DNA of 64,000 nt, taken from NCBI RefSeq assembly GCF_022818495.1, contig NZ_CP089291.1:2033001-2097000 (forward strand). The letters are read 5' to 3'. This DNA comes from Fodinisporobacter ferrooxydans. GTDB taxonomy: Bacteria > Bacillota > Bacilli > Tumebacillales > MYW30-H2. The notes below the pieces were generated by a model. That model searched no databases, was not told the origin of the DNA, and saw only the letters and a program-made list of their open reading frames with translations. Positions 1 to 64,000 of this stretch are shown piece by piece. The position numbers and the translations under genes were made by a program. Numbering within the stretch: the first letter of the stretch is position 1; every line of letters starts with the position of its first letter.

Positions 1-1836
1 CGTTCCGTTTACGGAACTGTCTGCATTTAAATAGATCACTTTATTGTTTTGATCCAGCTGCAGCGAGACGGTCATATCCTTTTTCACGTCGTTGATGCCC
101 GGATTCGCTACACCATTGATAATGTACACAGCATTCGGGCTCATCTCATATGCATGCAAGTTGCCTTGGGAATCTTGCAGTGTGAGAATTTGGTCGGTTG
201 TATCGACGGAATTGACAACACCGGTCAAAACCCCCGCACTTTGCCCGCCGTTTCGATTGGTTACCGCAATGCCGGTCGCATTGCCGTTCGAATCGGTTGT
301 CACTTGTACCGTGTCTCCTTTTTGAATATCGCTGAGAGAGCCTGTACTTCCATCGGCGAAGGTGACGTTGGCATTTGCAGAAACCTGGTAAGAATGAATT
401 TGGCTGTCACTGCCCTGAATCGCGATAAACTGCTGATTGGGCATAATAACGGCAACAGTGCCGGTACTGCCTGTCGATTGCTGTTCGTTTACTGTAATGG
501 AAGTAACGATTCCCTGGGATACCTGAAGCTGTACATGATCGCCCTTTTGCAAATCATTTATAGTTGGGAAACGCTTGCCCTTATAGTTTACATAGGTGTC
601 TGAATTGTATTGGTATGCGGTGATTTGATTGTCGCTCGTTTGAATCGTGATCAGACTGTTTGTTTTATCGATATCATACACTGTGCCGTCCAATGATGTG
701 TTGGCGCTTTGGCCTGTTCGTACAAGCTCCACAATCTTTCCGGAAGGATCAACGGTCGCTTGCACGGTGTCACCATTCGCCAATAAACTGACATCCGAAA
801 GTGTGCCCGCTGTGGATTTTAATTGCAGATTCGCATCGTATTGATATGTAACGATCTTGTTTTGAGCGTCTTTGAGCACGATGGATTTGACTTCCGGGTA
901 CACTTTTTGCACCGTTCCGTCGATGACCGTATTTGTGCTCGTCCCTTTTACTTCCACATAATATGCCTGTGTATTGTCGCCGATGACCAGCAGTTGGCTG
1001 AAAGGCTGAATGGCGCTCTTGGAAATTGCCTGATTATGGTCAAAAAACTGTGTCTGGCCATTGAGATTGAACGTATAGGAAGTGCCGCTTGCCGTATCGG
1101 CAATGGTCAGACTGGAATCAGTCAGAGATTGCAATGTGCCGAGATGTGTTTGATTTGTTTCGATGTTGAGATATTTTTCTCCATTGCTCAAAAGTGTCAC
1201 CATCTCTGCCCGTGTAACTTCTTGCTGTGGGCGGAAAGAATAGCCGTTCGGATCTTGATAGCCTGTAATCAGACCGCTGTCGGCAGCTTCTTGGACATAC
1301 CCTTTGGCCCAATCGGAAATCGATGAACTGTCAGTAAAGCTCGTCGGCGTGCCGGCAGCCGTACTGACGGTTGCAGCTGATTTTCCGATCATGCGCACCA
1401 TCAGTTCAGCCACCCATTCGCGGGAAGCATTTTGATTTGGGTCAAAGCGATTCTCGCTGGGAATGATCAACCCTTTATCAATCGCTATGGCAACATATGG
1501 TTTGCCCCAATCGGGAACATTATAAGGAAGGTTTGCCGTATTCGCGTTCGCTAGCTGATCCGACAAGCCCATGTTCCGGATCGCCATTACGATCGCCTGC
1601 AATTGGGTTACTTTTTCATCTGGATGAAATGTGCCATCCTGAAATCCGGTGACAACATGGCGAAGAGACATCTTAAGTATATTTGGATAAGCCCAATAGG
1701 ATGTGGAGACATCTGTAAATGTCTGTCCAATGCTTATACTCGTATCCGCTTTGCTGTGAGTCGGATACATCAGGGGTGAGACTGCCAAAAGACCGGACAA
1801 TGTGACTGTAAAAATGGAACGACTGAAAGGTACCAT
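1..1836 (-). CDS. S-layer homology (SLH) domain surface protein, 3' end outside window
   Basis: Read on the minus strand from the ATG at 1836, after an AGAGGGG ribosome binding site, the frame stays open for 612 codons to the window edge, so the C terminus is missing. Residues 1-30 are a signal peptide (hydrophobic core FTVTLSGLLAVSPLM, likely cleaved after SKA). Three SLH-like domains follow at about 38-85, 100-145 and 165-215; the first contains FTDVSTSYWA and FQDGTFHPDEKVT. SLH domains normally bind pyruvylated cell-wall polysaccharide, so the protein is probably anchored on the cell surface. The rest is a run of beta-rich repeats of about 60-70 residues (for example DGTVYDIDKTNSLITIQ) with alternating GDTVQ and NG turns. 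The function of the repeats is not known to me. Three 13-bp direct repeats lie directly upstream. Confidence 0.85.
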   Translation of the reverse strand, partial: MVPFSRSIFTVTLSGLLAVSPLMYPTHSKADTSISIGQTFTDVSTSYWAYPNILKMSLRHVVTGFQDGTFHPDEKVTQLQAIVMAIRNMGLSDQLANANTANLPYNVPDWGKPYVAIAIDKGLIIPSENRFDPNQNASREWVAELMVRMIGKSAATVSTAAGTPTSFTDSSSISDWAKGYVQEAADSGLITGYQDPNGYSFRPQQEVTRAEMVTLLSNGEKYLNIETNQTHLGTLQSLTDSSLTIADTASGTSYTFNLNGQTQFFDHNQAISKSAIQPFSQLLVIGDNTQAYYVEVKGTSTNTVIDGTVQKVYPEVKSIVLKDAQNKIVTYQYDANLQLKSTAGTLSDVSLLANGDTVQATVDPSGKIVELVRTGQSANTSLDGTVYDIDKTNSLITIQTSDNQITAYQYNSDTYVNYKGKRFPTINDLQKGDHVQLQVSQGIVTSITVNEQQSTGSTGTVAVIMPNQQFIAIQGSDSQIHSYQVSANANVTFADGSTGSLSDIQKGDTVQVTTDSNGNATGIAVTNRNGGQSAGVLTGVVNSVDTTDQILTLQDSQGNLHAYEMSPNAVYIINGVANPGINDVKKDMTVSLQLDQNNKVIYLNADSSVNGT

Positions 1837-1852
1837 GCGATTTCCCCTCTAT

Positions 1853-1891
1853 AAATCTAGTATTGAAATCAAGTATTGAAATCTAGTATTG
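1853..1891. repeat. Three tandem 13-bp direct repeats upstream of the SLH gene
   Basis: AAATCTAGTATTG, AAATCAAGTATTG and AAATCTAGTATTG follow each other without a gap (1853-1865, 1866-1878, 1879-1891). They begin 17 bp upstream of the start codon of the minus-strand SLH gene, inside its leader or promoter. They could be regulator binding sites or a slipped-strand tract; the role is inferred from position only. Confidence 0.6.
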
Positions 1892-2013
1892 GATGAATTT
1901 ATCATATCACAACACCATTTTCGAACATATAACGATTGCCAATTCTTAAAAAAATTAAAGAATGAAACAGTGTTTCGTTGGGATTATTACACTTTCAAGG
2001 CTTGCCGCATAGA

Positions 2014-2331
2014 TCACCATGTATCATACGGTATGCTGTTTTCTCTTGCGATGGAAATAAAATCACCCACAATGGATAGTGGCATATAAGTATAAAAATA
2101 TTCATTTGATTTCTTGTCAAACTTGTCCATTGAAAAAAAGTGACAGGAAGTAAACGGTTCATTTATATTATTCAATAGCAAATATAAAGTAATATCACCA
2201 TTTTTTATCCGTATATCATAATAAATTTGGGTATTATCAGGAATACTGGAAATAAGCTTTTTTATATGGTATTCCATACCCTGCGACATTGGAACATACA
2301 ATAACCAGTCTAAATTTTTCGTATCTTTCAC
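2014..2331 (-). CDS. Small hypothetical protein (105 aa)
   Basis: I do not recognise this family. The frame can start at a TTG (2340), but an AGGGAG ribosome binding site lies about 9 bases before the GTG at 2331, which I prefer. The product is soluble-looking, with no signal peptide or membrane segment. It contains alternating beta-like stretches (IYYDIRIKNGDITLYLLLNN) and an aromatic C terminus ending in YDTW. It is AT-rich, like the accessory island that follows, and is transcribed away from the ribbon-helix-helix operon at 2638. The shared gap carries operator-like motifs. Confidence 0.55.
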   Translation of the reverse strand: MKDTKNLDWLLYVPMSQGMEYHIKKLISSIPDNTQIYYDIRIKNGDITLYLLLNNINEPFTSCHFFSMDKFDKKSNEYFYTYMPLSIVGDFISIARENSIPYDTW

Positions 2332-2450
2332 TTGTCCCAACTCCCTATTTAATAAATTTTAAAAAATTCACTCTACTTTTATTTACTAATTTAGGTAGAA
2401 TCAAGAATAAATTAGTAATATTGATTTGAACTGTTTTAATAAATTATAAT

Positions 2451-2478
2451 ACGTTATATTACGTTTCGTAACATTATA
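2451..2478. promoter_or_regulatory. Island operator copy 1 (AYGTTATATTRCGT family)
   Basis: The site begins ACGTTATATTACGTTTCGTA and is followed by ACATTATA. It lies between the divergent genes at 2331 and 2638. It aligns with copies at 3436, 12669, 14615 and 14738 (the last on the opposite strand). The shared core reads AYGTTATATT followed by an ACGT/CGTAAC block. It is most simply an operator for the ribbon-helix-helix proteins encoded next to it; this is inference. Confidence 0.55.
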
Positions 2479-2509
2479 TAAAGATTTTTTTCGTGATACA
2501 AATATTTTA

Positions 2510-2525
2510 AAGAACGTACGTTCTT
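2510..2525. promoter_or_regulatory. Perfect 16-bp palindrome upstream of the RHH operon
   Basis: AAGAACGTACGTTCTT is a perfect palindrome 112 bp before the ATG at 2638. A further TATTGCGTTAC half-site lies at 2571-2581. The position suits an autoregulatory operator, although the palindrome differs from the island-wide motif and may serve another repressor. Confidence 0.5.
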
Positions 2526-2637
2526 GCTTTAACAGAACAAGTTAGTAAATGATTTGTATAAATTTTATTATATTGCGTTACAAAACGGCACATAATATAT
2601 TATTAATTAGTACGTTTATTTTACGAGGAGGAAACTT

Positions 2638-3012
2638 ATGAATTACACAATTAATTTATTCGGATACACAATTGATTGTTTATTGACTATTAAAAACGAA
2701 CAATTAACCCTTGAAATACCGGAAAAGGAACAAAAATCTTTGAAAGCTTATTTAAAGCGGGTGCTTGTTCGATATACGGAACTGTCAGAAGATGAACTGC
2801 AATCATATGAAAAAATTATTTATAAAGCACTCGAAGTGGAAAAACGAAATGGAAATAAATTAAGTGAACCTACTGTAAAATTACCTTATGAATTTTCTCC
2901 GGAAGTTAAACAGCATTTGGTTGAGTCCGCAGAACTTCGTGGAATGTCAGCTACTAAACTGTTAATTGAGCTTATTGAAAACAAATTCCAAACTACGACA
3001 AATGATGAATAA
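2638..3012 (+). CDS. Probable ribbon-helix-helix DNA-binding protein with N-terminal extension (124 aa)
   Basis: Starts at ATG 2638 behind an ACGAGGAGGAAA ribosome binding site. Residues 1-80 are a lysine- and glutamate-rich domain with a FGYTIDCLLTIKNEQLTLEI beta segment and two helices, not recognised. Residues 84-118 resemble a CopG/Arc-type ribbon-helix-helix: a strand around TVKLPYEFS, then helix PEVKQHLVESAELR, a GMSAT turn and helix KLLIELIENKF. Such dimers bind tandem or palindromic operators in the major groove. The next gene, 20 bp downstream, encodes a second RHH protein built almost only of that fold, so the two are probably one operon. Operator-like motifs upstream suggest autoregulation. 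AT-rich composition fits acquired DNA. Confidence 0.6.
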   Translation: MNYTINLFGYTIDCLLTIKNEQLTLEIPEKEQKSLKAYLKRVLVRYTELSEDELQSYEKIIYKALEVEKRNGNKLSEPTVKLPYEFSPEVKQHLVESAELRGMSATKLLIELIENKFQTTTNDE

Positions 3013-3032
3013 TACAGGGAGGGGAAAATGAA

Positions 3033-3191
3033 ATGGCATATGGAAATAAAGTAAAACTACATTATGATATTCCGATTTATATAAAAGAACAATTAACGAT
3101 TATGGCAAAAAGAAAAGGCATCACAGCAACAGAATTATTAACCAGAATCATAGAAGAGGAATATATGCGACTAAAAAATGAACAAAAATAA
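3033..3191 (+). CDS. Small ribbon-helix-helix (CopG/Arc-like) regulator (52 aa)
   Basis: The start ATG GCA TAT at 3033 follows an AGGGAGGGG ribosome binding site; the ATG at 3028 is out of frame and hits a stop after eight codons. The 52-residue product is a near-minimal RHH fold: strand NKVKLHYDIP, helix IYIKEQLTIMAKRKG, turn ITATE, helix LLTRIIEEEYMRLKNEQK. The upstream neighbour ends with a related helix-turn-helix (SAELRGMSATKLLIELIE), so the pair may form homo- or heterodimers. A strong hairpin 28 bp downstream probably ends the operon. Confidence 0.75.
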   Translation: MAYGNKVKLHYDIPIYIKEQLTIMAKRKGITATELLTRIIEEEYMRLKNEQK

Positions 3192-3218
3192 AATATGATT
3201 CGAATCAATACTACTCGA

Positions 3219-3261
3219 CTCATACCAGCGTAGTTGCAGTCATTCGGCTACGCGGTATGAG
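3219..3261 (+). terminator. Hairpin after the RHH operon
   Basis: CTCATACC-A-GCGTAG pairs with CTACGC-GGTATGAG over a 14-nt loop, giving 14 base pairs with a one-base bulge. It lies 28 bp after the stop of the 52-aa RHH gene. The T-rich tail (AGTATTTTT) is about 11 bp further on, so termination is likely but not certain. Confidence 0.5.
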
Positions 3262-3346
3262 CAATCCGCAGTATTTTTAAAATATCGATTTCATCCTATA
3301 TATTCGCTTGAATTGCCAATAAGGGTACAGACGACAAACGATAAAA

Positions 3347-3405
3347 GCAGATTACTTGCCGTGATCTGTTATGGGGCCAAATCAGCAAGGGTTGAGTGAA
3401 TCTGC
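3347..3405 (+). other. Possible structured RNA in the gap before gene 3514
   Basis: The 322-bp gap 3192-3513 holds, besides the hairpin above and an operator below, a segment with three nested pairings: GCAGATT with AATCTGC (outer), CTTGC with GCAAG (middle), TGAT with ATCA (inner, around TTATGGGGCC). I matched it to no known riboswitch class. It precedes the operator-like site, so if transcribed it would be a separate small RNA rather than part of the 3514 leader. Confidence 0.2.
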
Positions 3406-3435
3406 TGTGCCGTAGTATAAACAATTATCAATATA

Positions 3436-3466
3436 TAATATTGCGTAACGTTACGTAATGTTGTAT
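3436..3466. promoter_or_regulatory. Island operator copy 2, near-palindromic
   Basis: The centre ATTGCGTAACGTTACGTAAT is palindromic except for one base pair (GCGT against ACGT), with CGTAACGTTACG perfect. It ends 47 bp before the GTG of gene 3514, so it should overlap or follow that promoter. It belongs to the same motif family as the sites at 2451, 12669, 12798, 14615 and 14738. Confidence 0.55.
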
Positions 3467-3513
3467 ATTAGTGCATAGGAGGGCGTATTCGATATTCGGA
3501 AAGGAGGGAACGT

Positions 3514-3708
3514 GTGAATACAACAACAGAACTCATCATCTTGATAGGTGTTTTAATCCTTGCTATTTTCTTTAAGAAAATCCAACTGAACGTCAAGTAT
3601 AAAAACATTGATATTGGGTTTTCTGGAACTCGTGAAAAAGATCATTCGCCTTCTGAAAATGACACAAAGGAGCCTGTAACAGATTCTCAAATGACTAAGC
3701 CAACATAA
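3514..3708 (+). CDS. Small single-pass membrane protein (64 aa)
   Basis: GTG start behind a near-perfect AAAGGAGG site. Residues 5-22 form one hydrophobic helix (ELIILIGVLILAIFFKK). The remaining 40 residues are hydrophilic and end in a low-complexity DHSPSENDTKEPVTDSQ tail. The positive KK after the helix suggests the tail lies in the cytoplasm. No family recognised. An operator-like site sits just upstream, and a second tiny membrane protein follows 36 bp downstream, so the two are probably cotranscribed. Confidence 0.55.
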   Translation: MNTTTELIILIGVLILAIFFKKIQLNVKYKNIDIGFSGTREKDHSPSENDTKEPVTDSQMTKPT

Positions 3709-3744
3709 TAAGGCAAAGGATATTATGTAAGGGGGGTGAAACGA

Positions 3745-3849
3745 TTGCTGAATTTGCTTTTAAGTGGAATAGCAGGAGCTTTAATCGGCTACTGGTTCGG
3801 CTTACACGTATACGAGCAACATTTGAAAAGAAGGGTATTCGGAAGATAA
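3745..3849 (+). CDS. Very small membrane protein (34 aa)
   Basis: Start TTG at 3745, eight bases after an AAGGGGGG ribosome binding site; a GTG at 3736 would leave no spacing. The product has one glycine-rich membrane helix (LLNLLLSGIAGALIGYWFGL) followed by a basic tail HLKRRVFGR. It looks like a holin- or phage-type tiny membrane protein, but I recognise no family. Its last 17 bases and the 5 bp after the stop are part of a 22-bp sequence found again inverted at 12605-12626. Confidence 0.45.
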   Translation: MLNLLLSGIAGALIGYWFGLHVYEQHLKRRVFGR

Positions 3850-3854
3850 GGTGG
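3833..3854 (+). repeat. 22-bp inverted repeat, copy A
   Basis: A 22-bp sequence beginning GGGTATTCGG and ending AAGGTGG here is present exactly on the other strand at 12605-12626. Similarity extends a few bases into the upstream TTGAAAAG. The two copies bracket the stalk-protein gene and, since the insertion, the transposon. Confidence 0.8.
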
Positions 3855-3911
3855 AATCTAAAAAATAAAATTCCATATTTTACCTATAATAACAAATGAA
3901 TCTGATAGAAA

Positions 3912-3937
3912 ACCCCTTCTATTATTTTGGAAGGGGT
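3912..3937. terminator. Bidirectional terminator between converging genes
   Basis: ACCCCTTC pairs with GAAGGGGT around TATTATTTTG, with A-rich sequence on the left and GGTTTAAAT on the right. It lies between the plus-strand membrane-protein genes and the minus-strand stalk-protein gene. Confidence 0.55.
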
Positions 3938-3958
3938 CGGTTTAAATAAACAATACTT

Positions 3959-5446
3959 TTAACGAAATATCGGTGTATCAGGTCCTTGTTCTGATGGTGT
4001 TGAACCTGGTAATGATGCCCGATAAAAAGTTCCAATTGTCCCAATGTCACCAACATGTGCAATGTAATACCAATCGGTACTGTCGTTTTCTAAGATTTTC
4101 ACAGCGATTCTTACAACACCTTGCTGTTTTCCAATTACAAATTTAGGAGCCGTATCTTGCCCTCCATTTTTGGGATCTGTACTATCATACCCTCCACTTA
4201 CCCAGGGGGAAGTCCCGTTAATACTATATTGAAAAGGATACGATCCCCCAAATAAAATTCCTATATTATCTTTATCTGATAAACCATCAATGCGAAATGT
4301 CACGATCGGTAAATGTATTTGGTTATCGATTGGTATTTTTGTCGGATCATAGGGTGAATTATCAATTGTAAACGTTGTGTCATCCAGCAATTGTATGCTG
4401 CGCTTTTCATCCTCCGCAAGGACGGAAGGAGTAAAATACTGATACGATGCTGGATTAGGTACATAATCTTTCTTAGAATCATAGGAATCATAGTACATAT
4501 CATACGGCTGCACGACGAGTTGATAGCCATTGTCTATTTTGCGATACCCATAGTAAAGAGCTGTAAGATTCGCAACGGCCTGCGTTTCATCTAAACCCGT
4601 TAGATTTCCCTTACTTGCAATTCCTTTGTTTAACCCAATAGTCGTTGCCCAATCTACCGTGTTTCCACCCGCATTATACGGCATATGGTTGTCGGGTATG
4701 CCAACAAATAATTGGTAGGCGTGGTCAAGCATTGTTACTGTAGCATGGTCTTGTGAACCAAAGTGAGTAAGACTATCTGGTGACAAGTATTTTGAAATTG
4801 CGTTCACATATCCCCAATCCGAGGCTGATACATCATCAAATGGACTTGTTCCATTTGTATCGATTGGAATTTGAAGAGCGTTTACGAAATCTTTTGCCAA
4901 GGAAAGTTTCGTAACGGTTGCATTGTTTATGGGGGAAGGAGGATTACTTGACATTCTCCAATTCGTTCCATCCCAATCGGAACTCACACCGATACGATTT
5001 AAGGCTTGCATGACATAATAAATCGGAACGTAAGTTGTATCACCGTCGGCATAGGGGTCATGTGCTACAATTCTCGGAGCATATTCTACCGTTGTCCCAT
5101 TGATTGCAATTGCTAAAAGGTCAGAATCCTCACTTAATGATTGGCTATTCGGCAGATTGCTTAAATCAGGTTGAGAGGAAGATTGAATAGTAAGTGTAAC
5201 ACCGTCCCAATGCCCTCCAAATCCTGCTTTATCTAAAACTAACTGTAAATACCAAATGGGTATCCAAGATGTTAAATCACCCGCGTCAGGAGCAATAATA
5301 TGTTTGGGATTGGATATGATCTGTCCTTGTAGATAAATATTTGTATCTGCATAATTCGTGTCTGCATAAACGTTAGGATTTGAAATGGATGATAGTAATG
5401 TAGAGCCTAAAACAAGACCAGCAATAAAAGCTTTTGGGATACGTAT
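3959..5446 (-). pseudogene. Secreted stalk-domain (copper amine oxidase N-domain-like) protein, 5' end cut off by transposon
   Basis: The frame stays open from the transposon left end to 3959. Its first codons as now present come from transposon DNA (a TTG at 5479 with no ribosome binding site). Removing the element and one target copy joins it to 12493-12516 and restores ATG GAG GAG GTA ACG ATC with an AAGGA site, giving a 501-aa protein. That form has a signal peptide (IPKAFIAGLVLGSTLL, cleavage near VYA). Two stalk-type beta domains follow (about 35-100 and 115-175; IPIWYLQLVLDKAGF and VPIYYVMQALNRIG before HWDG and DWDG). A degenerate SLH-like region (about 185-310; FDDVSASDWGYV) precedes a beta-rich C-terminal domain. 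The body is intact, so inactivation is recent. It was probably exported and wall-associated. Confidence 0.75.
5441..5446. repeat. Target-site duplication ACGTAT, left copy
   Basis: ACGTAT directly precedes the TGTGAA left end of the transposon. The same six bases directly follow the right end at 12493-12498. Confidence 0.85.
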
Positions 5447-5494
5447 TGTGAATGAGCACTTTGTTTCCGCAGGAAACAAGTGCTCATTTGCACA
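5447..5494. repeat. Left terminal repeat, interrupted by a 34-bp palindrome
   Basis: TGTGAA (5447-5452) and TTTGCACA (5487-5494) together equal the right-end repeat. Between them lies a 34-bp hairpin sequence (5453-5486; TGAGCACTT ... AAGTGCTCA with a GCA loop and one bulged T). Confidence 0.7.
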
Positions 5495-5570
5495 TTGGAA
5501 CAGATTACCGCTATTTTAATGCCGCCTCAATTTGCTAAACTTTTTGCAAATTATAAGGGCGGTGTTTCGA

Positions 5571-6137
5571 GTGATTATTACCCATCATTTTCCAGTTGAT
5601 CTTCCCTGTTATTTTCAGCTCGGCAGGGCCAATAATTTCCCTGTGATTGAATCTTGCCCGATTTGTAAGTCCCAACAGAAGTTAAAACGCCATGGTTTTT
5701 ATAACCGCTACGCGATCGAGACCGATGCAGAATATCGGATTCCCATTTGCCGTTACAAATGTCCGAATCCCAAATGTAACAAAACATTCGCTATTCTTCC
5801 GGATTTTCTGCTTCCCTACTTTCAGAACACGCTCTCTTCCATCTTGCAGACCTTACAACTATTCTGGGCTTATTGTGTACTGCTATTTAGCCGCCAGTTA
5901 GTTTGTTTTTACCGGAAACGGTTGATGGCCAAAAGCAAAATCATCGAGATGTTCTTTCGTCTTGAGGGGAACAAACAGATCTTCCCAGAAGATCCCATAG
6001 AAAAAGCCATAATGCTTCTGAATATGATTGAAACTCTCCCCAGAGTCACCTTCATTCGAAAGTGGCACAATCATTACATTAGCAGCTTTATGGCACATTC
6101 ATTTTATCACGGATCACCCGTGGCCAAAACAGAATAA
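5571..6137 (+). CDS. Transposon-associated DUF6431 zinc-ribbon protein
   Basis: The frame is open from 5532, but an AAGGGCGG site eight bases before the GTG at 5571 sets the start (188 aa). A four-cysteine zinc ribbon is visible: CPICKS near residue 29 and CPNPKCNKTF near 65, with HGFYNRY between them, as in the N-terminal zinc-binding region of many transposases. The C-terminal half is helical and basic. From memory, DUF6431 proteins occur next to DDE transposase and ExeA-type ATPase genes in Firmicutes elements, as here. Its likely role is in target or end recognition, but that is inference. The transposase start lies 145 bp downstream. Confidence 0.7.
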   Translation: MIITHHFPVDLPCYFQLGRANNFPVIESCPICKSQQKLKRHGFYNRYAIETDAEYRIPICRYKCPNPKCNKTFAILPDFLLPYFQNTLSSILQTLQLFWAYCVLLFSRQLVCFYRKRLMAKSKIIEMFFRLEGNKQIFPEDPIEKAIMLLNMIETLPRVTFIRKWHNHYISSFMAHSFYHGSPVAKTE

Positions 6138-6282
6138 TGTTTCCACATACCTTTTTCCTCGTCAGGGACCGTGTACGGGTTTTATAATGCATCGTAATGG
6201 TTAGCCGGCTAGCCTTCGAAAAGGAAGAACGAGAAAGCGCGCCAGTTCTTTCCAATTTAGACAATGGGAGGCTACTTAACCA

Positions 6283-7050
6283 ATGGATGAACAAAACCGG
6301 GAACGCGTGGCCCTTTTTCGCTATGGGATCATCGCTCCCTTGCTCAATGAACAGGTGGATCGCGCCACATATTTGGCTGAGGTGTCTGCCAAAACCCACG
6401 AAGTCCCTTACTATGGTTCCAAAGAATTTACACCCAAGACAATCTTAGCTTGGCTAAGGCAATATCGCCGTAATGGTTTTGACGCGTTAAAGCCCCAGGC
6501 ACGTTCGGATCGAGGACAATCCCGATCGTTATCCGGTGAATTACAGCTGCACTTGGTATCCCTGCGTAAAGAAAATCAAGGAATGCCAGTGACGGTGTTT
6601 TATGACCAATTGGTGCAACAAGGAGAGATTTTACCGCAGGATGTATCTTATACCTCTATCTATCGCTTACTGAAAAAGGAGGGATTGCTGGGGAAGGGGA
6701 TAGTGCGTTCGCCCGAACGAAAACGGTTTTCTCATGATACGGTCAATATGCTCTGGCAAACCGACCTGTCAGATGGGCCATATCTTCGTACAGGCGACAA
6801 AAAAATCAAGACGTATTTAATTGCGGTGATCGATGATTGCTCTCGCCTATGCACATTTGCGCAATTTGTCCCATCCGAGAAATTTGACGGGCTACGCACA
6901 GTCTTGAAAGAAGCTTTGCTTCGCAGAGGCATTCCCAAGATGCTGTATACCGACAACGGCAAGATCTTTCGTTCCGATACGCTGCATTTGGCTTGTGCAG
7001 AATTAGGCATACACCTCCTGCACACGCAGCCCTATGATGCCGCTAGCAAA
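6283..7050 (+). pseudogene. DDE transposase, N-terminal part (split by RIT element)
   Basis: Residues 1-256 of a transposase that would be 421 aa once rejoined to 10528-11025. A helix-turn-helix region is seen at about 35-75 (TPKTILAWLRQYRRNGFDAL) and a second HTH-like segment near 100-140. The catalytic rve/RNase H fold starts near 155. D161 (LWQTDLSD) and D224 (LYTDNGK) are the first two catalytic acids. The third, E260, is in the other fragment, giving a DD35E spacing after rejoining. The frame here reads on into RIT DNA as YVKTFVM and stops at 7077. The start ATG GAT GAA at 6283 is behind GGGAGG. Confidence 0.85.
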
Positions 7051-7080
7051 GGTTACGTTAAGACTTTCGTTATGTAAAGA
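7047..7080 (+). repeat. RIT element left inverted repeat (34 bp)
   Basis: CAAAGGTTACGTTAAGAC at 7047 onward continues to 7080. The reverse complement at 10470-10503 is identical over all 34 bp. Confidence 0.85.
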
Positions 7081-7135
7081 TTAGCCCCAAAAATGGCGTA
7101 ATAAACGAAAGCCTTAACAATATTTCATTACATAA

Positions 7136-8158
7136 TTATCTGCGATTGAAACTCTTTAGCCAGTCCTTCAGGTTTGAATCATTATCCCATTCCGCTTCTT
7201 CTGAGGGTACGATTTCCTTGCTTGCCGCCTCGATGGCCAGACGTTTATGCATTGCATCTGCCTTTGCATAAATTTCTGTCGTTTTCACGCTTACGTGTCC
7301 AAGCAAATCTCGGATGTAAATTAAATCCACACCCGATTCGACCAACCCCATGGCGGTCGTGTGCCTCATTTTATGCGGGCTGAAATGGGCAGGGATCATA
7401 TCCGGGGCGATTTTTCGCGCCAGTTTTGTATATTTTCCCACAATATAATTAATCCCCTGCCTGGTGAAGGGTTCATTCATGTGGTTTTTAAACAGCCATT
7501 CATCCTGCCTCTCCGGTCTGTCGTATTTTCTTTGGACAAGATACTTTTGAATAAATGGGATTGTACTGCTCATTAGCGGTATATATCTACTTTTTTGTCC
7601 TTTTCCGTGAACCAAAAGCGTGAAGGGAGCCTGTAACGTCAAATCTTTTACGCGGATCTGAATTAGTTCGCTGACACGAATTCCAGTTGTGTACAGCAGA
7701 GATAGGATAACATAATCACGTAGCCCGTTCTGCCGGTTTAAATTTACTCGGTTGATTAATAACGCTACGCCCTCCGTTTTAAGGTAAGAAATTTCCTTTT
7801 GTGGCGCTTTCTTAATGGGTATCCCAAGGATCTTCTGGTATTCATTTAGATGTTCGGGAAATTCGTACATAAGGAAGCGAATGAAGCTGTTTAAGGCTGC
7901 CTGCCTTTGGTTTCTAGTCGCTATTCCGTTTGCCCGTATTTCCTGAAGCCAATTCAGGTAATCTACCACATTTTTGTAAGTGAGATAAGATATATCCACC
8001 TTATCGGCAGAAATTCTATGTTCGTCCTGCATATATGTCAGGAAAAGGATAAAGGAATACCTGTATGAATCCACTGTCTGGGGGGTGCTTCCGCAGGTAT
8101 TCGGAAGATACTCTGTGAAATATTTGTTCAGATATACGGCAAAATCAGTTCTTTTCAT
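7136..8158 (-). CDS. Tyrosine recombinase, third of the RIT trio (RitC-like, 340 aa)
   Basis: Phage-integrase family recombinase. An N-terminal SAM-like core-binding domain spans about 1-110 (YLNKYFTEYLPNT, SYRYSFILFLTYM). The catalytic domain has R in TTGIRVSELI, the HKMRHTTA box (H-x-x-R), LLGHVSVKTTEIY with the H and the catalytic Y, so the R-H-R-H-Y set is complete. Its ATG overlaps the stop of the middle gene by four bases (ATGA) behind GGGGAGGG, which implies translational coupling. It probably acts with the other two in cutting and joining element ends. Confidence 0.85.
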   Translation of the reverse strand: MKRTDFAVYLNKYFTEYLPNTCGSTPQTVDSYRYSFILFLTYMQDEHRISADKVDISYLTYKNVVDYLNWLQEIRANGIATRNQRQAALNSFIRFLMYEFPEHLNEYQKILGIPIKKAPQKEISYLKTEGVALLINRVNLNRQNGLRDYVILSLLYTTGIRVSELIQIRVKDLTLQAPFTLLVHGKGQKSRYIPLMSSTIPFIQKYLVQRKYDRPERQDEWLFKNHMNEPFTRQGINYIVGKYTKLARKIAPDMIPAHFSPHKMRHTTAMGLVESGVDLIYIRDLLGHVSVKTTEIYAKADAMHKRLAIEAASKEIVPSEEAEWDNDSNLKDWLKSFNRR

Positions 8159-9120
8159 ATCCCCGAACCCTCCCCGAACACTTTCTCTATTTTTGATCTG
8201 AACTTTTTCTCGATATACGGATAAATGCCCATGGTTAGCCTTACATAACGTTCTGTTGCAAATATCGTTTTATGTCCCAAATAGGTAGACAGGATTGGAA
8301 GGGCGACATACATATCCATGCCGGCATCCATCATCTGCTTGAAAGAACGCACGGCCATGGTATGCCTCCAGTCATGGATTCTGGGGCCTTTTCCGCCCCC
8401 AAGATAAGGGATTCCAGCCTGTTGAAGGAATAATCGGTGTACCTCATAAATGCCATCCCCATTCATTCTGCCTCCGTTAGAAGTGGTGAAAACATAGTCC
8501 CCATCATTTAGCAGATAAAAGCATTTTTCCGCAAACTGCTTCACGAGCGTATGAAGATCGTTCCCTAACACGATATAGCGCTCGCAGTCATTTTTGGTTT
8601 CAAAAAGCTTGACAATCCCATTCTCCAAATCTACATCCTGTTTTCGTATTCCTAGGGTCTCATTAATTCTCGTCCCACAGCAATAGAGTAGGCGGAATAG
8701 AACCGGGTATTGGATTGCGTCCTTTCGATTTCGGACGGATTCGTAGGCGTCCACTGCGTGGAAGTATCTTCTTATTTCATCCTCTGTATAAATGTAGGGT
8801 TGAAATTCTGTCGGTTTAAACTTAATATCCCTGGTAACAAATACATCGTAGCCTTTTCGACTGAGGAACATGAGAAACTGCTTAATTGCATTTACCCGGG
8901 AATAATGCGTGGTTGTGGCTTCGGTATCCTTTTTCCGCACCCATTTTACAGCATCCTCAGTAGTGAACACAGGTTCTTTGATCCCCTGCTGGATACAGAA
9001 ATAATCAAAGTGCCGCAGATTAACACAGAAACTGTTAGCCTTGTAGCCTGAAGACATTTTATAGTTCAGGTAAGAATTTATTTCATCCGCAAAAACAGAG
9101 TGGAATACGGGTCTGCTCAT
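8155..9120 (-). CDS. Tyrosine recombinase, middle of the RIT trio (RitB-like, 321 aa)
   Basis: A phage-integrase family protein. The N-terminal helical domain (about 5-105) precedes a catalytic domain with R in CCGTRINETLG, the box HDWRHTMA, TYLGHKTIFATERYVRL (H and catalytic Y), so active-site residues appear complete. Its GGGAGG ribosome binding site lies inside the end of the first gene, whose stop is only three bases upstream. The last four bases overlap the third gene. The tight packing shows one polycistronic message. Confidence 0.85.
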   Translation of the reverse strand: MSRPVFHSVFADEINSYLNYKMSSGYKANSFCVNLRHFDYFCIQQGIKEPVFTTEDAVKWVRKKDTEATTTHYSRVNAIKQFLMFLSRKGYDVFVTRDIKFKPTEFQPYIYTEDEIRRYFHAVDAYESVRNRKDAIQYPVLFRLLYCCGTRINETLGIRKQDVDLENGIVKLFETKNDCERYIVLGNDLHTLVKQFAEKCFYLLNDGDYVFTTSNGGRMNGDGIYEVHRLFLQQAGIPYLGGGKGPRIHDWRHTMAVRSFKQMMDAGMDMYVALPILSTYLGHKTIFATERYVRLTMGIYPYIEKKFRSKIEKVFGEGSGI

Positions 9121-9123
9121 TCG

Positions 9124-10365
9124 CTATGCCTCCCAACTAAAATACGATGAGTGCAGTTCAGGCATGGGAAGGGAGCATTGCCGCAGTTTCTTTACATCGA
9201 CGGCCAAATATATTTTGGTTGTTTCTGTGCTCTGATGCCCCATGACGGTACTGATAACGGGCATGGATACATTCTTTTTCAGCATGTTGGTCGCAAGGCT
9301 GTGGCGCAGGGAATGGGCGCCGTGCTTCTTTGCCTTCCAGTTTTTGATATTCGCCTTGCTCATATATTTCGAAACAATGGAGTGAACGGTTGGGGGTGAA
9401 AGTGGTTGTCCTTTTTTTACCGTATCAGCGGCAACAATGATTTCCTCGGCATCTGTTTTCGGACGACCATGCTTTAGATAATCTATGATTGCATTTCCGA
9501 TGGTTGAAAGAAGGGGAAATTCCACCGGTATATCGGTCTTGCTCTGATTAAAACGAATGACATTGTTATCCCAGTCAATCTGGGTGAACCGGAAACCCAC
9601 GATATCCTTTGTGCGCCAGCCGTATTCAGCAGCTAAAAGTAAAATCAGGTAATCTCTTTTCCCGATTGCAGACGAACGCTCTACGGATGCAATCATGTTG
9701 CTTATTTCTGACTCCTCGTAGGTTGTGGGGAGTTTACAATGCTTTTTATAATTATCGGCAAGGACAAAAATGGAGCAGTCTTTGTTCGTCAGTCCGTTAT
9801 CAAAGGCATACCGGAGAAAAATCCGTAAGGTTGATCCGCTGTTATGCCTTGAGGCAAGGGAATATCCCATAGATGCGAAAAAGTTTTCTACAATGTCCAC
9901 ATTCAAATCTTCCAAGAGCAAGGCGTGACCATTGAGGAATGTGTGGAATTCGTATAAATACTGTTCCTTATTTCTTATCGTTTCGTCGGATAGACGAAGG
10001 ATGTTTCTAACATATGAAAGATATAATTCCGTGGTTTTCCCAATCTCACCATGAAAAATTCGTTCAACACTCGGGGTACGGAATTCAAAATCCCCGTCTC
10101 TTTGATAAGAAATCAGCATCCGTATTGCCCTGAGTTTCATCCGATTTTTTTCGCTTATGTTGTCCGTCAGGGTATGACTCCCAAAAGCCTCATCGCAGTA
10201 TGCAAAGCCAGTAGATTCAGAAAAATCTGTATATTGATGTTCTGCCATCCATTGACTCAACTTGTCCCATTCTGTTTTGATTTTCCGGTAATACATACTG
10301 CCATACTCACGACTGATCAATTCATCCTCACACAAAGCAACCAGCTTTTTAAAATCCGTTACCAT
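9124..10365 (-). CDS. Tyrosine recombinase, first of the RIT trio (RitA-like, 413 aa)
   Basis: The frame is open from 10434, but the ATG at 10365 has a GGGAGGG site seven bases before it and is taken as start. The protein is longer than its partners because of a roughly 110-residue N-terminal extension. A core-binding domain (about 105-200) and a catalytic domain follow, with R in AAEYGWRTKDIVG, HSLRHSLA, VMGHQSTETTKIYL. The R-H-x-x-R-H-Y set is complete. It is the promoter-proximal gene; the leader lies between 10366 and the right inverted repeat. Confidence 0.85.
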   Translation of the reverse strand: MVTDFKKLVALCEDELISREYGSMYYRKIKTEWDKLSQWMAEHQYTDFSESTGFAYCDEAFGSHTLTDNISEKNRMKLRAIRMLISYQRDGDFEFRTPSVERIFHGEIGKTTELYLSYVRNILRLSDETIRNKEQYLYEFHTFLNGHALLLEDLNVDIVENFFASMGYSLASRHNSGSTLRIFLRYAFDNGLTNKDCSIFVLADNYKKHCKLPTTYEESEISNMIASVERSSAIGKRDYLILLLAAEYGWRTKDIVGFRFTQIDWDNNVIRFNQSKTDIPVEFPLLSTIGNAIIDYLKHGRPKTDAEEIIVAADTVKKGQPLSPPTVHSIVSKYMSKANIKNWKAKKHGAHSLRHSLATNMLKKNVSMPVISTVMGHQSTETTKIYLAVDVKKLRQCSLPMPELHSSYFSWEA

Positions 10366-10469
10366 AACCAAACCCTCCCAATATGTTTGGTTATTTCGTA
10401 ACACGGATGATTGATTATGTAAAGAAATATACAATCCAATACACGAATCTTCTTGGAAGGAAGCCTATT

Positions 10470-10503
10470 TCTTTACATAACGAAAGTCTTAACGTAACCT
10501 TTG
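10470..10503 (-). repeat. RIT element right inverted repeat (34 bp)
   Basis: Exact reverse complement of 7047-7080 over 34 bp. It is overlapped at its outer edge by the palindrome at 10499-10528. Confidence 0.85.
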
Positions 10504-10528
10504 TTACGTAAATCTTTACGTAACAAAG
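10499..10528. repeat. 30-bp palindrome between RIT right repeat and transposase
   Basis: CTTTG, then TTACGTAAATCTTTACGTAA, then CAAAG: two 14-bp arms around a two-base centre. The left end of the RIT element has no counterpart, so the two ends are asymmetric. Confidence 0.75.
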
Positions 10529-11025
10529 GGAAAATAGAACGCCTGTTCGGAACGATTAAGACGCGTTTCTATTCGCTGTTAAAAGCAAAACCGGCTTCTT
10601 CATTGGAAGAACTGAATGAACGGTTTTGGAAGTGGTTGGAGGAAGACTACCATCGCAAGCCACATTCTTCTCTCAATGGAAAAATGCCGCTCGAAGTGTA
10701 CTTGTCCCAGATTGATCAAGTACGGATGGTCGACGACCCTGCCAAATTAGATCCTATCTTTCTTAAACGGGAGAATCGAACTGTCAAACATGACGGAACG
10801 TTTTCGCTCAATAACCAGCTGTATGAAGTTCCCGAGCGATTTATAGGTCAAAAGATCGAGATTCGTTACGATGAACAAGGCGTGCATATCTATGAGGACG
10901 GGAAACCAGTCGCTCGCGCTTCTGAAGTGAATTTTCATGATAATGCTCATGTAAAACGAAAACGACCCGCCATCTCCTTCGCTGATATGCAAGGGATGGA
11001 CAGGAAAGGAGAAGATAGGGAATGA
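10528..11025 (+). pseudogene. DDE transposase, C-terminal part
   Basis: Continues the frame of 6283-7050 as G K I E R L F G T I K T, where E (residue 260 of the rejoined protein) is the third catalytic acid. The remaining residues form the usual C-terminal beta-barrel region of IS481/Mu-type transposases (DGTFSLNNQLYEVPERFIG). An open frame upstream to 10501 is made only of RIT-end sequence and has no ribosome binding site, so it is not a genuine start. The stop overlaps the ATPase start by four bases. Confidence 0.85.
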
Positions 11026-11831
11026 TCATGGCATTCTATTCCCTTTCCAAAATCCCTTTTGCCAAGGAAACCAAAGGTATGTCGCCCTATACTTCCCGTT
11101 CCTTTCAAGAAGCAATGGGATGTTTAACCTACATGAAGCAGGTTCGCGGCATGGCACTTGTTGTCGGCGACCCGGGAGCCGGTAAAACCTACGCCTTGGG
11201 TGCATTTGCCGAAGGCTTGGGCCAATCGCTCTACAAGGTCATCTATTTCCCGTTGTCTACAGGAACAGTAACTGACTTTTACCGTGGATTGGCCTTCGGC
11301 CTAGGAGAACAGCCACAAAGTCGGAAAGTGGATCTGTTTCGCCAAATCCAACAGGCGATTAGCCGTTTGTTCTACGAACAAAAGATTACGCCGGTTTTCA
11401 TCCTTGACGAGATGCAAATGGCCAAAGATGTCTTTTTACAAGATTTGAGCCTGCTCTTTAATTTTCACATGGATACCCAGAATCCTTTTGTCCTTCTTAT
11501 ATGCGGCTGGCCTTACTTACGGGACCGTCTGTCGTTAAACCCACATAGATCCTTATCCCAGCGGCTTTTGGTTCGACATCAGGTCGAGCCGCTGGATAAG
11601 GAAGAGGTCAAGGGATATATGGAGCATCACCTTGCCTATGCCGGGGCGAAATATCCGATTTTCACGGAAGACGCAATAGAAGCTGTTAGTGCCTGTTCCA
11701 ATGGATATCCACGCCTGATTAATTTATTGGCTATGCACGCCCTATTATATGGCAGCCAAAACAAAAAAGAACAGATCGATGCCGAAGTCATCCGGATCAT
11801 CGCCCCGGAGTGCGGTCTGGCATTGAGATAG
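11022..11831 (+). CDS. Transposon AAA+ ATPase, ExeA/TniB/IstB-like (269 aa)
   Basis: ATPase that, in this type of transposon, normally recruits or activates the DDE transposase at target DNA. Walker A is GDPGAGKTYAL (about residues 46-56) and Walker B is VFILDEMQMA (about 126-135). Sensor-like RLLVRHQVEPL follows near 185, then a helical lid domain. The start ATG overlaps the transposase stop (ATGA), as expected for coupled translation; an in-frame ATG two codons later is possible. The gene looks intact although its transposase partner is split, so it could still work with a related transposase in trans. Confidence 0.85.
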   Translation: MIMAFYSLSKIPFAKETKGMSPYTSRSFQEAMGCLTYMKQVRGMALVVGDPGAGKTYALGAFAEGLGQSLYKVIYFPLSTGTVTDFYRGLAFGLGEQPQSRKVDLFRQIQQAISRLFYEQKITPVFILDEMQMAKDVFLQDLSLLFNFHMDTQNPFVLLICGWPYLRDRLSLNPHRSLSQRLLVRHQVEPLDKEEVKGYMEHHLAYAGAKYPIFTEDAIEAVSACSNGYPRLINLLAMHALLYGSQNKKEQIDAEVIRIIAPECGLALR

Positions 11832-11901
11832 CTTGGATGGCTTAGAACGAGTCAAAGGGGACAACCCTGATCCCCAAATATTCTCAGGAAAGGAAAGAAT
11901 C

Positions 11902-12138
11902 ATGATGACCCGAACCCAAAAACCAGGAATCCTCGTCTATTGTCCTGCCAAGGAACGCTGGCAAATCCAAAAGATAGACCATTCTTACGACCTTCACTGC
12001 GGCGATTGTTTCGAGATTAAGGTAGGCTATGAGTATATCCCTTGTAGAATAGAACTTGGCTGTGAATGGCTGTTATACCTTCGGGAAACTCGATTTTATT
12101 TACATCCAAAACAGAAATACGAAGTGAAAGTCGATTAA
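11902..12138 (+). CDS. DUF5348-like small transposon protein (78 aa)
   Basis: The frame is open from 11833, but the AGGAAAGG site seven bases before ATG ATG ACC sets the start at 11902. The product is small and beta-rich (ILVYCPAKERWQI, CFEIKVGYEYIPCRIELG, WLLYLRETRFYL). Size and position resemble DUF5348 proteins that accompany ExeA-type ATPases in Firmicutes elements; the assignment is from memory. Function unknown, possibly an accessory nucleic-acid-binding factor. Confidence 0.6.
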   Translation: MMTRTQKPGILVYCPAKERWQIQKIDHSYDLHCGDCFEIKVGYEYIPCRIELGCEWLLYLRETRFYLHPKQKYEVKVD

Positions 12139-12166
12139 CAAAGAGTGACAAGTGATTACTTCTTAG

Positions 12167-12213
12167 ACCCAGTAGAAAGGCAATAGCTAAATGCTATTGC
12201 CTTTCTACTGGGT
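12167..12213 (+). terminator. Strong 21-bp hairpin ending the transposon operon
   Basis: ACCCAGTAGAAAGGCAATAG and one more C pair perfectly with the downstream arm around a TAAAT loop. No run of T follows, so it may act as a transcription block or mRNA stabiliser instead of a classic terminator. The rest of 12139-12478 shows no gene I can support. Confidence 0.6.
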
Positions 12214-12478
12214 GCAACAAGCGATAGCGCGTTAGGAAAAAAGCAAACTTGATCACGTATTAGACGAGTATATAGGGAATGAACGATTTGAACAAGAGCG
12301 GAATTGGGATAAAGTGTAGTTGAAGTAGGATGGATTGGATAATAGTGGAATGAAATACTCGCCAGAAGACCGCGAAAGCGTGCAAATTTTTTAATCATTG
12401 GCTAATTTATTCTGAAAAAGGGGCCTAAAATCTTTCGATATGGGACCTAAATAATTTGCAAATCCTAAGCCGATTTAT

Positions 12479-12492
12479 TGTGCAAATTCACA
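12479..12492. repeat. Right terminal repeat of the transposon
   Basis: TGTGCAAATTCACA, the reverse complement of TGTGAATTTGCACA. It is followed at once by the target duplication ACGTAT. Confidence 0.8.
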
Positions 12493-12516
12493 ACGTATGA
12501 TCGTTACCTCCTCCAT
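12493..12516 (-). pseudogene. Detached first eight codons of the stalk-protein gene
   Basis: On the minus strand 12516-12499 reads ATG GAG GAG GTA ACG ATC, then the target duplication ATACGT. An AAGGA ribosome binding site lies eight bases before the ATG. Joining this to 5440 downward restores the signal peptide of the stalk protein in frame. The gene's promoter region therefore still lies at 12517-12830, 7 kb from its coding body. Confidence 0.75.
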
Positions 12517-12604
12517 TTCATAATTCCTTATTATATTTTCTAGCGTTTATTCCATTATATGGTAAAATGTGAGGTTTTTAAATTGGAAATTAAAATAGAA
12601 AAAA

Positions 12605-12626
12605 CCACCTTATCTTCCGAATACCC
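12605..12626 (-). repeat. 22-bp inverted repeat, copy B
   Basis: Exact reverse complement of 3833-3854. It lies about 90 bp upstream of the detached start of the stalk-protein gene. In this place it is not the end of a gene, so it is probably the relic of a second copy of the tiny membrane-protein gene. Confidence 0.75.
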
Positions 12627-12668
12627 CTTTTCAATTTATGAAACCAATGGCAAGATAAAATTTTTAAT

Positions 12669-12708
12669 ATGTTATATTGCGTAACGATACGTTATATGTT
12701 ATATTGTG
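12669..12708. promoter_or_regulatory. Island operator copy 3, with partial repeat
   Basis: ATGTTATATTGCGTAACGAT is followed by ACGTTATATG and a second partial unit TTATATTGTG. It lies between the divergent stalk-protein and DPBB-protein genes and could control both. Confidence 0.55.
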
Positions 12709-12734
12709 TTTAGGTTAAAAGAAGCGAATTAGAC

Positions 12735-12779
12735 AGGGTAGGTGAGGGATACACCTCCTTAGATTCTATATCCCTATTC
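12735..12779 (+). promoter_or_regulatory. Leader hairpin shared with the 14.7-kb copy
   Basis: AGGGATA pairs with TATCCCT around CACCTCCTTAGATTC-like sequence; a competing AGGTG/CACCT pairing is also possible. A similar stem with the loop ACACCGCCTT occurs at 14692-14720, in the same order relative to the operator and the start codon. The loop CACCTCCTT is complementary to a Shine-Dalgarno sequence, so translational control is conceivable. Confidence 0.35.
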
Positions 12780-12797
12780 GTTTCACTATAACCTTAT

Positions 12798-12832
12798 ATA
12801 TTACGTAATATAACGTAATACTACGTAATGAT
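12798..12832. promoter_or_regulatory. Island operator copy 4, three ACGTAA units
   Basis: ATTACGTAATATAACGTAAT is followed by ACTACGTAATG, giving three ACGTAA units about 11-13 bp apart, that is, on one face of the helix. It ends about 22 bp before the proposed start of the DPBB protein. Confidence 0.5.
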
Positions 12833-12854
12833 AAAATGGAAGGGGATGTCCTCC

Positions 12855-13688
12855 TTGAGTTTAGGTGGATCAATTCGTCAATCTGGTAATAACGCTCGAG
12901 CAATTGACAATGGCAATGGAACAGGGCTCGTCCAAGTATACAATCCAAACTCAGGCCAATGGCAAAATGCTATGACATTGACATCAGCCAGTGGATATAC
13001 TGGCTACCAACGAGCTCAAATTGTGGCGCAGCGGTTAAATAACATTTTTTTAAATGCTTCTAATGATTTGGAATTTATAACCCCCGGTTGGGTGGGTGGC
13101 GGTTACGGTATTATTTGGGCTAATGTTACTTGGGGACAGGGTTCTACAACGGTTAACGGTACCACTTATCCGGAGAACCTATATAGCACGACTGTTACAA
13201 ATATTGTTCAAATCACATCTTCGGATGCAAGTTACCATTCTTCAGCACCATACGCACTTGCGTTGGAATGGGCAAACAACATTCGTGGTCCGGTCAATGG
13301 CATTAATGTTGCAGGAAACCCCATTTATCAACTCAATACTGCTTCTAACTCGACGGACACGAGCGATTTTGGATCGTGGACAATTTCCTACTATGGGGCA
13401 GGCGAGGCGCAACCTAGTTTGTATGTGGCAAACGGTGAATTTTTCCATCCGTGTGATTTGATTGTTGCAAAATCACCGGAGTCTAGTTTCTCCTTAAACA
13501 CCTGGATTAACCTAACGAACACAGCAGGTGGAAGTATTGTCGCTCGTATTGTTGATCAAACGGCTCCCAATTTATCTTCTTCTTCTTGTGCAACAATCAA
13601 AAAAGGTAGAGTTGATTTGTCCAAAGGTGGAACCTATCCAGCACTAGGAGTTCAAAGTCTACAGTGTGCAAATGTAAGTTCTCCGTAA
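12855..13688 (+). CDS. Protein with RlpA-like double-psi beta-barrel domain (277 aa)
   Basis: The frame opens at 12828, but an AAGGGG site nine bases before the TTG at 12855 favours that start. Residues 1-150 are glycine-, serine- and asparagine-rich with the segment YTGYQRAQIVAQRLNNIF and are not recognised. Residues about 175-270 look like an RlpA/expansin-type double-psi beta-barrel: WTISYYG, VANGEFFHPCDLIVAKSP, LNTWINLTN, GGSIVARIVDQTAP, KKGRVDLSKG, ALGV. In the family the DPBB binds or cleaves cell-wall glycan. No signal peptide is seen, unusual for a wall-acting domain. Its first residues (LSLGGSIRQSGNNAR) resemble the broken reading frame at 14789. A strong hairpin follows the stop. 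Confidence 0.6.
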   Translation: MSLGGSIRQSGNNARAIDNGNGTGLVQVYNPNSGQWQNAMTLTSASGYTGYQRAQIVAQRLNNIFLNASNDLEFITPGWVGGGYGIIWANVTWGQGSTTVNGTTYPENLYSTTVTNIVQITSSDASYHSSAPYALALEWANNIRGPVNGINVAGNPIYQLNTASNSTDTSDFGSWTISYYGAGEAQPSLYVANGEFFHPCDLIVAKSPESSFSLNTWINLTNTAGGSIVARIVDQTAPNLSSSSCATIKKGRVDLSKGGTYPALGVQSLQCANVSSP

Positions 13689-13692
13689 GTTA

Positions 13693-13735
13693 AGTCTGAA
13701 TGGGAGTGGAGCAATTATCCACTCCCATTCAGACT
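13693..13735. terminator. 17-bp perfect hairpin after the DPBB gene
   Basis: AGTCTGAATGGGAGTGG pairs completely with CCACTCCCATTCAGACT around AGCAATTAT. No T run follows directly. The next 170 bp (to 13901) hold nothing I can identify. Confidence 0.65.
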
Positions 13736-13901
13736 GTCTGGAAAGTCTCGATGATTTTTTAATTCAATGAATGTAAAAAAACTAATCGGTCATTAACGGG
13801 TAATGAAAACAGGGGGTATACCGAATAATGTAGCCTATAAAACATTAATTGCATGTCCGATGAAATTTTAGAGTGAAGAATATAAAATCGTAAAGGCTTG
13901 A

Positions 13902-14540
13902 TTACTTCAATGGCTGCATTGACTCTGCAATCTTTGTAAGCATTTCTTGACTAAAGAGATACGTTGAACCACCTACTTCAATGTAGGTTTTGTTCATCCA
14001 AAATGTTAAATACCAACCACCATAATCAGGGGTAATTAAAAATGTAGCGGATATTCCGTTTTTCAATTTCACATTACCTGCATCGATGACGTTCATAAGC
14101 TTCAGTTTTTTGGTTGATTCTCGAATGATCATAGAGCCATAAATGAAAGAAACAAAGTTTTTGCCTGCTCTTGCGAAAAAATTTTCATTATTATTCATGA
14201 TTGTCGGTACAAATGGTTGAGTGACTCCCACTTTTTGGGCTTCCTGAAGAAACTGGTTTTTTTGTTCATTTGTATAGGTAATAGCTTGAAATTGTATAAA
14301 TACGTGATTTGGTTGTATTTGAGACGATTTATTTGTCGATGGCAATGTTTGTGAATTTGACGATTGCGATGGATTTGTATGAGTTGTTAAATTTGAATTA
14401 GAAGTTGTTTTTGGAATAGCAGTGTTGGTACTGGAGACCTGTACTCCCTTTTGTGGTTCATTTGTCTTCGTCATAGTTTCACCACACCCGCTAAGAAGAA
14501 GAACGGAAACAAGCCAGATCGGTAAAATCCACGGTTTCAA
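13902..14540 (-). CDS. Lipoprotein with Ser/Thr/Asn-rich linker (212 aa)
   Basis: The frame opens at GTG 14555, but that codon lies within the GGGAGGG ribosome binding site, so the TTG at 14540 seven bases downstream is taken as start. The signal sequence (PWILPIWLVSVLLLSGCGE) ends in a clear lipobox LLSGC, so it should be lipid-anchored outside the membrane. Residues about 25-75 are a low-complexity linker (NSNLTTHTNPSQSSNSQ). The C-terminal globular domain (about 80-212) contains FVSFIYGSMIIRES and WYLTFWMNKTYIEVGG, not recognised. An island operator copy lies about 75 bp upstream. Confidence 0.7.
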   Translation of the reverse strand: MKPWILPIWLVSVLLLSGCGETMTKTNEPQKGVQVSSTNTAIPKTTSNSNLTTHTNPSQSSNSQTLPSTNKSSQIQPNHVFIQFQAITYTNEQKNQFLQEAQKVGVTQPFVPTIMNNNENFFARAGKNFVSFIYGSMIIRESTKKLKLMNVIDAGNVKLKNGISATFLITPDYGGWYLTFWMNKTYIEVGGSTYLFSQEMLTKIAESMQPLK

Positions 14541-14614
14541 ACAAATCCCTCCCACTTAATGCTTCTTGATAGCTTGACTCGATTCCAGATTATAGAATAT
14601 ATTTCATATAGTCA

Positions 14615-14640
14615 ATGTTATATTTCATGACGTAACAAAT
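14615..14640. promoter_or_regulatory. Island operator copy 5
   Basis: ATGTTATATTTCATGACGTA followed by ACAAAT shares the ATGTTATATT start and an ACGTAAC block with copies at 2451 and 12669. It lies 75 bp upstream of the minus-strand lipoprotein gene. Confidence 0.5.
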
Positions 14641-14691
14641 GATTATAGATTGAGTGTGAGGGTAAGGAAATCGAAACGATGTAAGTAACAA

Positions 14692-14720
14692 TGAGAGATA
14701 CACCGCCTTGTATCTACCCT
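14692..14720 (+). promoter_or_regulatory. Leader hairpin, second copy
   Basis: AGATAC pairs with GTATCT around ACCGCCTT. It matches the hairpin at 12735-12779 in loop sequence and in position before an operator and start codon. Confidence 0.35.
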
Positions 14721-14737
14721 ACTTTCCACAATCTTTA

Positions 14738-14770
14738 TTAATACGTAACGAAACATAATATAACATTTTA
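14738..14770. promoter_or_regulatory. Island operator copy 6 (reverse orientation)
   Basis: On the minus strand it reads ATGTTATATTATGTTTCGTT followed by ACGTATTA, which aligns with copy 1 at 2451 over about 26 positions with few differences. It lies 19 bp before the broken frame at 14789. Confidence 0.55.
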
Positions 14771-14788
14771 TGAAATGGAGTGTTTGTA

Positions 14789-14887
14789 ATGGGATTGTCA
14801 ATTCGTGTTTCTCGAAATACACCCACTGAAGGATAGTATTCAGGAAGTGTGATTGCTGGACCTATGATAAACCATGTTCCGTTTTAG
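14789..14887 (+). pseudogene. Remnant of a gene related to the DPBB-protein gene
   Basis: ATG GGA TTG TCA ATT CGT at 14789, behind a GGAG site, gives MGLSIRVSRNTPTEG and a TAG. The same frame continues as YSGSVIAGPMINHVPF before a second stop. The start resembles the N terminus of the protein at 12855 (SLGGSIRQSGNNAR). The upstream order hairpin-operator-start is also the same, so this looks like a decayed paralogue. A genuine 15-aa peptide cannot be excluded. The rest of the gap to 15010 shows no gene. Confidence 0.35.
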
Positions 14888-15010
14888 ATTCCGATACCCA
14901 AAGTGAAAACCATTAAATGGGGAAACACCAAACAGTACGAAGGAGATTAATCTTTTTCATTGAACATATGTCAGTAGCATTTCCTAAATGGATTTTTACA
15001 TATACTATAC

Positions 15011-15038
15011 TTGACAAATCGAAATATTTCCATAATTT
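15011..15038 (+). promoter_or_regulatory. Sigma-A-type promoter of the SDR gene
   Basis: TTGACA (15011-15016) and TAATTT (15033-15038) are 16 bp apart. The palindrome GAAATATTTC lies between them and could be an operator. The promoter shows that the longer frame opening at 15011 is not translated from there. Confidence 0.55.
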
Positions 15039-15112
15039 TAAAAGATAGGTGTTTGTTGGATACCTACCGTTCGATTCAATTAAAGTACAGGGAACAGAAG
15101 GGAATGGGGCAT

Positions 15113-15856
15113 ATGGATTTGCGAAATCGAGTCGTTTTGGTAACAGGCGGTGCAACGGGGCTGGGACGAGCCATCAGCCTTGAGCTTGCCCGGGCAAATA
15201 TGCTGGTTGCCATCAATTATTCCCGATCGGAGGATGATGCCAGGGAGACGATGCAAGCCATCGAGGAACTGGGCGGGCAATGCATGATGGTAAAAGGGGA
15301 TGTTTCATCATCCGAGCAAGTGGAAAAACTGGTACAGGAAGTTGTCAATCGTTTTGGCAGATTGGATGCGGTCGTTGCCAATGCAGGAACGACTGTATTC
15401 CGTCCATTTGAAGATCTTGACGGCATTACGGAAGAAGATTGGGATCGAATTCTGGGAGTCAATGTAAAAGGCGTGTGGTTTACGGCCAAAGCAGCAGCTC
15501 CGTATTTGAAAGCGAATGGCTCCGGACGGATTGTCATTACAACATCTGTCGCGGGGATTCGGCCATCGGGAAGTTCTTTGCCCTACTCGGTTTCCAAAGC
15601 GGCTGCAAACCATCTGACAAAAGGCTTGGCAAAAGCAATGGCTCCGGATGTATTGGTCAATGCTATCGCCCCTGGGCTGCTCGATACCCGATGGACCCGC
15701 GGCCACAGAGAAGATACGATTCAAAATTTTTTGAACAGCTCTCCTTTAAAACGGGTTGCAACATTGGAAGACTGCGCGCGGCAAGTACGTGTATTGATTG
15801 AAACAGATTCGATGACAGGGGAAATAGTCGTCGTCGATGCAGGCTCGTCTCTATAA
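15113..15856 (+). CDS. SDR-family oxidoreductase, FabG-like (247 aa)
   Basis: NAD(P)-dependent short-chain dehydrogenase. The cofactor loop is TGGATGLG (about residues 10-17). NAG appears in VVANAGTT, catalytic S in ITTSVAG, and Y-x-x-x-K in PYSVSKAAANHL. The C terminus MTGEIVVVDAGSSL is typical. Start at 15113 after AAGGGAATGG gives the usual family length; ATG 15104 is an alternative. The substrate cannot be told from sequence. A VOC-family gene follows 56 bp downstream, possibly in the same transcript, and a terminator comes after that. Confidence 0.8.
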   Translation: MDLRNRVVLVTGGATGLGRAISLELARANMLVAINYSRSEDDARETMQAIEELGGQCMMVKGDVSSSEQVEKLVQEVVNRFGRLDAVVANAGTTVFRPFEDLDGITEEDWDRILGVNVKGVWFTAKAAAPYLKANGSGRIVITTSVAGIRPSGSSLPYSVSKAAANHLTKGLAKAMAPDVLVNAIAPGLLDTRWTRGHREDTIQNFLNSSPLKRVATLEDCARQVRVLIETDSMTGEIVVVDAGSSL

Positions 15857-15912
15857 TTTCATGTGTCGTTATCATTTCATTTGAAGATATTCAGCGGCTG
15901 GGAGGAATTCAA

Positions 15913-16290
15913 TTGATCAAAAGATTTGAACATGTCGGTATTCTTGTTTCGGATATGGAACGTTCTCTTGCATTTTATAAGGAAGTGTTCGGTTTACAGC
16001 TTCGTTTGCGAGCGGCCTTGAATGAACAAGTGGAACTGGCCTTCTTATACCATCCCGACCAGCCGGATTTCGAGGTGGAATTGATTGGCGGAAAAGCGAT
16101 GGATGCCAAGGAAGGTTTTGTGAATCATCTGGCGGTTCGCGTGGAAAATATCGATGCGGCCATGGAGCGATTGAAACAATTGGGAGTCAAAATGCGGGAC
16201 GAAGTTCCAAGAGTCATACTGAATCGTGTGAAAATCGCCTTTTTTGAAGGGCCGGATGGAGAAGCGCTGGAGTTGGTGGAAAGGGAATAG
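15913..16290 (+). CDS. VOC (glyoxalase/dioxygenase superfamily) protein (125 aa)
   Basis: A single-domain protein of two beta-alpha-beta-beta-beta modules. The first is FEHVGILVSDMERSLAFYKEVFGLQL, the second NHLAVRVENIDAAMERLKQLGV, ending FFEGPDGEALELVERE. Metal-ligand candidates are H6 in the first strand, an E near 58 (FEVELIG), H in VNHLAV and the E of LELVE. This matches glyoxalase I or methylmalonyl-CoA epimerase-like proteins in size. TTG start eight bases after GGGAGG. It probably acts with the preceding SDR; the substrate is unknown. Confidence 0.75.
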   Translation: MIKRFEHVGILVSDMERSLAFYKEVFGLQLRLRAALNEQVELAFLYHPDQPDFEVELIGGKAMDAKEGFVNHLAVRVENIDAAMERLKQLGVKMRDEVPRVILNRVKIAFFEGPDGEALELVERE

Positions 16291-16309
16291 TCAAAAGGGA
16301 ATGGAAAGA

Positions 16310-16341
16310 GGTGCCATGGATGTGTCGATGGCGCCTTTTTT
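16310..16341 (+). terminator. Rho-independent terminator
   Basis: GGTGCCAT pairs with ATGGCGCC (one G-T pair) around GGATGTGTCG and is followed by TTTTTT. Confidence 0.8.
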
Positions 16342-16489
16342 CATTGGTTTCGAATCGTTAAGAAAAGGACACAACTCAATCATTGACGAATGAAAAAAGC
16401 GTATGCCATGATTAAGTGGGTATTTCTATCTGTACAACCATTTTGTTGCAGAACCAACCGCCAATTATCTCTCGAATGGAGGCACTCGG

Positions 16490-18811
16490 ATGAACTCCGG
16501 CAGCGGTTACTTCAGACGAACGCTATCGATCCGCTCCCAAAGGATTCAGGAACGTCGCAGTGTAGAAAAATTGATCGAATTACGAGGGCAAATTGACGAG
16601 CTCGTTTTGGATAAAGCAAGTGTATCCGAAATTTACTCATTGGTATGTCAGCGGCTTGTCGAGATCATTCCTGCCAGGCTTGTGTGGGTGGGAACAAAAG
16701 AACCGGATGGCAGTGTAGTATTGCAAGCGTATACGGGAGCGGCAGCCGGAATGATGGAACAAGTCGTGCATAAAGGAATTATGCCGCGATGGGATGATTC
16801 AGATTTTGGCAGAGCATCGGTCGGGAACGCATTGCGAACCGGCCATACACAGTTTAGCAATTTTATAAAAGGTGAGGAAGAGCAAATACGCCACTGGAGG
16901 GAACTGGCGGAACTGTTTGATATTCGTTATTCCGCAGCGTTTCCCCTGAAGGATTGTGACCAAACATTTGGCGTGCTGGTCATTTATACCAACCAATCTG
17001 ACGGTTTTTTACCCGGTCAGATTCAGGTGCTGGAACGAATCGGCAAACGTCTGGCCGTTGCCATGTTGGTCTCAATCGAACGAAAGCGGCTGGAAGATAG
17101 CGAGGAACGGTTGCGCATTTTGCTGGAGCATTCCAAGGATATTATTACGTTAAAAGATCATGAAAAACGTTGGATCGCGATGAGCAGAGTGGCTATGGAC
17201 CTACTTTGCCTGTCAAATGAGAATTTTTCTGTCTCGTCTCTTGAAGATGTATGGAAACAAAAGCCTGCATCCAAAGCAAATCTCCAATGGATTGATGAGA
17301 TGGACAAGATTGCCTGGGAAACAAGATCCCCCGTCAAACAGGAATTGGAATGCAAACAAGGCGATGAACAGTATCTTGTGTTTGATCTGGTCAAGATTCC
17401 TGTCTTTAACCAAGATGGATCGAAAAAAATGATGATCAGCATTGGCCATGATATTACGGAACGCCAAAGAATCGAAAGACAAATGGTTCACGATGCACAG
17501 CATGATCCACTGACTGGATTGCCAAACCGCCGGGCACTCATGGAACGGTTGCCGCGGTTGATGGAAGGAGTCAGGCAGAAGCAGGGGATGTTGGCATTGT
17601 GTTTGTTAGATCTCGACGGATTTAAGGAAGTCAACGATTCTCTCGGGCACCATGTGGGAGATCAGTTGTTGCAAGAGATTTCCATGCGTCTTGCGAGTAT
17701 GGCGGGAAACGGAAATCTTGTGGCGCGGCTTGGCGGAGATGAATTTGTAATCGTGCTCCATCAGTTGCGGGACACAGATCAAGTGCAATCCATCGTTTCG
17801 CAAGTGTTGCAAGCCATACAAAAACCATTCAATTTTGATCCCTTTTCCCATGACCATTTGATTCAGATTTCCGGAAGTATGGGTGTGGCTTTTTTTCCTC
17901 TTCATCATGAGGATCCGGAAAATTTGTTGCGGTATGCAGATTTGGCCATGTATGCCGCGAAAGCCCGCGGTGGAAATTGTTTTAAAGTATTCGAAGAAGA
18001 CTGGAATACGAAAACAAAACAACAACTGCATATCCGCAAAAGAATGAGAAAAGGCATCGAAAAAGAAGAATTTCGGCTGTATTATCAACCTGTCATTCAC
18101 TTGCGTACAGGAGAGCTCCTAAGTGTGGAAGCGTTGATTCGTTGGCAAGATCCAGAAAATGGACTCTTGAACCCGGGGGAATTTTTGCCGATGATCGCAG
18201 GAACCGGGTGGCAAGTGGAATTGGATCGCTGGGTATTGCGAACGGCGGCCATGCAAGCGAAAAAATGGTTGTTGGAACATCAGCCGTTGGCAATCTCGAT
18301 TAATATTTCGAGAGACTACCTTTTGCATGCGGATTTTTTAAAGGATTTGCGAATGATTTTGCAGACATCTCCCCCTTCTCTGTCCCAATATCTCATCATC
18401 GAGGTATTGGAATCTGTCAGACAAGACGATATTGCCATTTCCTTGCCGGTTTTACAAGTATGTCGCGAGATCGGAATACGGATTGCATTGGATGACTTCG
18501 GAACGGGCGTTTCCTCACTGGTTCATTTGCAGCGCATACCGGCTGCTTATATAAAGATTGATCGGGATTTTATCTGCCGAATCATGGAGAGCAACGAAAA
18601 TCGGGCGATCGTAACGGCACTTGCGGCATTTGGTCAACATGCCAAACGCAAAGTGTTGGGGGAAGGTGTGGAAACATTGGAATTGGGCAAGGAGTTATTA
18701 AATTTGGGATGTTATTGGGGACAAGGATTTGCAATTGCACGGCCAATGCCGCCGGAACAAGTTTACCACTGGTATGTAAATTGGCAGATACCAAAGGAAT
18801 GGCGAGCATGA
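16490..18811 (+). CDS. GAF-PAS-GGDEF-EAL cyclic-di-GMP signalling protein (773 aa)
   Basis: Start ATG behind GGAGG. Domains in order: GAF-like sensor (about 25-195; IPARLVWVGTKEPDG, FGVLVIYTNQ), PAS-like region (about 205-330; LLEHSKDIITLKDHEKRWIAMS), GGDEF (about 340-500; LARLGGDEF-type motif intact in VARLGGDEFVIVL), EAL (about 515-765). The EAL has the catalytic set: VEALIRW, NISRDYLL, IIEVLES, ALDDFGTG, IKIDRDF, GEGVET. An RxxD inhibitory site before GGDEF is absent. No membrane segment, so it is cytoplasmic. Both activities look possible. It stands alone between two terminator-bounded groups. Confidence 0.9.
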   Translation: MNSGSGYFRRTLSIRSQRIQERRSVEKLIELRGQIDELVLDKASVSEIYSLVCQRLVEIIPARLVWVGTKEPDGSVVLQAYTGAAAGMMEQVVHKGIMPRWDDSDFGRASVGNALRTGHTQFSNFIKGEEEQIRHWRELAELFDIRYSAAFPLKDCDQTFGVLVIYTNQSDGFLPGQIQVLERIGKRLAVAMLVSIERKRLEDSEERLRILLEHSKDIITLKDHEKRWIAMSRVAMDLLCLSNENFSVSSLEDVWKQKPASKANLQWIDEMDKIAWETRSPVKQELECKQGDEQYLVFDLVKIPVFNQDGSKKMMISIGHDITERQRIERQMVHDAQHDPLTGLPNRRALMERLPRLMEGVRQKQGMLALCLLDLDGFKEVNDSLGHHVGDQLLQEISMRLASMAGNGNLVARLGGDEFVIVLHQLRDTDQVQSIVSQVLQAIQKPFNFDPFSHDHLIQISGSMGVAFFPLHHEDPENLLRYADLAMYAAKARGGNCFKVFEEDWNTKTKQQLHIRKRMRKGIEKEEFRLYYQPVIHLRTGELLSVEALIRWQDPENGLLNPGEFLPMIAGTGWQVELDRWVLRTAAMQAKKWLLEHQPLAISINISRDYLLHADFLKDLRMILQTSPPSLSQYLIIEVLESVRQDDIAISLPVLQVCREIGIRIALDDFGTGVSSLVHLQRIPAAYIKIDRDFICRIMESNENRAIVTALAAFGQHAKRKVLGEGVETLELGKELLNLGCYWGQGFAIARPMPPEQVYHWYVNWQIPKEWRA

Positions 18812-19000
18812 CAAAGCAATTGCAAAAGGTAGGATTTTGTTGGCAATTGTCGAATGTATAATAAAAAACCATGAAAAATCGGGAATTTTGTAGATGCTTC
18901 GTGAAGACATGCCTGTTGCGGAACCGGAACGATCTTGTGCCGGCATGGAAGGATACAGGATTTGCAACGGAACGATGAAGCGTTGGTGGAGGTTGAACCG

Positions 19001-19675
19001 ATGTTAGATTTTGAACAAATTCCTTTTGCGGTGGAATTTGCAGAGAATCCTGAACCGCGCTGCCCTTGTATTTTGCTTTTGGATACTTCGGGATCGATGA
19101 TCGGGAAGCCAATAGAAGAATTAAACCAGGGATTGCACGTTTTTAGGGAAGAGCTAATGGCAGATGCCATGGCAGCCAAGCGAGTCGAATTGGCCATTGT
19201 AAGCTTTGGACCTGTTCAAGTGCAAACAGATTTCCAGACGGTAGATGCATTCGAGCCGCCTACATTGGCGGCGCATGGTGATACGCCGATGGGAAAGGCG
19301 ATTGAACAAGGGCTTTTGATGTTAAGCAAACGCAAAGAAATTTATAAGCAAAACGGAATCGCATATTATCGGCCATGGATCTTTTTGATCACGGACGGTG
19401 CTCCGACAGATCTGTGGGAACAAGCGGCAGAGCAAGTAAAACAGGGAGAAGCGACAAAATCCTTCATGTTTTTTGCGGTCGGCGTGGAGCGGGCAAATAT
19501 GGGAATCCTGCGGCAAATTTCCATACGTGAACCGTTAAAACTAAAAGGTTTGCGTTTTGGTGATTTGTTTACATGGTTGTCCAATTCGCTCAGTTCTGTC
19601 TCCCATTCCTCTCCCGGAGACAAAGTTCCACTGACAAATCCGGCAGCACCGGATGGCTGGGGCGTTGTTGAATGA
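19001..19675 (+). CDS. YegL/TerY-like VWA-domain protein (224 aa)
   Basis: Start ATG at 19001 with GGTGGAGG eight bases before; an upstream in-frame ATG lacks a site. The von Willebrand A domain is nearly the whole protein. The metal-ion (MIDAS) residues are complete: DTSGSMIG (about 26-33), the T of HGDTPMGKA, and ITDGAPTD. The next two genes overlap by four bases each (PP2C phosphatase, kinase). This trio matches E. coli yegL-yegK-yegI and the TerY-phosphatase-kinase triad, proposed to act in stress or metal-linked signalling; the exact role is unknown. The VWA protein is likely a phospho-regulated adaptor. Confidence 0.8.
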
Positions 19676-20457
19676 TAGAGTCGAAATGGAAGTATTCTTT
19701 CGTTTCTGTGACGGGCACTTCCCATAAAAAAACAGGCAGCGCCTGCCAGGACTTTAGCATGTGTGATATTTTGTCTTCCCGTACAGGTGGAACGATATTG
19801 ACCGCTGTGGCATCAGATGGAGCAGGGAGCGCCAAGTACGCGGAACAGGGATCGAAGCTTGCCTGTGACATGTTGATGCATGCCATTCGCCGGTGTCTCG
19901 AACAGCAGGACATAATGGATGTGCTGAATCGATCATTTTTTGAAGAATGGTTGCAGATGTTTCAAGACGAGGTGCAACGACAGGCGAATCAGGTGAGCGG
20001 CTCTGTACGGGATTTTGCTTGTACATTATTGGCTGCAGTCGTTACAGATACACATGGAGCTTTTGTTCAGATTGGCGACGGAGCTATCGTTGTTTCCGTT
20101 CCGGGAAAGCCGGAAGAATACAATTGGATTTTTTGGCCTGACCAAGGGGAATATGCCAATACTACCTGTTTTGCTACCGATCGCCATGCATCGCAACACT
20201 TGCGATTTGAACGGTTTGAAGGATGTTGCGAGGAAGTGGCGCTGTTTACGGATGGGCTGCAAATGCTTGCATTGCATTATCAAACGCAGACGGCACATAA
20301 CCCTTTTTTTCGTTCTTTTTTTTCACATTTGCGATCCCAGAAAGAACGAGTTTCGAAGCGGTATTGCCAATCATTATATGCGTTTCTTGATTCATTCCCC
20401 GTGAATCAGCGAACGGATGATGATAAAACGTTAATTTTGGCCACGCGGAGAAGATGA
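19672..20457 (+). CDS. PP2C-type Ser/Thr phosphatase, YegK-like (261 aa)
   Basis: Metal-dependent phosphatase of the PP2C_2 kind. Recognisable motifs: [14 protein letters not shown] (metal-binding D and G), [27 protein letters not shown] (the GDG motif), ALFTDG, and [10 protein letters not shown] near the C terminus, so the metal-ligand aspartates are present. Starts ATGA over the VWA stop and ends over the kinase start, so all three are translationally coupled. It presumably reverses phosphorylation by the kinase encoded next. Soluble, no signal peptide. Confidence 0.85.
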
Positions 20458-22163
20458 AAGTGGACAAATACCAAAAATTTTATGATCGGAACGGAAAATC
20501 CGTAACACTTGGGAGCGAAATTGGCCGTGGCGGTGAGGGCAGCGTATATGAAATTCTACAAACCCCGAATCGCGTGGCGAAACTCTATCATCGGCCGGCC
20601 GACACACAAAAACGCTCCAAACTACTGAACATGATCGCTCTCCAAAACGATTCGCTGCTTCGTGCTACAGCTTGGCCGCTGGATCTGCTGACGGATTCCA
20701 ATGGTCAGGCGATTGGCATGATCATGCCAAAGATTGCCGGATATAAGGACATTCATAAACTGTACGGACCCAAAACCCGTTTGACGGAATTCCCAACCGC
20801 CAATTATTCCTTTCTCATCCATGCTGCCACAAACCTGGCGCGTGCATTTGCTGCCGTGCATGAAAGCGGGCAGGTCATCGGAGATGTGAACCACAGCAAT
20901 ATCGTTGTATCAGACCAAGCGTTAATCAAGCTGATTGATTGCGACAGCTTCCAAATTACTGTGAACGGAACGCGGTTTCCTTGTGATGTGGGAGTCAGCA
21001 CACATCAACCGCCGGAACTGCAAGGATTGTCTTTGCGCGGTATTCGGCGCACCCAAAATCATGACAATTTTGGGTTGGCGGTGCTGATTTTTCAATTGCT
21101 TTTTATGGGACGACATCCTTTCTCCGGGATTTATTTAGACAAAGGCGAAATGCCAATTGAACGGGCGATTCGAGAATTTCGTTTTGTTTACAGTCAAACA
21201 GCAAAAACGCAGCATATGCATCAACCGCCAAACACTCTTCCTTTGTCATCTGTGACAGGACCTTGCGCATTGCTATTCGAACAGGCGTTTTCCAGAAAGA
21301 GCGCGCAAGAGAATGGACGTCCCAGTGCCGAGGAATGGGTACAGGTACTCGAAACATTGCCGAATAAAATTATCAAATGCAACAAAAATACCGGTCACAG
21401 TTATCTGCATTCCTTATCTGAATGCCCGTGGTGCAGATGGGAGAAGAAATCGGGAATTTTATTGTTTCCCGGCGCTTTTTCCGCCAATCAGGGGAACGTT
21501 CAAGCGTTTTCCTTGCAAGCTGTATGGGCGCAGGTGCAAGCAGTGCCGACACCCGGTCCGATTCGGCAATTTCCGGATCTTTCAACATTTCATGCAGGCT
21601 TGTCTGAAGAAGGCAAGAAATATCGAATGCAGCGTCGGATACGGATTGTCAGCATCATCAGTTGTCCGGTGGTTGCAGGCGGGGCGGCAATCTTGTTTCC
21701 GGAGTGGAGCTTGATCATTGCAATCCTTTCATTCCTTGTCCTTACGACCGGTTCACTATGGAAAAGCAAGTTGTATAAAACATTAGCAAAACAATGCCAG
21801 GTAGCGCAAGAACGATGGGAAGAGTTGCGGAATCGGTGGGAACAGGAAACAGGGGATGAAGCCTATTATCAGAAACGCAAGGAACTTGAACATTTACGTT
21901 CGCAATATCAGCAGATCTCTGTAAATCGCAAACGAAAGTGGAAACAATTTGAAATGGGGCAGAAAAAACGCCAACTGGAATTTGAAGAAGAAATCAATAC
22001 ATATTGCTATAAGCTGGAACAACGGCTGCTTGCCGGGCACCAGCAATTAAAGCAAATTCTGTTAGAGATTGAGACGAAACGAAGAGACCTTTTGCAAGAG
22101 GCGGAAACGGTATGCGCGACCCTTGTTCAGGCAAAAACCGATTTGGGAATGCGCAAACAATGA
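20454..22163 (+). CDS. YegI-like membrane-bound Ser/Thr protein kinase (569 aa)
   Basis: The N-terminal kinase domain (about 10-310) has the glycine loop IGRGGEGSVYEI and lysine in RVAKLYH. The catalytic loop is atypical, GDVNHSNIVV (the usual HxD reads G-D), and the metal-binding DFG position is IDCDSF. These variations are characteristic of the YegI-type kinases. A CPWC motif follows near residue 325. Two adjoining membrane segments (about 405-440; VVAGGAAILFP and IIAILSFLVLTTGSL) and a long coiled coil rich in E, K, Q and R (about 450-550) complete it. It is the last gene of the VWA-PP2C-kinase operon. Confidence 0.8.
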   Translation: MKVDKYQKFYDRNGKSVTLGSEIGRGGEGSVYEILQTPNRVAKLYHRPADTQKRSKLLNMIALQNDSLLRATAWPLDLLTDSNGQAIGMIMPKIAGYKDIHKLYGPKTRLTEFPTANYSFLIHAATNLARAFAAVHESGQVIGDVNHSNIVVSDQALIKLIDCDSFQITVNGTRFPCDVGVSTHQPPELQGLSLRGIRRTQNHDNFGLAVLIFQLLFMGRHPFSGIYLDKGEMPIERAIREFRFVYSQTAKTQHMHQPPNTLPLSSVTGPCALLFEQAFSRKSAQENGRPSAEEWVQVLETLPNKIIKCNKNTGHSYLHSLSECPWCRWEKKSGILLFPGAFSANQGNVQAFSLQAVWAQVQAVPTPGPIRQFPDLSTFHAGLSEEGKKYRMQRRIRIVSIISCPVVAGGAAILFPEWSLIIAILSFLVLTTGSLWKSKLYKTLAKQCQVAQERWEELRNRWEQETGDEAYYQKRKELEHLRSQYQQISVNRKRKWKQFEMGQKKRQLEFEEEINTYCYKLEQRLLAGHQQLKQILLEIETKRRDLLQEAETVCATLVQAKTDLGMRKQ

Positions 22164-22183
22164 ATGCAATCCTAAGAAACAAA

Positions 22184-22222
22184 AACCAGTCCAAAACACG
22201 AAAATAAAGTGTTAGACTGGTT
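22184..22222. terminator. Terminator between converging genes
   Basis: AACCAGTC pairs with GACTGGTT, with an inner AACAC/GTGTT stem. It sits between the kinase gene and the end of the minus-strand MFS gene, whose last bases overlap it. Confidence 0.6.
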
Positions 22223-23450
22223 AATTCTCTTTCACTGCATTCAGCGAAGCCAATCCTTCATTTTTTGTTGCAGAAACACTGAATTTATGAACTAGAACCA
22301 TAAAAACATTCATTAACAATGCAAATGCAGCTAAAATCCAGAGAGTGGCTTGGTATGAAAATGTGTCGAGACACCATCCGATAAATAAAGGCAGAACTGC
22401 ACCGCCCGATCCTGCTGAAGCGATTAGGAGACTGGATGTTTGCTGGGTTGAACCTTGTAATGTTTGATTTGCCAATAGTAACGCTATTGCAAAAATTCCT
22501 GACATAAATAAGCCAATTAAAACGACTAAAATGAAAGAGATTTGCACATCAGGAATAACCGCCAAGAAGATAAGGATGAGAAACGTACCTATATTACTCC
22601 GGTTTAGAAAAAGAGAATAACTGATTTTTGCAGAAATTACTCCGGTCAAAGCCCGTCCTATGACCATTGCGCTCCAAAAAACAGCAACACTAAGTGTGGC
22701 AAAGGAATTACTGATCTTAAACTTCTCTATAAAAATGGATGGAATATAATTAGAAATACTAACTTCAATCCCTACATAGAGAAAAAAGAATAAAACAAAA
22801 ATGATCAATAAAGAGCAATTTCGTTTGGAATTTGTGACTTTCATTTTGTTTTTCTGCGCATGGAGCTGCTTTTCTTTCAAGTAATCGTTATATTCCCCAA
22901 AGGGATACCATTTCCAGAGGATAGCCATAATTAGAGCGGCAATACTCACTATCGTAAACGACCAAGACCATATCTGTTTTTTTATCAACATACTAACCAC
23001 GAATGGCATAAGTAGCGACCCAAGCCCAAAGAAAACCTCAAGCTTGCTCATTGCTTTCGATTGTTTATGCTTAATCAATTCAAGAATGAGAGCCCCGACT
23101 GTCGACTGAATGATCCCTAATCCTAGCCCCGAAATCGGTATAACAAGCTGAAAAATATACCAGTGAGGTAGTTTACTTACCGAGAACTGTGCAACTCCTA
23201 AACTTAAAAAGGCAAGGAGCAATACGTTTCTTCTCCCGAATCGTCGAACACACCAAGGAGAAATTAAAACGCCAAGAAGGAATCCGATAAATTGGGAAAA
23301 TATTAATACTCCGCCATTACTGTAATTTTTACCATAAAATTTAAGCAACTCTGGGAGCAGAGAACCAATAATGACTTCGGTTACTCCAAGTAAAAGATAC
23401 GATACTCCGCCCAACCATATGAGTCCGTGCTCATCTTTAGGGTTAGTCAT
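22221..23450 (-). CDS. MFS transporter (409 aa)
   Basis: Twelve predicted membrane segments in two halves with a basic central loop (LKEKQLHAQKNKMKVTNSKRN). The loop 2-3 motif CVRRFGRRNVLL is the MFS A-motif. No signal peptide. The closest general type seems to be the sugar/FucP-like or YfkF-like facilitators, but the substrate is not evident. It starts eight bases inside the end of a DeoR-type regulator gene, so both are one transcription unit and the regulator probably senses a sugar phosphate derived from the transported compound. Confidence 0.8.
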   Translation of the reverse strand: MTNPKDEHGLIWLGGVSYLLLGVTEVIIGSLLPELLKFYGKNYSNGGVLIFSQFIGFLLGVLISPWCVRRFGRRNVLLLAFLSLGVAQFSVSKLPHWYIFQLVIPISGLGLGIIQSTVGALILELIKHKQSKAMSKLEVFFGLGSLLMPFVVSMLIKKQIWSWSFTIVSIAALIMAILWKWYPFGEYNDYLKEKQLHAQKNKMKVTNSKRNCSLLIIFVLFFFLYVGIEVSISNYIPSIFIEKFKISNSFATLSVAVFWSAMVIGRALTGVISAKISYSLFLNRSNIGTFLILIFLAVIPDVQISFILVVLIGLFMSGIFAIALLLANQTLQGSTQQTSSLLIASAGSGGAVLPLFIGWCLDTFSYQATLWILAAFALLMNVFMVLVHKFSVSATKNEGLASLNAVKEN

Positions 23451-24216
23451 TTGTTGTACCTCGTACCAGCATCACATCCACCTCATGACGGTTTAAGATT
23501 TCAATCATTTCATCGCTGGGTTCTTTATCTGTTATTAAAATATCAACGTCATCCCACCCACAAACGCGCTGAAAAAGTTTTCGTCCAAACTTTGTGTGGT
23601 CAGCTAATACAATCACTTGGTCAACTCTTCGTATCATTTCTCTTGCTAAATAAGCTTCTTCTGCGTCAGGAATGGATAAACCATCTTGGGTTATTCCACA
23701 TGTACCCAAAAACAACTTATCTGCATTATAGTCTGATAACATTTCAATCGCTTTTGCACCATAAATAAAACGATGAGTCGGATTAAACAACCCTCCTAAT
23801 ACATGAAGGCTGCCTATTTCTTGCTTGGAAAGAATGCTGGCAATATCGATAGAATTTGTAACGACAACATTGTTTTGATTTAACATATACTCTGCAACAA
23901 ACTGTACGGTCGTTGAAGCGTCCATAATCAAATACTCATTATTTTTGATTAGGGATGCAGCCAACTTTCCAATTTCTCTTTTCCCTTCTGGTTCATCAAG
24001 TAATCGTTGTTCATAATTGAGGACTTCTTTAGTTACAGAAGGAAGAATGGCTCCGCCTCTTGTTCGAATAATGCTCCTGTTTTCCTCTAGTTTCACTAAA
24101 TCTCTACGAGCAGTATCTCTCGATACCTCAAAGACGTTGCAAATATCCTCAATACTGATTCTTTGATGTACCTGCAAATAATTCAATATACCAATTAACC
24201 GTTCCTCTTGGTACAC
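23443..24216 (-). CDS. DeoR/GlpR-family transcriptional regulator (257 aa)
   Basis: N-terminal winged helix-turn-helix (about 1-57; ERLIGILNYLQVHQRISIEDICNVFEVSRDTARRDLVKLEE) with the family signature in TARRDL, and RTRGGAILP just after it. The C-terminal DeoR sensor domain (about 75-235) contains LIMDASTTV, VVTNSIDIA, LGGLFNPTHRFIYG, LFLGTCGI and VLADHTKFG, the last being the sugar-phosphate-binding signature. It overlaps the MFS gene and probably represses this pair. The 382-bp gap 24217-24598 to the divergent kbl gene is AT-rich. It has TTAAGTTTATTTAAG repeats near 24300 that may be its operator and no other gene. Confidence 0.85.
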   Translation of the reverse strand: MYQEERLIGILNYLQVHQRISIEDICNVFEVSRDTARRDLVKLEENRSIIRTRGGAILPSVTKEVLNYEQRLLDEPEGKREIGKLAASLIKNNEYLIMDASTTVQFVAEYMLNQNNVVVTNSIDIASILSKQEIGSLHVLGGLFNPTHRFIYGAKAIEMLSDYNADKLFLGTCGITQDGLSIPDAEEAYLAREMIRRVDQVIVLADHTKFGRKLFQRVCGWDDVDILITDKEPSDEMIEILNRHEVDVMLVRGTTND

Positions 24217-24598
24217 AAGTCGTCACCACCTTGTTGCTATGCGTTCATTTTAAGGCACAATAAGTATTAATGCAATAAAATTTAAGCATTAGTAAGTTTT
24301 TTAAGTTTATTTAAGTTGTAAAAAATTACAAAAATTGCGGAAGCTACGAAATATTGCAGCATAATCTGCCGGATGGGTGGATTGTGCTTTTTGTGCTTGT
24401 GGATTGCAAAAAAAATAATTTCAGTATTTTGTCCACTGTGTATGCACAAAATATATAAAGTGTGCTATCATAAATAACAAATGCATGTGTTGTTTACCTG
24501 TATTTCAAAAGTTTGTCTTATTTTTCTGGAATCATCCACGTATCCGACTTTCTGCCGGAAGCGGTTGCAAAATGCACATATGTAAGGGGAGATGCAGG

Positions 24599-25789
24599 TT
24601 GGCAAGCAAGATTCTATCGGAATTTCTGAATGAGCATTTGACGGAATTAAAAAACAAGGGACTTTATAATGTCATTGATCCATTGGAAAGTTCCAATGGA
24701 CCCATGATCAAAATCGCCGGAAAAGAGCTCATCAATTTATCTTCCAATAATTATTTGGGGCTTGCTACAGACCCGCGATTGAAAGAGGCGGCAATGCAGG
24801 CGACCCGGACATATGGTGTAGGCGCCGGAGCCGTACGGACGATCAATGGTACGTTACACATTCATGTGATGTTGGAAGACAAAATTGCAGAATTTAAACA
24901 CACAGAAGCGGCTATCGCCTACCAATCAGGATTTAACTGCAATATGGCGGCAATCTCCGCAGTGATGGATGAACAGGATGCGATCCTCTCCGATGAGTGG
25001 AACCATGCATCGATCATTGACGGCTGCAGATTATCAAAGGCAAAAATTATCCGGTATAAACATTCTGATATGGATGATTTGCGCACACAAGCGAAACAGG
25101 CAAAAGACTCGGGATTCTATAAGAAAATCATGGTTATTACGGACGGTGTTTTCTCAATGGACGGCGATATCGCAAAGCTGCCTGAAATTGCAAAAATTGC
25201 CGAAGAGTTTGACTTGATCACATATGTAGATGATGCACACGGTTCAGGGGTTCTTGGCAAAGGCGCAGGCACCGTGAAACATTTTGGACTGTCAGACGAC
25301 ATCGATTTTCAGATCGGCACACTTTCCAAAGCGATTGGCGTTGTCGGCGGTTATGTGGCAGGAAAAAAAGATGTCATCGATTGGCTGAAAGTCAGAAGCA
25401 GACCCTTTCTTTTTTCCACTGCTTTACCCCCTGGCGATGTGGCTGCCTGCATCAAAGCATTTGAAATCATGATCTCCAGCACGGAGCTGCATGACCGTTT
25501 GTGGAGAAATGGGGATTATTTGAAAAAGGGATTAAAAGATCTGGGATATAACATCGGCCAAAGCCAAACGCCCATCACTCCTTGCATCATCGGCGATGAA
25601 ATGCAAACACAAGAGTTCAGCAAACGATTGTACCAGGAAGGTGTGTATGCAAAAGCAATCGTCTTCCCAACCGTGCCCAAGGGAACCGGCCGGGTTCGCA
25701 ATATGCCGACTGCCGCGCATTCAAGGGAGATGCTGGATCAAGCACTTGCTGTTTATGAAAAAGCCGGAAGAGAATTGAGCGTTATTTAA
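24599..25789 (+). CDS. kbl: Glycine C-acetyltransferase (2-amino-3-ketobutyrate CoA ligase)
   Basis: PLP enzyme of the alpha-oxoamine synthase family that cleaves 2-amino-3-ketobutyrate with CoA into glycine and acetyl-CoA. The frame opens at 24485, but AAGGGGAGA before the TTG at 24599 sets a 396-aa protein of normal length. Visible motifs: [67 protein letters not shown], and [16 protein letters not shown] with the PLP lysine. The next gene is a threonine dehydrogenase of the SDR type, so the two convert threonine to glycine plus acetyl-CoA. Confidence 0.9.
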
Positions 25790-25851
25790 GACGACATTGC
25801 GGCCACATCATTTTACAAATGTGAAAATGGTGTGTTAGAGGGGATATGCGT

Positions 25852-26814
25852 ATGAAACGGATACTTGTCACTGGGGCGTTGGGACAGATTGGTTCAGAGC
25901 TTGTCGGGAAATTGCGGGACGTTTACGGTGAGACACAAGTGGTTGCCACAGATATTCGAAAACCAGGGACCACAGTGACTGAATCGGGTCCATTTGAACT
26001 TCTTGATGTTACGGATGCCAAGCAGATGTTTGCAATCGTACAAACATACAAAATTGATACGATTCTTCATTTGGCTGCCGTATTGTCGGCAAAAGCGGAA
26101 GCACAGCCCTTGGCTGCGTGGAATTTAAACATGAGCGGATTGCTGAATGCCCTGGAAGCAGCACGGGCATATCAATGCAAATTTTTTACCCCCAGTTCCA
26201 TTGGCGCGTTTGGGCCGAATACGCCGAAAGAGCAAACGCCACAAGATACCATCCAAAGACCTACAACCATGTACGGCATCAATAAGGTTGCGGGTGAACT
26301 GCTTTGCGATTACTATTGCCTTAAATACGGCGTGGATACAAGAGGGCTCCGATTTCCGGGACTTATCTCCCATGTGGCATTGCCGGGCGGCGGAACGACC
26401 GATTATGCGGTCGAGATGTATTATGAAGCGATTCAAAAAGGAACGTATGCGTCCTACATTGCCAAAGGCACCTATCTGGATATGATGTACATGCCGGACG
26501 CTTTGCAAGCCATTCTTACATTAATGGAAGCGGATGCAGATCAACTGCAGCACCGCAATGCATACAATGTTACGGCGATGAGCGTACAGCCGGAAGATGT
26601 GGCCGCAGTGATTCGAAAGCATATTCCATCCTTTACACTCGAGTATCGAGTCGATCCGATGCGGCAGGCCATTGCCGAGAGTTGGCCAAATTCGATTGAT
26701 GCGACAACTGCCAAGCGGGAATGGGGATTTAAAACGGAGTACGATTTGCAAACAATGACACAGGATATGCTCGCCAAGCTGCAATGTCGTCTCCAAAATA
26801 CAAAAACTGCATAA
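25852..26814 (+). CDS. tdh: L-threonine 3-dehydrogenase, SDR (epimerase-like) type
   Basis: NAD-dependent extended SDR. The Rossmann loop is [12 protein letters not shown] (about 6-17). [11 protein letters not shown] holds the catalytic serine/threonine region and [13 protein letters not shown] the Y-x-x-x-[31 protein letters not shown] and [11 protein letters not shown] are characteristic of the threonine dehydrogenases related to UDP-galactose epimerase. It oxidises threonine to 2-amino-3-ketobutyrate for the kbl product encoded 62 bp upstream. ATG at 25852 has AGGGG eight bases before it; ATG at 25846 is too close. 320 aa, as usual. Confidence 0.88.
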
Positions 26815-26945
26815 CAGCAATAGGGCATCATCAAAATGATGTGTTTCAAGATGATGCCTGCTCCCAATTTTCTGAGTATACAGAACTCATTCGAATTTTG
26901 TGATACAATTCGTATCATGGAGCAGGAGTGAGGAGGAACCATTAG

Positions 26946-27755
26946 ATGAAAATTGGATACCTTGGCCCTCAGGGCACATTTTCGGAAGAAGCATCCTTCC
27001 GTTATTTTTCTGATGCAACGATCAAAAGAATTCCATTTCCTACGTTTTTGGACATTTTTGAAGCAGTCCAAGAAGGCGAGATTGATCAGGGAATTGTTCC
27101 GATCGAAAATTCCATTGAAGGTACTGTCAGCGTGGTTTTAGACGGACTGCAAATCTATTCGGATGTATTTATTCAAGGTGAAATGATTCTGGATATTGAA
27201 CAGCACTTGTTGGTGCTTGAAAACGTGGAGCTGGAGACGCTGAAAGAAATCTGGTCGCATCCGCAGCCCCTCGCCCAATGCCGGAATTTTATCCGCAACT
27301 TGAATGTGAAGACGAGAAGCTTCGACAGTACAGTTGCCGCAGCACATGAATTGATCCGCTCCCAAAATAAATCCGTTGGGGTGATCGGCACATCCTGGGC
27401 TGCAGAAAAGCTGCGATTACATATGTTGGCTTCCAACATACATGATTTTCCGGAAAATCATACGAGATTTGTCATCGTCCGGAAAGGTGAATACGTATCG
27501 GAGGATGCCAAAAAGACCATGTTGCTCATTACTCCAAGCGAAGAGCATCCAGGAGTTTTGGTGAATATATTAAACGTTTTCTCTGCATTGGAATTGAACC
27601 TGACTTGGCTGGAATCTCGTCCGACGAAAAAACGGTTGGGGGAATACCAGTTTTTCATGAAAATCGAAGAGGGATTGCCAAGCGAACGAATGCAAAAAGC
27701 CGTCCGAATTCTTGCATTGTACGGTCATTCTGTGCGAGTATTGGGAAGCTATTGA
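26946..27755 (+). CDS. pheA: Prephenate dehydratase
   Basis: Converts prephenate to phenylpyruvate in phenylalanine synthesis. The catalytic domain (about 1-185) starts KIGYLGPQGTFSEEA and contains the substrate-site signature GIVPIENSIEGTVS. A C-terminal ACT domain (about 195-269) carries the effector motif ESRPTKKRLGEYQFFMKIE, so feedback inhibition by phenylalanine is expected. No chorismate mutase domain, as is usual in Bacillota. GGAGGAACC precedes the ATG. It stands alone between short gaps. Confidence 0.93.
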   Translation: MKIGYLGPQGTFSEEASFRYFSDATIKRIPFPTFLDIFEAVQEGEIDQGIVPIENSIEGTVSVVLDGLQIYSDVFIQGEMILDIEQHLLVLENVELETLKEIWSHPQPLAQCRNFIRNLNVKTRSFDSTVAAAHELIRSQNKSVGVIGTSWAAEKLRLHMLASNIHDFPENHTRFVIVRKGEYVSEDAKKTMLLITPSEEHPGVLVNILNVFSALELNLTWLESRPTKKRLGEYQFFMKIEEGLPSERMQKAVRILALYGHSVRVLGSY

Positions 27756-27930
27756 GCAGGTGTGATGCACCTCACAAACAGCCATTTGCATGTTCGCTAT
27801 GATAGTCTGTAAGACCGTTGAGAATTCCCGGCATATTACTGGCGGATGTTGGCACATAAGATGTTTGACACTTCCAAAAGAGAACTGGTGAAGATGGTTG
27901 TTAGACTGGATAGAAATGGGGGAGAGGGAA

Positions 27931-28374
27931 TTGGATCAACATCATTTTCGGCTCACTGCCAATTGGGACGGCGGCAGAAATGGAGTCGGTGCACTTGAGA
28001 TCGGAAATCTCAAATCGGCAATCTCGGCTCCAAAGGAACTGGACGGGCCAGGCACCGGAACAAATCCGGAAGAAATGTTAATGGGAGCTGCCGCCACTTG
28101 TTATCTGATCACACTTGCCGCAATCCTGGAAAAACGCGCATTGCCGGTACGCAAACTGACAATGGAAACAGAAGGCATCGTAAGTACGGTTGGCGGCACG
28201 CATTTCGAGCAGATCATTCATCATCCGCATATTGTGCTGGCAGCAGACGCTACGGAAGAACAGGTGGAGACGGCAAATGCAGCGATCCTGCGTGCCGAAA
28301 AAGCTTGCATGATTTCAAAGGCATTGTCAGGAAACGTAGAAGTGAAAGCAATTCCTACAGTAACAAAGGAGTAA
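27931..28374 (+). CDS. OsmC/Ohr-family peroxiredoxin-like protein
   Basis: OsmC-fold thiol protein. NPEEMLMGAAATCYLITLAAILEKRALPV carries the first reactive cysteine at the start of the central helix. The second is in AEKACMISKALSGNVEV. The family reduces organic hydroperoxides. The frame opens at 27898; TTG at 27931 with GGGGGAG six bases before it gives 147 aa, close to the family length. Weak alternatives are the ATG at 27916 and the 27898 start. A terminator follows at 28499. Confidence 0.8.
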   Translation: MDQHHFRLTANWDGGRNGVGALEIGNLKSAISAPKELDGPGTGTNPEEMLMGAAATCYLITLAAILEKRALPVRKLTMETEGIVSTVGGTHFEQIIHHPHIVLAADATEEQVETANAAILRAEKACMISKALSGNVEVKAIPTVTKE

Positions 28375-28498
28375 AAATAGGCATCGCCAACTATCTGATG
28401 TTGGCAATTCAGCCTTTTGCAAGTTCAGGCCGGGTATTTCGAAATATGTCCCGCAATTGACAAGTTCAAGTTTGTTCAAGTGAATGCAGCGATTACAG

Positions 28499-28524
28499 AT
28501 CCTCAGAAACCTGGGGATTTTTTG
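28499..28524 (+). terminator. Rho-independent terminator
   Basis: ATCCTCAG pairs with CTGGGGAT (one G-T pair) around AAAC, followed by a TTTTTT run. Confidence 0.75.
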
Positions 28525-28564
28525 TTTTATTTTGTACATCAAGGGATACTACATATGTCAAGTA

Positions 28565-28593
28565 TTGACGAGCGTAAAAACCAATGGTACGTT
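28565..28593 (+). promoter_or_regulatory. Possible sigma-A promoter of the ABC operon
   Basis: TTGACG (28565-28570) and TACGTT (28588-28593), 17 bp apart, about 65 bp upstream of the ATPase gene. Confidence 0.4.
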
Positions 28594-28657
28594 TAATTAA
28601 TATAGAAATACTAATCGATTTTATCGGATTTAAAATAAAATTGAAGGGGAGGGTATT

Positions 28658-29458
28658 ATGCTGAAGGGGCAAGACGCCTCTACGATACTGGAAGTGGATC
28701 GTGTTTCTCTATCGTATGATATGACCAAAGATACTTTGAGCAATATATCGATTTTGGTGAAGAAAGGGGAATTTCTAAGTATCATTGGTTCCAGTGGCTG
28801 CGGAAAAAGCTCCTTATTAAATATCATTGCGGGATTTATTCACCCGACGAAGGGAAAAGTTGCAGTAAATGGAAAGCTCGTAGACAGGCCGGGACCGGAA
28901 CGCGGAGTCGTGTTTCAGGATTTAGCTTTATTCCCATGGTTAAGTGTAGCGGAGAATGTTTCGTTTGGTTTAAAAATGTCTGGTATGGCAAAACAGGAAC
29001 GATTGAAAAAGAGTATGGAAGCCATTCAAATGGTAGGGTTGACTGGTTCTGAGCACAAGAGTATCGCTGAGTTGTCGGGTGGCATGCGGCAACGGGTGGC
29101 AATTGCCCGTACATTAGTGACTGAGCCGGAAATCATTTTGATGGATGAACCGTTTAGCGCACTGGACGAACAGACGAGAGAACTCCTGCAGGAAGAGTTG
29201 CTGCGTATTCAAGAAAAGACCGGCATGACCATAATTTTGGTTACACACAGCATTGATGAAGCCATTTATATGTCAGACCGGGTTGTCGCGTTGCAAAGCA
29301 ATCCGGGACAAATCAAACGTATATTAAATATAGAACTGGGCAGACCTCGCTATCCGGAATTGCGCGTGACCGCTGTTTTCAATCAATATAAAAGACAATT
29401 GATGGAGTCGCTGCGGGAGGGATTTGGAGCGCAAAACGCAAATGAATATGAAATCTAA
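28658..29458 (+). CDS. ABC transporter ATPase, SsuB/TauB/NrtD type (266 aa)
   Basis: Walker A GSSGCGKSSLLN (about 48-59), Q-loop VVFQDLALFPW, signature LSGGMRQRVAIARTL (about 142-156), Walker B ILMDEPFSALDE and H-loop in LVTHSIDEAI. The LFPWLSVAENV sequence is typical of importers for sulfonates, taurine, nitrate and related compounds. First gene of a three-gene unit with substrate-binding lipoprotein and permease. ATG behind GGGGAGGG. Confidence 0.9.
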   Translation: MLKGQDASTILEVDRVSLSYDMTKDTLSNISILVKKGEFLSIIGSSGCGKSSLLNIIAGFIHPTKGKVAVNGKLVDRPGPERGVVFQDLALFPWLSVAENVSFGLKMSGMAKQERLKKSMEAIQMVGLTGSEHKSIAELSGGMRQRVAIARTLVTEPEIILMDEPFSALDEQTRELLQEELLRIQEKTGMTIILVTHSIDEAIYMSDRVVALQSNPGQIKRILNIELGRPRYPELRVTAVFNQYKRQLMESLREGFGAQNANEYEI

Positions 29459-29498
29459 ATAAACGTAATACCAGAGACATATAAAGGGAGAGTCATAG

Positions 29499-30524
29499 AT
29501 GATATTGAGCAGGATATCAAGTAATAAGCGCATCATTGGTACGTTTGCAGCGGTATTTATGGTTGCCGCCATTTTGTCGGGCTGTGGTGCTGGAGGTACT
29601 GCAACAAAAAATAGCCAAGGTGAAAACGGCAAAAGTGCTGTCCAAGACATTAAGATTGGGTATGTAGATATTTTGGCGGACGCTCCGGCAATTATTGCAA
29701 AGGAAAAACACACGATGGACCAGCAAGGTGTAAAAAGCGAGTTTTTCGCTTTTGAAAATGGTCCAGACTTATACAAAGCTTTATCGTCCGGAAAGCTTGA
29801 TTTTGCATATGCCGGTGTGCCGGCAGCCGTCAACTGGTTGTCTCGCGGCGCACAATTCAAGATCATCGCCAAAGTGGATGATGGAAAATTCGGCTTATTG
29901 ACCAAAGCGTCGTCGGGAATCCGGCAGCCATCAGATTTGAAAGGGAAAAAACTCGGCAATGTCGTCAAAGGAAGCGGTGTAGATTTGCTCGTCCGCGGAT
30001 TTTTGCTACCGGAGGCAGGGTTAAATCAACAGTCGGTTACATTGGTGCAAATGAATATGGCGAATATGGAACAGGCGATTGACAACGGTGCGATCGATGC
30101 TGCAGTAGCGGGTGAACCCTTTTTGACATTTGCGGAACTGCGCGGTTTAAAAGTCGTCAAAGAATTGCCAGATCCGGGAATGGTCGTTTTGGCTAGGGAG
30201 GCATTTTTGAAAGAGCACCCGGATCTTGTAAAAACATTCATGCAAGGACATATTGCATCGATCGATTTTATTCATCAACATCAGCAGGAAGCGGCGGCGA
30301 TTTTGGCTAAATCCTTTCACGTCCCGGAAATTAAAAACAATGGCAAAAACTATACACCTACACAAATCATGATGGCAGCGATGAAGCGAAATGCGTTCGA
30401 TGCTGCATTTACGAATAACGATATCCAATTCTACAAAAAAATTGCCGATACCAATTTGAAATTAAAGCTGATCGATAAACCGTTGGATATCACACAATTT
30501 ATCGATCGCTCCTTGAGCCAATAA
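29499..30524 (+). CDS. ABC substrate-binding lipoprotein, SsuA/NMT1 type (341 aa)
   Basis: Signal peptide with lipobox AILSGCGAGG (cysteine near 28), so membrane-anchored outside. The mature part is an SsuA/TauA-like periplasmic-binding fold: IKIGYVDILADAPAIIAKEK, FENGPDLYKALSSGKLDFAYAGVPAAVNWLSRG, LKGKKLGNVVKGSGVDLLVRGFL, IDAAVAGEPFLTFAE. The ligand cannot be told; a sulfonate, nitrate or pyrimidine-precursor-like compound would fit the family. It lies between the ATPase and permease genes. Confidence 0.88.
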   Translation: MILSRISSNKRIIGTFAAVFMVAAILSGCGAGGTATKNSQGENGKSAVQDIKIGYVDILADAPAIIAKEKHTMDQQGVKSEFFAFENGPDLYKALSSGKLDFAYAGVPAAVNWLSRGAQFKIIAKVDDGKFGLLTKASSGIRQPSDLKGKKLGNVVKGSGVDLLVRGFLLPEAGLNQQSVTLVQMNMANMEQAIDNGAIDAAVAGEPFLTFAELRGLKVVKELPDPGMVVLAREAFLKEHPDLVKTFMQGHIASIDFIHQHQQEAAAILAKSFHVPEIKNNGKNYTPTQIMMAAMKRNAFDAAFTNNDIQFYKKIADTNLKLKLIDKPLDITQFIDRSLSQ

Positions 30525-30552
30525 ACAGATCGGAAAGCGGGCGAATGATAGA

Positions 30553-31299
30553 TTGAAAAAGTTTCATTTTGGCATATTGTCTTTTCCTTTTATTCTGGCA
30601 GTGTGGATCGCTGCCTCGTATCACTATCCCGCATTAGTGTTTCCGGGGCCTCTCCAAACATTTCAGGAACTGAAAAGACAAGTCGTTTCTACGGAATTTT
30701 ACCATCATATCGGGATTAGCCTTTACCGATTATTTATCGGATTTTCGATTGCGGCAATTGCTGCCTTTCTCGTCGGGATGTTGGCCGGAGTATCCAAGGC
30801 TTTCCGGCAGTTCATCACACCGCTGATCATGATTTTCCAAGCGACGCCGCCGATGGCATGGGCACCGCTGTTGATTTTGCTGCTTGATTTGGGGAATGCG
30901 CCGATGATTGCCGTTATTGTCATCGCCGCGTTTTTTCCAATCGTCGTCAACGTAATCGAAGGAACAGAACGAATCAAGCTGTCCCATATCCGTGCGGCAC
31001 AGTCCTTGGGAGCTAGCAAATGGCAGTTGGCTTTGCATGTCTATTTGCCGGAAGTCATGCCATCCGCATTGACAGGAGTTGTGGTTGGTTTTGGTGTTGC
31101 CTGGCGGTCACTCGTTGCGGCAGAAATGATCGGCGGCAATGCGGGAATCGGCTGGCTGATCTCTTCCAGCGGACAAATTGGCAATTCGTCGCTCGTTATG
31201 GTGGGAATTATTACAATCGGAATTTTAGCCATGTTATTTGAGTTTTTGTTGCTGCATCCATTAAAGAAACGCTTTGCTTCGTGGGCGCCACGGGCATAA
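30553..31299 (+). CDS. ABC transporter permease, SsuC/TauC type (248 aa)
   Basis: BPD_transp_1 permease with about six membrane helices. The EAA loop that contacts the ATPase reads GTERIKLSHIRAAQSLGASKWQLALHVYLPEVMPSALTG, with conserved AxxLGAS and LP. TTG start, no better candidate upstream. It completes the ABC importer and is followed by a terminator at 31421. Confidence 0.88.
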   Translation: MKKFHFGILSFPFILAVWIAASYHYPALVFPGPLQTFQELKRQVVSTEFYHHIGISLYRLFIGFSIAAIAAFLVGMLAGVSKAFRQFITPLIMIFQATPPMAWAPLLILLLDLGNAPMIAVIVIAAFFPIVVNVIEGTERIKLSHIRAAQSLGASKWQLALHVYLPEVMPSALTGVVVGFGVAWRSLVAAEMIGGNAGIGWLISSSGQIGNSSLVMVGIITIGILAMLFEFLLLHPLKKRFASWAPRA

Positions 31300-31420
31300 G
31301 CGGTTGACTGCGGGGAATCCTGTTTACCGGATGGTGGAGCGGGTATCGGGCATCTGTAAAGCAGTAATGGATATTAGGAATCCGGTATGCAATTGCCGTT
31401 AAATGCAAGTGAATATTTCC

Positions 31421-31462
31421 GAAAAAGCTGCTTTGGGTCCGTTGATCCTATGCAGCTTTTTC
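31421..31462 (+). terminator. Rho-independent terminator of the ABC operon
   Basis: GAAAAAGCTGC pairs with GCAGCTTTTTC around an 18-20 base loop, with TTTT in and after the second arm. The rest of the gap 31300-31617 shows no gene. Confidence 0.75.
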
Positions 31463-31617
31463 GTTTTAAACTGTAGTCCCAGAACTTGCAATTTCGGATG
31501 CGCAAACTCATAATAAAAGACTATGAGAGAATGATTGAAGATTTTGAATTTTAATAGGATAGATGGAAAAGAGAAAGCAAGTTTCACATATTTGGAAAGA
31601 GAATGGGGGGATACGTT

Positions 31618-32529
31618 TTGGGAGCTTATTGGAATACGGCGATGACTGTGACATTGCCGATTGTCATAGCTGTTTTAAGCGGCGGATTGTTGCAAAAATA
31701 CCGTAACATTCAAACAAAAACACTCGTGGATGTCAGCCTTTACGTGTTGGCTCCCAGCCTGATTTTGTACGCATTGGTTGACGGGAGCGGATCGATTTCC
31801 CGTATTCTCTCTGTACTCGGATTTACATTAGTAGATATGGGGATTCTATGGTGCATCAGTATCGTTGTCGGCAAAGTGGGGCGTTTTGACTCTTCCACCC
31901 GGGCATCCATTACTTTGACAACGGTGTTCAGCAATTGTGTGAATTACGGTCTTCCCGTTACTTTGTTGGCGTTTGGAACAAATGGGTTTTCCATGGCTGC
32001 CATTTATATTATTCCGCAGATTGTATTGGTGAACAGTCTCGGTATCTATATCGCCTCCAATTCGTCAAAAAGCCCGTTGTCATCGTTGGTTGAAGTAGTA
32101 AAGATGCCTGTTGTATACGCATCTGTCGCCGGTATCGCAATGTTTGCCGCGCATGGGCACTGGCCAAAAGGACTTGACAATTCCTTTCACGTTTTGGGGG
32201 ATGGATATTCTGCCATTGTCTTGCTTGTATTGGGCGCACAGCTTGCAAAAGCAAATTGGCGGGATTTTAAACGGACGGATTTGTGGCTTGCAGTTGGGTT
32301 GCGCCTTGTCATTGCACCGATTGTTGCCAAATTGACATTGGTTTTACTGGGAATTCATGGGCTCCTGGGATCCGTCTTATTTGTAGAAGCAAGTATGCCC
32401 GCCGCAGCCAATGCCGCGATCATGATCGAACGGTTTGGCGGCAACAAACGACTTGTAGCTATGACGGTCGCCGTTACGACAACGATCAGTTTTTTTATAC
32501 TGCCTGTGGAAATTCTAATGGGATCATAA
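31618..32529 (+). CDS. AEC-family (auxin efflux carrier-type) transporter (303 aa)
   Basis: Ten hydrophobic segments in a 5+5 arrangement, with the family pattern NCVNYGLPVTLLAFG near 115 and the matching VEASMPAAANAAIMIERFGG near 270. Bacterial members such as MdcF move malonate or other small organic acids. The frame opens at ATG 31603, but the GGGGGGA before the TTG at 31618 favours the latter. It stands at the border of the sugar-acid region and may be an organic-acid carrier for it. Confidence 0.8.
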   Translation: MGAYWNTAMTVTLPIVIAVLSGGLLQKYRNIQTKTLVDVSLYVLAPSLILYALVDGSGSISRILSVLGFTLVDMGILWCISIVVGKVGRFDSSTRASITLTTVFSNCVNYGLPVTLLAFGTNGFSMAAIYIIPQIVLVNSLGIYIASNSSKSPLSSLVEVVKMPVVYASVAGIAMFAAHGHWPKGLDNSFHVLGDGYSAIVLLVLGAQLAKANWRDFKRTDLWLAVGLRLVIAPIVAKLTLVLLGIHGLLGSVLFVEASMPAAANAAIMIERFGGNKRLVAMTVAVTTTISFFILPVEILMGS

Positions 32530-32701
32530 AATCCGGATGATGTATTGCAGTGGATTCATTAACACAGTGGATTCATGAAATTGCATAAAACATTCAAAAG
32601 AAAAAAATTCATAAAAAGTTCGCTTTTCTAACGGGCATATTGTGTGTAGAATTGTATGTGCAATGAAATTTTGTGTACAATGAAATACGGAGGTGAACGA
32701 G

Positions 32702-32806
32702 ATGGATGCAATATCGATTTGGATGTGGGCACTTTTAGGCGTTTTGCCTTTGTTGATTTGCATATTTATCACGAAAATTACTATACAAGCGCGCGATCAC
32801 AGCTAA
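32702..32806 (+). CDS. Very small membrane protein (34 aa)
   Basis: ATG GAT GCA ATA behind a textbook GGAGGTGAACGAG spacing. The product is one membrane helix (IWMWALLGVLPLLICIFITK) with a short basic tail QARDHS. A terminator follows within 3-5 bp of the stop, so it is a stand-alone unit with its own ribosome binding site and terminator, which argues for a real gene. An overlapping longer frame in another phase has no ribosome binding site. Function unknown. Confidence 0.6.
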   Translation: MDAISIWMWALLGVLPLLICIFITKITIQARDHS

Positions 32807-32808
32807 CA

Positions 32809-32838
32809 AACGACTCGACTCGATTGAGTCGTTTTTTT
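32809..32838 (+). terminator. Rho-independent terminator
   Basis: AACGACTC pairs with GAGTCGTT around GACTCGATT, followed by a T run. Confidence 0.8.
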
Positions 32839-32945
32839 GTTTATGGGGGTGAGTGGATTTGATGTTGATTGTGCGGAAAATAGGACTTTGAAAAATTTCA
32901 TTGCGAATGAAAAAATATCCATGCTATACTATTAATATAAAACTC

Positions 32946-32963
32946 GGTTTATTATATTAAACC
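32946..32963. promoter_or_regulatory. Variant IclR-type palindrome upstream of the first IclR gene
   Basis: GGTTTATTATATTAAACC has the arms GGTTTA/TAAACC and resembles the perfect palindrome found three times downstream (GTTTTATAATATAAAAC). It lies 42 bp before the proposed IclR start and suggests autoregulation. Confidence 0.45.
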
Positions 32964-33004
32964 AAAGCGCCAGATGAGTGACAGAAATGAGGTTCACCGA
33001 AGCA

Positions 33005-33775
33005 ATGAAACCAAAGTATTGGGTACCTGCATTGGAAAGGGCCCACGCCATTCTTGCACAGATCGCTTCTGAACCAGGTTCTCTCCGCCTCATTGATTTA
33101 GCCACGCGATTGGATATCAACAAAAGCTCCATGTTCTCTTTATTGCATACCATGGAGACCATCGGATGGATTGTGAAAGAAAAAGGCGATACGTATATGC
33201 TAGGTCCTGCTCTCGGGGCATTTGGCGCTGCCTTTTCGAATCAATTCCAATTGCAGGAAGCTTTTCGGCTGGAAGCGATTTCGACTGTACAAAAGATAGA
33301 AGAAACGGTTCAGTTGGGTGTATTGGATGGGAATCAAGTGATCTATCTTGGAAAAGAGGAATGTATAGCGCCGATTCGCCTGGTCTCCAATCCCGGTATG
33401 CGATTCCCGGCACATGCCACGGCTTTAGGGAAAGTCCAATTGGCTCAGCATGATTATCAAACACTGCAGCAGTTGTATCCGGATGGACAGCTCGAAGAAC
33501 GAACACCTTTTACGGTGAAACATTTGTCGGAATTGTGGTTGCAGCTGCAGGAAATTCATAAGCTGGGATACGCATTTGATCGGGAGGAAGCAGTACAGGG
33601 GTTTTTTTGTATTGCCGCACCGATTTTCAATCATGAAGGACGAATCATCGGGGCAGTTAGTGTTTCCATGGTAGAAACCAGTTGGAAGGAAAAGTGGGAA
33701 ATGGCAATTCGTGAAATTCTTCAATTGGCACTACGCATCTCAAGTCGTGCCGGTTTTGTGAGGAAAGGAGAGTAG
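33005..33775 (+). CDS. IclR-family transcriptional regulator (256 aa)
   Basis: The winged helix-turn-helix (about 5-70) contains VPALERAHAILAQIASEPGSLRLIDLATRLDINKSSMFSLLHTME. The IclR effector-binding domain (about 80-250) contains TVQLGVLDGNQVIYLGKEE, GMRFPAHATALGKVQLA and GYAFDREEAVQGFFCIAAPIF. Start choice is weak: 33005 has GAGG twelve bases before, and GTG 32978 has no site. The stop is four bases before the GTG of the SDR gene, so they are one operon. The likely ligand is a sugar acid or keto acid of the neighbouring pathway. Confidence 0.85.
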   Translation: MKPKYWVPALERAHAILAQIASEPGSLRLIDLATRLDINKSSMFSLLHTMETIGWIVKEKGDTYMLGPALGAFGAAFSNQFQLQEAFRLEAISTVQKIEETVQLGVLDGNQVIYLGKEECIAPIRLVSNPGMRFPAHATALGKVQLAQHDYQTLQQLYPDGQLEERTPFTVKHLSELWLQLQEIHKLGYAFDREEAVQGFFCIAAPIFNHEGRIIGAVSVSMVETSWKEKWEMAIREILQLALRISSRAGFVRKGE

Positions 33776-33779
33776 AAGG

Positions 33780-34553
33780 GTGAGGCTGACTGAAAAAGTT
33801 GCTCTAATTACAGGTTCTGGTTCCGGGATCGGCAAAAGCTCGGCGCTATTGTTTGCAAGCGAAGGTGCCAAGGTGATTGTAAATGATGTTTCCCATGAAC
33901 AGGGTATGGCAACCGTACAGGAGATACGGCAAAATGGCGGCGAAGCTTGTTTCCTTCAGGCAGATGTGACAAACGCCGCTGAAGTAGAAGAAATGGTCAA
34001 ACAGGCGCTGCAGCAGTATGGAAAAATTGATGTGCTGTTCAATAATGCGGGAATTTCCGGTGTCGGCAGTGTGCATGAGACAAGTGAAGAACTCTGGGAT
34101 CGAGTGGTCAATGTGAATATCAAGGGAGTTTTTTTGCCGAGCAAATATGTCGTTGTCCATATGATGGAGCGCAAGACGGGCTGCATCATCAATATGTCTT
34201 CCTGCATTGCCGAGATCGGATTGATGCGGCGGGCGGTATATTCTGCGACAAAAGGCGCCGTGCTTGCACTGACCAAATCCATGCAGGTGGACTATGCTCC
34301 CTATAACATTCGTGTAAACGCTTTACTTCCCGGTACGATTCTGACTCCTTTTGTGGAAAATTACTTGCGAACATCCTATGACAATCCGGAAGAAGCCTTT
34401 GAAACTCTGAAAAAACGGCAACTGAGCGGTGATCTTGGCAAGCCGGAAGACGTGGCAAAGGCCGCATTATTCCTTGCTTCCGATGAATCCAAGTTTATGA
34501 TGGGCGCGCCTCTCTATATCGATGGGGGAGCCACCTTTGGGAAAATGGCATAA
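33780..34553 (+). CDS. SDR dehydrogenase, 2-keto-3-deoxy-fuconate/rhamnonate dehydrogenase-like (257 aa)
   Basis: Classical SDR: TGSGSGIGKSSALLFA (cofactor loop), NNAGISGVG, the SS of NMSSCIAEIGL, YSATKGAVLALTKSM with Y-x-x-x-K, and the end KRQLSGDLGKPEDVAKAALFLASDESKFMMG. This end resembles that of 2-keto-3-deoxy-L-fuconate and -rhamnonate 4-dehydrogenases, which make 2,4-diketo-3-deoxy acids. The next gene encodes an FAH hydrolase that could split such a diketo acid. GTG start; GGAG about ten bases before. Confidence 0.75.
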   Translation: MRLTEKVALITGSGSGIGKSSALLFASEGAKVIVNDVSHEQGMATVQEIRQNGGEACFLQADVTNAAEVEEMVKQALQQYGKIDVLFNNAGISGVGSVHETSEELWDRVVNVNIKGVFLPSKYVVVHMMERKTGCIINMSSCIAEIGLMRRAVYSATKGAVLALTKSMQVDYAPYNIRVNALLPGTILTPFVENYLRTSYDNPEEAFETLKKRQLSGDLGKPEDVAKAALFLASDESKFMMGAPLYIDGGATFGKMA

Positions 34554-34709
34554 TCGAAAACTGCCATTCGTATTCTAGTACAGAATCTGGCAGATCGATG
34601 GAACGTCAATCTGGTTATTCTGGTTAATCGCTTGGCGTTTTGGACACGGCAACAAATAAATGTTTTACATAGTTTTCATTTTTAAAAATAGAAAGCAGGG
34701 ACGAAATCA

Positions 34710-35612
34710 ATGAAATTACTTACATTCCGTACATTACATGGACTACAACTGGGTGTCAAAACAGACCGCGGCATTTTGGATGTTGCAAAGGCGGCGGCTG
34801 CACTTGCAACTGAGATGGCAATTCCACAAACCATCGATCAAGTATTAGACGGAAATGCCAATGGAATTGAACATCTGGAAAATCTCGTGTCACAAGCACT
34901 TGCAGGAGAAACGAACAACGACTATTTCTATTCGGAGGAAGAATTAAATATCGGCCCTTGTGTTCCGAATCCCGGGAAAATTATTTGTGTTGGGTTGAAC
35001 TACAGGAAGCATGCGGAAGAATCCAATATGGCAATTCCCACAAGTCCCGTATTATTTAATAAATTTAAAAATGCAATTGCCGCACATGGTGATACTGTGT
35101 CTCTTCCAACGGACGGCGAACAATTCGATTATGAAGCGGAATTGGCCATCGTTATTGGCAAAAAAGCAAAACATGTGGAGAAAGAGCATGCGTTGGATTA
35201 TGTATTTGGCTATTGCAATGCGAATGACCTGTCTGCCCGTGATTTGCAATTCCGCACCAGTCAATGGCTGCTCGGCAAAGCTTGTGATGGATTTAGTCCC
35301 ATCGGTCCATATCTCGTGACAGCGAATGAAGTTGGCAATCCCAATGAACTTGCGATCCGCTGCTACCTGAATGGACAGTTGCGCCAAGATTCCAATACGG
35401 CAGATATGATTTTCTATTGTGACGAAATTGTCAGCTACCTGTCTCGGTATATGACATTAGAACCGGGAGATTTGATTTTGACCGGCACTCCGGAAGGCGT
35501 GATTATGGGATATCCGAAAGAACAGCAAGTATGGTTGCGGGAAGGCGACGAAGTGACGATCGAGATCGAAAAGCTGGGACGACTGACCAATCGAATTCAG
35601 AATGAAGCGTAA
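34710..35612 (+). CDS. Fumarylacetoacetate hydrolase-family protein, diketo-acid hydrolase-like (300 aa)
   Basis: N-terminal cap domain (about 1-75) and FAH fold. Metal and active-site motifs: CVGLNYRKHAEESN, PVLFNKFKNAIAAHGD, DYEAELAIVIGKKA, FGYCNANDLSARDLQF, GDLILTGTPEGVIMG. The E-x-E and D metal ligands are present. The sequence resembles acylpyruvases and 2,4-diketo-3-deoxy-L-fuconate/rhamnonate hydrolases, which give pyruvate plus a hydroxy acid. It sits after an SDR that could make the diketo substrate. AGCAGGG before ATG. Confidence 0.8.
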   Translation: MKLLTFRTLHGLQLGVKTDRGILDVAKAAAALATEMAIPQTIDQVLDGNANGIEHLENLVSQALAGETNNDYFYSEEELNIGPCVPNPGKIICVGLNYRKHAEESNMAIPTSPVLFNKFKNAIAAHGDTVSLPTDGEQFDYEAELAIVIGKKAKHVEKEHALDYVFGYCNANDLSARDLQFRTSQWLLGKACDGFSPIGPYLVTANEVGNPNELAIRCYLNGQLRQDSNTADMIFYCDEIVSYLSRYMTLEPGDLILTGTPEGVIMGYPKEQQVWLREGDEVTIEIEKLGRLTNRIQNEA

Positions 35613-35645
35613 CCCTGTTTTTCTATCATTTTTAAACGGAACATC

Positions 35646-35662
35646 GTTTTATAATATAAAAC
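35646..35662. promoter_or_regulatory. Perfect palindrome GTTTTATAATATAAAAC, copy 1
   Basis: Two 8-bp arms around one A, 22 bp before the ATG of the LarA-like gene. Identical copies lie at 40152 and 40280. Probable IclR-family operator overlapping the promoter. Confidence 0.65.
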
Positions 35663-35684
35663 AATAGAATATAGGGGGATCACA

Positions 35685-36938
35685 ATGAACGTTCTTGGTG
35701 ATTTGCTGAAGCATGTACCGGTTCCGCGCATGGTCAAAGTACGGCAGTCGTTTTACGCACCGGAAATTGCCGATGTAGCGGCAGCCGTGCAAACAGCAAT
35801 TGGCGAGGCAGGTGTATTATCGCGCATTCAGCCGGGAGATCGGGTAGCGATTGCGGTTGGCAGCAGAGGGATTGCAGATATTCCGATTTTGACGCGAGAA
35901 GTGGTTCGTGCGGTCAAGTCGGTGGGGGGAGAACCTTTTGTCGTGCCGGCGATGGGAAGTCACGGAGGTGCAACTGGTGAAGGACAGCTTGATGTCCTTC
36001 ACCAGTTGGGTGTGACGGAATCGTTTATTGAAGCGCCGATTCATTCCGGCATGGAAGTGGCGGAAGTGGGACGACTGTCCAATGGTCTTCCTGTCTATAT
36101 CGACAAACATGCTTATGGAGCCGATAAAATTATTGTCATTAACCGGATCAAACCGCATACGGCGTTTCGCGGCCCTGTTGAAAGCGGTTTAATGAAAATG
36201 ATCACCATTGGTCTTGGCAAGCAAAAAGGAGCCGAGGCTGCTCATGCCTACAGTTTTAAATATATGGCGGAGCATGTACCGGCAATGGCGAACATGGTCA
36301 TCAGCAAGCTGCCGATTATTTTTGGGCTTGGAACCATTGAAAATGCTTTTGATCGCCCGGCGAAAATCGTGGCAATACCTGCGGAAAAACTGATGGAGGA
36401 TGAACCCGCATTGTTGCTCCAAGCAAAAGCGCTGATGCCAAAGATCCTGTTTGATCCGTTGGATGTATTGGTCGTCGACGAAATCGGCAAAGACATCTCC
36501 GGTGATGGCATGGATCCGAATATTACGGGGCGGTATGCGACTCCCTATGCCAGCGGCGGGCTTGCCGTCAATCGGATCGCTGTCCTCGGGTTGACGGAGA
36601 AAACCCATGGCAACTGCAATGGCCTTGGGCTTGCGGATGTGACGACGCGCCGGGTGTTTGAAGCGATCGATTGGGAAAAAGGATTTGCCAATGCACTGAC
36701 AAGCACTGTGTATGATGTGGTAAAGCTGCCGATGTTTTTTGAAACGGGAGAATTGGCTGTCAAGGCAGCGATTAAAGGAGCAAATCTGGTGCGTCCGGAA
36801 GATGTGCGGCTGGTCCGGATAAAAAATACGCTGGAGGTCCGGGAAATCTGGATCTCGGAAAGTCTTATGCAAGAAGCGCAGGAACGCGACGATGTCGAGC
36901 TGTTGTCCGAACCTTTCGCAATGGACTTTTCCAATTAG
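35685..36938 (+). CDS. LarA-like (lactate racemase N-domain, DUF2088) protein (417 aa)
   Basis: Resembles the LarA superfamily of nickel-pincer-cofactor racemases and epimerases. The Rossmann-like N-terminal domain has VAIAVGSRGIADIPILTREVV and FVVPAMGSHGGATGEGQ. The middle part has INRIKPHTAFRGPVESGLMK with conserved histidine and lysine candidates, and the C-terminal part has VVDEIGKDISGDGMDPN and LGLTEKTHGNCNGLGLAD. LarA homologues act on different 2-hydroxy acids. Here the position before a sugar-acid dehydratase suggests a C2-epimerase for the pathway substrate, which is inference. Cofactor genes larB, larC and larE are not in the window. Confidence 0.65.
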   Translation: MNVLGDLLKHVPVPRMVKVRQSFYAPEIADVAAAVQTAIGEAGVLSRIQPGDRVAIAVGSRGIADIPILTREVVRAVKSVGGEPFVVPAMGSHGGATGEGQLDVLHQLGVTESFIEAPIHSGMEVAEVGRLSNGLPVYIDKHAYGADKIIVINRIKPHTAFRGPVESGLMKMITIGLGKQKGAEAAHAYSFKYMAEHVPAMANMVISKLPIIFGLGTIENAFDRPAKIVAIPAEKLMEDEPALLLQAKALMPKILFDPLDVLVVDEIGKDISGDGMDPNITGRYATPYASGGLAVNRIAVLGLTEKTHGNCNGLGLADVTTRRVFEAIDWEKGFANALTSTVYDVVKLPMFFETGELAVKAAIKGANLVRPEDVRLVRIKNTLEVREIWISESLMQEAQERDDVELLSEPFAMDFSN

Positions 36939-36950
36939 GGAGTGACTGGC

Positions 36951-39179
36951 ATGACGATTTCAAACGTTGAAAAAGAAACACGAACGAAATATGCGTATCC
37001 GCCGATTGACAATCCGATCAACCCATATCGGGATAACGTTCAGGGGAAAGCGAATGAGCCGATAACGGTTGCCGCATTTCTGGACCGTGCCAAGCAGATT
37101 CTCGGCAGGCAATATGAGGGTCCGGCACCTGACTGGACGTTGGAGGAGATTTATAACCGCCTGGAAATCAATGCGCCGCGGATTGCGATTATTGGCGGTT
37201 CCCCCGATCATCCGGCGCATATCATGGATTTTCAAACATCTGCCATTGCAGCCGTCCGGATTTGGCAAAATGGCGGGATTCCCTTTTATTTTTCCACGCC
37301 GGTATTGTGCGACGGGACAGCACAGAACAATATGGGTATGAGCTATTCCCTGCAAAGCCGGAATGCAGTGGCGCAAATGGTTGTCAATCAACTGGAAGCA
37401 CACAGTTATCACGGGGCATTTGTCATACAAGGATGTGACAAACAGCCTTTGGGTGTCGTCAGTGCTCTGGCGCATATTGACAGACTCCGCAGACTGCGGG
37501 GGGAAGCGCCTTTCTTTGCCACCTTTGCGCCCGCACATGTACTCAAGGGCGGCACCATTCCGGAGGATTTGTTCGGCGCACTGGAAGATGTGGCGAAACG
37601 GGCAGAACAAATGGGTGCATCTGACGTTGCGGAAGACTTGCGCGATACACTCTCCTATATTTTACAATGCTCTTCCAATACGGCTTTTCAAGGTGTGCTC
37701 ATGCGAGCGGTGGAAAAAGGGATTCTTACACCTGTTGAACACAAAGATTTTGAAAGGCGGCTGGCAGTCAATACGTGTGACGGAAAAGGCGGCATTTGCG
37801 CGTTTAACGGTACGGGAAATAGTTCCCGTCATTTGGTTGCCGGATTAGGATTGGTACACCCGGCGCTGGAATTACTGGCAGACCCGCCAACGGGACGGCA
37901 GATCAATCAGGCGGTGGACAGTTTAGCTGTGATGATCAACAATCCGGTCTTTGGTGCAGCCAATATTGTCGGAGCCAATATTCGAAATGCCATTCGGATT
38001 CACAGTGCGTCCGGCGGTTCGACAAATCTCATGATGCATTTGGTTGCCGCCATGTTATATGGAGGCTTCAAATTTGACGTGTGGGAATTAAACCGGATTC
38101 ATCATGAACATCCGATCCCTGATTTGTTCGATTATAGTTTGACGGAGGGTCGGGATATTTTTGCATTGGCGATGCAATGCTGCAGCGGACATATTCGCGG
38201 GATGGAGACGCTATTCCACGAGTTGATGGAAAACGGCGTGCCGATGGATCTGGATGCGCCGACTGTGACGGGAACATCCTGGCGCGATCGATTGCAGGAG
38301 AAAGGATCGTTATCCGCAGCTGGCGTAAAGGAAAATCCGGTGATTCTTTCCAAGCCCCGTCGTCCATTCAGCGGTGTCGATGTATTGACAGGCAATTTTT
38401 TTGAAAGCGCAGTCGTAAAAATCAGCGGCATGACGACAAAGCAACTGGATGAATTCGATAAAAAAGTCGCAGGTGTTCTCTATTATGAGAATGAAGATGA
38501 TGCCAATACGGGCCTTCTGGACACCGATTTGCTGGAAAAGCTGAAAAACCGGCAATGTTTTAGCAGGCAGCATCTCCTTGCGATGCTGAAGCACAATCAT
38601 CCGATCTATGAGCCGCACTGGGAGACAGCGCCTTATGACTCTTTATTCGATCATATGGTACAAATCGGCGCATTAAAGCTTGCTGTCGTCATTGCCGGTC
38701 AGGGTCCTGTCGCTTTCGGCATGCCGGAAATGTTTACACCCATGCAGCATATTAACGCCAATCGCTTGTTGAAGCGTTTGGCAACACTGATTAGCGACGG
38801 CAGGTATTCCGGTGTCACGTATGGTGCTGCTGTCGGTCATATGACGCCGGAAGCGATGGAAGACGGCGGAATTCTCTATCTGCAAACAGGTGATCTGCTG
38901 TACTTGAATTTGCGGGAAGATCAGATTCAATATATCGATGCGGCAGAATTTGTACAAGGAAACTTGGTGTTTGACTTTGCGTCCACCCGACAGCAACGGC
39001 AAGATTTTGTGCAGGAACGGTTGGAGCGGATGCGGAAGCGGCAACGGTTTGTGGCTGCCGGCAATCGCATGAAAGGACACACGGATGCGGCGAACGGCGT
39101 CGTTCCGGAGCAGGTTGCGGAAGAAGCGGAGTTGGATTACAAAACGGATGTGCAATTTCTTGTATCGCTCACTCTGTAA
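36951..39179 (+). CDS. IlvD/Edd-family sugar-acid dehydratase, YjhG/YagF (D-xylonate dehydratase) type
   Basis: At 742 aa this is longer than IlvD (about 560) and close to YjhG/YagF. Iron-sulfur and active-site segments: PVLCDGTAQNNMGMS, VIQGCDKQPLGVVSALAHIDR, NTCDGKGGICAFNGTGNSSRHL, SGGSTNLMMHLVAAML and ISDGRYSGVTYGAAVGHMTPEA. Enzymes of this type dehydrate a pentonate to 2-keto-3-deoxypentonate. ATG 36951 has GGGAG eight bases before it. It starts 12 bp after the LarA-like gene, in one operon under the palindrome at 35646. Confidence 0.85.
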   Translation: MTISNVEKETRTKYAYPPIDNPINPYRDNVQGKANEPITVAAFLDRAKQILGRQYEGPAPDWTLEEIYNRLEINAPRIAIIGGSPDHPAHIMDFQTSAIAAVRIWQNGGIPFYFSTPVLCDGTAQNNMGMSYSLQSRNAVAQMVVNQLEAHSYHGAFVIQGCDKQPLGVVSALAHIDRLRRLRGEAPFFATFAPAHVLKGGTIPEDLFGALEDVAKRAEQMGASDVAEDLRDTLSYILQCSSNTAFQGVLMRAVEKGILTPVEHKDFERRLAVNTCDGKGGICAFNGTGNSSRHLVAGLGLVHPALELLADPPTGRQINQAVDSLAVMINNPVFGAANIVGANIRNAIRIHSASGGSTNLMMHLVAAMLYGGFKFDVWELNRIHHEHPIPDLFDYSLTEGRDIFALAMQCCSGHIRGMETLFHELMENGVPMDLDAPTVTGTSWRDRLQEKGSLSAAGVKENPVILSKPRRPFSGVDVLTGNFFESAVVKISGMTTKQLDEFDKKVAGVLYYENEDDANTGLLDTDLLEKLKNRQCFSRQHLLAMLKHNHPIYEPHWETAPYDSLFDHMVQIGALKLAVVIAGQGPVAFGMPEMFTPMQHINANRLLKRLATLISDGRYSGVTYGAAVGHMTPEAMEDGGILYLQTGDLLYLNLREDQIQYIDAAEFVQGNLVFDFASTRQQRQDFVQERLERMRKRQRFVAAGNRMKGHTDAANGVVPEQVAEEAELDYKTDVQFLVSLTL

Positions 39180-39194
39180 TATTGAAATAGTTGG

Positions 39195-39225
39195 CATAAA
39201 TCGGTGATTTTTTCACCGATTTATG
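39195..39225. terminator. Terminator after the dehydratase gene
   Basis: CATAAATCGGTGA pairs perfectly with TCACCGATTTATG around TTTTT. Confidence 0.7.
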
Positions 39226-39276
39226 TTACAACTGTAAATATTGCGAGGATTGATTTTTCGAAAAAGGGTGAGTGAC

Positions 39277-40047
39277 TTGCCGATCATTCAGGCTGTAGAC
39301 CGTGCACTCCAAATATTGGATCTATTTGATGAGTACGAAACAGAATTGAAAATTACAGATATTAGTGAGCGTATGCAATTGCATAAGAGTACGATCCACT
39401 CGTTGCTAAAAACGCTGCAAGTACGTGGCTACATTGAACAGAATCCGGAAAACGGCAAATACAAATTGGGACTCAAGCTTTTTGAACGAGGCAATTTGGT
39501 CATCAACGGATTGGATTTGCGGACAACGGCCAGAAAACACTTGATGGAACTATCTTTTAAAACCGGTCAGACTGTTCACTTGGTGATTCTCGACGGCAAG
39601 GAAGGTGTATATATCGATAAAGTGGAAGGCAGTTCCGGGATTATTGCCTATTCGCGAATCGGCCGCCGGGTTCCCATTCATTCCAGTGCTGTCGGCAAAG
39701 CGTTGGTCGCATTTTCGCCTGCTGCGGATATAGAACGCATTTTGGATGGATACGTATTTGGAAAGCGAACGGAAAATACAATTCTAAATCGGGAAGACTT
39801 TCTGCGCGAATTAGAGCAAGTTCGCAGACAGGAATATGCCATTGATGACCAGGAAAATGAGCCGGGAGTTCGCTGTGTGGCTGTGCCCATCCGCAACTAT
39901 TCCGGACAGGCGGTTGCAGCGATCAGCATTTCTACGCCGATTTCCGGGTTGGATGATGAACAGTTTGACCAATTGCTTGCGCTTTTGCAGGAAACAGCAC
40001 AGCAAATATCGCGTCAAATGGGGTTTGGTTTGCATACTCGCAGGTAA
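39277..40047 (+). CDS. IclR-family transcriptional regulator, second copy (256 aa)
   Basis: Winged HTH (IIQAVDRALQILDLFDEYETELKITDISERMQLHKSTIHSLLKTLQVRGYIEQN) and IclR effector domain (GQTVHLVILDGKEGVYIDKVEG, RVPIHSSAVGKALVAFSP, YAIDDQENEPGVRCVAVPIRN). The frame opens at 39241; the TTG at 39277 with AAAGG nine bases before it places the start just ahead of the HTH. It lies between two operons preceded by the GTTTTATAATATAAAAC palindrome, and is a good candidate to bind it. Confidence 0.87.
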   Translation: MPIIQAVDRALQILDLFDEYETELKITDISERMQLHKSTIHSLLKTLQVRGYIEQNPENGKYKLGLKLFERGNLVINGLDLRTTARKHLMELSFKTGQTVHLVILDGKEGVYIDKVEGSSGIIAYSRIGRRVPIHSSAVGKALVAFSPAADIERILDGYVFGKRTENTILNREDFLRELEQVRRQEYAIDDQENEPGVRCVAVPIRNYSGQAVAAISISTPISGLDDEQFDQLLALLQETAQQISRQMGFGLHTRR

Positions 40048-40151
40048 GAATAAGAAAGTTTACATTTTAGGAAAAGTACAATCGATTTAAAATTTTCTCT
40101 CTTTACGGCAATTTTTTTTTGTGATATATAATAAATAACAATAAAAACTAA

Positions 40152-40168
40152 GTTTTATAATATAAAAC
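40152..40168. promoter_or_regulatory. Palindrome GTTTTATAATATAAAAC, copy 2
   Basis: Identical to 35646-35662. It is 128 bp upstream of copy 3, close to twelve helical turns, which would permit looping. The gap 40048-40312 holds only these sites and AT-rich promoter-like sequence. Confidence 0.6.
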
Positions 40169-40279
40169 AATGATTCGGAACAATCGGAACAAGTTGTAAT
40201 GAATAGAAAAACTCCTTGATACTATATAATAAATATCGTTGTATAAAGGCGCCCCGCCAAAATTATATACAAAAACAGA

Positions 40280-40296
40280 GTTTTATAATATAAAAC
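40280..40296. promoter_or_regulatory. Palindrome GTTTTATAATATAAAAC, copy 3
   Basis: Identical copy ending 16 bp before the ATG of the FAH-type dehydratase gene. Here it would also overlap the leader and block transcription or initiation. Confidence 0.65.
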
Positions 40297-40312
40297 AAAG
40301 GGGATACTATGT

Positions 40313-41215
40313 ATGCGCATTTTTCGTTATATTGATGAAAACGGTAACATTACTCTCGCGGCTATGAATGATCAGAATCACATGTTTCCATTGGCGTATC
40401 GGGATTTTTTACATTTGGTGGAAGAAGCGGAAAAGCAAGGAGTAACACCTTTGACACTCGTTCAACAATCGATTCAAAATACGTCCCCTTTAGAAACTTC
40501 GCTGGAACAGCTGCAATTGCTCGTACCGATTGAAGCGCCGGAAGTTTGGGCCGCTGGTGTCACGTATGAGAGAAGCAGAGATGCAAGGAATTATGAAGCA
40601 ACCGGCGGCAAGCTCGATGCGAAAACTTTTTATGATAAAGTCTATGATGCAGAACGCCCGGAACTGTTCATGAAATCAACGGCAGCACGGACGATTGGGC
40701 CTGACGGAGAGCTTTATATCCGCAGTGACTCCAACTGGCAGATCCCGGAACCCGAGCTTGGGCTTGTACTGAATAAGGAAGGGAAGATCCTCGGTTATAC
40801 AGCGGGCAATGATTTAAGCTGCCGTGATATTGAAGGGGAAAATCCGCTCTATTTGCCACAAGCGAAAATCTGGAAAAATTCCTGTTCCATCGGACCGGTG
40901 ATTCGTTTGGCGGAAACGGTACAGGATCCCTATTCCCTGCAAATTACTTGCAAGATTCATAGAAACGGCGAGAAAATGGTAGAGGGAACAGCGAATACTT
41001 CCCAATTAAAACGCAAGTATGATGAACTTGTCTCCTATTTGATCCGGGATAATATCATCTTTGACGGTACAGTGCTATTGACGGGTACTTGCATCGTACC
41101 GCCCAATGAATTTACATTGCAGGATGGCGATCAAGTGGAAATTGAAATTTCGGAAATCGGCGTTCTTTCGAATCCGATCCGGCAACGAGTCAAGCAGACG
41201 GCAAGTGTTTCATAA
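40313..41215 (+). CDS. FAH-family 2-keto-3-deoxypentonate (arabinonate/xylonate) dehydratase-like protein (300 aa)
   Basis: Differs from the first FAH protein and matches the 2-keto-3-deoxy-D-arabinonate dehydratase type. Seen are PEVWAAGVTYERSRDARNYEATGG, FYDKVYDAERPELFMKSTAAR, IPEPELGLVLN (E-x-E ligands), YTAGNDLSCRDIEGENPLYLPQAKIW and LLTGTCIVPPNEFTL. Such enzymes turn 2-keto-3-deoxypentonate into 2-oxoglutarate semialdehyde. The same operon encodes an aldehyde dehydrogenase suited to that product. AAAGGGGAT before ATG. Confidence 0.8.
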   Translation: MRIFRYIDENGNITLAAMNDQNHMFPLAYRDFLHLVEEAEKQGVTPLTLVQQSIQNTSPLETSLEQLQLLVPIEAPEVWAAGVTYERSRDARNYEATGGKLDAKTFYDKVYDAERPELFMKSTAARTIGPDGELYIRSDSNWQIPEPELGLVLNKEGKILGYTAGNDLSCRDIEGENPLYLPQAKIWKNSCSIGPVIRLAETVQDPYSLQITCKIHRNGEKMVEGTANTSQLKRKYDELVSYLIRDNIIFDGTVLLTGTCIVPPNEFTLQDGDQVEIEISEIGVLSNPIRQRVKQTASVS

Positions 41216-41306
41216 TGCATCAATTCGAATGTAATTAAATCAATTGAGAACTATGGTTGCAGACAGTGTCAAGGGATATGGTTATGAAAGGAAGGGAAAA
41301 GGATCA

Positions 41307-41615
41307 ATGGAATCTACCTATCGTGTTGTCATGATGAAGCCAATTGATAAAGTTGCCGTTGTCTTATCAAATTCGATTCCTGCAGGTACACATGTTGCAG
41401 TGACATGCCAGGAGCACACATTCGAAGTGAATTTGAAAGATACAATCGAATTTGGCCATAAGTTTGCAGTTGTTCCGATTCAAAAAGGTGAGGATATCTT
41501 GAAATACGGCGAAGTGATCGGCGCTGCCGTTCGCGATATCGATGCCGGAGAACATGTGCATGTTCATAACTTGGAGGGGAAAAGGGGAAGGGGCGATAAA
41601 GTTGTCAATGGGTAA
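41307..41615 (+). CDS. UxaA-family dehydratase/lyase, small (SAF-domain) subunit (102 aa)
   Basis: SAF-domain protein equal to the N-terminal part of altronate/galactarate dehydratases. Seen are VVMMKPIDKVAVVLSNSIPAG, DTIEFGHKFAVVPIQKGEDILKYGEVIGAAVRDIDAGEHVHVHN; the GHK and YGE motifs are typical. ATG 41307 follows AAAAGGA; the earlier frame from 41244 has no site. It overlaps the large subunit by 14 bases. In the family, two-gene forms include altronate-type dehydratases and sulfolactate lyase (SuyAB). Confidence 0.8.
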   Translation: MESTYRVVMMKPIDKVAVVLSNSIPAGTHVAVTCQEHTFEVNLKDTIEFGHKFAVVPIQKGEDILKYGEVIGAAVRDIDAGEHVHVHNLEGKRGRGDKVVNG

Positions 41616-42768
41616 ATTTTGGGGATATCGACGGCCGGACGGACGAGTTGGCGTGCGCAATCATGTATTGATTCTCCCCACCATCACTTGCGCGACACAG
41701 GCAGCAAAACAAATCACGGAATTGGTACAGGGAACGGTTTCCTTTATCCATCAACATGGCTGTGCACAAGTCGGCGTCGACTATGAACAGACATTCCGCA
41801 CCTATGTTGGTTTAGGGGCCAATCCGAATGTCTATGGCGTGATTGTCATGGGACTTGGCTGTGAAACACACCAGGCCAGAAGCATCGCGGGTGAAATCGC
41901 CAAGACGGGCAAGCCTGTGGAAGTGGTCTCCATTCAGGATCATGGCGGGACATTGATGACGATTGCACAAGGTGCAAAAATCGCTGCACAGATGGTTCAG
42001 GATGCTTCTGCAATGATGCGTGAACTGTGCGACTTCAGCGAATTGATCGTTGGTACCGAGTGCGGAGGGTCTGATGCCTGCTCAGGTCTGTCGGCCAATC
42101 CGGCGGTTGGCGTCGTAAGCGATATGATCGTCGATCATGGCGGGACAGCGATTTTGGCTGAGACAACCGAATTGATCGGTGCGGAACATTTGCTTGCAAA
42201 TCGTGCAGTTGACGACAAAGTGGCAAAGCGGGTATATGAAGTGATCCAGGCGATGGAAAATCGCGCCATCCTCATGGGTGTGGATATTCGTACAGGCAAT
42301 CCAAGCCCGGGAAACATCAAGGGCGGTTTAAGCTCTCTGGAGGAAAAATCCCTGGGGGCAGCGGCCAAAGCAGGCAGTCGGCCATTGCAAGAACTGATCG
42401 ATTATGGTCAAGTTCCGACGAAGAAAGGTCTTGTCTCGATGGATACTCCCGGACATGATATCGAGCAATTGACAGGCATGGTGGCCGGTGGCGCGCAAGT
42501 CGTTTTATTTACAAGCGGTCGCGGCACACCGACAGGCTCCCCAATCGCACCTGTCATCAAGATTGCCACAAACTCGGGAATGTTTGAACGGATGCGGGAT
42601 AACATGGATCTTAACGCCGGGACGATCATTGAGGGTGTAGAAACGATCGATTCCGTAGGCAAGCGTATTTTTGCCGAGATTGGATCTGTAGCTTCCGGCA
42701 AGTTGACAAAAGCGGAAATTTTAAAACAACACGATTTTGGCTTGTGGCGCATTGGGCCGACATTCTAA
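41602..42768 (+). CDS. UxaA-family dehydratase/lyase, large subunit (388 aa)
   Basis: TTG start eight bases after GGGGAAGGGG, inside the end of the small-subunit gene. [52 protein letters not shown] and [37 protein letters not shown] are the hallmarks of the large UxaA/GarD domain, with iron-binding residues in the C and H motifs. With the small subunit it should dehydrate a sugar acid (altronate or galactarate-like). Sulfolactate lyase is a related alternative, but the keto-deoxy-acid genes on both sides favour a sugar acid. Confidence 0.82.
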
Positions 42769-42787
42769 GAAAGGTGGACTTCGATCG

Positions 42788-44254
42788 ATGGCAACAGAAA
42801 CACAAGTACAAATCTATGGCAATTATATCAACGGCGAATGGGTGACTGCTTCTTCGCAAGAACCAATTGCCAGCATCAATCCTGCGAATACCAAGGAAGT
42901 TGTGGGGTATTTGCAAAATTCCACGAGCGATGATTTGAATCGCGCTGTTGCAGCGGCCAAGGAGGCACAGCCTGCATGGAGAAAATTATCAGGCGCTGTC
43001 CGCGGCGAATATTTGTATAAAATCGCCAGTGAAATGGAAAAACGTCTCGATGAGATCGCCGCAACGATGACCCGGGAAATGGGAAAAACATTTGGCGAAG
43101 CAAAAGGTGAAACGTTGCGCGGGATCAACATTCTTCGCTATTATGCCGGCGAAGGCATGCGCAAAGTCGGCGATGTCATTCCGTCGAGCGACAGTGAAGC
43201 GCTTATGTTTACGACACGTGTTCCACTTGGGGTTGTCGGTGTTATTACACCATGGAATTTTCCGGTGGCGATTCCCATTTGGAAAATGGCTCCTGCTTTG
43301 ATTTATGGGAATTCGATCGTATTTAAGCCTGCTTCTGAAACAGGGGTGACGGCTGCAAAAATTGTCGAGTGCATGGATGCAGCCGGCTTGCCTGCAGGTG
43401 TCGTGAATTTGGTCTGCGGCAGCGGATCTGTGATCGGGCAAGGGATTGCCGAACATCCAAGCATCAATGGAGTTACATTTACAGGCTCGAATACTGTCGG
43501 AAAACAGATCGGACAGACGTGTCTTGCCCGCGGCGCCAAGTATCAGTTGGAAATGGGCGGAAAAAACCCGGTGATTGTTGCAAATGATGCGGATCTTGAC
43601 CAGGCCGTAGAAGCGACCATCAGCGGCGGACTTCGTTCTACCGGACAAAAATGTACAGCGACCAGCCGCGTGATCGTACAAAGCGGAATCTATGATGCAT
43701 TTAAAGAAAAATTAATAGAAAAAGTAGAAGCATTAAAAGTTGGCGATGGATTGCAAGGCGAGACCTGGATGGGGCCGTGTGCCAATGCAAACCAATTAAA
43801 AACTGTGCTTTCCTACATAGAAAAAGGCATTGCGGAAGGTGCGACGCTGATTGCCGGCGGTGGCAAGCCAGATGCGGAAGATCTGGCAAGCGGATACTAT
43901 GTGCAGCCGACCGTGTTTGAAGATGTGACCGGCAGCATGTCGATTGCACAGGAGGAAATATTCGGACCCGTCCTCGCGCTCATGAAAGTTGAAACGTTGG
44001 AAGAAGCATTGGAAATTGCCAATGATGTGGAATATGGTCTCAGCGCTTCGATATTCACAAAAAACATCGGCAATATGCTTGCGTTCATTCAGGACATGGA
44101 TGCCGGCCTTGTGCGAATCAATGCAGAAAGCGCCGGCGTAGAATTGCAGGCACCATTCGGGGGCATGAAGCAGTCCAGTTCACATTCAAGAGAGCAAGGC
44201 CAGGCAGCGATTGAGTTTTTCACTGCAATCAAAACGGTCTTTGTAAAACCATAG
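42788..44254 (+). CDS. Aldehyde dehydrogenase, 2-oxoglutarate-semialdehyde (2,5-dioxovalerate) type (488 aa)
   Basis: NAD(P)-dependent ALDH with [12 protein letters not shown], the catalytic glutamate in QLEMGGKNP and catalytic cysteine in [14 protein letters not shown]. The C terminus [27 protein letters not shown] resembles YcbD/GucD-type dehydrogenases of glucarate and pentonate degradation, which oxidise 2-oxoglutarate semialdehyde to 2-oxoglutarate. ATG 42788 preceded by AAAGGTGG. Last gene of the operon beginning at 40313. Confidence 0.85.
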
Positions 44255-44356
44255 ACAACGACGCTAGGGTTTGCCGGAGTTTTTTAGCAGGTGGCGTTCC
44301 TTTTCAAAAGCGGCGTCCACCTGTAAATCATTCTCTTTAGAAAAGAGTGGAGAATC

Positions 44357-45724
44357 GTGGAGTTAGCCCAAGAGCTTCTTGAAATTATTACGGATCCGAG
44401 CAGAATATCGACAAATCTTACAATCCGCGAACAACACGGGCAAGATGTAAGCTATCATTTGCCGAAGCTTCCCGATGTTGTCGTTTATCCGCAAGACAAG
44501 CAAGAAGTCAGCAAAATTCTGCAATTTGCCAATGAACGTGCCATACCTGTCATACCCTTTGGCGTCGGCTCCAGTTTGGAAGGGCACATCATCCCTGCAC
44601 AAGGCGGCATCACTATCGATATGACACTCATGAATCAAATCATTGAGATTCGGCCGGAGGATTTTCTCGTAAAAGCACAGCCGGGTGTTACACGCAATCA
44701 GTTAAACAAAGCACTGCAAGCATATGGATTGTTTTTCCCTGTCGATCCGGGTGCTGATGCGACGATCGGCGGCATGGCTGCTACCAATGCAAGCGGTACA
44801 AACGCAGTTCGGTATGGTGTGATGCGTGATCAGGTGAAAGGCTTGGAAGTGGTATTGGCTGATGGGACAGTCATCCATACGGGCGGCATGTCGATGAAGT
44901 CTTCAGCCGGATACAATCTGACCGGATTGTTTGTCGGTTCTGAGGGAACATTGGGGGTATTTACGGAAATTACCCTGAAAGTATACGGGATTCCTGAAAC
45001 AACGATTGCCGCGCGCGCTGTTTTTCCTGATATCGGTACTGCAACACAAGCAGCGACGGCTATTATCAGTTCCGGTGTTGCCATTGGAAAAGTAGAATTG
45101 GTCGATGATTTTACGATCGATGCTGTCAACCAATACAAGGGAACTGCCTACGAACCTCTTCCCACGCTCTTTCTCGAATTTAGCGGGCATAAAGCAAGCG
45201 TGGATGAAGAGAGCAGCCTGGTAAAAGAAATTTTACAGAGTGAAGGTTGTGTCAATATCCAGTTTGAAAAAGACAGCAAAGCGCGGGCACAATTGTGGGA
45301 AGCCCGTCATCAAGTGGCGATGGCCATTCTCGCAAAGGCTCCCGGCAAACGACTGATGTCCACAGATGTTTGTGTACCGCTGTCCCAATTACCGGGTGCT
45401 TTGGTACAAGCGCGACAAATCCTCAGTTCCTATCAATTGGTAGCGGGGCTTTTGGGACACGTAGGCGATGGAAATTATCACGCATCCATTTTGATCGACC
45501 CCAACGACATGCATGAAGTAGAGAATGCAGAAATTGCCCATGAAGAAATCGTAAGATATGCGCTTGGATGCGGTGGTACATGTACGGGAGAGCATGGCGT
45601 TGGAATGGGCAAGAAGCAGTATCTGAGCGAAGAACATGGAGCAGAAGCAGTTGCTGTGATGAAATTGATTAAAGGATCGCTGGACCCCAAAAGAATACTC
45701 AATCCTGGAAAGATCCTCTCGTAA
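44357..45724 (+). CDS. GlcD-like FAD-linked 2-hydroxy-acid oxidase/dehydrogenase (455 aa)
   Basis: FAD_binding_4 domain (about 35-215; PVIPFGVGSSLEGHIIPAQGGITIDMT, GADATIGGMAATNASGTNAVRYG) and FAD-oxidase C-terminal domain (about 215-450) with VAGLLGHVGDGNYHASILID (conserved H) and CTGEHGVGMGKKQYL. It oxidises glycolate, D-lactate or a similar 2-hydroxy acid. The iron-sulfur partner subunit (GlcF) is not nearby, so it may be a single-subunit D-lactate-dehydrogenase-type enzyme. It could deal with lactate or glycolate released by the FAH hydrolase route. GTG start after GAGTGGAG. Confidence 0.82.
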   Translation: MELAQELLEIITDPSRISTNLTIREQHGQDVSYHLPKLPDVVVYPQDKQEVSKILQFANERAIPVIPFGVGSSLEGHIIPAQGGITIDMTLMNQIIEIRPEDFLVKAQPGVTRNQLNKALQAYGLFFPVDPGADATIGGMAATNASGTNAVRYGVMRDQVKGLEVVLADGTVIHTGGMSMKSSAGYNLTGLFVGSEGTLGVFTEITLKVYGIPETTIAARAVFPDIGTATQAATAIISSGVAIGKVELVDDFTIDAVNQYKGTAYEPLPTLFLEFSGHKASVDEESSLVKEILQSEGCVNIQFEKDSKARAQLWEARHQVAMAILAKAPGKRLMSTDVCVPLSQLPGALVQARQILSSYQLVAGLLGHVGDGNYHASILIDPNDMHEVENAEIAHEEIVRYALGCGGTCTGEHGVGMGKKQYLSEEHGAEAVAVMKLIKGSLDPKRILNPGKILS

Positions 45725-45771
45725 TTCCTTTTTGAAGGATTCGCATTAGAAGTACATTACCTGTAAGCGCT

Positions 45772-45785
45772 TACCGAAATGAATC
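45772..45785. promoter_or_regulatory. Candidate cre (CcpA) site upstream of the Liv operon
   Basis: TGTAAGCGCTTACC agrees with the cre consensus TGWAANCGNTNWCA at all but the last base and contains the perfect palindrome GTAAGCGCTTAC. It lies 139 bp before the substrate-binding gene and 48 bp after the GlcD-like gene. It suggests glucose repression of the importer. Confidence 0.6.
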
Positions 45786-45923
45786 TTGCATTCTGTCGCT
45801 TGATTTCTGCAAGGAGGTGATTTCATCACTGGTTTGAATCTGCTTTAAATCAGACTGAAATGTTTCCCATTCATTCTTTTCTGCACCAATTTAGCAGCGA
45901 AAATCAAAAAGGGGGGTTTCATT

Positions 45924-47123
45924 ATGAAGAAATTTATCAAACAGGCGGGGGCAGTTTTAACAATTGGAGCTTTGCTGGCTGGCGTTACCGGATGTGGATC
46001 GCAAGCAGCACCGGCAAATGGATCAACAGCCAAGAGCAGCGGTTCAGGATCGAGTGCAAGCTCCGGCGGAGAAATCAAGATTGGCCTTATGGCGGATATG
46101 ACAGGTCCTGCTGCATTAAGCGGAAAAGAAAAATTAAACGGTGCTCAACTTGCCGTTGATGAAATCAACGCAGCCGGCGGCATCAACGGCAAGAAACTAA
46201 AGCTTGTCACAGAAGATGATCAAGGAACAAACCAGGGTGGCGTTGCTTCCTTCCAAAAACTTGTTTCTGATCCGAGCATCGTAGCTGTCGTTGGCTCGAT
46301 CCGCAGCACGATTGTGCAAGCGACCGATACTTATGTGAAAAAGACGCAAATCCCCGTGATGATCGGCGGTACAAACCCCGGCTTGACACATGCGGGCGAT
46401 AAGTGGGTATTCCGTGCTCGTCCGAATGACAATTATTCTTCAAAGGCGCTGGCTTCCTATATCACTCAAGATTTAAAAGGCAAAAAAGTGGCGATTTTGC
46501 ATGATACAGATGCATTCGGTTCGGCCGGCGGCAAATTGCTCGACCAGGATTTGAAACAGATGGGAGCCACAGTGGTTTCCGATCAAGGATACACAACAGC
46601 AACCAAAGACTATACTGCATATCTGGAAAATATCAAGAAATCCGGTGCGGATGTGCTGGGAACATACATGACAAACTCGGAAGATGCCGCACAAATGATC
46701 CGGCAGCTGCGCCAGTTGGGACTCAACATCAAAGTGGCCGGCTCGCCTTCGATCATTGACCAAGTGACGATTAAGCTGGCGAAACAGCAACTGGAAGGCG
46801 TCTACGGTGTGGCCGACTTCGTGACGAATGGCAACGACGCCGCGAAAAAATTTACGGCCGCTTATAAAGCCAAATACGGCAATAATCCGGACAACTATAG
46901 CTCCTATCCGTATGATGCGATCAATATCCTGGCAAACGCGATGAAAAAAGTCGGTACAGATCCGAACAAGCTTCGCCAGGCGATTTTGGATACACAGCAT
47001 TATCAAGGTGCAGAGGGAGAATACAACTTTGACAAAAACGGCGATGGTTTACACTCCTATACGGTTGTTGAAATAAAAGGCGGCAAAGTGGTTCCGATCA
47101 AGACGGTTAGTTTTACCAATTAA
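45924..47123 (+). CDS. Branched-chain-amino-acid-type ABC substrate-binding lipoprotein (399 aa)
   Basis: Signal peptide with lipobox LLAGVTGCGSQ, then a Ser/Gly-rich spacer, so anchored outside the membrane. Type I periplasmic-binding fold (Peripla_BP_6): IKIGLMADMTGPAALSGKEKLNGAQLAVDEINAAGGINGKKLKLV, VVGSIRSTIVQA, DAFGSAGGKLL and YPYDAINILANAMKKVGTD. Although called Liv-type, such proteins bind many acids. In this catabolic region an aromatic or sugar-derived acid is as likely as leucine. GGGGGG before ATG. Confidence 0.88.
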   Translation: MKKFIKQAGAVLTIGALLAGVTGCGSQAAPANGSTAKSSGSGSSASSGGEIKIGLMADMTGPAALSGKEKLNGAQLAVDEINAAGGINGKKLKLVTEDDQGTNQGGVASFQKLVSDPSIVAVVGSIRSTIVQATDTYVKKTQIPVMIGGTNPGLTHAGDKWVFRARPNDNYSSKALASYITQDLKGKKVAILHDTDAFGSAGGKLLDQDLKQMGATVVSDQGYTTATKDYTAYLENIKKSGADVLGTYMTNSEDAAQMIRQLRQLGLNIKVAGSPSIIDQVTIKLAKQQLEGVYGVADFVTNGNDAAKKFTAAYKAKYGNNPDNYSSYPYDAINILANAMKKVGTDPNKLRQAILDTQHYQGAEGEYNFDKNGDGLHSYTVVEIKGGKVVPIKTVSFTN

Positions 47124-47139
47124 TTTTGGATGTATCCAT

Positions 47140-47172
47140 ACGGCCTTGTGGAAGAAGATTTCGCAAGGCCGT
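47140..47172 (+). terminator. Hairpin after the substrate-binding gene
   Basis: ACGGCCTTG pairs with CAAGGCCGT around a 15-base loop, followed by TTTC. It probably reduces, but does not stop, readthrough into the permease genes, as is common after binding-protein genes. Confidence 0.55.
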
Positions 47173-47186
47173 TTCTTAAAAGTGCG

Positions 47187-47240
47187 TGTTCAAAAAGTGG
47201 GTAAGCAATCCGCAGTGGAGTTTTGACTACTTTTTGAGCA
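47187..47240. repeat. Small inverted repeat in the Liv intergenic gap
   Basis: TGTTCAAAAAGT pairs with ACTTTTTGAGCA (one G-T pair) around about 30 bases. It may be a leader structure or a remnant of a small palindromic mobile sequence. Confidence 0.4.
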
Positions 47241-47282
47241 TCCTCTAAAACGAAGTGTCATCAATGGAAAGAGGGGGTCCAA

Positions 47283-48173
47283 ATGTCCAACTTTGATATG
47301 ATCGCGCAGCTTTTCGTCAGCGGCTTGGCTGTTGGCAGTATATACGCATTGGTCGCTCTCGGATATGTACTCGTATATGTGTCCGTAAATGTGGTGAACT
47401 TTGCACAGGGCGATTTTGCCATGATTGCCGCTTATTTTATGGTCACACTGGTTGTTGGATTACATGTGCCGTGGCTCATCGCACTTATTATTGGTATCTT
47501 GTTGATCGGAATTTTTGGCTTCGTATTTCAGCTTGGTACGTTTCAACCTCTGAAGAATCGCAAACGGGCATTTTTGCCGATTATGATTAGTACAGTTGGC
47601 GGATCGATTTTCCTGGAGCATTTGTTTTTGCTGGTTTACGGTCCCTATCCGCAAAAATTACCAGGGCTGTTTGCGGTCGATACGATTAACATTGCAGGCG
47701 TTCATGTATATCCACAGTACATTTTAATTCTGGTTGTGACGATCATCATGGTTGCATTGCTGATGTGGTTTTTCGAAAAGACCATGATCGGCAGACAAAT
47801 GCAGGCAACGGCGCAAGATCCAAGCACGGCAAGACTTATGGGAATTCGCGTTACATTAATGACAACACTTACATGGATGATTAGCGCATCACTTGGCGGA
47901 CTTGCCGGGATCTTGATCGCTCCCGTTTTTATGGTGACAACGACGATGGGTTCCTTGATTGCGCTAAAAGCGTTTGCAGCTTCCATTGTCGGGGGCTTTA
48001 GCAGTGTGAAAGGTGCGATTATCGGGGGAATTTCCATCGGCTTAATCGAAACGTTTGGCGCAGCATATATTTCCGGCGCGTATCGGGATGCGTTTGCATT
48101 CGTAATCTTGGTACTTTTCCTAATCTTTAAGCCATATGGACTGTTTGGCGAAAAAGTATCACAAAAGGTGTAA
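47283..48173 (+). CDS. livH: Branched-chain-type ABC permease LivH (296 aa)
   Basis: About eight membrane segments. Characteristic segments are GLAVGSIYALVALGYVLVYVSVNVVNFAQGDFAMIAAYF at the N terminus and ATAQDPSTARLMGIRV (ATPase-contact loop) near 180. The final part reads SIVGGFSSVKGAIIGGISIGLIETF. It forms the channel with the LivM domain encoded next, 18 bp downstream. ATG behind AAAGAGGGGG. Confidence 0.9.
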   Translation: MSNFDMIAQLFVSGLAVGSIYALVALGYVLVYVSVNVVNFAQGDFAMIAAYFMVTLVVGLHVPWLIALIIGILLIGIFGFVFQLGTFQPLKNRKRAFLPIMISTVGGSIFLEHLFLLVYGPYPQKLPGLFAVDTINIAGVHVYPQYILILVVTIIMVALLMWFFEKTMIGRQMQATAQDPSTARLMGIRVTLMTTLTWMISASLGGLAGILIAPVFMVTTTMGSLIALKAFAASIVGGFSSVKGAIIGGISIGLIETFGAAYISGAYRDAFAFVILVLFLIFKPYGLFGEKVSQKV

Positions 48174-48191
48174 GAAAGGTGGCGGATACAG

Positions 48192-50000
48192 ATGAAATCC
48201 CTTGGATCACTTGTAAAAATCGCACCACTCGTCCTGCTTGCCGCTGCCTTGCCATTTTTGCTTCCCGGGGGGCGGTTGGGCAGTTATTTTCTCACATTAA
48301 TGATTTTATCAGTGTCCTATTCGATCGCAACACTTGGCCTGACTGTGCTTTTGGGTTACTCCGGACAAATTTCGCTGGCACAAGCGGCTTTTTACGGACT
48401 CGGATCCTATACAGTAGCCATTTTGGCTGTTAAAGCAGGCTGGTCGTTTTGGCCGGCAGCGATTGTTGCGACCATTTGCCCGATTGTATTTGGCTTATTT
48501 CTCGGAATGATTTCCCTGAAACTCACGACACATTATCTGGCGCTTGTCACGATCGGATTCCAGATTATTTTGAATCTTATTTTTAACAACTGGTCATCCC
48601 TCACGAAAGGTGCTGACGGCATTAGCGGGATTCCGCGTCCTTCTTTCTTTGGATGGGATCTGACAAATGATCAAAATTATTATTGGTTTATTCTGGGTTT
48701 CCTGTGTATTGTTTGTTACTTGGTCTATCGCCTCAAACATTCGCGGCTGGGACGCGCCTTATTTGCACTGCGAGAAGACGAATTGGCGGCAGATGTAGCT
48801 GGTATCAACATTTTTTGGATCAAGGCCCTGGCGTTTGCGTTCAGTGCAGCGATTGGGGGGATCGGCGGTGTCTTTTATGCAGCAGGTGCAGGATATATCA
48901 GTCCAAACGTCTATACGTTCGACCAATCGGTGCTCTTTTTTTCAATGGCGCTCGTCGGCGGCTCCGATTCGATTATCGGTACGATTTTAGGGACGGTGCT
49001 CCTGACATTTTTACCTGAATTCTTGCGCGGCCTTCAACAAATTTACATGGTCGTCTATGGCTTGCTCGTGATTTTGGTCGTGATTTTCCTTCCGGACGGC
49101 ATTTGGGGTGTAGCAAGAAATATATGGCGCAAGATTCGAAATAAAAAACAAGAAACCCCATCTGGTTCGATTGCACACTTGGAACGCTTATCATTTTTGT
49201 CGACGCAAGAAAAGCCAAATGCGCCAAATACAGTACTTGAAGTCAAAAACCTGCATAAGCATTTTGGCGGCGTCAAAGCGGTAAACGGCATCGATTTTGT
49301 CGTAAAAGAGGGCGATGTCGCTGTCCTGATCGGTCCCAACGGCTCGGGCAAAACGACTGCGATCAACCTATTGAGCGGCATCTACACGCCGACAGATGGC
49401 GAGATCGTTTTTGCAGGGGGAAATATCGCGGGTTTAAAACCGAGCGACATAACCAAAAAAGGGATTGCCCGTACGTTCCAGAACATTCGCCTGTTCCCGG
49501 AATTGACAGTGCTTGAGAATGTGATGATCGGCAGTCACACGAAAGGTTCTGTGGGAATCATCGGAACGCTCGTTGGACGGCGTAAAGGATTGATGGAGGA
49601 CAGGACGGCTGCAAATAAGGCATTGGAAGCTCTCCGGTTTGTAGGAATTGAACGGCATCAGGAGCAAGCGAAAAATCTTCCGTATGGGCAGCAGCGATTG
49701 GTCGAAATTGCCCGGGCTCTTGTCAGCGAACCGAAACTTTTGCTTTTGGATGAACCGGCAGCGGGAATGAACGCGGAAGAGACGGTAAAGCTGGTAAAGC
49801 TCATCAAAAAACTGAACCAAATGGGATTGACCATTTTACTGATTGAACATGACATGTCCCTTGTGGCAGAAGTCGCAACACGGGCGTACGTAATGGACTT
49901 TGGCCGCAAGATCAGTGAAGGCGACATTCAAAAGGTCTTAAATGATCCGATCGTCATTCAAGCATATCTAGGGGAGGAGATCGAATATGACTATGCTTAA
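48192..50000 (+). CDS. LivM-LivG fusion: ABC permease joined to ATPase (602 aa)
   Basis: Residues about 1-310 are a LivM-type permease (GLTVLLGYSGQISLAQAAFYGLGSYTVA; contact loop LREDELAADVAGIN). A linker of about 35 hydrophilic residues follows (about 315-350, KIRNKKQETPSGSIAHLER). Residues about 350-602 are a LivG-type ATPase: Walker A GPNGSGKTTAINLLSG, signature YGQQRLVEIARAL, Walker B LLLLDEPAAGMN, H-loop in LLIEHDMSLV. The frame is continuous, with no stop or start site at the domain border, so it is a true fusion. It overlaps livF by 14 bases. Confidence 0.9.
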   Translation: MKSLGSLVKIAPLVLLAAALPFLLPGGRLGSYFLTLMILSVSYSIATLGLTVLLGYSGQISLAQAAFYGLGSYTVAILAVKAGWSFWPAAIVATICPIVFGLFLGMISLKLTTHYLALVTIGFQIILNLIFNNWSSLTKGADGISGIPRPSFFGWDLTNDQNYYWFILGFLCIVCYLVYRLKHSRLGRALFALREDELAADVAGINIFWIKALAFAFSAAIGGIGGVFYAAGAGYISPNVYTFDQSVLFFSMALVGGSDSIIGTILGTVLLTFLPEFLRGLQQIYMVVYGLLVILVVIFLPDGIWGVARNIWRKIRNKKQETPSGSIAHLERLSFLSTQEKPNAPNTVLEVKNLHKHFGGVKAVNGIDFVVKEGDVAVLIGPNGSGKTTAINLLSGIYTPTDGEIVFAGGNIAGLKPSDITKKGIARTFQNIRLFPELTVLENVMIGSHTKGSVGIIGTLVGRRKGLMEDRTAANKALEALRFVGIERHQEQAKNLPYGQQRLVEIARALVSEPKLLLLDEPAAGMNAEETVKLVKLIKKLNQMGLTILLIEHDMSLVAEVATRAYVMDFGRKISEGDIQKVLNDPIVIQAYLGEEIEYDYA

Positions 50001-50703
50001 GCTTGAGCAAATCGAATCCCGATATGGTGAAATTGTGGCGCTTCACGATATCTCGCTGGAAGTAAATCAAGGCGAAGTCGTGGTATTGCTCGGCGTCAAT
50101 GGCGCCGGCAAATCGACAACGCTCAAAACGATCTCAGGGCTGATGCATCCGACCAAAGGAGAAATCGTCTATCAGGGAAAACGAATAGACCGAATGTCAC
50201 CGGAAAATATCGTGCGAGACAGGATCGTTCATGTGCCGGAAGGAAGAAAAGTGTTCCCCGGATTGACCGTTCGGGAAAATCTGTTAATGGGAAGTTCCAA
50301 TCGTAAAGCCAAAAAAGCGGATTTAAACAAAGATATTGAAGAAGTTTTGGAGATTTTCCCTGACTTGGTGCCGCTGATTGATCGCCTTGCCTGGTCACTC
50401 AGCGGCGGTCAGCAGCAGATGCTGGCGATTGGCCGAGGTCTGATGGCAAAGCCGGAGATCCTGATGCTCGATGAGCCATCGTTGGGTCTCGCGCCGGTGA
50501 TTGTCAAACAAGTGTTTCAAACGATTCAAAAGATCAATAAGCAAGGGATGACAGTGCTTCTCGTCGAGCAAAACGCCAATATGAGTTTGCGCGTTGCACA
50601 TCGGGGCTACGTACTGGAAAACGGACGGGTGGCATATTCCGATACGGCTGAAAACTTGCTCAAAGAAAATAAAGTGCAATCGGCATACTTGGGCGGTCAT
50701 TAG
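49987..50703 (+). CDS. livF: Branched-chain-type ABC ATPase LivF (238 aa)
   Basis: Walker A GVNGAGKSTTLKTISG, signature SLSGGQQQMLAIGRGL, Walker B ILMLDEPSLGLAP and H-loop region VLLVEQNANMSL, where Q replaces the usual H, as is common in LivF. The start lies inside the fused LivM-LivG gene behind GGGGAGGAG. Forms a heterodimer with the ATPase half of the fusion. Confidence 0.92.
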   Translation: MTMLKLEQIESRYGEIVALHDISLEVNQGEVVVLLGVNGAGKSTTLKTISGLMHPTKGEIVYQGKRIDRMSPENIVRDRIVHVPEGRKVFPGLTVRENLLMGSSNRKAKKADLNKDIEEVLEIFPDLVPLIDRLAWSLSGGQQQMLAIGRGLMAKPEILMLDEPSLGLAPVIVKQVFQTIQKINKQGMTVLLVEQNANMSLRVAHRGYVLENGRVAYSDTAENLLKENKVQSAYLGGH

Positions 50704-50828
50704 GATTTTTATAAGCATTTTCATATACGCAAACGGATAAACATAGTAAAAATAGGTGCTTGTGCGTGATTGATTAGGAAGCGGATTCTAAAAAATAAAA
50801 CATACATGAATGGATGGAGAAGATTGAA

Positions 50829-51839
50829 ATGGATGCTTTGGTTTGGACAGGACCAAGACAAATGGAGTTTTCAGAAATGGAAAGACCCGGTGCATCGCCC
50901 GGCTGGGTTGTACTCGAAGTAAAAGCGGTTGGGATCTGCGGTTCGGAATTATCCGGCTATCTTGGACATAATTCCTTGCGGGTGCCGCCTTTGGTCATGG
51001 GGCATGAGTTTTCGGGCGTTGTGGTGGAGCTTGGTGCAGGAGTATCCGAGGAATATTTGGGCCAGCTTGTCACCGCCAATCCATTGATCGCATGCGGCAA
51101 TTGCAAGGCTTGCAATCGGGGCAACCGTCAGTTATGCAAAGAGCGCAAATTGATTGGCGTCAATTTTCCTGGAGCATTTGCGCAATTTGTGGCAGTACCG
51201 GCACGGAATTGTTTCCCTGTGACAAATATCGTCGATGGCGCTTTGGCTGAGCCGCTGGCATGTTCTCTGCGCGCAGTCAATCGGGTGCGTGTGGAAGCTG
51301 GCGACAGCGGGATTGTGATCGGTGCCGGCATTATCGGTCTCATGGCCATGAAATGCATGCGTTTTATGGGTGCCAGTCAGGTCATTGCAATGGACACGAA
51401 TGAGCTTCGGCTGGAAGAAGCAAAAGCATGGGGGGCAACACATCTGATCAACCCCAAACAGCCAGATGCGCAACAGAAGATTCAGGAATTGTTTCCCGAT
51501 GGGGCAGACTGCATCGTGGATGCGGTGGGTTCTGAACGTACACGGCAGCAGGCAATTGCAGCCGTGCGCCGCGGCGGGCGAATCGTGCTGATCGGATTGC
51601 ATGAAGATCCAACCACCGTTCCGGGAAATGTCATCGTTCGGGATGAAATTGAAATATACGGAACATTTTGCTATAGCGATTTTGAATTTGCAAGAGCCGT
51701 CACATTTGTAAACGACGGATTTTTGCCGGGCGGCGAGCGGTCCTGGTTGGATCTGCGGCCATTACGGGATGGGGGTGCCGCATTTGAAGAACAGGTCTCC
51801 GGCACGGCCCGCTATCCGAAGATTGTATTGCAACCCTAA
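50829..51839 (+). CDS. Zinc-binding medium-chain dehydrogenase (336 aa)
   Basis: MDR-family polyol or sugar-acid dehydrogenase. The catalytic zinc region is AVGICGSELSGYLGHN and VMGHEFSG; the structural zinc is CGNCKACNRGNRQLC. The NAD loop is GAGIIGLMAMKCM, followed by an acidic residue (AMDTNEL), so NAD(H) is likely. It resembles galactitol-1-phosphate and L-threonine/sorbitol dehydrogenases; the substrate is unknown. ATG 50829 is placed by GGAGA eight bases before. Located between the importer and an MFS transporter of the same region. Confidence 0.82.
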   Translation: MDALVWTGPRQMEFSEMERPGASPGWVVLEVKAVGICGSELSGYLGHNSLRVPPLVMGHEFSGVVVELGAGVSEEYLGQLVTANPLIACGNCKACNRGNRQLCKERKLIGVNFPGAFAQFVAVPARNCFPVTNIVDGALAEPLACSLRAVNRVRVEAGDSGIVIGAGIIGLMAMKCMRFMGASQVIAMDTNELRLEEAKAWGATHLINPKQPDAQQKIQELFPDGADCIVDAVGSERTRQQAIAAVRRGGRIVLIGLHEDPTTVPGNVIVRDEIEIYGTFCYSDFEFARAVTFVNDGFLPGGERSWLDLRPLRDGGAAFEEQVSGTARYPKIVLQP

Positions 51840-51981
51840 TCAAACATTGTAAACGTTGGTACCCATTTTTTAAAAACGCTGTGGTTCCCTTTTTGAATCG
51901 TGTGTTCCCCGGTTACAAGGAGGCATCATGCAATGTCTCCTCGCAATAGATCTTCACAAGATTGTATAGGGAGGGATCGGT

Positions 51982-53283
51982 ATGTTGCAGACAAAACGAA
52001 GTCAGCCAGAACTTGCTTTAAAGCCAGGCGGCAATGTAAGATGGGGTGTTTTGATTTGGCTGTTAATCGGCGGAATTATCAACTATCTTGACCGCGCAAA
52101 CTTGTCGATTGCGGCACCGCAGATGATCAAGGAATTGCATCTGAACAACACAGATATCGGCTTAATGGGGACTGTTTTTGCTTGGACGTATGCCATTATG
52201 CAATTGCCATCCGGTTGGCTGATTGACCGATTTGGCGCAAAGCGAATTTATTCGATTGCAGTGGTGTGGTGGAGTATTGCAACATTTTTCACAGGCGCTT
52301 GCAGTAAAATGGGTACATTTTTAACTTGGAGAACATTATTAGGGGTTGGAGAAGCTCCCTGTTTCCCAACCTCTGCCAAACTTACGGCAACCTGGTTTCC
52401 GAGAAAAGAACGAAGCCTGGCAACGGGGATTTGGGATTCATCGTCCAAATGGGGACCTGCGCTGGCGCCGCCGATTCTCGTGTCCATCATGGTAGCGTAT
52501 GGATGGCGGGCGCTTTTCTATGCAACAGGATTGATCGGAATCGTGTTTATCGTGTTATTCATGCTATTCTATCGCAATCCTGACAAAAGCCGGAGCTTGA
52601 CGAAAGAAGAATCGGACTACATCCAATCCGATGGCGCCGGTGTTGAAGAAAATATTCAAACAGCAAAGATTTCCTGGCTTTCTTTATTTAAAAATCGTTC
52701 GATCCTTGGCATGATACTGGGTTTTTTCTGTACGATTTGGATCTGGAATATTTTCTTGACATTTCTTCCTCTCTATTTGCTGAAGACACAAGGAGTAAAT
52801 TTAGGCAGTCTCGGTATTTATGCAAGTATTCCTTGGATTGGCGGAATTATTGGGGACATCTACCTTGGAGGATATCTGGCGAAGAAAATTGTCGATAAAG
52901 GAATCACATCTTCCATTATCGCAAAACGTGCACTTATCAGCATTTACGCCATCTTGGCAGGCATTGCTTGTATTTTGATTCCTTTCGTACACAATTTGGG
53001 ATTGACATTAACGTTTATGACATTGGCTTTGGCTTTCATATCGGCGATTACCGGAAATGCCTGGGCGCTGCCTGGTGACGTAGCGCCGCAATCCATGGTT
53101 GCTTCTGTCGGAGCGATTCAAAATTTCGGCGGATATTTTGGCGGTGCATTTTCTCCTGTCATCGCAGGAATGATTGCAGACAGATCAGGCTCCTATGCAA
53201 TGGCGTTTATTTCCGGCGGCATAATCGCAGCATTAACGGCAGTATTTTACTGGTTCGTCGTGAAACATCCGATTCAGGAATGA
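51982..53283 (+). CDS. MFS anion:cation symporter-family transporter (GudP/DgoT-like, 433 aa)
   Basis: Twelve membrane segments. RWGVLIWLLIGGIINYLDRANLSIAAPQM at the N terminus and WLIDRFGAKRIYSIAVVWWSIATFFTG are typical of the ACS family, which imports glucarate, galactarate, galactonate and similar acids with protons. The long central loop is charged (DKSRSLTKEESDYIQSDG). It supports uptake of a sugar acid by this region. GGGAGGG before ATG. Confidence 0.85.
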   Translation: MLQTKRSQPELALKPGGNVRWGVLIWLLIGGIINYLDRANLSIAAPQMIKELHLNNTDIGLMGTVFAWTYAIMQLPSGWLIDRFGAKRIYSIAVVWWSIATFFTGACSKMGTFLTWRTLLGVGEAPCFPTSAKLTATWFPRKERSLATGIWDSSSKWGPALAPPILVSIMVAYGWRALFYATGLIGIVFIVLFMLFYRNPDKSRSLTKEESDYIQSDGAGVEENIQTAKISWLSLFKNRSILGMILGFFCTIWIWNIFLTFLPLYLLKTQGVNLGSLGIYASIPWIGGIIGDIYLGGYLAKKIVDKGITSSIIAKRALISIYAILAGIACILIPFVHNLGLTLTFMTLALAFISAITGNAWALPGDVAPQSMVASVGAIQNFGGYFGGAFSPVIAGMIADRSGSYAMAFISGGIIAALTAVFYWFVVKHPIQE

Positions 53284-53347
53284 GTATTTGTGTTGAACGG
53301 AACGAGATAGGATGGATCGTGCAACAAATATCGGGTAAATCAACTGC

Positions 53348-53376
53348 ACTGCCTGTCAAGCAGGTGGTGTTTTTTG
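53348..53376 (+). terminator. Terminator after the MFS gene
   Basis: CACTGCCTG pairs with CAGGTGGTG (two G-T pairs) and is followed by TTTTTT. Confidence 0.65.
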
Positions 53377-53465
53377 TTCCTAATATTTCGGCTTCAGAAA
53401 TGAATTCTTTTGTAGTAAAATGTATTTGTTTGTTGATTCGTTCATAAAAAAGGAAGTGTCGTTGT

Positions 53466-54374
53466 ATGTCCCAGCAAAAGTCGGCTTTATTGGGGCTTTT
53501 TACCGTGTCATTGATTTGGGGATGTAATTACATCGCCAGCGTTATTCTTCTGCGCAGTTTTTCGCCAATTTTCACATCATTTGGTCGAATTACGTTGACA
53601 TCGGTGTTTTTGATCATCGTAGGTTTGGTTGTACGGAAATTGAAACGACCCACCAAAAAAGAATGGCTGCTTTTAGTCGCAGTTGGAATATTTGGCGTAT
53701 TTTTCAATCAAACGTTTTATTTTACCGGACTCCATCATTCTTCTCCCACCAATGCATCTCTCATATTCGCCCTGGTTCCCGTATGTACGATTCTTTTGGA
53801 ACGAATGTTTCTGAAAGAACGATTGACTACTTTTAAACTGATCGGTGTTTTACTCGGTTTTGCAGGTGTTGTAATTATTGTTGGCGCGGGAGAAGGCGTT
53901 CATGGCATATCGATCGGCGATATCTATCTATTACTTTCTATGATCGCCCAATCCATCGGCATTTTGTATACCCGTTGTTTAACAGCCAGTATGTCTTCCT
54001 ATGCGGTCACCATTTATGCAACCGTCATTGGCAGCGGTTTTATGGGTGTATCGGCCGTTGGCGAGCACATCTTTTCTACAACTGTCATCAGCCATAATAT
54101 TTACCTGTGGATGCTAATGGCGGCAGCCGGCGTCCTTTCACAAGGAGTTGCCGGTTTTTTATGGAATAAAGGTGTCTCTGTGGTAGGGGCCGGAACTTCT
54201 TCCATGTTTTTAAACATACCTCCATTTGTTACGTTGATTTTGAGCAGCTTGGTACTTGGAGAAAAAATACAAATGACGCAAATCCTCGGTGGCTTTTTTG
54301 TCTTGTTGGGAGTATTTGTAGCAAATCAGAAAATGAAACCGAAAAAAACGACAATTCAAACCATCGCGTCGTAA
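53466..54374 (+). CDS. EamA/DMT-family transporter (302 aa)
   Basis: Ten membrane segments as two EamA repeats. Typical are LFTVSLIWGCNYIASVILLRSFSP, HHSSPTNASLIFALVPVCTILLERMFLKERLT and LNIPPFVTLILSSLVLGEKIQMTQILGGFFVLLGVFVAN. Members export amino acids and related metabolites; the substrate here is not evident. GGAAGTG before ATG. Confidence 0.85.
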   Translation: MSQQKSALLGLFTVSLIWGCNYIASVILLRSFSPIFTSFGRITLTSVFLIIVGLVVRKLKRPTKKEWLLLVAVGIFGVFFNQTFYFTGLHHSSPTNASLIFALVPVCTILLERMFLKERLTTFKLIGVLLGFAGVVIIVGAGEGVHGISIGDIYLLLSMIAQSIGILYTRCLTASMSSYAVTIYATVIGSGFMGVSAVGEHIFSTTVISHNIYLWMLMAAAGVLSQGVAGFLWNKGVSVVGAGTSSMFLNIPPFVTLILSSLVLGEKIQMTQILGGFFVLLGVFVANQKMKPKKTTIQTIAS

Positions 54375-54502
54375 AGGGGTAAAAAGCCGAACTTGGCGCT
54401 TCAGCGCCTAAGTCGAGAGAAATAGCAAATATAATAACCAGGTGTAGAATAGAATGGAACAATTATGATAGGGAAAATACTAGCGAATGAGGTGAGAGTC
54501 TC

Positions 54503-54955
54503 TTGAAAATCGTCAGCGCCTGTCTCATGGGATGTGAATGCCGCTATGACAAGAGTTCCAATTGGATTCGAGAAATTGAACAACTTGTGAAAGAAGGAAA
54601 AGCACTGCCGGTGTGCCCCGAACAATTGGGTGGTTTGCCCACACCGCGAAATCCCGCACAGATTGTCGGCGGTGATGGATTTGACGTGCTGGACGGCAAG
54701 GCAAAGGTGATCGATGATCAGGGAAATGATGTAACAGAGCAATTTCTGCAAGGGGCAAATCAGGCACTTCGCATGGCGCTGACAATTGGAGCGCAAGAAG
54801 CGATTCTGAAAGAGCGCAGCCCTTCCTGCGGCAGCCACGTGATTTATGACGGTTCCTTTGCCGGGATGAAACGGCCCGGACTTGGAGTGACGGCGGCACT
54901 TCTGGTACGGAATGGAATTCGGGTTGCATCGGAGGAAAGTGGAGTCAGTGAATAG
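54503..54955 (+). CDS. DUF523 family protein (150 aa)
   Basis: Conserved cysteines of DUF523 are present: VSACLMGCECRYDKSS at the N terminus, LPVCPEQLGGLPTPRNPAQIVGGDG, and LKERSPSCGSHVIYDGSF. They could bind a metal or cluster. The length is normal. TTG start after GGTGAGAG. Function unknown; a terminator follows and the gene is monocistronic. Confidence 0.85.
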   Translation: MKIVSACLMGCECRYDKSSNWIREIEQLVKEGKALPVCPEQLGGLPTPRNPAQIVGGDGFDVLDGKAKVIDDQGNDVTEQFLQGANQALRMALTIGAQEAILKERSPSCGSHVIYDGSFAGMKRPGLGVTAALLVRNGIRVASEESGVSE

Positions 54956-54985
54956 ATGCAGGACACACAGACTCGAACGAAAATC

Positions 54986-55013
54986 GGGCAGAACATGCAA
55001 TGTCTGCCCTTTT
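54986..55013 (+). terminator. Rho-independent terminator
   Basis: GGGCAGA pairs with TCTGCCC around ACATGCAATG, followed by TTTT. Confidence 0.75.
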
Positions 55014-55056
55014 GCATACGCTTTTCTTTTACTATGTGTGTTTCAATTACAAATAA

Positions 55057-55428
55057 TCAATGATCTGATGCTTTTTCCTTAGAATTCATTTCTGCTGCTG
55101 AGAATACCCGAGATTTTGTGATAAACCTCATGTCTTCCGGACTTTCCAAGGAAAAGCCGGCGCCCCGGCCTGGAACAACATCGATGATTAACTGTGTATG
55201 TTTCCAATAGCTATATTGAGCCGCTCCAATATAAAATGGACAATCACCAATTTTACCTAAGTATATATCTTGTTGACCAGTTCGAAATTCACCGAGCGGA
55301 TAACACATAGGTGCACTGCCATCACAGCATCCACCCGATTGATGAAACATCAGCGGACCATGAATAGATATAAGTTTTTCAATTAGATCTAAAGCGGATT
55401 TGGTAGCGATTACTTTTCTGGTATCCAT
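55057..55428 (-). CDS. DUF779 family protein (123 aa)
   Basis: DUF779 proteins are found next to aldehyde dehydrogenases of the AcoD/Ald type, as here, 26 bp downstream of one. Family features seen: HQSGGCCDGSAPMCYPLGEF, with a CC and a further C, and DVVPGRGAGFSLESPEDMRFITKSRVF. The cysteines may bind a metal. Function unknown, but the association is strong enough to suggest a helper role for the aldehyde dehydrogenase. Last gene of the adh operon. Confidence 0.85.
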   Translation of the reverse strand: MDTRKVIATKSALDLIEKLISIHGPLMFHQSGGCCDGSAPMCYPLGEFRTGQQDIYLGKIGDCPFYIGAAQYSYWKHTQLIIDVVPGRGAGFSLESPEDMRFITKSRVFSAAEMNSKEKASDH

Positions 55429-55454
55429 CTACATCCCCCGATAAAGTTCCAATT

Positions 55455-56975
55455 TTAGAAGAAACCAAGTGCATCAGGACTATAGCTGACTAACAAGTTC
55501 TTGGTTTGCTGATAATGATCCAGCATCATCTTGTGAGTTTCGCGGCCGATACCGGATTGTTTATAACCTCCAAACGCCGCATGTGCCGGATAATCATGAT
55601 AACAATTGACCCATACCCGACCTGCCTGGATGCCTCTGCCCAAGTGATATGCGGTATTCATATCCCGTGTCCAAACTCCCGCTCCCAAACCATATAATGT
55701 ATCATTTGCTATCCGTAGCGCATCATCAAAGTCGGTAAACGCAGTCACTGATACTACCGGTCCGAAAATCTCCTCTTGAAAGATTCTCATCGAATTGTTT
55801 CCGCTAAAGATTGTCGGAGTGATATAGTAGCCATCTGCAAGGTCCCCGGGGAGGATGTTTCGTTCACCGCCAGTCAGAAGCTTAGCCCCTTCTTCTTTTC
55901 CAAGATTTATATACGTTACTATTTTATCCATCTGATCCATGGATGCTTGTGCACCAATCATCGTTGCCGTATCAAGAGGATTTCCTTGAACAATTTTTTC
56001 CGTACGGGCAACAGCCTGTTCAATAAAAGAATCATAAAAACTTTCTTGTATAACTGCACGGGATGGGCATGTACATACTTCCCCTTGATTGAGGGCAAAC
56101 ATTGCAAAACCTTCCAGTGCCTTGTCAGCAAATTTGTCTTGTTTTGCAAAGACATCGGCAAAGAAAACATTTGGGGATTTTCCTCCCAATTCCAGCGTAA
56201 CAGGTATGATATTCTCCGCGGCATATTGCATAATCAAACGGCCTGTCGTCGTCTCACCGGTGAAAGCGACTTTTGCAATCCGCTTGTTTGTGGCTAATGG
56301 TTTGCCCGCATCAACACCGAAACCGTTTACAACGTTGATAACGCCGGGCGGCAGTATATCTGCGATTAATTCCATGAGAACCATAATGCTGGCGGGAGTT
56401 TGTTCAGCCGGCTTCAGAATCACACAGTTCCCTGCCGCTAAAGCGGGGGCCAATTTCCAGGCTGCCATCAATAACGGAAAATTCCATGGAATGATCTGGC
56501 CGACGACTCCCAACGGTTCATGAAAATGATAAGCGACTGTGTTATGATTCAGTTCGCTGATGCTTCCTTCCTGCGCTCGAATAGCACCTGCAAAATACCG
56601 GAAATGATCTATTGCTAGCGGAATGTCCGCAGCCAATGTTTCCCGAATCGGTTTTCCATTGTCCCATGTTTCGGCAACGGCCAGTTGTTCCAAATTTTCT
56701 TCCATTCGGTCAGCAATTTTATTGAGAATATTTGCACGGTCAGCTACAGCGGTTCGACCCCAGGCTGTTTTTGCAGCATGTGCGGCATCCAGTGCTTTTT
56801 CAATATCTTCACTAGTCGAACGAGCGACCTCGCAAAATGGTTTCCCATTTACCGGAGAAATATCTTCAAAGTAATTTTCATGCGCTGGAGCGATCCATTC
56901 TCCTCCGATAAAATTTTTATAGCGATCACGAAATGTCACTTTACTCCCCGATTGACCTGGTTTTTGGTATAACAT
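55455..56975 (-). CDS. Aldehyde dehydrogenase, acetaldehyde (AcoD/Ald) type (506 aa)
   Basis: NAD-dependent [39 protein letters not shown], catalytic E in [12 protein letters not shown], catalytic C in [15 protein letters not shown]. The C terminus [31 protein letters not shown] is typical of the acetaldehyde dehydrogenases induced with ethanol or acetoin. With the zinc ADH upstream it would oxidise a primary alcohol through the aldehyde to the acid. ATG behind GGGAGGGGG, 31 bp after the ADH stop. Confidence 0.9.
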
Positions 56976-57006
56976 GATTCATTCCCCCTCCCGCAGATTT
57001 GGATGT

Positions 57007-58023
57007 TTAGTCTTTCATTTTTAGTACAACGCGTCCGTTAATCTGGCCTTTTTCCATCCGCTCAAATATTTCATTGATGTTTTCCAGAGGTTGTGTTTCA
57101 ATGATTGTCCTAACTTTGCCGCGAGCAGCAAAATCCAAAGCTTCCTGAAGATCTTTACGGGTGCCGACGATTGACCCTTTTACTGTGACGCCATTTAATA
57201 CTGTGTTAAAAATAGGGATTGGAATATCACCCGTCGGCAAGCCGACAACCACTAACGTACCGCCGCGACGCACAGAACGATATGCCTGCTCAAAAGCCTT
57301 TGGCGTTACAGCCACACTTACAGATGCATGTGCTCCTCCCACAAGTTTCTCGATTTCTTGGACCGGATCTACCTGCTTGCTATTCACTGTCAGGTCTGCA
57401 CCCAGTTTGGCAGCAAGCTCAAGTTTATCATCTTGAATGTCCACGGCGATTACATTTAACCCCATCGCTTTTGCATATTGAAGCGCAACATGTCCAAGTC
57501 CGCCAATTCCATAAATGGCGACCCATTCGCCGGGTTTGGCATTTGTGACCTTCAGTGCTTTATATGTTGTTACACCTGCACAGAAAATGGGTGCCGCTTC
57601 TTCAAAGCTTAACCCTTCAGGGATTTTTGCGACATAAGCGGCAGGCGCTTTGCAATACTCGGCATAACCGCCATCAACGGAATAACCGGCATTCAATTGG
57701 TCTTTGCACAAAGTCTCCCACCCGGTCAAACAATACTCGCATTCGCCACAAGCCGAATACAGCCAAGGGATCCCAACGCGGTCACCGACTTTTATGGATG
57801 CAACACCTTCACCCACTTGAACAACCGTTCCCACCCCTTCATGTCCGGGAATTAAAGGCAATTTGGGTTTTATCGGCCAATCCCCATGTGCGGCATGCAA
57901 ATCGGTATGACAGACCCCGCATGCATGAATATCAACTAATACTTCGCCATATCCGATTTCTGGAGTTGGCACTTCTGTTACCTCAAGTTTTTGATGGAAT
58001 TCATTTACAATTACAGCTTTCAT
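57007..58023 (-). CDS. Zinc-dependent alcohol dehydrogenase, AdhP/ADH-T type (338 aa)
   Basis: Class of the Bacillus-type NAD alcohol dehydrogenases. Catalytic zinc: [18 protein letters not shown] and [11 protein letters not shown]. Structural zinc: [18 protein letters not shown] loop: [17 protein letters not shown], then VDI. The frame extends upstream to 58065, but GAGGAGG eight bases before ATG AAA GCT at 58023 fixes the start and gives the normal length. First gene of the operon with aldehyde dehydrogenase and DUF779, 48 bp downstream of a sigma-54 promoter. Confidence 0.9.
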
Positions 58024-58071
58024 CAATACATCCTCCTCATGCCTTTTTTTGAACTTACATATCATTACATA

Positions 58072-58087
58072 AGCAATAAATGTGCCA
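58072..58087 (-). promoter_or_regulatory. Sigma-54 (-24/-12) promoter of the adh-aldh-DUF779 operon
   Basis: On the minus strand TGGCAC-ATTTA-TTGCT matches the sigma-54 consensus TGGCAC-N5-TTGCW exactly, with GG and GC ten bases apart. It lies about 48 bp before the ADH start. An imperfect palindrome (GAATTTT ... GAAAATTC, 58112-58131) upstream may bind the activator encoded at 60698. Confidence 0.8.
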
Positions 58088-58248
58088 ATTGTATGTATCG
58101 CTTGTTTTTCTGAATTTTTCGGAAAATTCGAATTGTAACTTTACAAATTTTCGGCATCTATTAACAAAAACTCGGCAAATTGTGACGGAAAATCGACTAT
58201 TGAATATTGCTAGTTTGAAAAATACAATACTATCAAGGAGGAAAAATC

Positions 58249-59397
58249 ATGCATATCTCGAAGTTTGTTACACCCGAAATCATTTTTGGCAATAATTCCA
58301 TCAATCAGGTTGGAGAAAGCTTGCGCAGATTAGGGGCAAAAAAAGTTTTTGTAGTCAGTGACCATGAAATTTTTAATTTTGGATGGACGGAAGAAGCGAT
58401 CTACTATTTACGACAAAATGGACTCAGCCATTTTAATTGGAATGAAGTAACGTCCAATCCCAAGGATTACGAAATACATGAAGGTGTGAAAAAATACTTG
58501 CATAATGATTGCGACGCCGTGTTGGGAGTTGGCGGAGGAAGCGTAATTGACGCGGCCAAATCGATTGCATTGTTAGGAACAAATGGAGGAACGATTCATC
58601 AATATGAAGGTGTAGACAAAATCACTGTGCCGCTTCCGCCTATGGTTATGATTCCGACAACGGCTGGCTCCGGGTCAGAGGTATCACAATTTTCAATCAT
58701 TGTAGATACGAAAAGAAGTGTGAAAATGACCATTATTTCAAAGTCTCTGGTTCCGGATATTGCAATTATCGATCCGCGGACGTTGACAACTATGGATCAT
58801 CGTCTGACGGCATATACAGGAATGGATGTTTTGACACATGCCATCGAATCGTATATATCTCTGGCTGCTACACCATTGACACAGGTATTGTCATTACAAG
58901 CGATCCGCCTTGTCGCAAAATTTTTGCGTCCGTCTACCGCAAGCAAATATAATATGGCTGCGAAGGAATCGATGGCGATGGCAAGTCTGCAGGCAGGATT
59001 GGCTTTTTCCAATGCAATTCTCGGTGCTGCACATGCGATTTCACACCAACTCGGCGGCTTATTGGATTGCCCCCATGGAGAAGTAACTGCAATCTTGCTG
59101 CCACATGTTATGCAATTCAATTTAATTGCCTGTCCGGAAAAATACATTGACATGGCTGAAGCATTTGGCGAAAAGACCTTCGGTTTAAGTGAAATGGAAG
59201 CTTCCAGACTGGCGATTCAGGCGGTACAGGATCTGGTAACGGATTTAGGCATTCCGGCAACCGTGTCAAAGCACGGGCTACAAGACGATCATATTCCTGC
59301 CTTAAGTCAAAATGCGCTGAATGATGCATGTATGATTACAAATCCACGTGACATGACACTTGAGGATATTGCTTCCATCCTGAAACAAATCGTATAG
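58249..59397 (+). CDS. Iron-containing alcohol dehydrogenase (382 aa)
   Basis: Group III ADH. NAD-binding LGVGGGSVIDAAKSIALLG (about 88-106) and the TTAGSGSEVSQFSII region. Metal-site residues are D in PDIAIIDPRTL and histidines in GAAHAISHQLGGLLDCPHGEVTAILLPHVM. It could oxidise a primary alcohol or diol in parallel with the zinc ADH on the other strand. AAGGAGG before ATG. It precedes the two-component genes by 12 bp, so it may share a transcript with its own regulators. Confidence 0.88.
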   Translation: MHISKFVTPEIIFGNNSINQVGESLRRLGAKKVFVVSDHEIFNFGWTEEAIYYLRQNGLSHFNWNEVTSNPKDYEIHEGVKKYLHNDCDAVLGVGGGSVIDAAKSIALLGTNGGTIHQYEGVDKITVPLPPMVMIPTTAGSGSEVSQFSIIVDTKRSVKMTIISKSLVPDIAIIDPRTLTTMDHRLTAYTGMDVLTHAIESYISLAATPLTQVLSLQAIRLVAKFLRPSTASKYNMAAKESMAMASLQAGLAFSNAILGAAHAISHQLGGLLDCPHGEVTAILLPHVMQFNLIACPEKYIDMAEAFGEKTFGLSEMEASRLAIQAVQDLVTDLGIPATVSKHGLQDDHIPALSQNALNDACMITNPRDMTLEDIASILKQIV

Positions 59398-59409
59398 GGA
59401 GGTCATGCA

Positions 59410-60696
59410 GTGGACGATAAACAGCAATTGATCGAAATATTAACAGGTATTCGTTCATCCCGCAGAACGTATTACACGCAATTGGTACAAGTGATCGAGG
59501 AGATGAAAACAAAAAATAAACAGTTGGAAATACTCAGTAAGCTTTCCAAGGTGCATATCAACAATTCCTGGGAAGATATCAGCATCTATATTGCGGACCA
59601 ATTGTCCCAAGTGATTGAGTTTGACATGTTCATACTCACGATTCTTGATCATACACATCGTTCCCAGTTTGTTTCCCAACACATCGATCGTTTATGGGAG
59701 TGCAAGAGCTTTCGAGAAAAACATTTTTTAAACTTTGATGAGAAACGATTGTCGGAGGAATTATCACAAACGTTGCTATTGAAAGGAACGGAGTTTCAAA
59801 TTACTAAAGATTTAAAAAGCCAAACGAATCAATTATTCGGATTTTTGACTTTGCTGAATCGTCGTGGAATTTCATATACATCGACTGAGCTTGCCTTTTT
59901 TCAAAGGGTTGCCGATTATGTAAGCGTATCCATTCATAACATTCTCTTGTTTAAAGATTTGAACAAAAAAATATCCCTGGAAGCACAATTGATTCAATCC
60001 GCAAAATTAGCAGCAATCGGTGAAATGGCAGCTGGAGTCGCCCACGAGCTAAACAGTCCGCTCACGGTCATTTTGGGAAATGTTCAGCTATTGAAGAGGC
60101 GGCATCAGGAGGAAATAACGAACCAAATGTTATCAGACATTTATCAATGTGGATTACGAAGCAAAAAAATAATCGAAAATTTGCTCACCTTCGCAAGACA
60201 AGATGAATGTCAATACGAGTCATTATCTCTTAATGAACTGGCAAGCAGCACACTTGAATTAGTTGGATATCAATTAAAAACATTAGAAATTCATATAGAA
60301 ACTTCATTCTGTAATTTATTGCCGTATGTTAAAGGCAGCAAATATCAAATTGAACAAGTGTTAATCAATCTTCTGCTAAATGCCAGAGATGCGCTTCAAG
60401 ACCGTGAACAAAAGAAAGTGGTGATTCAAACTGGGGTAATGGAGATCGACCATCATGATTTTGTTTATGTATCCGTTTGCGATAACGGCGTTGGAATCAA
60501 ATGTGAACATTTACAAGATATCTTTAATCCTTTTTTTACAACAAAATCACAATCAAAAGGGACGGGGTTGGGATTATCCGTGAGCCATGGCATTGCAGAA
60601 TCGCACGGGGGAAAGTTGTTTGTGGAAAGTGAAGTAAATGCGTATAGCATATTCACACTTGCCTTGCCAAGTTTTGATGAAGATGAGGGCAACTAA
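59410..60696 (+). CDS. Cytoplasmic sensor histidine kinase with GAF-like input (428 aa)
   Basis: No membrane segment. A GAF-like input domain spans about 45-180 (YIADQLSQVIEFDMFILTIL, FFQRVADYVSVSIHNILL), then HisKA with the phospho-acceptor near residue 213 (AAGVAHELNSPLTVILGNVQLL). HATPase follows with N-box VLINLLLNARDAL, DNGVGI, and GTGLGLSVSHGIAESHGG. The acceptor E-L-N context is NtrB-like. It ends one base before the regulator start. GTG start after GGGAGG. Probably senses an alcohol or aldehyde-derived signal. Confidence 0.88.
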   Translation: MDDKQQLIEILTGIRSSRRTYYTQLVQVIEEMKTKNKQLEILSKLSKVHINNSWEDISIYIADQLSQVIEFDMFILTILDHTHRSQFVSQHIDRLWECKSFREKHFLNFDEKRLSEELSQTLLLKGTEFQITKDLKSQTNQLFGFLTLLNRRGISYTSTELAFFQRVADYVSVSIHNILLFKDLNKKISLEAQLIQSAKLAAIGEMAAGVAHELNSPLTVILGNVQLLKRRHQEEITNQMLSDIYQCGLRSKKIIENLLTFARQDECQYESLSLNELASSTLELVGYQLKTLEIHIETSFCNLLPYVKGSKYQIEQVLINLLLNARDALQDREQKKVVIQTGVMEIDHHDFVYVSVCDNGVGIKCEHLQDIFNPFFTTKSQSKGTGLGLSVSHGIAESHGGKLFVESEVNAYSIFTLALPSFDEDEGN

Positions 60697-60697
60697 A

Positions 60698-62119
60698 ATG
60701 GTCGAAGAGAAGAATGTTCTTATTGTCGATGATGAAATAGAGGTCACATCATTTTTTAGATATTTATTTTCTAATAAAAATTGCGCCGTAACAATTGCAA
60801 ATTCCGGAAGGGATACATCCGATTTGATTCGGAAAACTACGTTTGATTTGGCGCTTCTTGATATTAAGCTGCCAGATGCCAATGGGCTGGATTTACTAGC
60901 CCAAATAAAAAAGATGCAGCCATCGTGCGAAGTCATCATGATGACCGGTTACAGTACGGTTAAATCAGCAGTAACTGCCATGCAAACAGGAGCCAGGGAT
61001 TACCTTGAGAAACCATTTGATGATATCGATCGCTTGGAATTTCTCTTGGAAGCTGCCTTACATCGCAATGCAACATATGAAGAAAATTTGCAGCAGATGG
61101 CTATGAAGTTTGGTATTGTATACGCTCCGATGAGTCCCATGTCAAATGTCATAACGCTTGCAGCAAAACTAGCCAAAAAAGCAATTAATATATTGATCGA
61201 AGGGGAAACGGGTACTGGAAAGGAACTGTTTTCTCGTTTTATTCATGGACAAAGCATGCGTGTCGATTACCCTTTTATAGGAATCAATTGTGGTGCTATT
61301 TCTGAATCTTTGCTGGAAAGTGAACTGTTTGGACATGAGAAAGGTGCATTTACTGGAGCCGTTAAACCCAGAAAAGGCTTTTTTGAATTGGCGAATAATG
61401 GGACACTATTTCTTGACGAAATTGGCGAGGCTCCCCTTCCCATCCAGGTAAAACTGCTCCGTGCTCTGGAGACAGGGGAATTCATGCGGGTGGGCAGTGA
61501 GGCAATCATGAAAAGCAATGTTCGGATTGTGGCGGCCACAAATAGGAATCTGGAAAGTGAAGTTGAACAAAAGCGTTTTCGCGCGGATCTTCTGTATCGT
61601 ATCGAAGGCGTCAAATTGGCAATTCCTCCATTGCGTGAAAGACCACAAGATGTGGCGGTGATAGCCAAACATTATTTAAACAACCGATACGGTATAGAAT
61701 TGCATGCGAGTGCGGAAGAAATTCTAATGAATTACAGTTGGCCAGGAAATGTTCGGCAACTGCTGAATATTTTGAATCAATCGGTTGTTATACACGAATG
61801 CAAAACATTGCGGGCAGAACATCTTCCTGGCCAATTATTTGCCGATGCCAATCTAATCCGGACGATATCTTCTTTTTCAAAAGAACAGTTAATCGAGGAA
61901 GAAATACAAAAATTTATTAAAACGATATTGGAATATTTTCATTCCACTGATGAAATTGATTTCAAAAATTTTACAGACCGCATAAAATATATAGAATCTG
62001 AGATAGCCAAAAAAATTATCGAAAAAGGACTTGTAGAAACAAAAGGAAATCGCAGCAAAGTATGCAACAAACTCAATATAACACCTAGAATCTTACGATA
62101 TATTTTAAATGAAAAGTAG
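60698..62119 (+). CDS. NtrC-type sigma-54-dependent response regulator (473 aa)
   Basis: Receiver domain (about 5-120) with DD near the N terminus, phospho-acceptor D55 in LLDIKLP, and K in YLEKPF. AAA+ domain (about 145-375): Walker A EGETGTGKELFSRFIHG, the sigma-54-contact loop KGAFTGAVKPR, Walker B TLFLDEIGEAP, R-fingers in PLRERPQDV. C-terminal Fis-type HTH (about 445-470; KGNRSKVCNKLNITPRILRYIL). ATG at 60698 follows GAGGG; longer frames overlap the kinase. The intact GAFTGA and the exact sigma-54 promoter in front of the adh operon make that operon the likely target. Confidence 0.9.
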   Translation: MVEEKNVLIVDDEIEVTSFFRYLFSNKNCAVTIANSGRDTSDLIRKTTFDLALLDIKLPDANGLDLLAQIKKMQPSCEVIMMTGYSTVKSAVTAMQTGARDYLEKPFDDIDRLEFLLEAALHRNATYEENLQQMAMKFGIVYAPMSPMSNVITLAAKLAKKAINILIEGETGTGKELFSRFIHGQSMRVDYPFIGINCGAISESLLESELFGHEKGAFTGAVKPRKGFFELANNGTLFLDEIGEAPLPIQVKLLRALETGEFMRVGSEAIMKSNVRIVAATNRNLESEVEQKRFRADLLYRIEGVKLAIPPLRERPQDVAVIAKHYLNNRYGIELHASAEEILMNYSWPGNVRQLLNILNQSVVIHECKTLRAEHLPGQLFADANLIRTISSFSKEQLIEEEIQKFIKTILEYFHSTDEIDFKNFTDRIKYIESEIAKKIIEKGLVETKGNRSKVCNKLNITPRILRYILNEK

Positions 62120-62135
62120 CATGAGTCACCCGCAT

Positions 62136-63023
62136 CTAGCTCACTTGTATTCCTAATTCGAATTGGTTGAATTCCTCAGAAATCTTTTCAGTGTTTAGCG
62201 ATAACTCGAGTGCATGAAAATCAAGTTCCGATATTTGCGGGATTTCTGTTATGATTTCGGCTAATTGCCTGCTTAAAAAGGCCATTTCTTTGCCATCTAT
62301 CAGCTTCTTTTTATATCGAAGAAACTGCTTGTCGAGATTTTCTATATTGTTGTAAATTCCGTGAATATTTTTGTGCGCTTTTATTAAAGGAATGGCCGCT
62401 TTTTCTCCAACACCGGCAACTCCCGGAATATTATCGCTTTTATCTCCTAATAATGCTTTTACATCGATCCATTGAGGGGGCAGAATCCCATATTTCTCTT
62501 GAAAGTGGTTGACTGTGAAGACAATATCATTTCGCCCGCTGCCCGCAATAATTTGCGAGACATTGTCGTCAAGCAATTGAAGTAAATCGCGGTCATTGCT
62601 ATAAATGAAACATTTCTCATTCGTTTCAGTACTCCAACGCGATGCGATTGCGCCGATTATATCATCTGCTTCATATGTATCAATGGAAAGATGGAAAATC
62701 CCGATGGCATCGAGTAATTTTTGAGAAGTCAGGAATTGTTCGATAAGCGGTTCAGGCAAGTCCGTCCTTGTGCCCTTATATAAATCGAATAGTTCTTTTC
62801 TTTTCGTCTCGTTTCGTTTGACGTCCCAACATACTGCCATGTGCGATGGCGCGTACGTATGCAGCAAGGAAAAGATTTTTCGAAACATAACCGTTAAAGC
62901 ATTGATATACAGGCCCGAATTGTTTCTTGGCAACTGGGAAACATCACGACCGTACGATGTGGCAAAATAACACCGGCTTAATAAATTAAAACCATCGATT
63001 AACAAAAGAGTTTTTTGCTTCAA
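62136..63023 (-). CDS. 5'-3' exonuclease (flap nuclease family, YpcP-like, 295 aa)
   Basis: Stand-alone homologue of the N-terminal nuclease domain of DNA polymerase I. The metal-binding carboxylates are present: LLIDGFNLLSR, VCWDVKRNETKRKELFDLYKGTR, YEADDIIGAIA, YSNDRDLLQLLD, LLGDKSDNIPGVAGVGEKAA. The helical arch and the helix-hairpin-helix (GVAGVGEKAA) are intact, so it is probably active in flap or RNA-primer removal. No ribosome binding site stronger than AGGAAAGCAGG. Confidence 0.88.
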   Translation of the reverse strand: MKQKTLLLIDGFNLLSRCYFATSYGRDVSQLPRNNSGLYINALTVMFRKIFSLLHTYAPSHMAVCWDVKRNETKRKELFDLYKGTRTDLPEPLIEQFLTSQKLLDAIGIFHLSIDTYEADDIIGAIASRWSTETNEKCFIYSNDRDLLQLLDDNVSQIIAGSGRNDIVFTVNHFQEKYGILPPQWIDVKALLGDKSDNIPGVAGVGEKAAIPLIKAHKNIHGIYNNIENLDKQFLRYKKKLIDGKEMAFLSRQLAEIITEIPQISELDFHALELSLNTEKISEEFNQFELGIQVS

Positions 63024-63088
63024 AAATAAACCTGCTTTCCTTTTCTAAAATAATTGATAGACAATAGAAATTTTACTTGTAAATCGAT

Positions 63089-63147
63089 TGGAAAAAGAAG
63101 CGAATCCATACGCGAGAAGCATAACCGATCCGCTTGCTTTTTCTTCA
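63089..63147 (-). terminator. Probable terminator after the YtaF gene
   Basis: GGAAAAAGAAGCGAATCC and GGATCCGCTTG-type complementary sequence (GATCCGCTTGCTTTTTCTTC on the plus strand) form an imperfect stem; a T run is present on each strand. The rest of 63024-63239 shows no gene. Confidence 0.4.
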
Positions 63148-63239
63148 ATGAATCATGATAGACGTCATTTCAATTGTCCGACATCGATCACATGATTCGC
63201 ATGGCGGTTGAAGGAAACGAGTCCGCAGCGGCTTTGAAC

Positions 63240-63896
63240 TCAGGACGTAAAAAGAATATGGATCCCGGTAATGAACAGGATAATACCACTAATCGCAGTA
63301 CTAAATTGCCCGATATTCAATGAACCGATCCGAATGTTTGCGACTTTGTTGCCGGCAGCCACACCCCACCAAATGGCCAGAAAGCTGAAAATTGCAGAAA
63401 CAATCGAGATGGCAAGTGGAGGCAACCCTAACATTCCTGCACCTAAGCCATTTGTTAAAGCGTTCATGGAGACAGCCACACCCAAGACGATTGATTCCAT
63501 AATGCTAATTTCTCCCGAATGGTCAAAATCCGCTTTTTCCGGTTCCTTTAAATAATCACTGGCAAAACTCAGTTTGCTTTTCTTCTTGCGCGGCTGTTTT
63601 GGTACAGCAGAATCTCGTTTCTTTGCCGAGAGTGTGATCATGATGATGCGTACACTGACAATAAATAAAAATACAGCTGCGACAATATTGGAAAACATTC
63701 CTGGAATCATTTTGGCTACGTATTTTCCGAAAAGAATTCCGATGACGCTAAAAAGGAACGCAATCACGGAAATAATCATGTTCGGAAGAAATCCGATCCG
63801 TATTTTACTGACTCCATACGATATGCCTACTCCAAAGTTATCGATACTCGACGAAAGAGCCAAGCCCAAGATCGTTAACCAAGTTGCAAACGCCAT
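63240..63896 (-). CDS. ytaF: YtaF-like sporulation membrane protein (MntP/putative Mn transporter superfamily, 218 aa)
   Basis: Six membrane segments in two repeats of three. The repeats carry the family's paired motifs: LALSSSIDNFGVGISYGVSKIRIGF near the N terminus and VLGVAVSMNALTNGLGAGMLGLPP in the second half, with D and N in place of the MntP DD. A cytoplasmic charged loop lies between (KKRDSAVPKQPRKKKSKLS). Known in endospore formers as YtaF, of unclear function. ATG 63896 overlaps an open frame from the right edge of the window. Confidence 0.82.
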   Translation of the reverse strand: MAFATWLTILGLALSSSIDNFGVGISYGVSKIRIGFLPNMIISVIAFLFSVIGILFGKYVAKMIPGMFSNIVAAVFLFIVSVRIIMITLSAKKRDSAVPKQPRKKKSKLSFASDYLKEPEKADFDHSGEISIMESIVLGVAVSMNALTNGLGAGMLGLPPLAISIVSAIFSFLAIWWGVAAGNKVANIRIGSLNIGQFSTAISGIILFITGIHILFTS

Positions 63897-64000
63897 ATAT
63901 CTCCGCCACCCGTCCGACTTGTTTTAGGCATCGACCATTCAAAGACATATTGATAGTAATATGCAGATGAACGTATAGGTGTGTCGGAAGGCGGCAGGAC
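63875..64000 (-). CDS. Possible C-terminal end of an unidentified gene, cut by window edge
   Basis: On the minus strand an open frame of 41 sense codons enters from the window edge and stops at 63875, inside the start of ytaF. Its residues (YYYQYVFEWSMPKTSRTGGG) match no family that I recognise. It is too short to be sure that it is coding. Confidence 0.2.
   Translation of the reverse strand, partial: VLPPSDTPIRSSAYYYQYVFEWSMPKTSRTGGGDIWRLQLG

Follow-up and report, generated by a model that had tools for sequence, protein, structure and literature searches.

Why should an operon for sugar acids carry a LarA homologue directly in front of a dehydratase, and on which acid would the encoded protein act? 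We investigated the gene at positions 35685–36938 (plus strand) of a 64,000-nucleotide stretch of Fodinisporobacter ferrooxydans DNA, which is called the window throughout. Based on its family, its conserved residues and its neighbours, we propose, with a probability of roughly 70%, that it encodes a nickel-pincer aldonate C2-epimerase of group 22 of the LarA superfamily, which would most likely convert D-lyxonate to D-xylonate and thereby feed the IlvD/Edd-family dehydratase of the same operon.

The reading frame is open, starts with ATG and encodes 417 amino acids. A reading of this DNA made from the sequence alone (the sequence-only reading) had called the product a LarA homologue, and this was borne out by the Pfam family Lar_N (PF09861; 41.5 bits, cut-off 23.3) and by the NCBIfam model NF052515, "nickel pincer cofactor-dependent isomerase, group 22", which matched residues 13–400 with 550.1 bits (cut-off 400) and whose name carries a group number and no substrate. 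The NCBIfam models for malate racemase and LarAH10 reached at most 34.7 bits, and the Pfam family DUF362 was barely above its cut-off (24.6 bits, cut-off 24). Neither the protein nor alignment A1, used as a sequence query against the PDB, retrieved a usable relative. The AlphaFold2 model, built from 47 homologues with a mean pLDDT of 93.6, matched the two-domain LarA fold. Its best PDB match was 9eid (Z 22.5, rmsd 3.6, 321 residues aligned, model residues 12–386), followed by malate racemase, single-histidine LarA homologues, L. plantarum LarA (6c1w, 5huq) and T. maritima GntE2 (4nar). The top 12 rows of this fold comparison were all LarA-family entries (Z 18.8–22.5, 307–330 residues), and the first unrelated entry had a Z of 6.8. 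The assignment of the product to group 22 of the LarA superfamily is well supported.

Residue conservation was counted over 113 aligned group-22 rows, 111 of them different. R61, H93, H158, K171 and H187 were invariant (113/113) and were paired by MAFFT with R75, H108, H174, K184 and H200 of LarA; this pairing was made via the genome's own classical larA, itself alignable to L. plantarum LarA. Mapped in this way, the catalytic histidine pair, the lysine that binds the cofactor, the histidine ligand of nickel and the arginine that binds phosphate were all kept, in agreement with the epimerase suspected in the sequence-only reading; the loss of catalytic histidines and lysine that this reading had named as a refutation was not seen. 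When hhalign was run against the single classical larA of the genome (probability 52), the arginine and the histidines paired and K171 stood opposite a proline, so that the probable equivalence of K171 and K184 follows from MAFFT and from the distance to the nickel histidine, which is 16 residues both in group 22 (K171–H187) and in LarA (K184–H200). In the mechanism that we propose, the nickel-pincer cofactor (NPN) would be bound through K171 and H187, and C2 of the aldonate would be inverted as a hydride passes to the cofactor and back, H93 and H158 acting as the alternating acid/base pair.

The protein thus shares these five residues and the two-domain fold with LarA of Lactiplantibacillus plantarum (5huq, 6c1w) and LarAH2 of Isosphaera pallida (9eia, 9eid), and nevertheless differs from them in several respects. 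None of the 113 group-22 rows had an Asp at positions 57–60, so no alignment of this segment can supply the catalytic D72 of LarA. The hhalign alignment stops at the LDQN/MDPN segment, ahead of K298, whose counterpart was not placed; among the group-22 rows, K269 was invariant (113/113) and R283 frequent (99/113). The second histidine and the lysine are 13 residues apart in group 22 and 10 in LarA and LarAH2, and the histidine is followed by Thr-Ala instead of Phe-Phe. Because D72 is absent, the protein was filed only as superfamily group 22 and not as a classical LarA (D72, H108, H174 and K298 set). In PMC7583248, D72 and K298 are counted among the catalytic residues, with the warning that stereocentre inversion may not occur in LarA groups without K298 or H174. 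Group 22 might accordingly be a LarA fold that performs another hydride-transfer reaction without stereocentre inversion, or that uses something other than NPN as its cofactor. The lack of recognisable D72 and K298 equivalents points in that direction, whereas the invariance of both catalytic histidines, of the lysine for the cofactor and of the histidine for nickel points away from it, and we consider such a protein very unlikely.

The central motif NRIKPHTAFRGP, which carries H158 (the H174 equivalent), had been described as different from that of classical LarA. It is present in the protein and does differ, but it is the norm of group 22 and not an oddity of one protein, with T159 (109 of the 113 rows), A160 (90), F161 (111) and R162 (98). 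The GntE signature of groups 18–20, in which Glu and then Val/Ser immediately follow the second catalytic histidine (PMC7583248 and PMC11770544), was absent, since group 22 has Thr-Ala there. The protein was therefore not filed as a GntE, though it may work like one. The proposed aldonate C2 chemistry resembles that of the D-gluconate 2-epimerases GntE2 (LarAH20, Thermotoga maritima, 4nar) and GntE1 (LarAH19), and the predicted model shares the superfamily fold with 4nar (Z 18.8, 311 residues). The differences from the GntE enzymes, apart from the signature, are an identity of 13% and an operon that would lead to 2-oxoglutarate and not to 6-phosphogluconate.

An epimerase of this kind depends on the genes for its cofactor, whose absence the sequence-only reading had regarded as fatal to its proposal. 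This objection falls, because larB, larC and larE all occur in the genome, which is a single contig (C1) of 4.86 Mb. The larB gene lies at C1:2312056 (285.8 bits), larC lies in one frame at C1:2287794 and as a split copy at C1:2312709/2313662, and two larE genes above the cut-off lie at C1:2284387 and C1:2302823. The larC at C1:2312709–2314072 consists of two adjacent reading frames and is likewise split in several related operons. Five Lar_N genes were found in the genome: four belong to group 22, and the fifth is a classical larA with a larE next to it.

The comparison was extended to 398 sampled Bacillota genomes, among which group 22 was common, with 85 carriers above the cut-off, and 225 had LarC. 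LarC was missing from 23 of the 85 group-22 carriers, and the same 23 also lacked LarB and LarE over the cut-offs; the LarB/LarE search covered 80 carriers, the five left out being larC-positive. LarB was over its cut-off in 53 and LarE in 51 of these 80, so that one of the two is missing from a few larC-positive genomes as well. In two of the 23 LarC-less carriers (G007 and G127, loci L131 and L133), UxaC, a presumed Gnd, two genes, LarA22, an SDR and a kinase stood in order. Such carriers, including the two with this gene order, also argue for a group 22 that does without inversion or without NPN. On the other hand, larC was missing about as often (60/199) from the carriers of classical LarA, defined by Lar_N at E < 1e-20, so its absence says nothing special about group 22, and we rejected NPN-gene loss as a special trait of this group. 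Of these 60 LarC-less classical carriers, the 50 outside the earlier LarB search were then searched for LarB, and 49 lacked it. In total, 72 of the 229 LarA-bearing genomes in the sample were without both larB and larC; therefore, either NPN moves between cells or the proteins do without it. Many of these genomes are fragmented drafts, which makes single cases of absence unsafe. The larB/larC-less carriers assembled as a single contig included G021, G190, G234 and G348; larE, which was searched for among group-22 carriers, was absent from G190 too, and G021 (2.88 Mb) held three group-22 copies. The converse case, larBCE without larA, is described in PMC11796402, and our literature search found no paper on larA carriers without larB/larC.

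The surroundings of group-22 genes were compared in 84 loci, namely the best 80 of 590 confirmed stretches, three paralogue loci and the window; the 80 are not a random choice, so the sample leans towards the window's own kind. At least one of larB, larC and larE lay within 6.5 kb of the group-22 gene in 31 of these 84 loci. That the cofactor genes adjoin many group-22 genes in this best-80 set also argues against a protein that needs no NPN. In the window's own clade, 7 of 18 loci of the same set showed a lar cofactor gene in the available DNA.

With the epimerase as the preferred reading, the question becomes what the neighbouring genes would do with its product. The stop codon of the epimerase gene ends at 36938 and the ATG of the dehydratase gene stands at 36951, which confirms the reported gap of 12 bp. 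This dehydratase (36951–39179, plus strand, as are all genes of the window described here; PF00920/PF24877; longest listed reading frame from GTG 36942) is a long-form member of the IlvD/Edd family. The long form has 732–776 amino acids in 15 members and keeps seven Cys columns in 15/15. Eight NCBIfam models matched the dehydratase, all far below their cut-offs, and its best PDB matches were dihydroxy-acid dehydratases (E about 1e-27). Considering this distance from the tested sugar-acid dehydratases, its stereospecificity is an assumption here. It is followed by an IclR-family, KdgR-like regulator (39241–40047; PF01614/PF09339; KdgR model 211 bits, below the cut-off of 275), an FAH-family homologue of 2-keto-3-deoxy-D-arabinonate dehydratase (40313–41215; closest PDB entry 2q18, E 2.9e-73), the SAF-domain small subunit (41244–41615; PF08666) and the large subunit (41542–42768; PF20629/PF04295) of a UxaA/GarD-type dehydratase, and an alpha-ketoglutaric semialdehyde dehydrogenase (42737–44254; NF042993, 891 bits, cut-off 770). 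The large-subunit reading frame overlaps the SAF gene at its start, and its true start is probably downstream. No TRAP transporter gene was seen in the window.

The sequence-only reading had argued that an epimerase step before a stereospecific dehydratase would widen the range of acids used. By analogy, this fits the dehydratase data in PMC9314677, where IlvD/Edd sugar-acid dehydratases accept only the (2R,3S) configuration and a tested enzyme used D-xylonate and not D-lyxonate, D-arabinonate or D-ribonate. If the dehydratase of the window needs the same configuration, an epimerase in front of it would admit D-lyxonate. In the pathway proposed here, the epimerase would convert a (2S,3S) D-pentonate, most likely D-lyxonate, to its (2R,3S) epimer D-xylonate, and the dehydratase, presumably co-transcribed, would convert D-xylonate to 2-keto-3-deoxy-D-pentonate. 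The FAH-family dehydratase (40313) would then yield alpha-ketoglutaric semialdehyde and the dehydrogenase (42737) 2-oxoglutarate, and these two would run Route II as given in PMC6336799. Two genes upstream of the epimerase may form a parallel branch: an SDR oxidoreductase (33780–34553; PF13561), which by comparison with PMC6336799 is a possible 2-keto-3-deoxypentonate 4-dehydrogenase, and an FAH-family hydrolase (34710–35612; PF01557), possibly a diketo-acid hydrolase. The best PDB chain for the latter was 1gtt of the 4-hydroxyphenylacetate pathway (E 9.2e-67), the third match was 8gsr, a diketo-deoxyrhamnonate hydrolase (E 3.4e-53), and the score against NF053535 was 236 bits, below the cut-off of 500. 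Together the two genes (33780–35612) could form Route III of that source. The window therefore resembles the pentose Routes II/III of Herbaspirillum huttiense (PMC6336799) in its pentonate dehydratases, FAH keto-deoxypentonate dehydratase and ketoglutarate-semialdehyde dehydrogenase and, for Route III, in its SDR and FAH hydrolase. Unlike those routes, which show no such step in the accessible text, a C2-epimerase is predicted ahead of the dehydratase here.

The epimerase and dehydratase genes had also been placed under a common palindrome, and this palindrome is real. The 17-bp sequence GTTTTATAATATAAAAC, a likely operator, lies at 35646–35662, 22 bp before the start codon of the epimerase gene, and two further exact copies (40152–40168 and 40280–40296) lie upstream of the FAH-family gene at 40313. 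These three were the only exact copies in the 4.86-Mb genome. When up to two mismatches were allowed, two further genomic sites appeared; the backward-read control was no lower (7 forward hits vs 5), so only the exact copies are meaningful. Among 19 related loci, 13 had at least one site that differed from the palindrome at no more than one position, and these sites preceded the TRAP binding-protein gene, the FAH gene or both. Since it contains TATAAT, it may overlap the promoter. The IclR-family protein encoded at 39241 is a candidate for its binding and would, in our proposal, read the palindrome and control both transcription units. A KdgR-like box at 35634 (AAACGGAACATCGTTT) was discarded as an operator, because it was not conserved in the 19 related loci and the adjoining palindrome was; matches to this box with up to three mismatches numbered 8 in the window against 2.73 expected.

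A sugar-acid catabolic gene stood within 6.5 kb of the group-22 gene in 70 of the 84 loci (best 80 of 590, three paralogues and the window). Neighbours were labelled by profile scans of one representative each or of the window proteins; TRAP membrane subunits, Gnd, ROK, LacI, KdgK, Eda, AKR and AEC are presumed identities. The LarA cluster itself was counted in 81 of the 84 loci, as an antisense frame from the simple ORF caller displaced the LarA gene in L079, L118 and L125. Of the 84 loci, 22 were sorted into the window's type (type A), 38 into another (type B) and 24 into neither. Type A comprises LarA22, the dehydratase, IclR, the FAH dehydratase, the SAF and UxaA-type dehydratase and the semialdehyde dehydrogenase, and elsewhere it usually stands behind a TRAP transporter. 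In a tree from a quick search, the window fell in a clade of 18 rows (SH-aLRT 100), 16 of them type A, and 37 of the 38 type-B rows fell in another clade of 53 rows. Within the window's clade in this sample, 16 of 18 loci had the dehydratase cluster, 14 the TRAP binding protein, 14 the FAH dehydratase, 12 the semialdehyde dehydrogenase and 11 the UxaA-type gene. A protein of about 316 amino acids with a weak Peptidase_U32 match lies just after the dehydratase in L063 (11493–12440) and also in the type-A loci L049, L050 and L051.

These counts bear on a second substrate pair. An enzyme of the same class could interconvert D-ribonate and D-arabinonate and feed the UxaA/GarD-type dehydratase (41244–42768) as a D-arabinonate dehydratase. 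Among PDB entries, the FAH gene at 40313 best matches a 2-keto-3-deoxy-D-arabinonate dehydratase, the palindrome stands on both transcription units, and, according to PMC6336799, Herbaspirillum has a D-arabinonate dehydratase of the COG2721 (UxaA/GarD) type whose gene clusters with those of the FAH family. Yet the directly adjoining gene, and also the most constant neighbour in this best-80 set, was the IlvD/Edd gene (16/18) and not the UxaA-type gene (11/18), and in L052–L054 the epimerase, IlvD/Edd, FAH and semialdehyde dehydrogenase genes were kept without a UxaA-type gene in the available DNA. This pair therefore appears rather unlikely to us.

Type B has a different set of neighbours, including glucuronate isomerase (NF002794, 634 bits over 387), LarA22, D-mannonate oxidoreductase (NF006132, 293 bits over 281), LarE, an FGGY gluconokinase-like kinase (TIGR01314, 486 bits, below the cut-off of 648.55), LarB and LarC, with each score from one representative. 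What we take to be a 6-phosphogluconate dehydrogenase-like gene is often present as well. The 38 type-B genomes were picked by eye, and one of them (L107) shows no kinase. These neighbours (UxaC, mannonate oxidoreductase, gluconokinase-like kinase) call for a C2 step from mannonate to gluconate. We did not find support for type-B copies replacing mannonate dehydratase, because UxuA was over its cut-off in 22 of the 38 such genomes, the window genome included. A mannonate-gluconate epimerase link in Thermotoga was proposed by Rodionova et al. 2012, as cited in PMC6978723, and L. suebicus gets to the same point, according to that paper, via 6-phosphomannonate and an epimerase of unassigned identity. 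Given this second route, the kinase of type B may act before or after the epimerase.

The other group-22 copies of the window genome were found in further contexts. In L015 (5076–8734; C1:3267.1–3270.7 kb) the order is UxaC, LarA22, SDR and a gluconokinase-like gene, which is probably a mannonate-to-gluconate route beside the genome's own UxuA; a gene near it is presumably 6-phosphogluconate dehydrogenase-like. The third copy, in L014 (3576–7767; C1:2205.6–2209.8 kb), has a 594-aa IlvD/Edd dehydratase on one side and a zinc alcohol dehydrogenase on the other, apparently in another sugar-acid operon, with what we take to be an MFS-like transporter nearby. The fourth copy, in L016 (5512–6891; C1:1525.5 kb), is diverged, has a KVHTDF loop and is flanked by genes presumed to be esterase-like and LysR-like.

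Could the window protein then act on hexonates like the paralogue type, turning D-mannonate into D-gluconate or using another C6 aldonate, e.g., D-talonate to D-galactonate? The sister clade with its gluconokinase-like and glucuronate isomerase genes suggests so, as does the fact that the loop residues 159–163, 166, 309–311, 313, 318, 321, 336 and 339–342 are identical or almost identical between the two clades. One neighbour of the gene in L061 scored as galactonate dehydratase (602.9 bits, cut-off 311), and presumed KdgK- and Eda-like genes in some loci were counted on the same side. Against this, thirteen alignment columns differ consistently between the two clades, a different group-22 copy of the genome already stands next to UxaC, SDR and GntK genes, and the 2-keto-3-deoxypentonate dehydratase homologue and the ketoglutarate-semialdehyde dehydrogenase of the operon suit C5 acids. 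A hexonate substrate is thus unlikely in our view. D-lyxonate and D-xylonate share the C2–C4 configuration of D-mannonate and D-gluconate. Based on this configuration, shared with the pair proposed for type B, and on the near-identical loop residues, we made D-lyxonate/D-xylonate the first choice among substrate pairs, with perhaps one chance in three, D-ribonate/D-arabinonate and the hexonates being its rivals.

Our literature search found no assay of group 22 and no use of the name "LarAH22", though supplementary tables may hold a note on its context. Among the parts of the sources available to us, Table 1 of PMC7583248 gives 13 tested homologues, none numbered 22, PMC11770544 adds LarAH10, 15, 32, 42, 43, 51, 52, 62 and 66, and PMC12611868 deals with the single-histidine LarA subfamily, which is not group 22. 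Here, substrates are proposed for two group-22 clades from gene order, the palindrome and the dehydratase stereochemistry published in PMC9314677. In a wider and still doubtful picture, group 22 would be a large family that inverts aldonates at C2 with NPN and so allows a single dehydratase or kinase to handle either C2 epimer; the operon studied here would add a pentonate 2-epimerisation, which we did not find described in the LarA papers, and NPN, which about one-third of LarA hosts would not make themselves, would there be a shared, scavenged cofactor or be replaced. If the proposal is true, many Firmicutes would rely routinely on nickel-pincer chemistry when using sugar acids, and group-22 enzymes would be candidates for producing rare aldonates.
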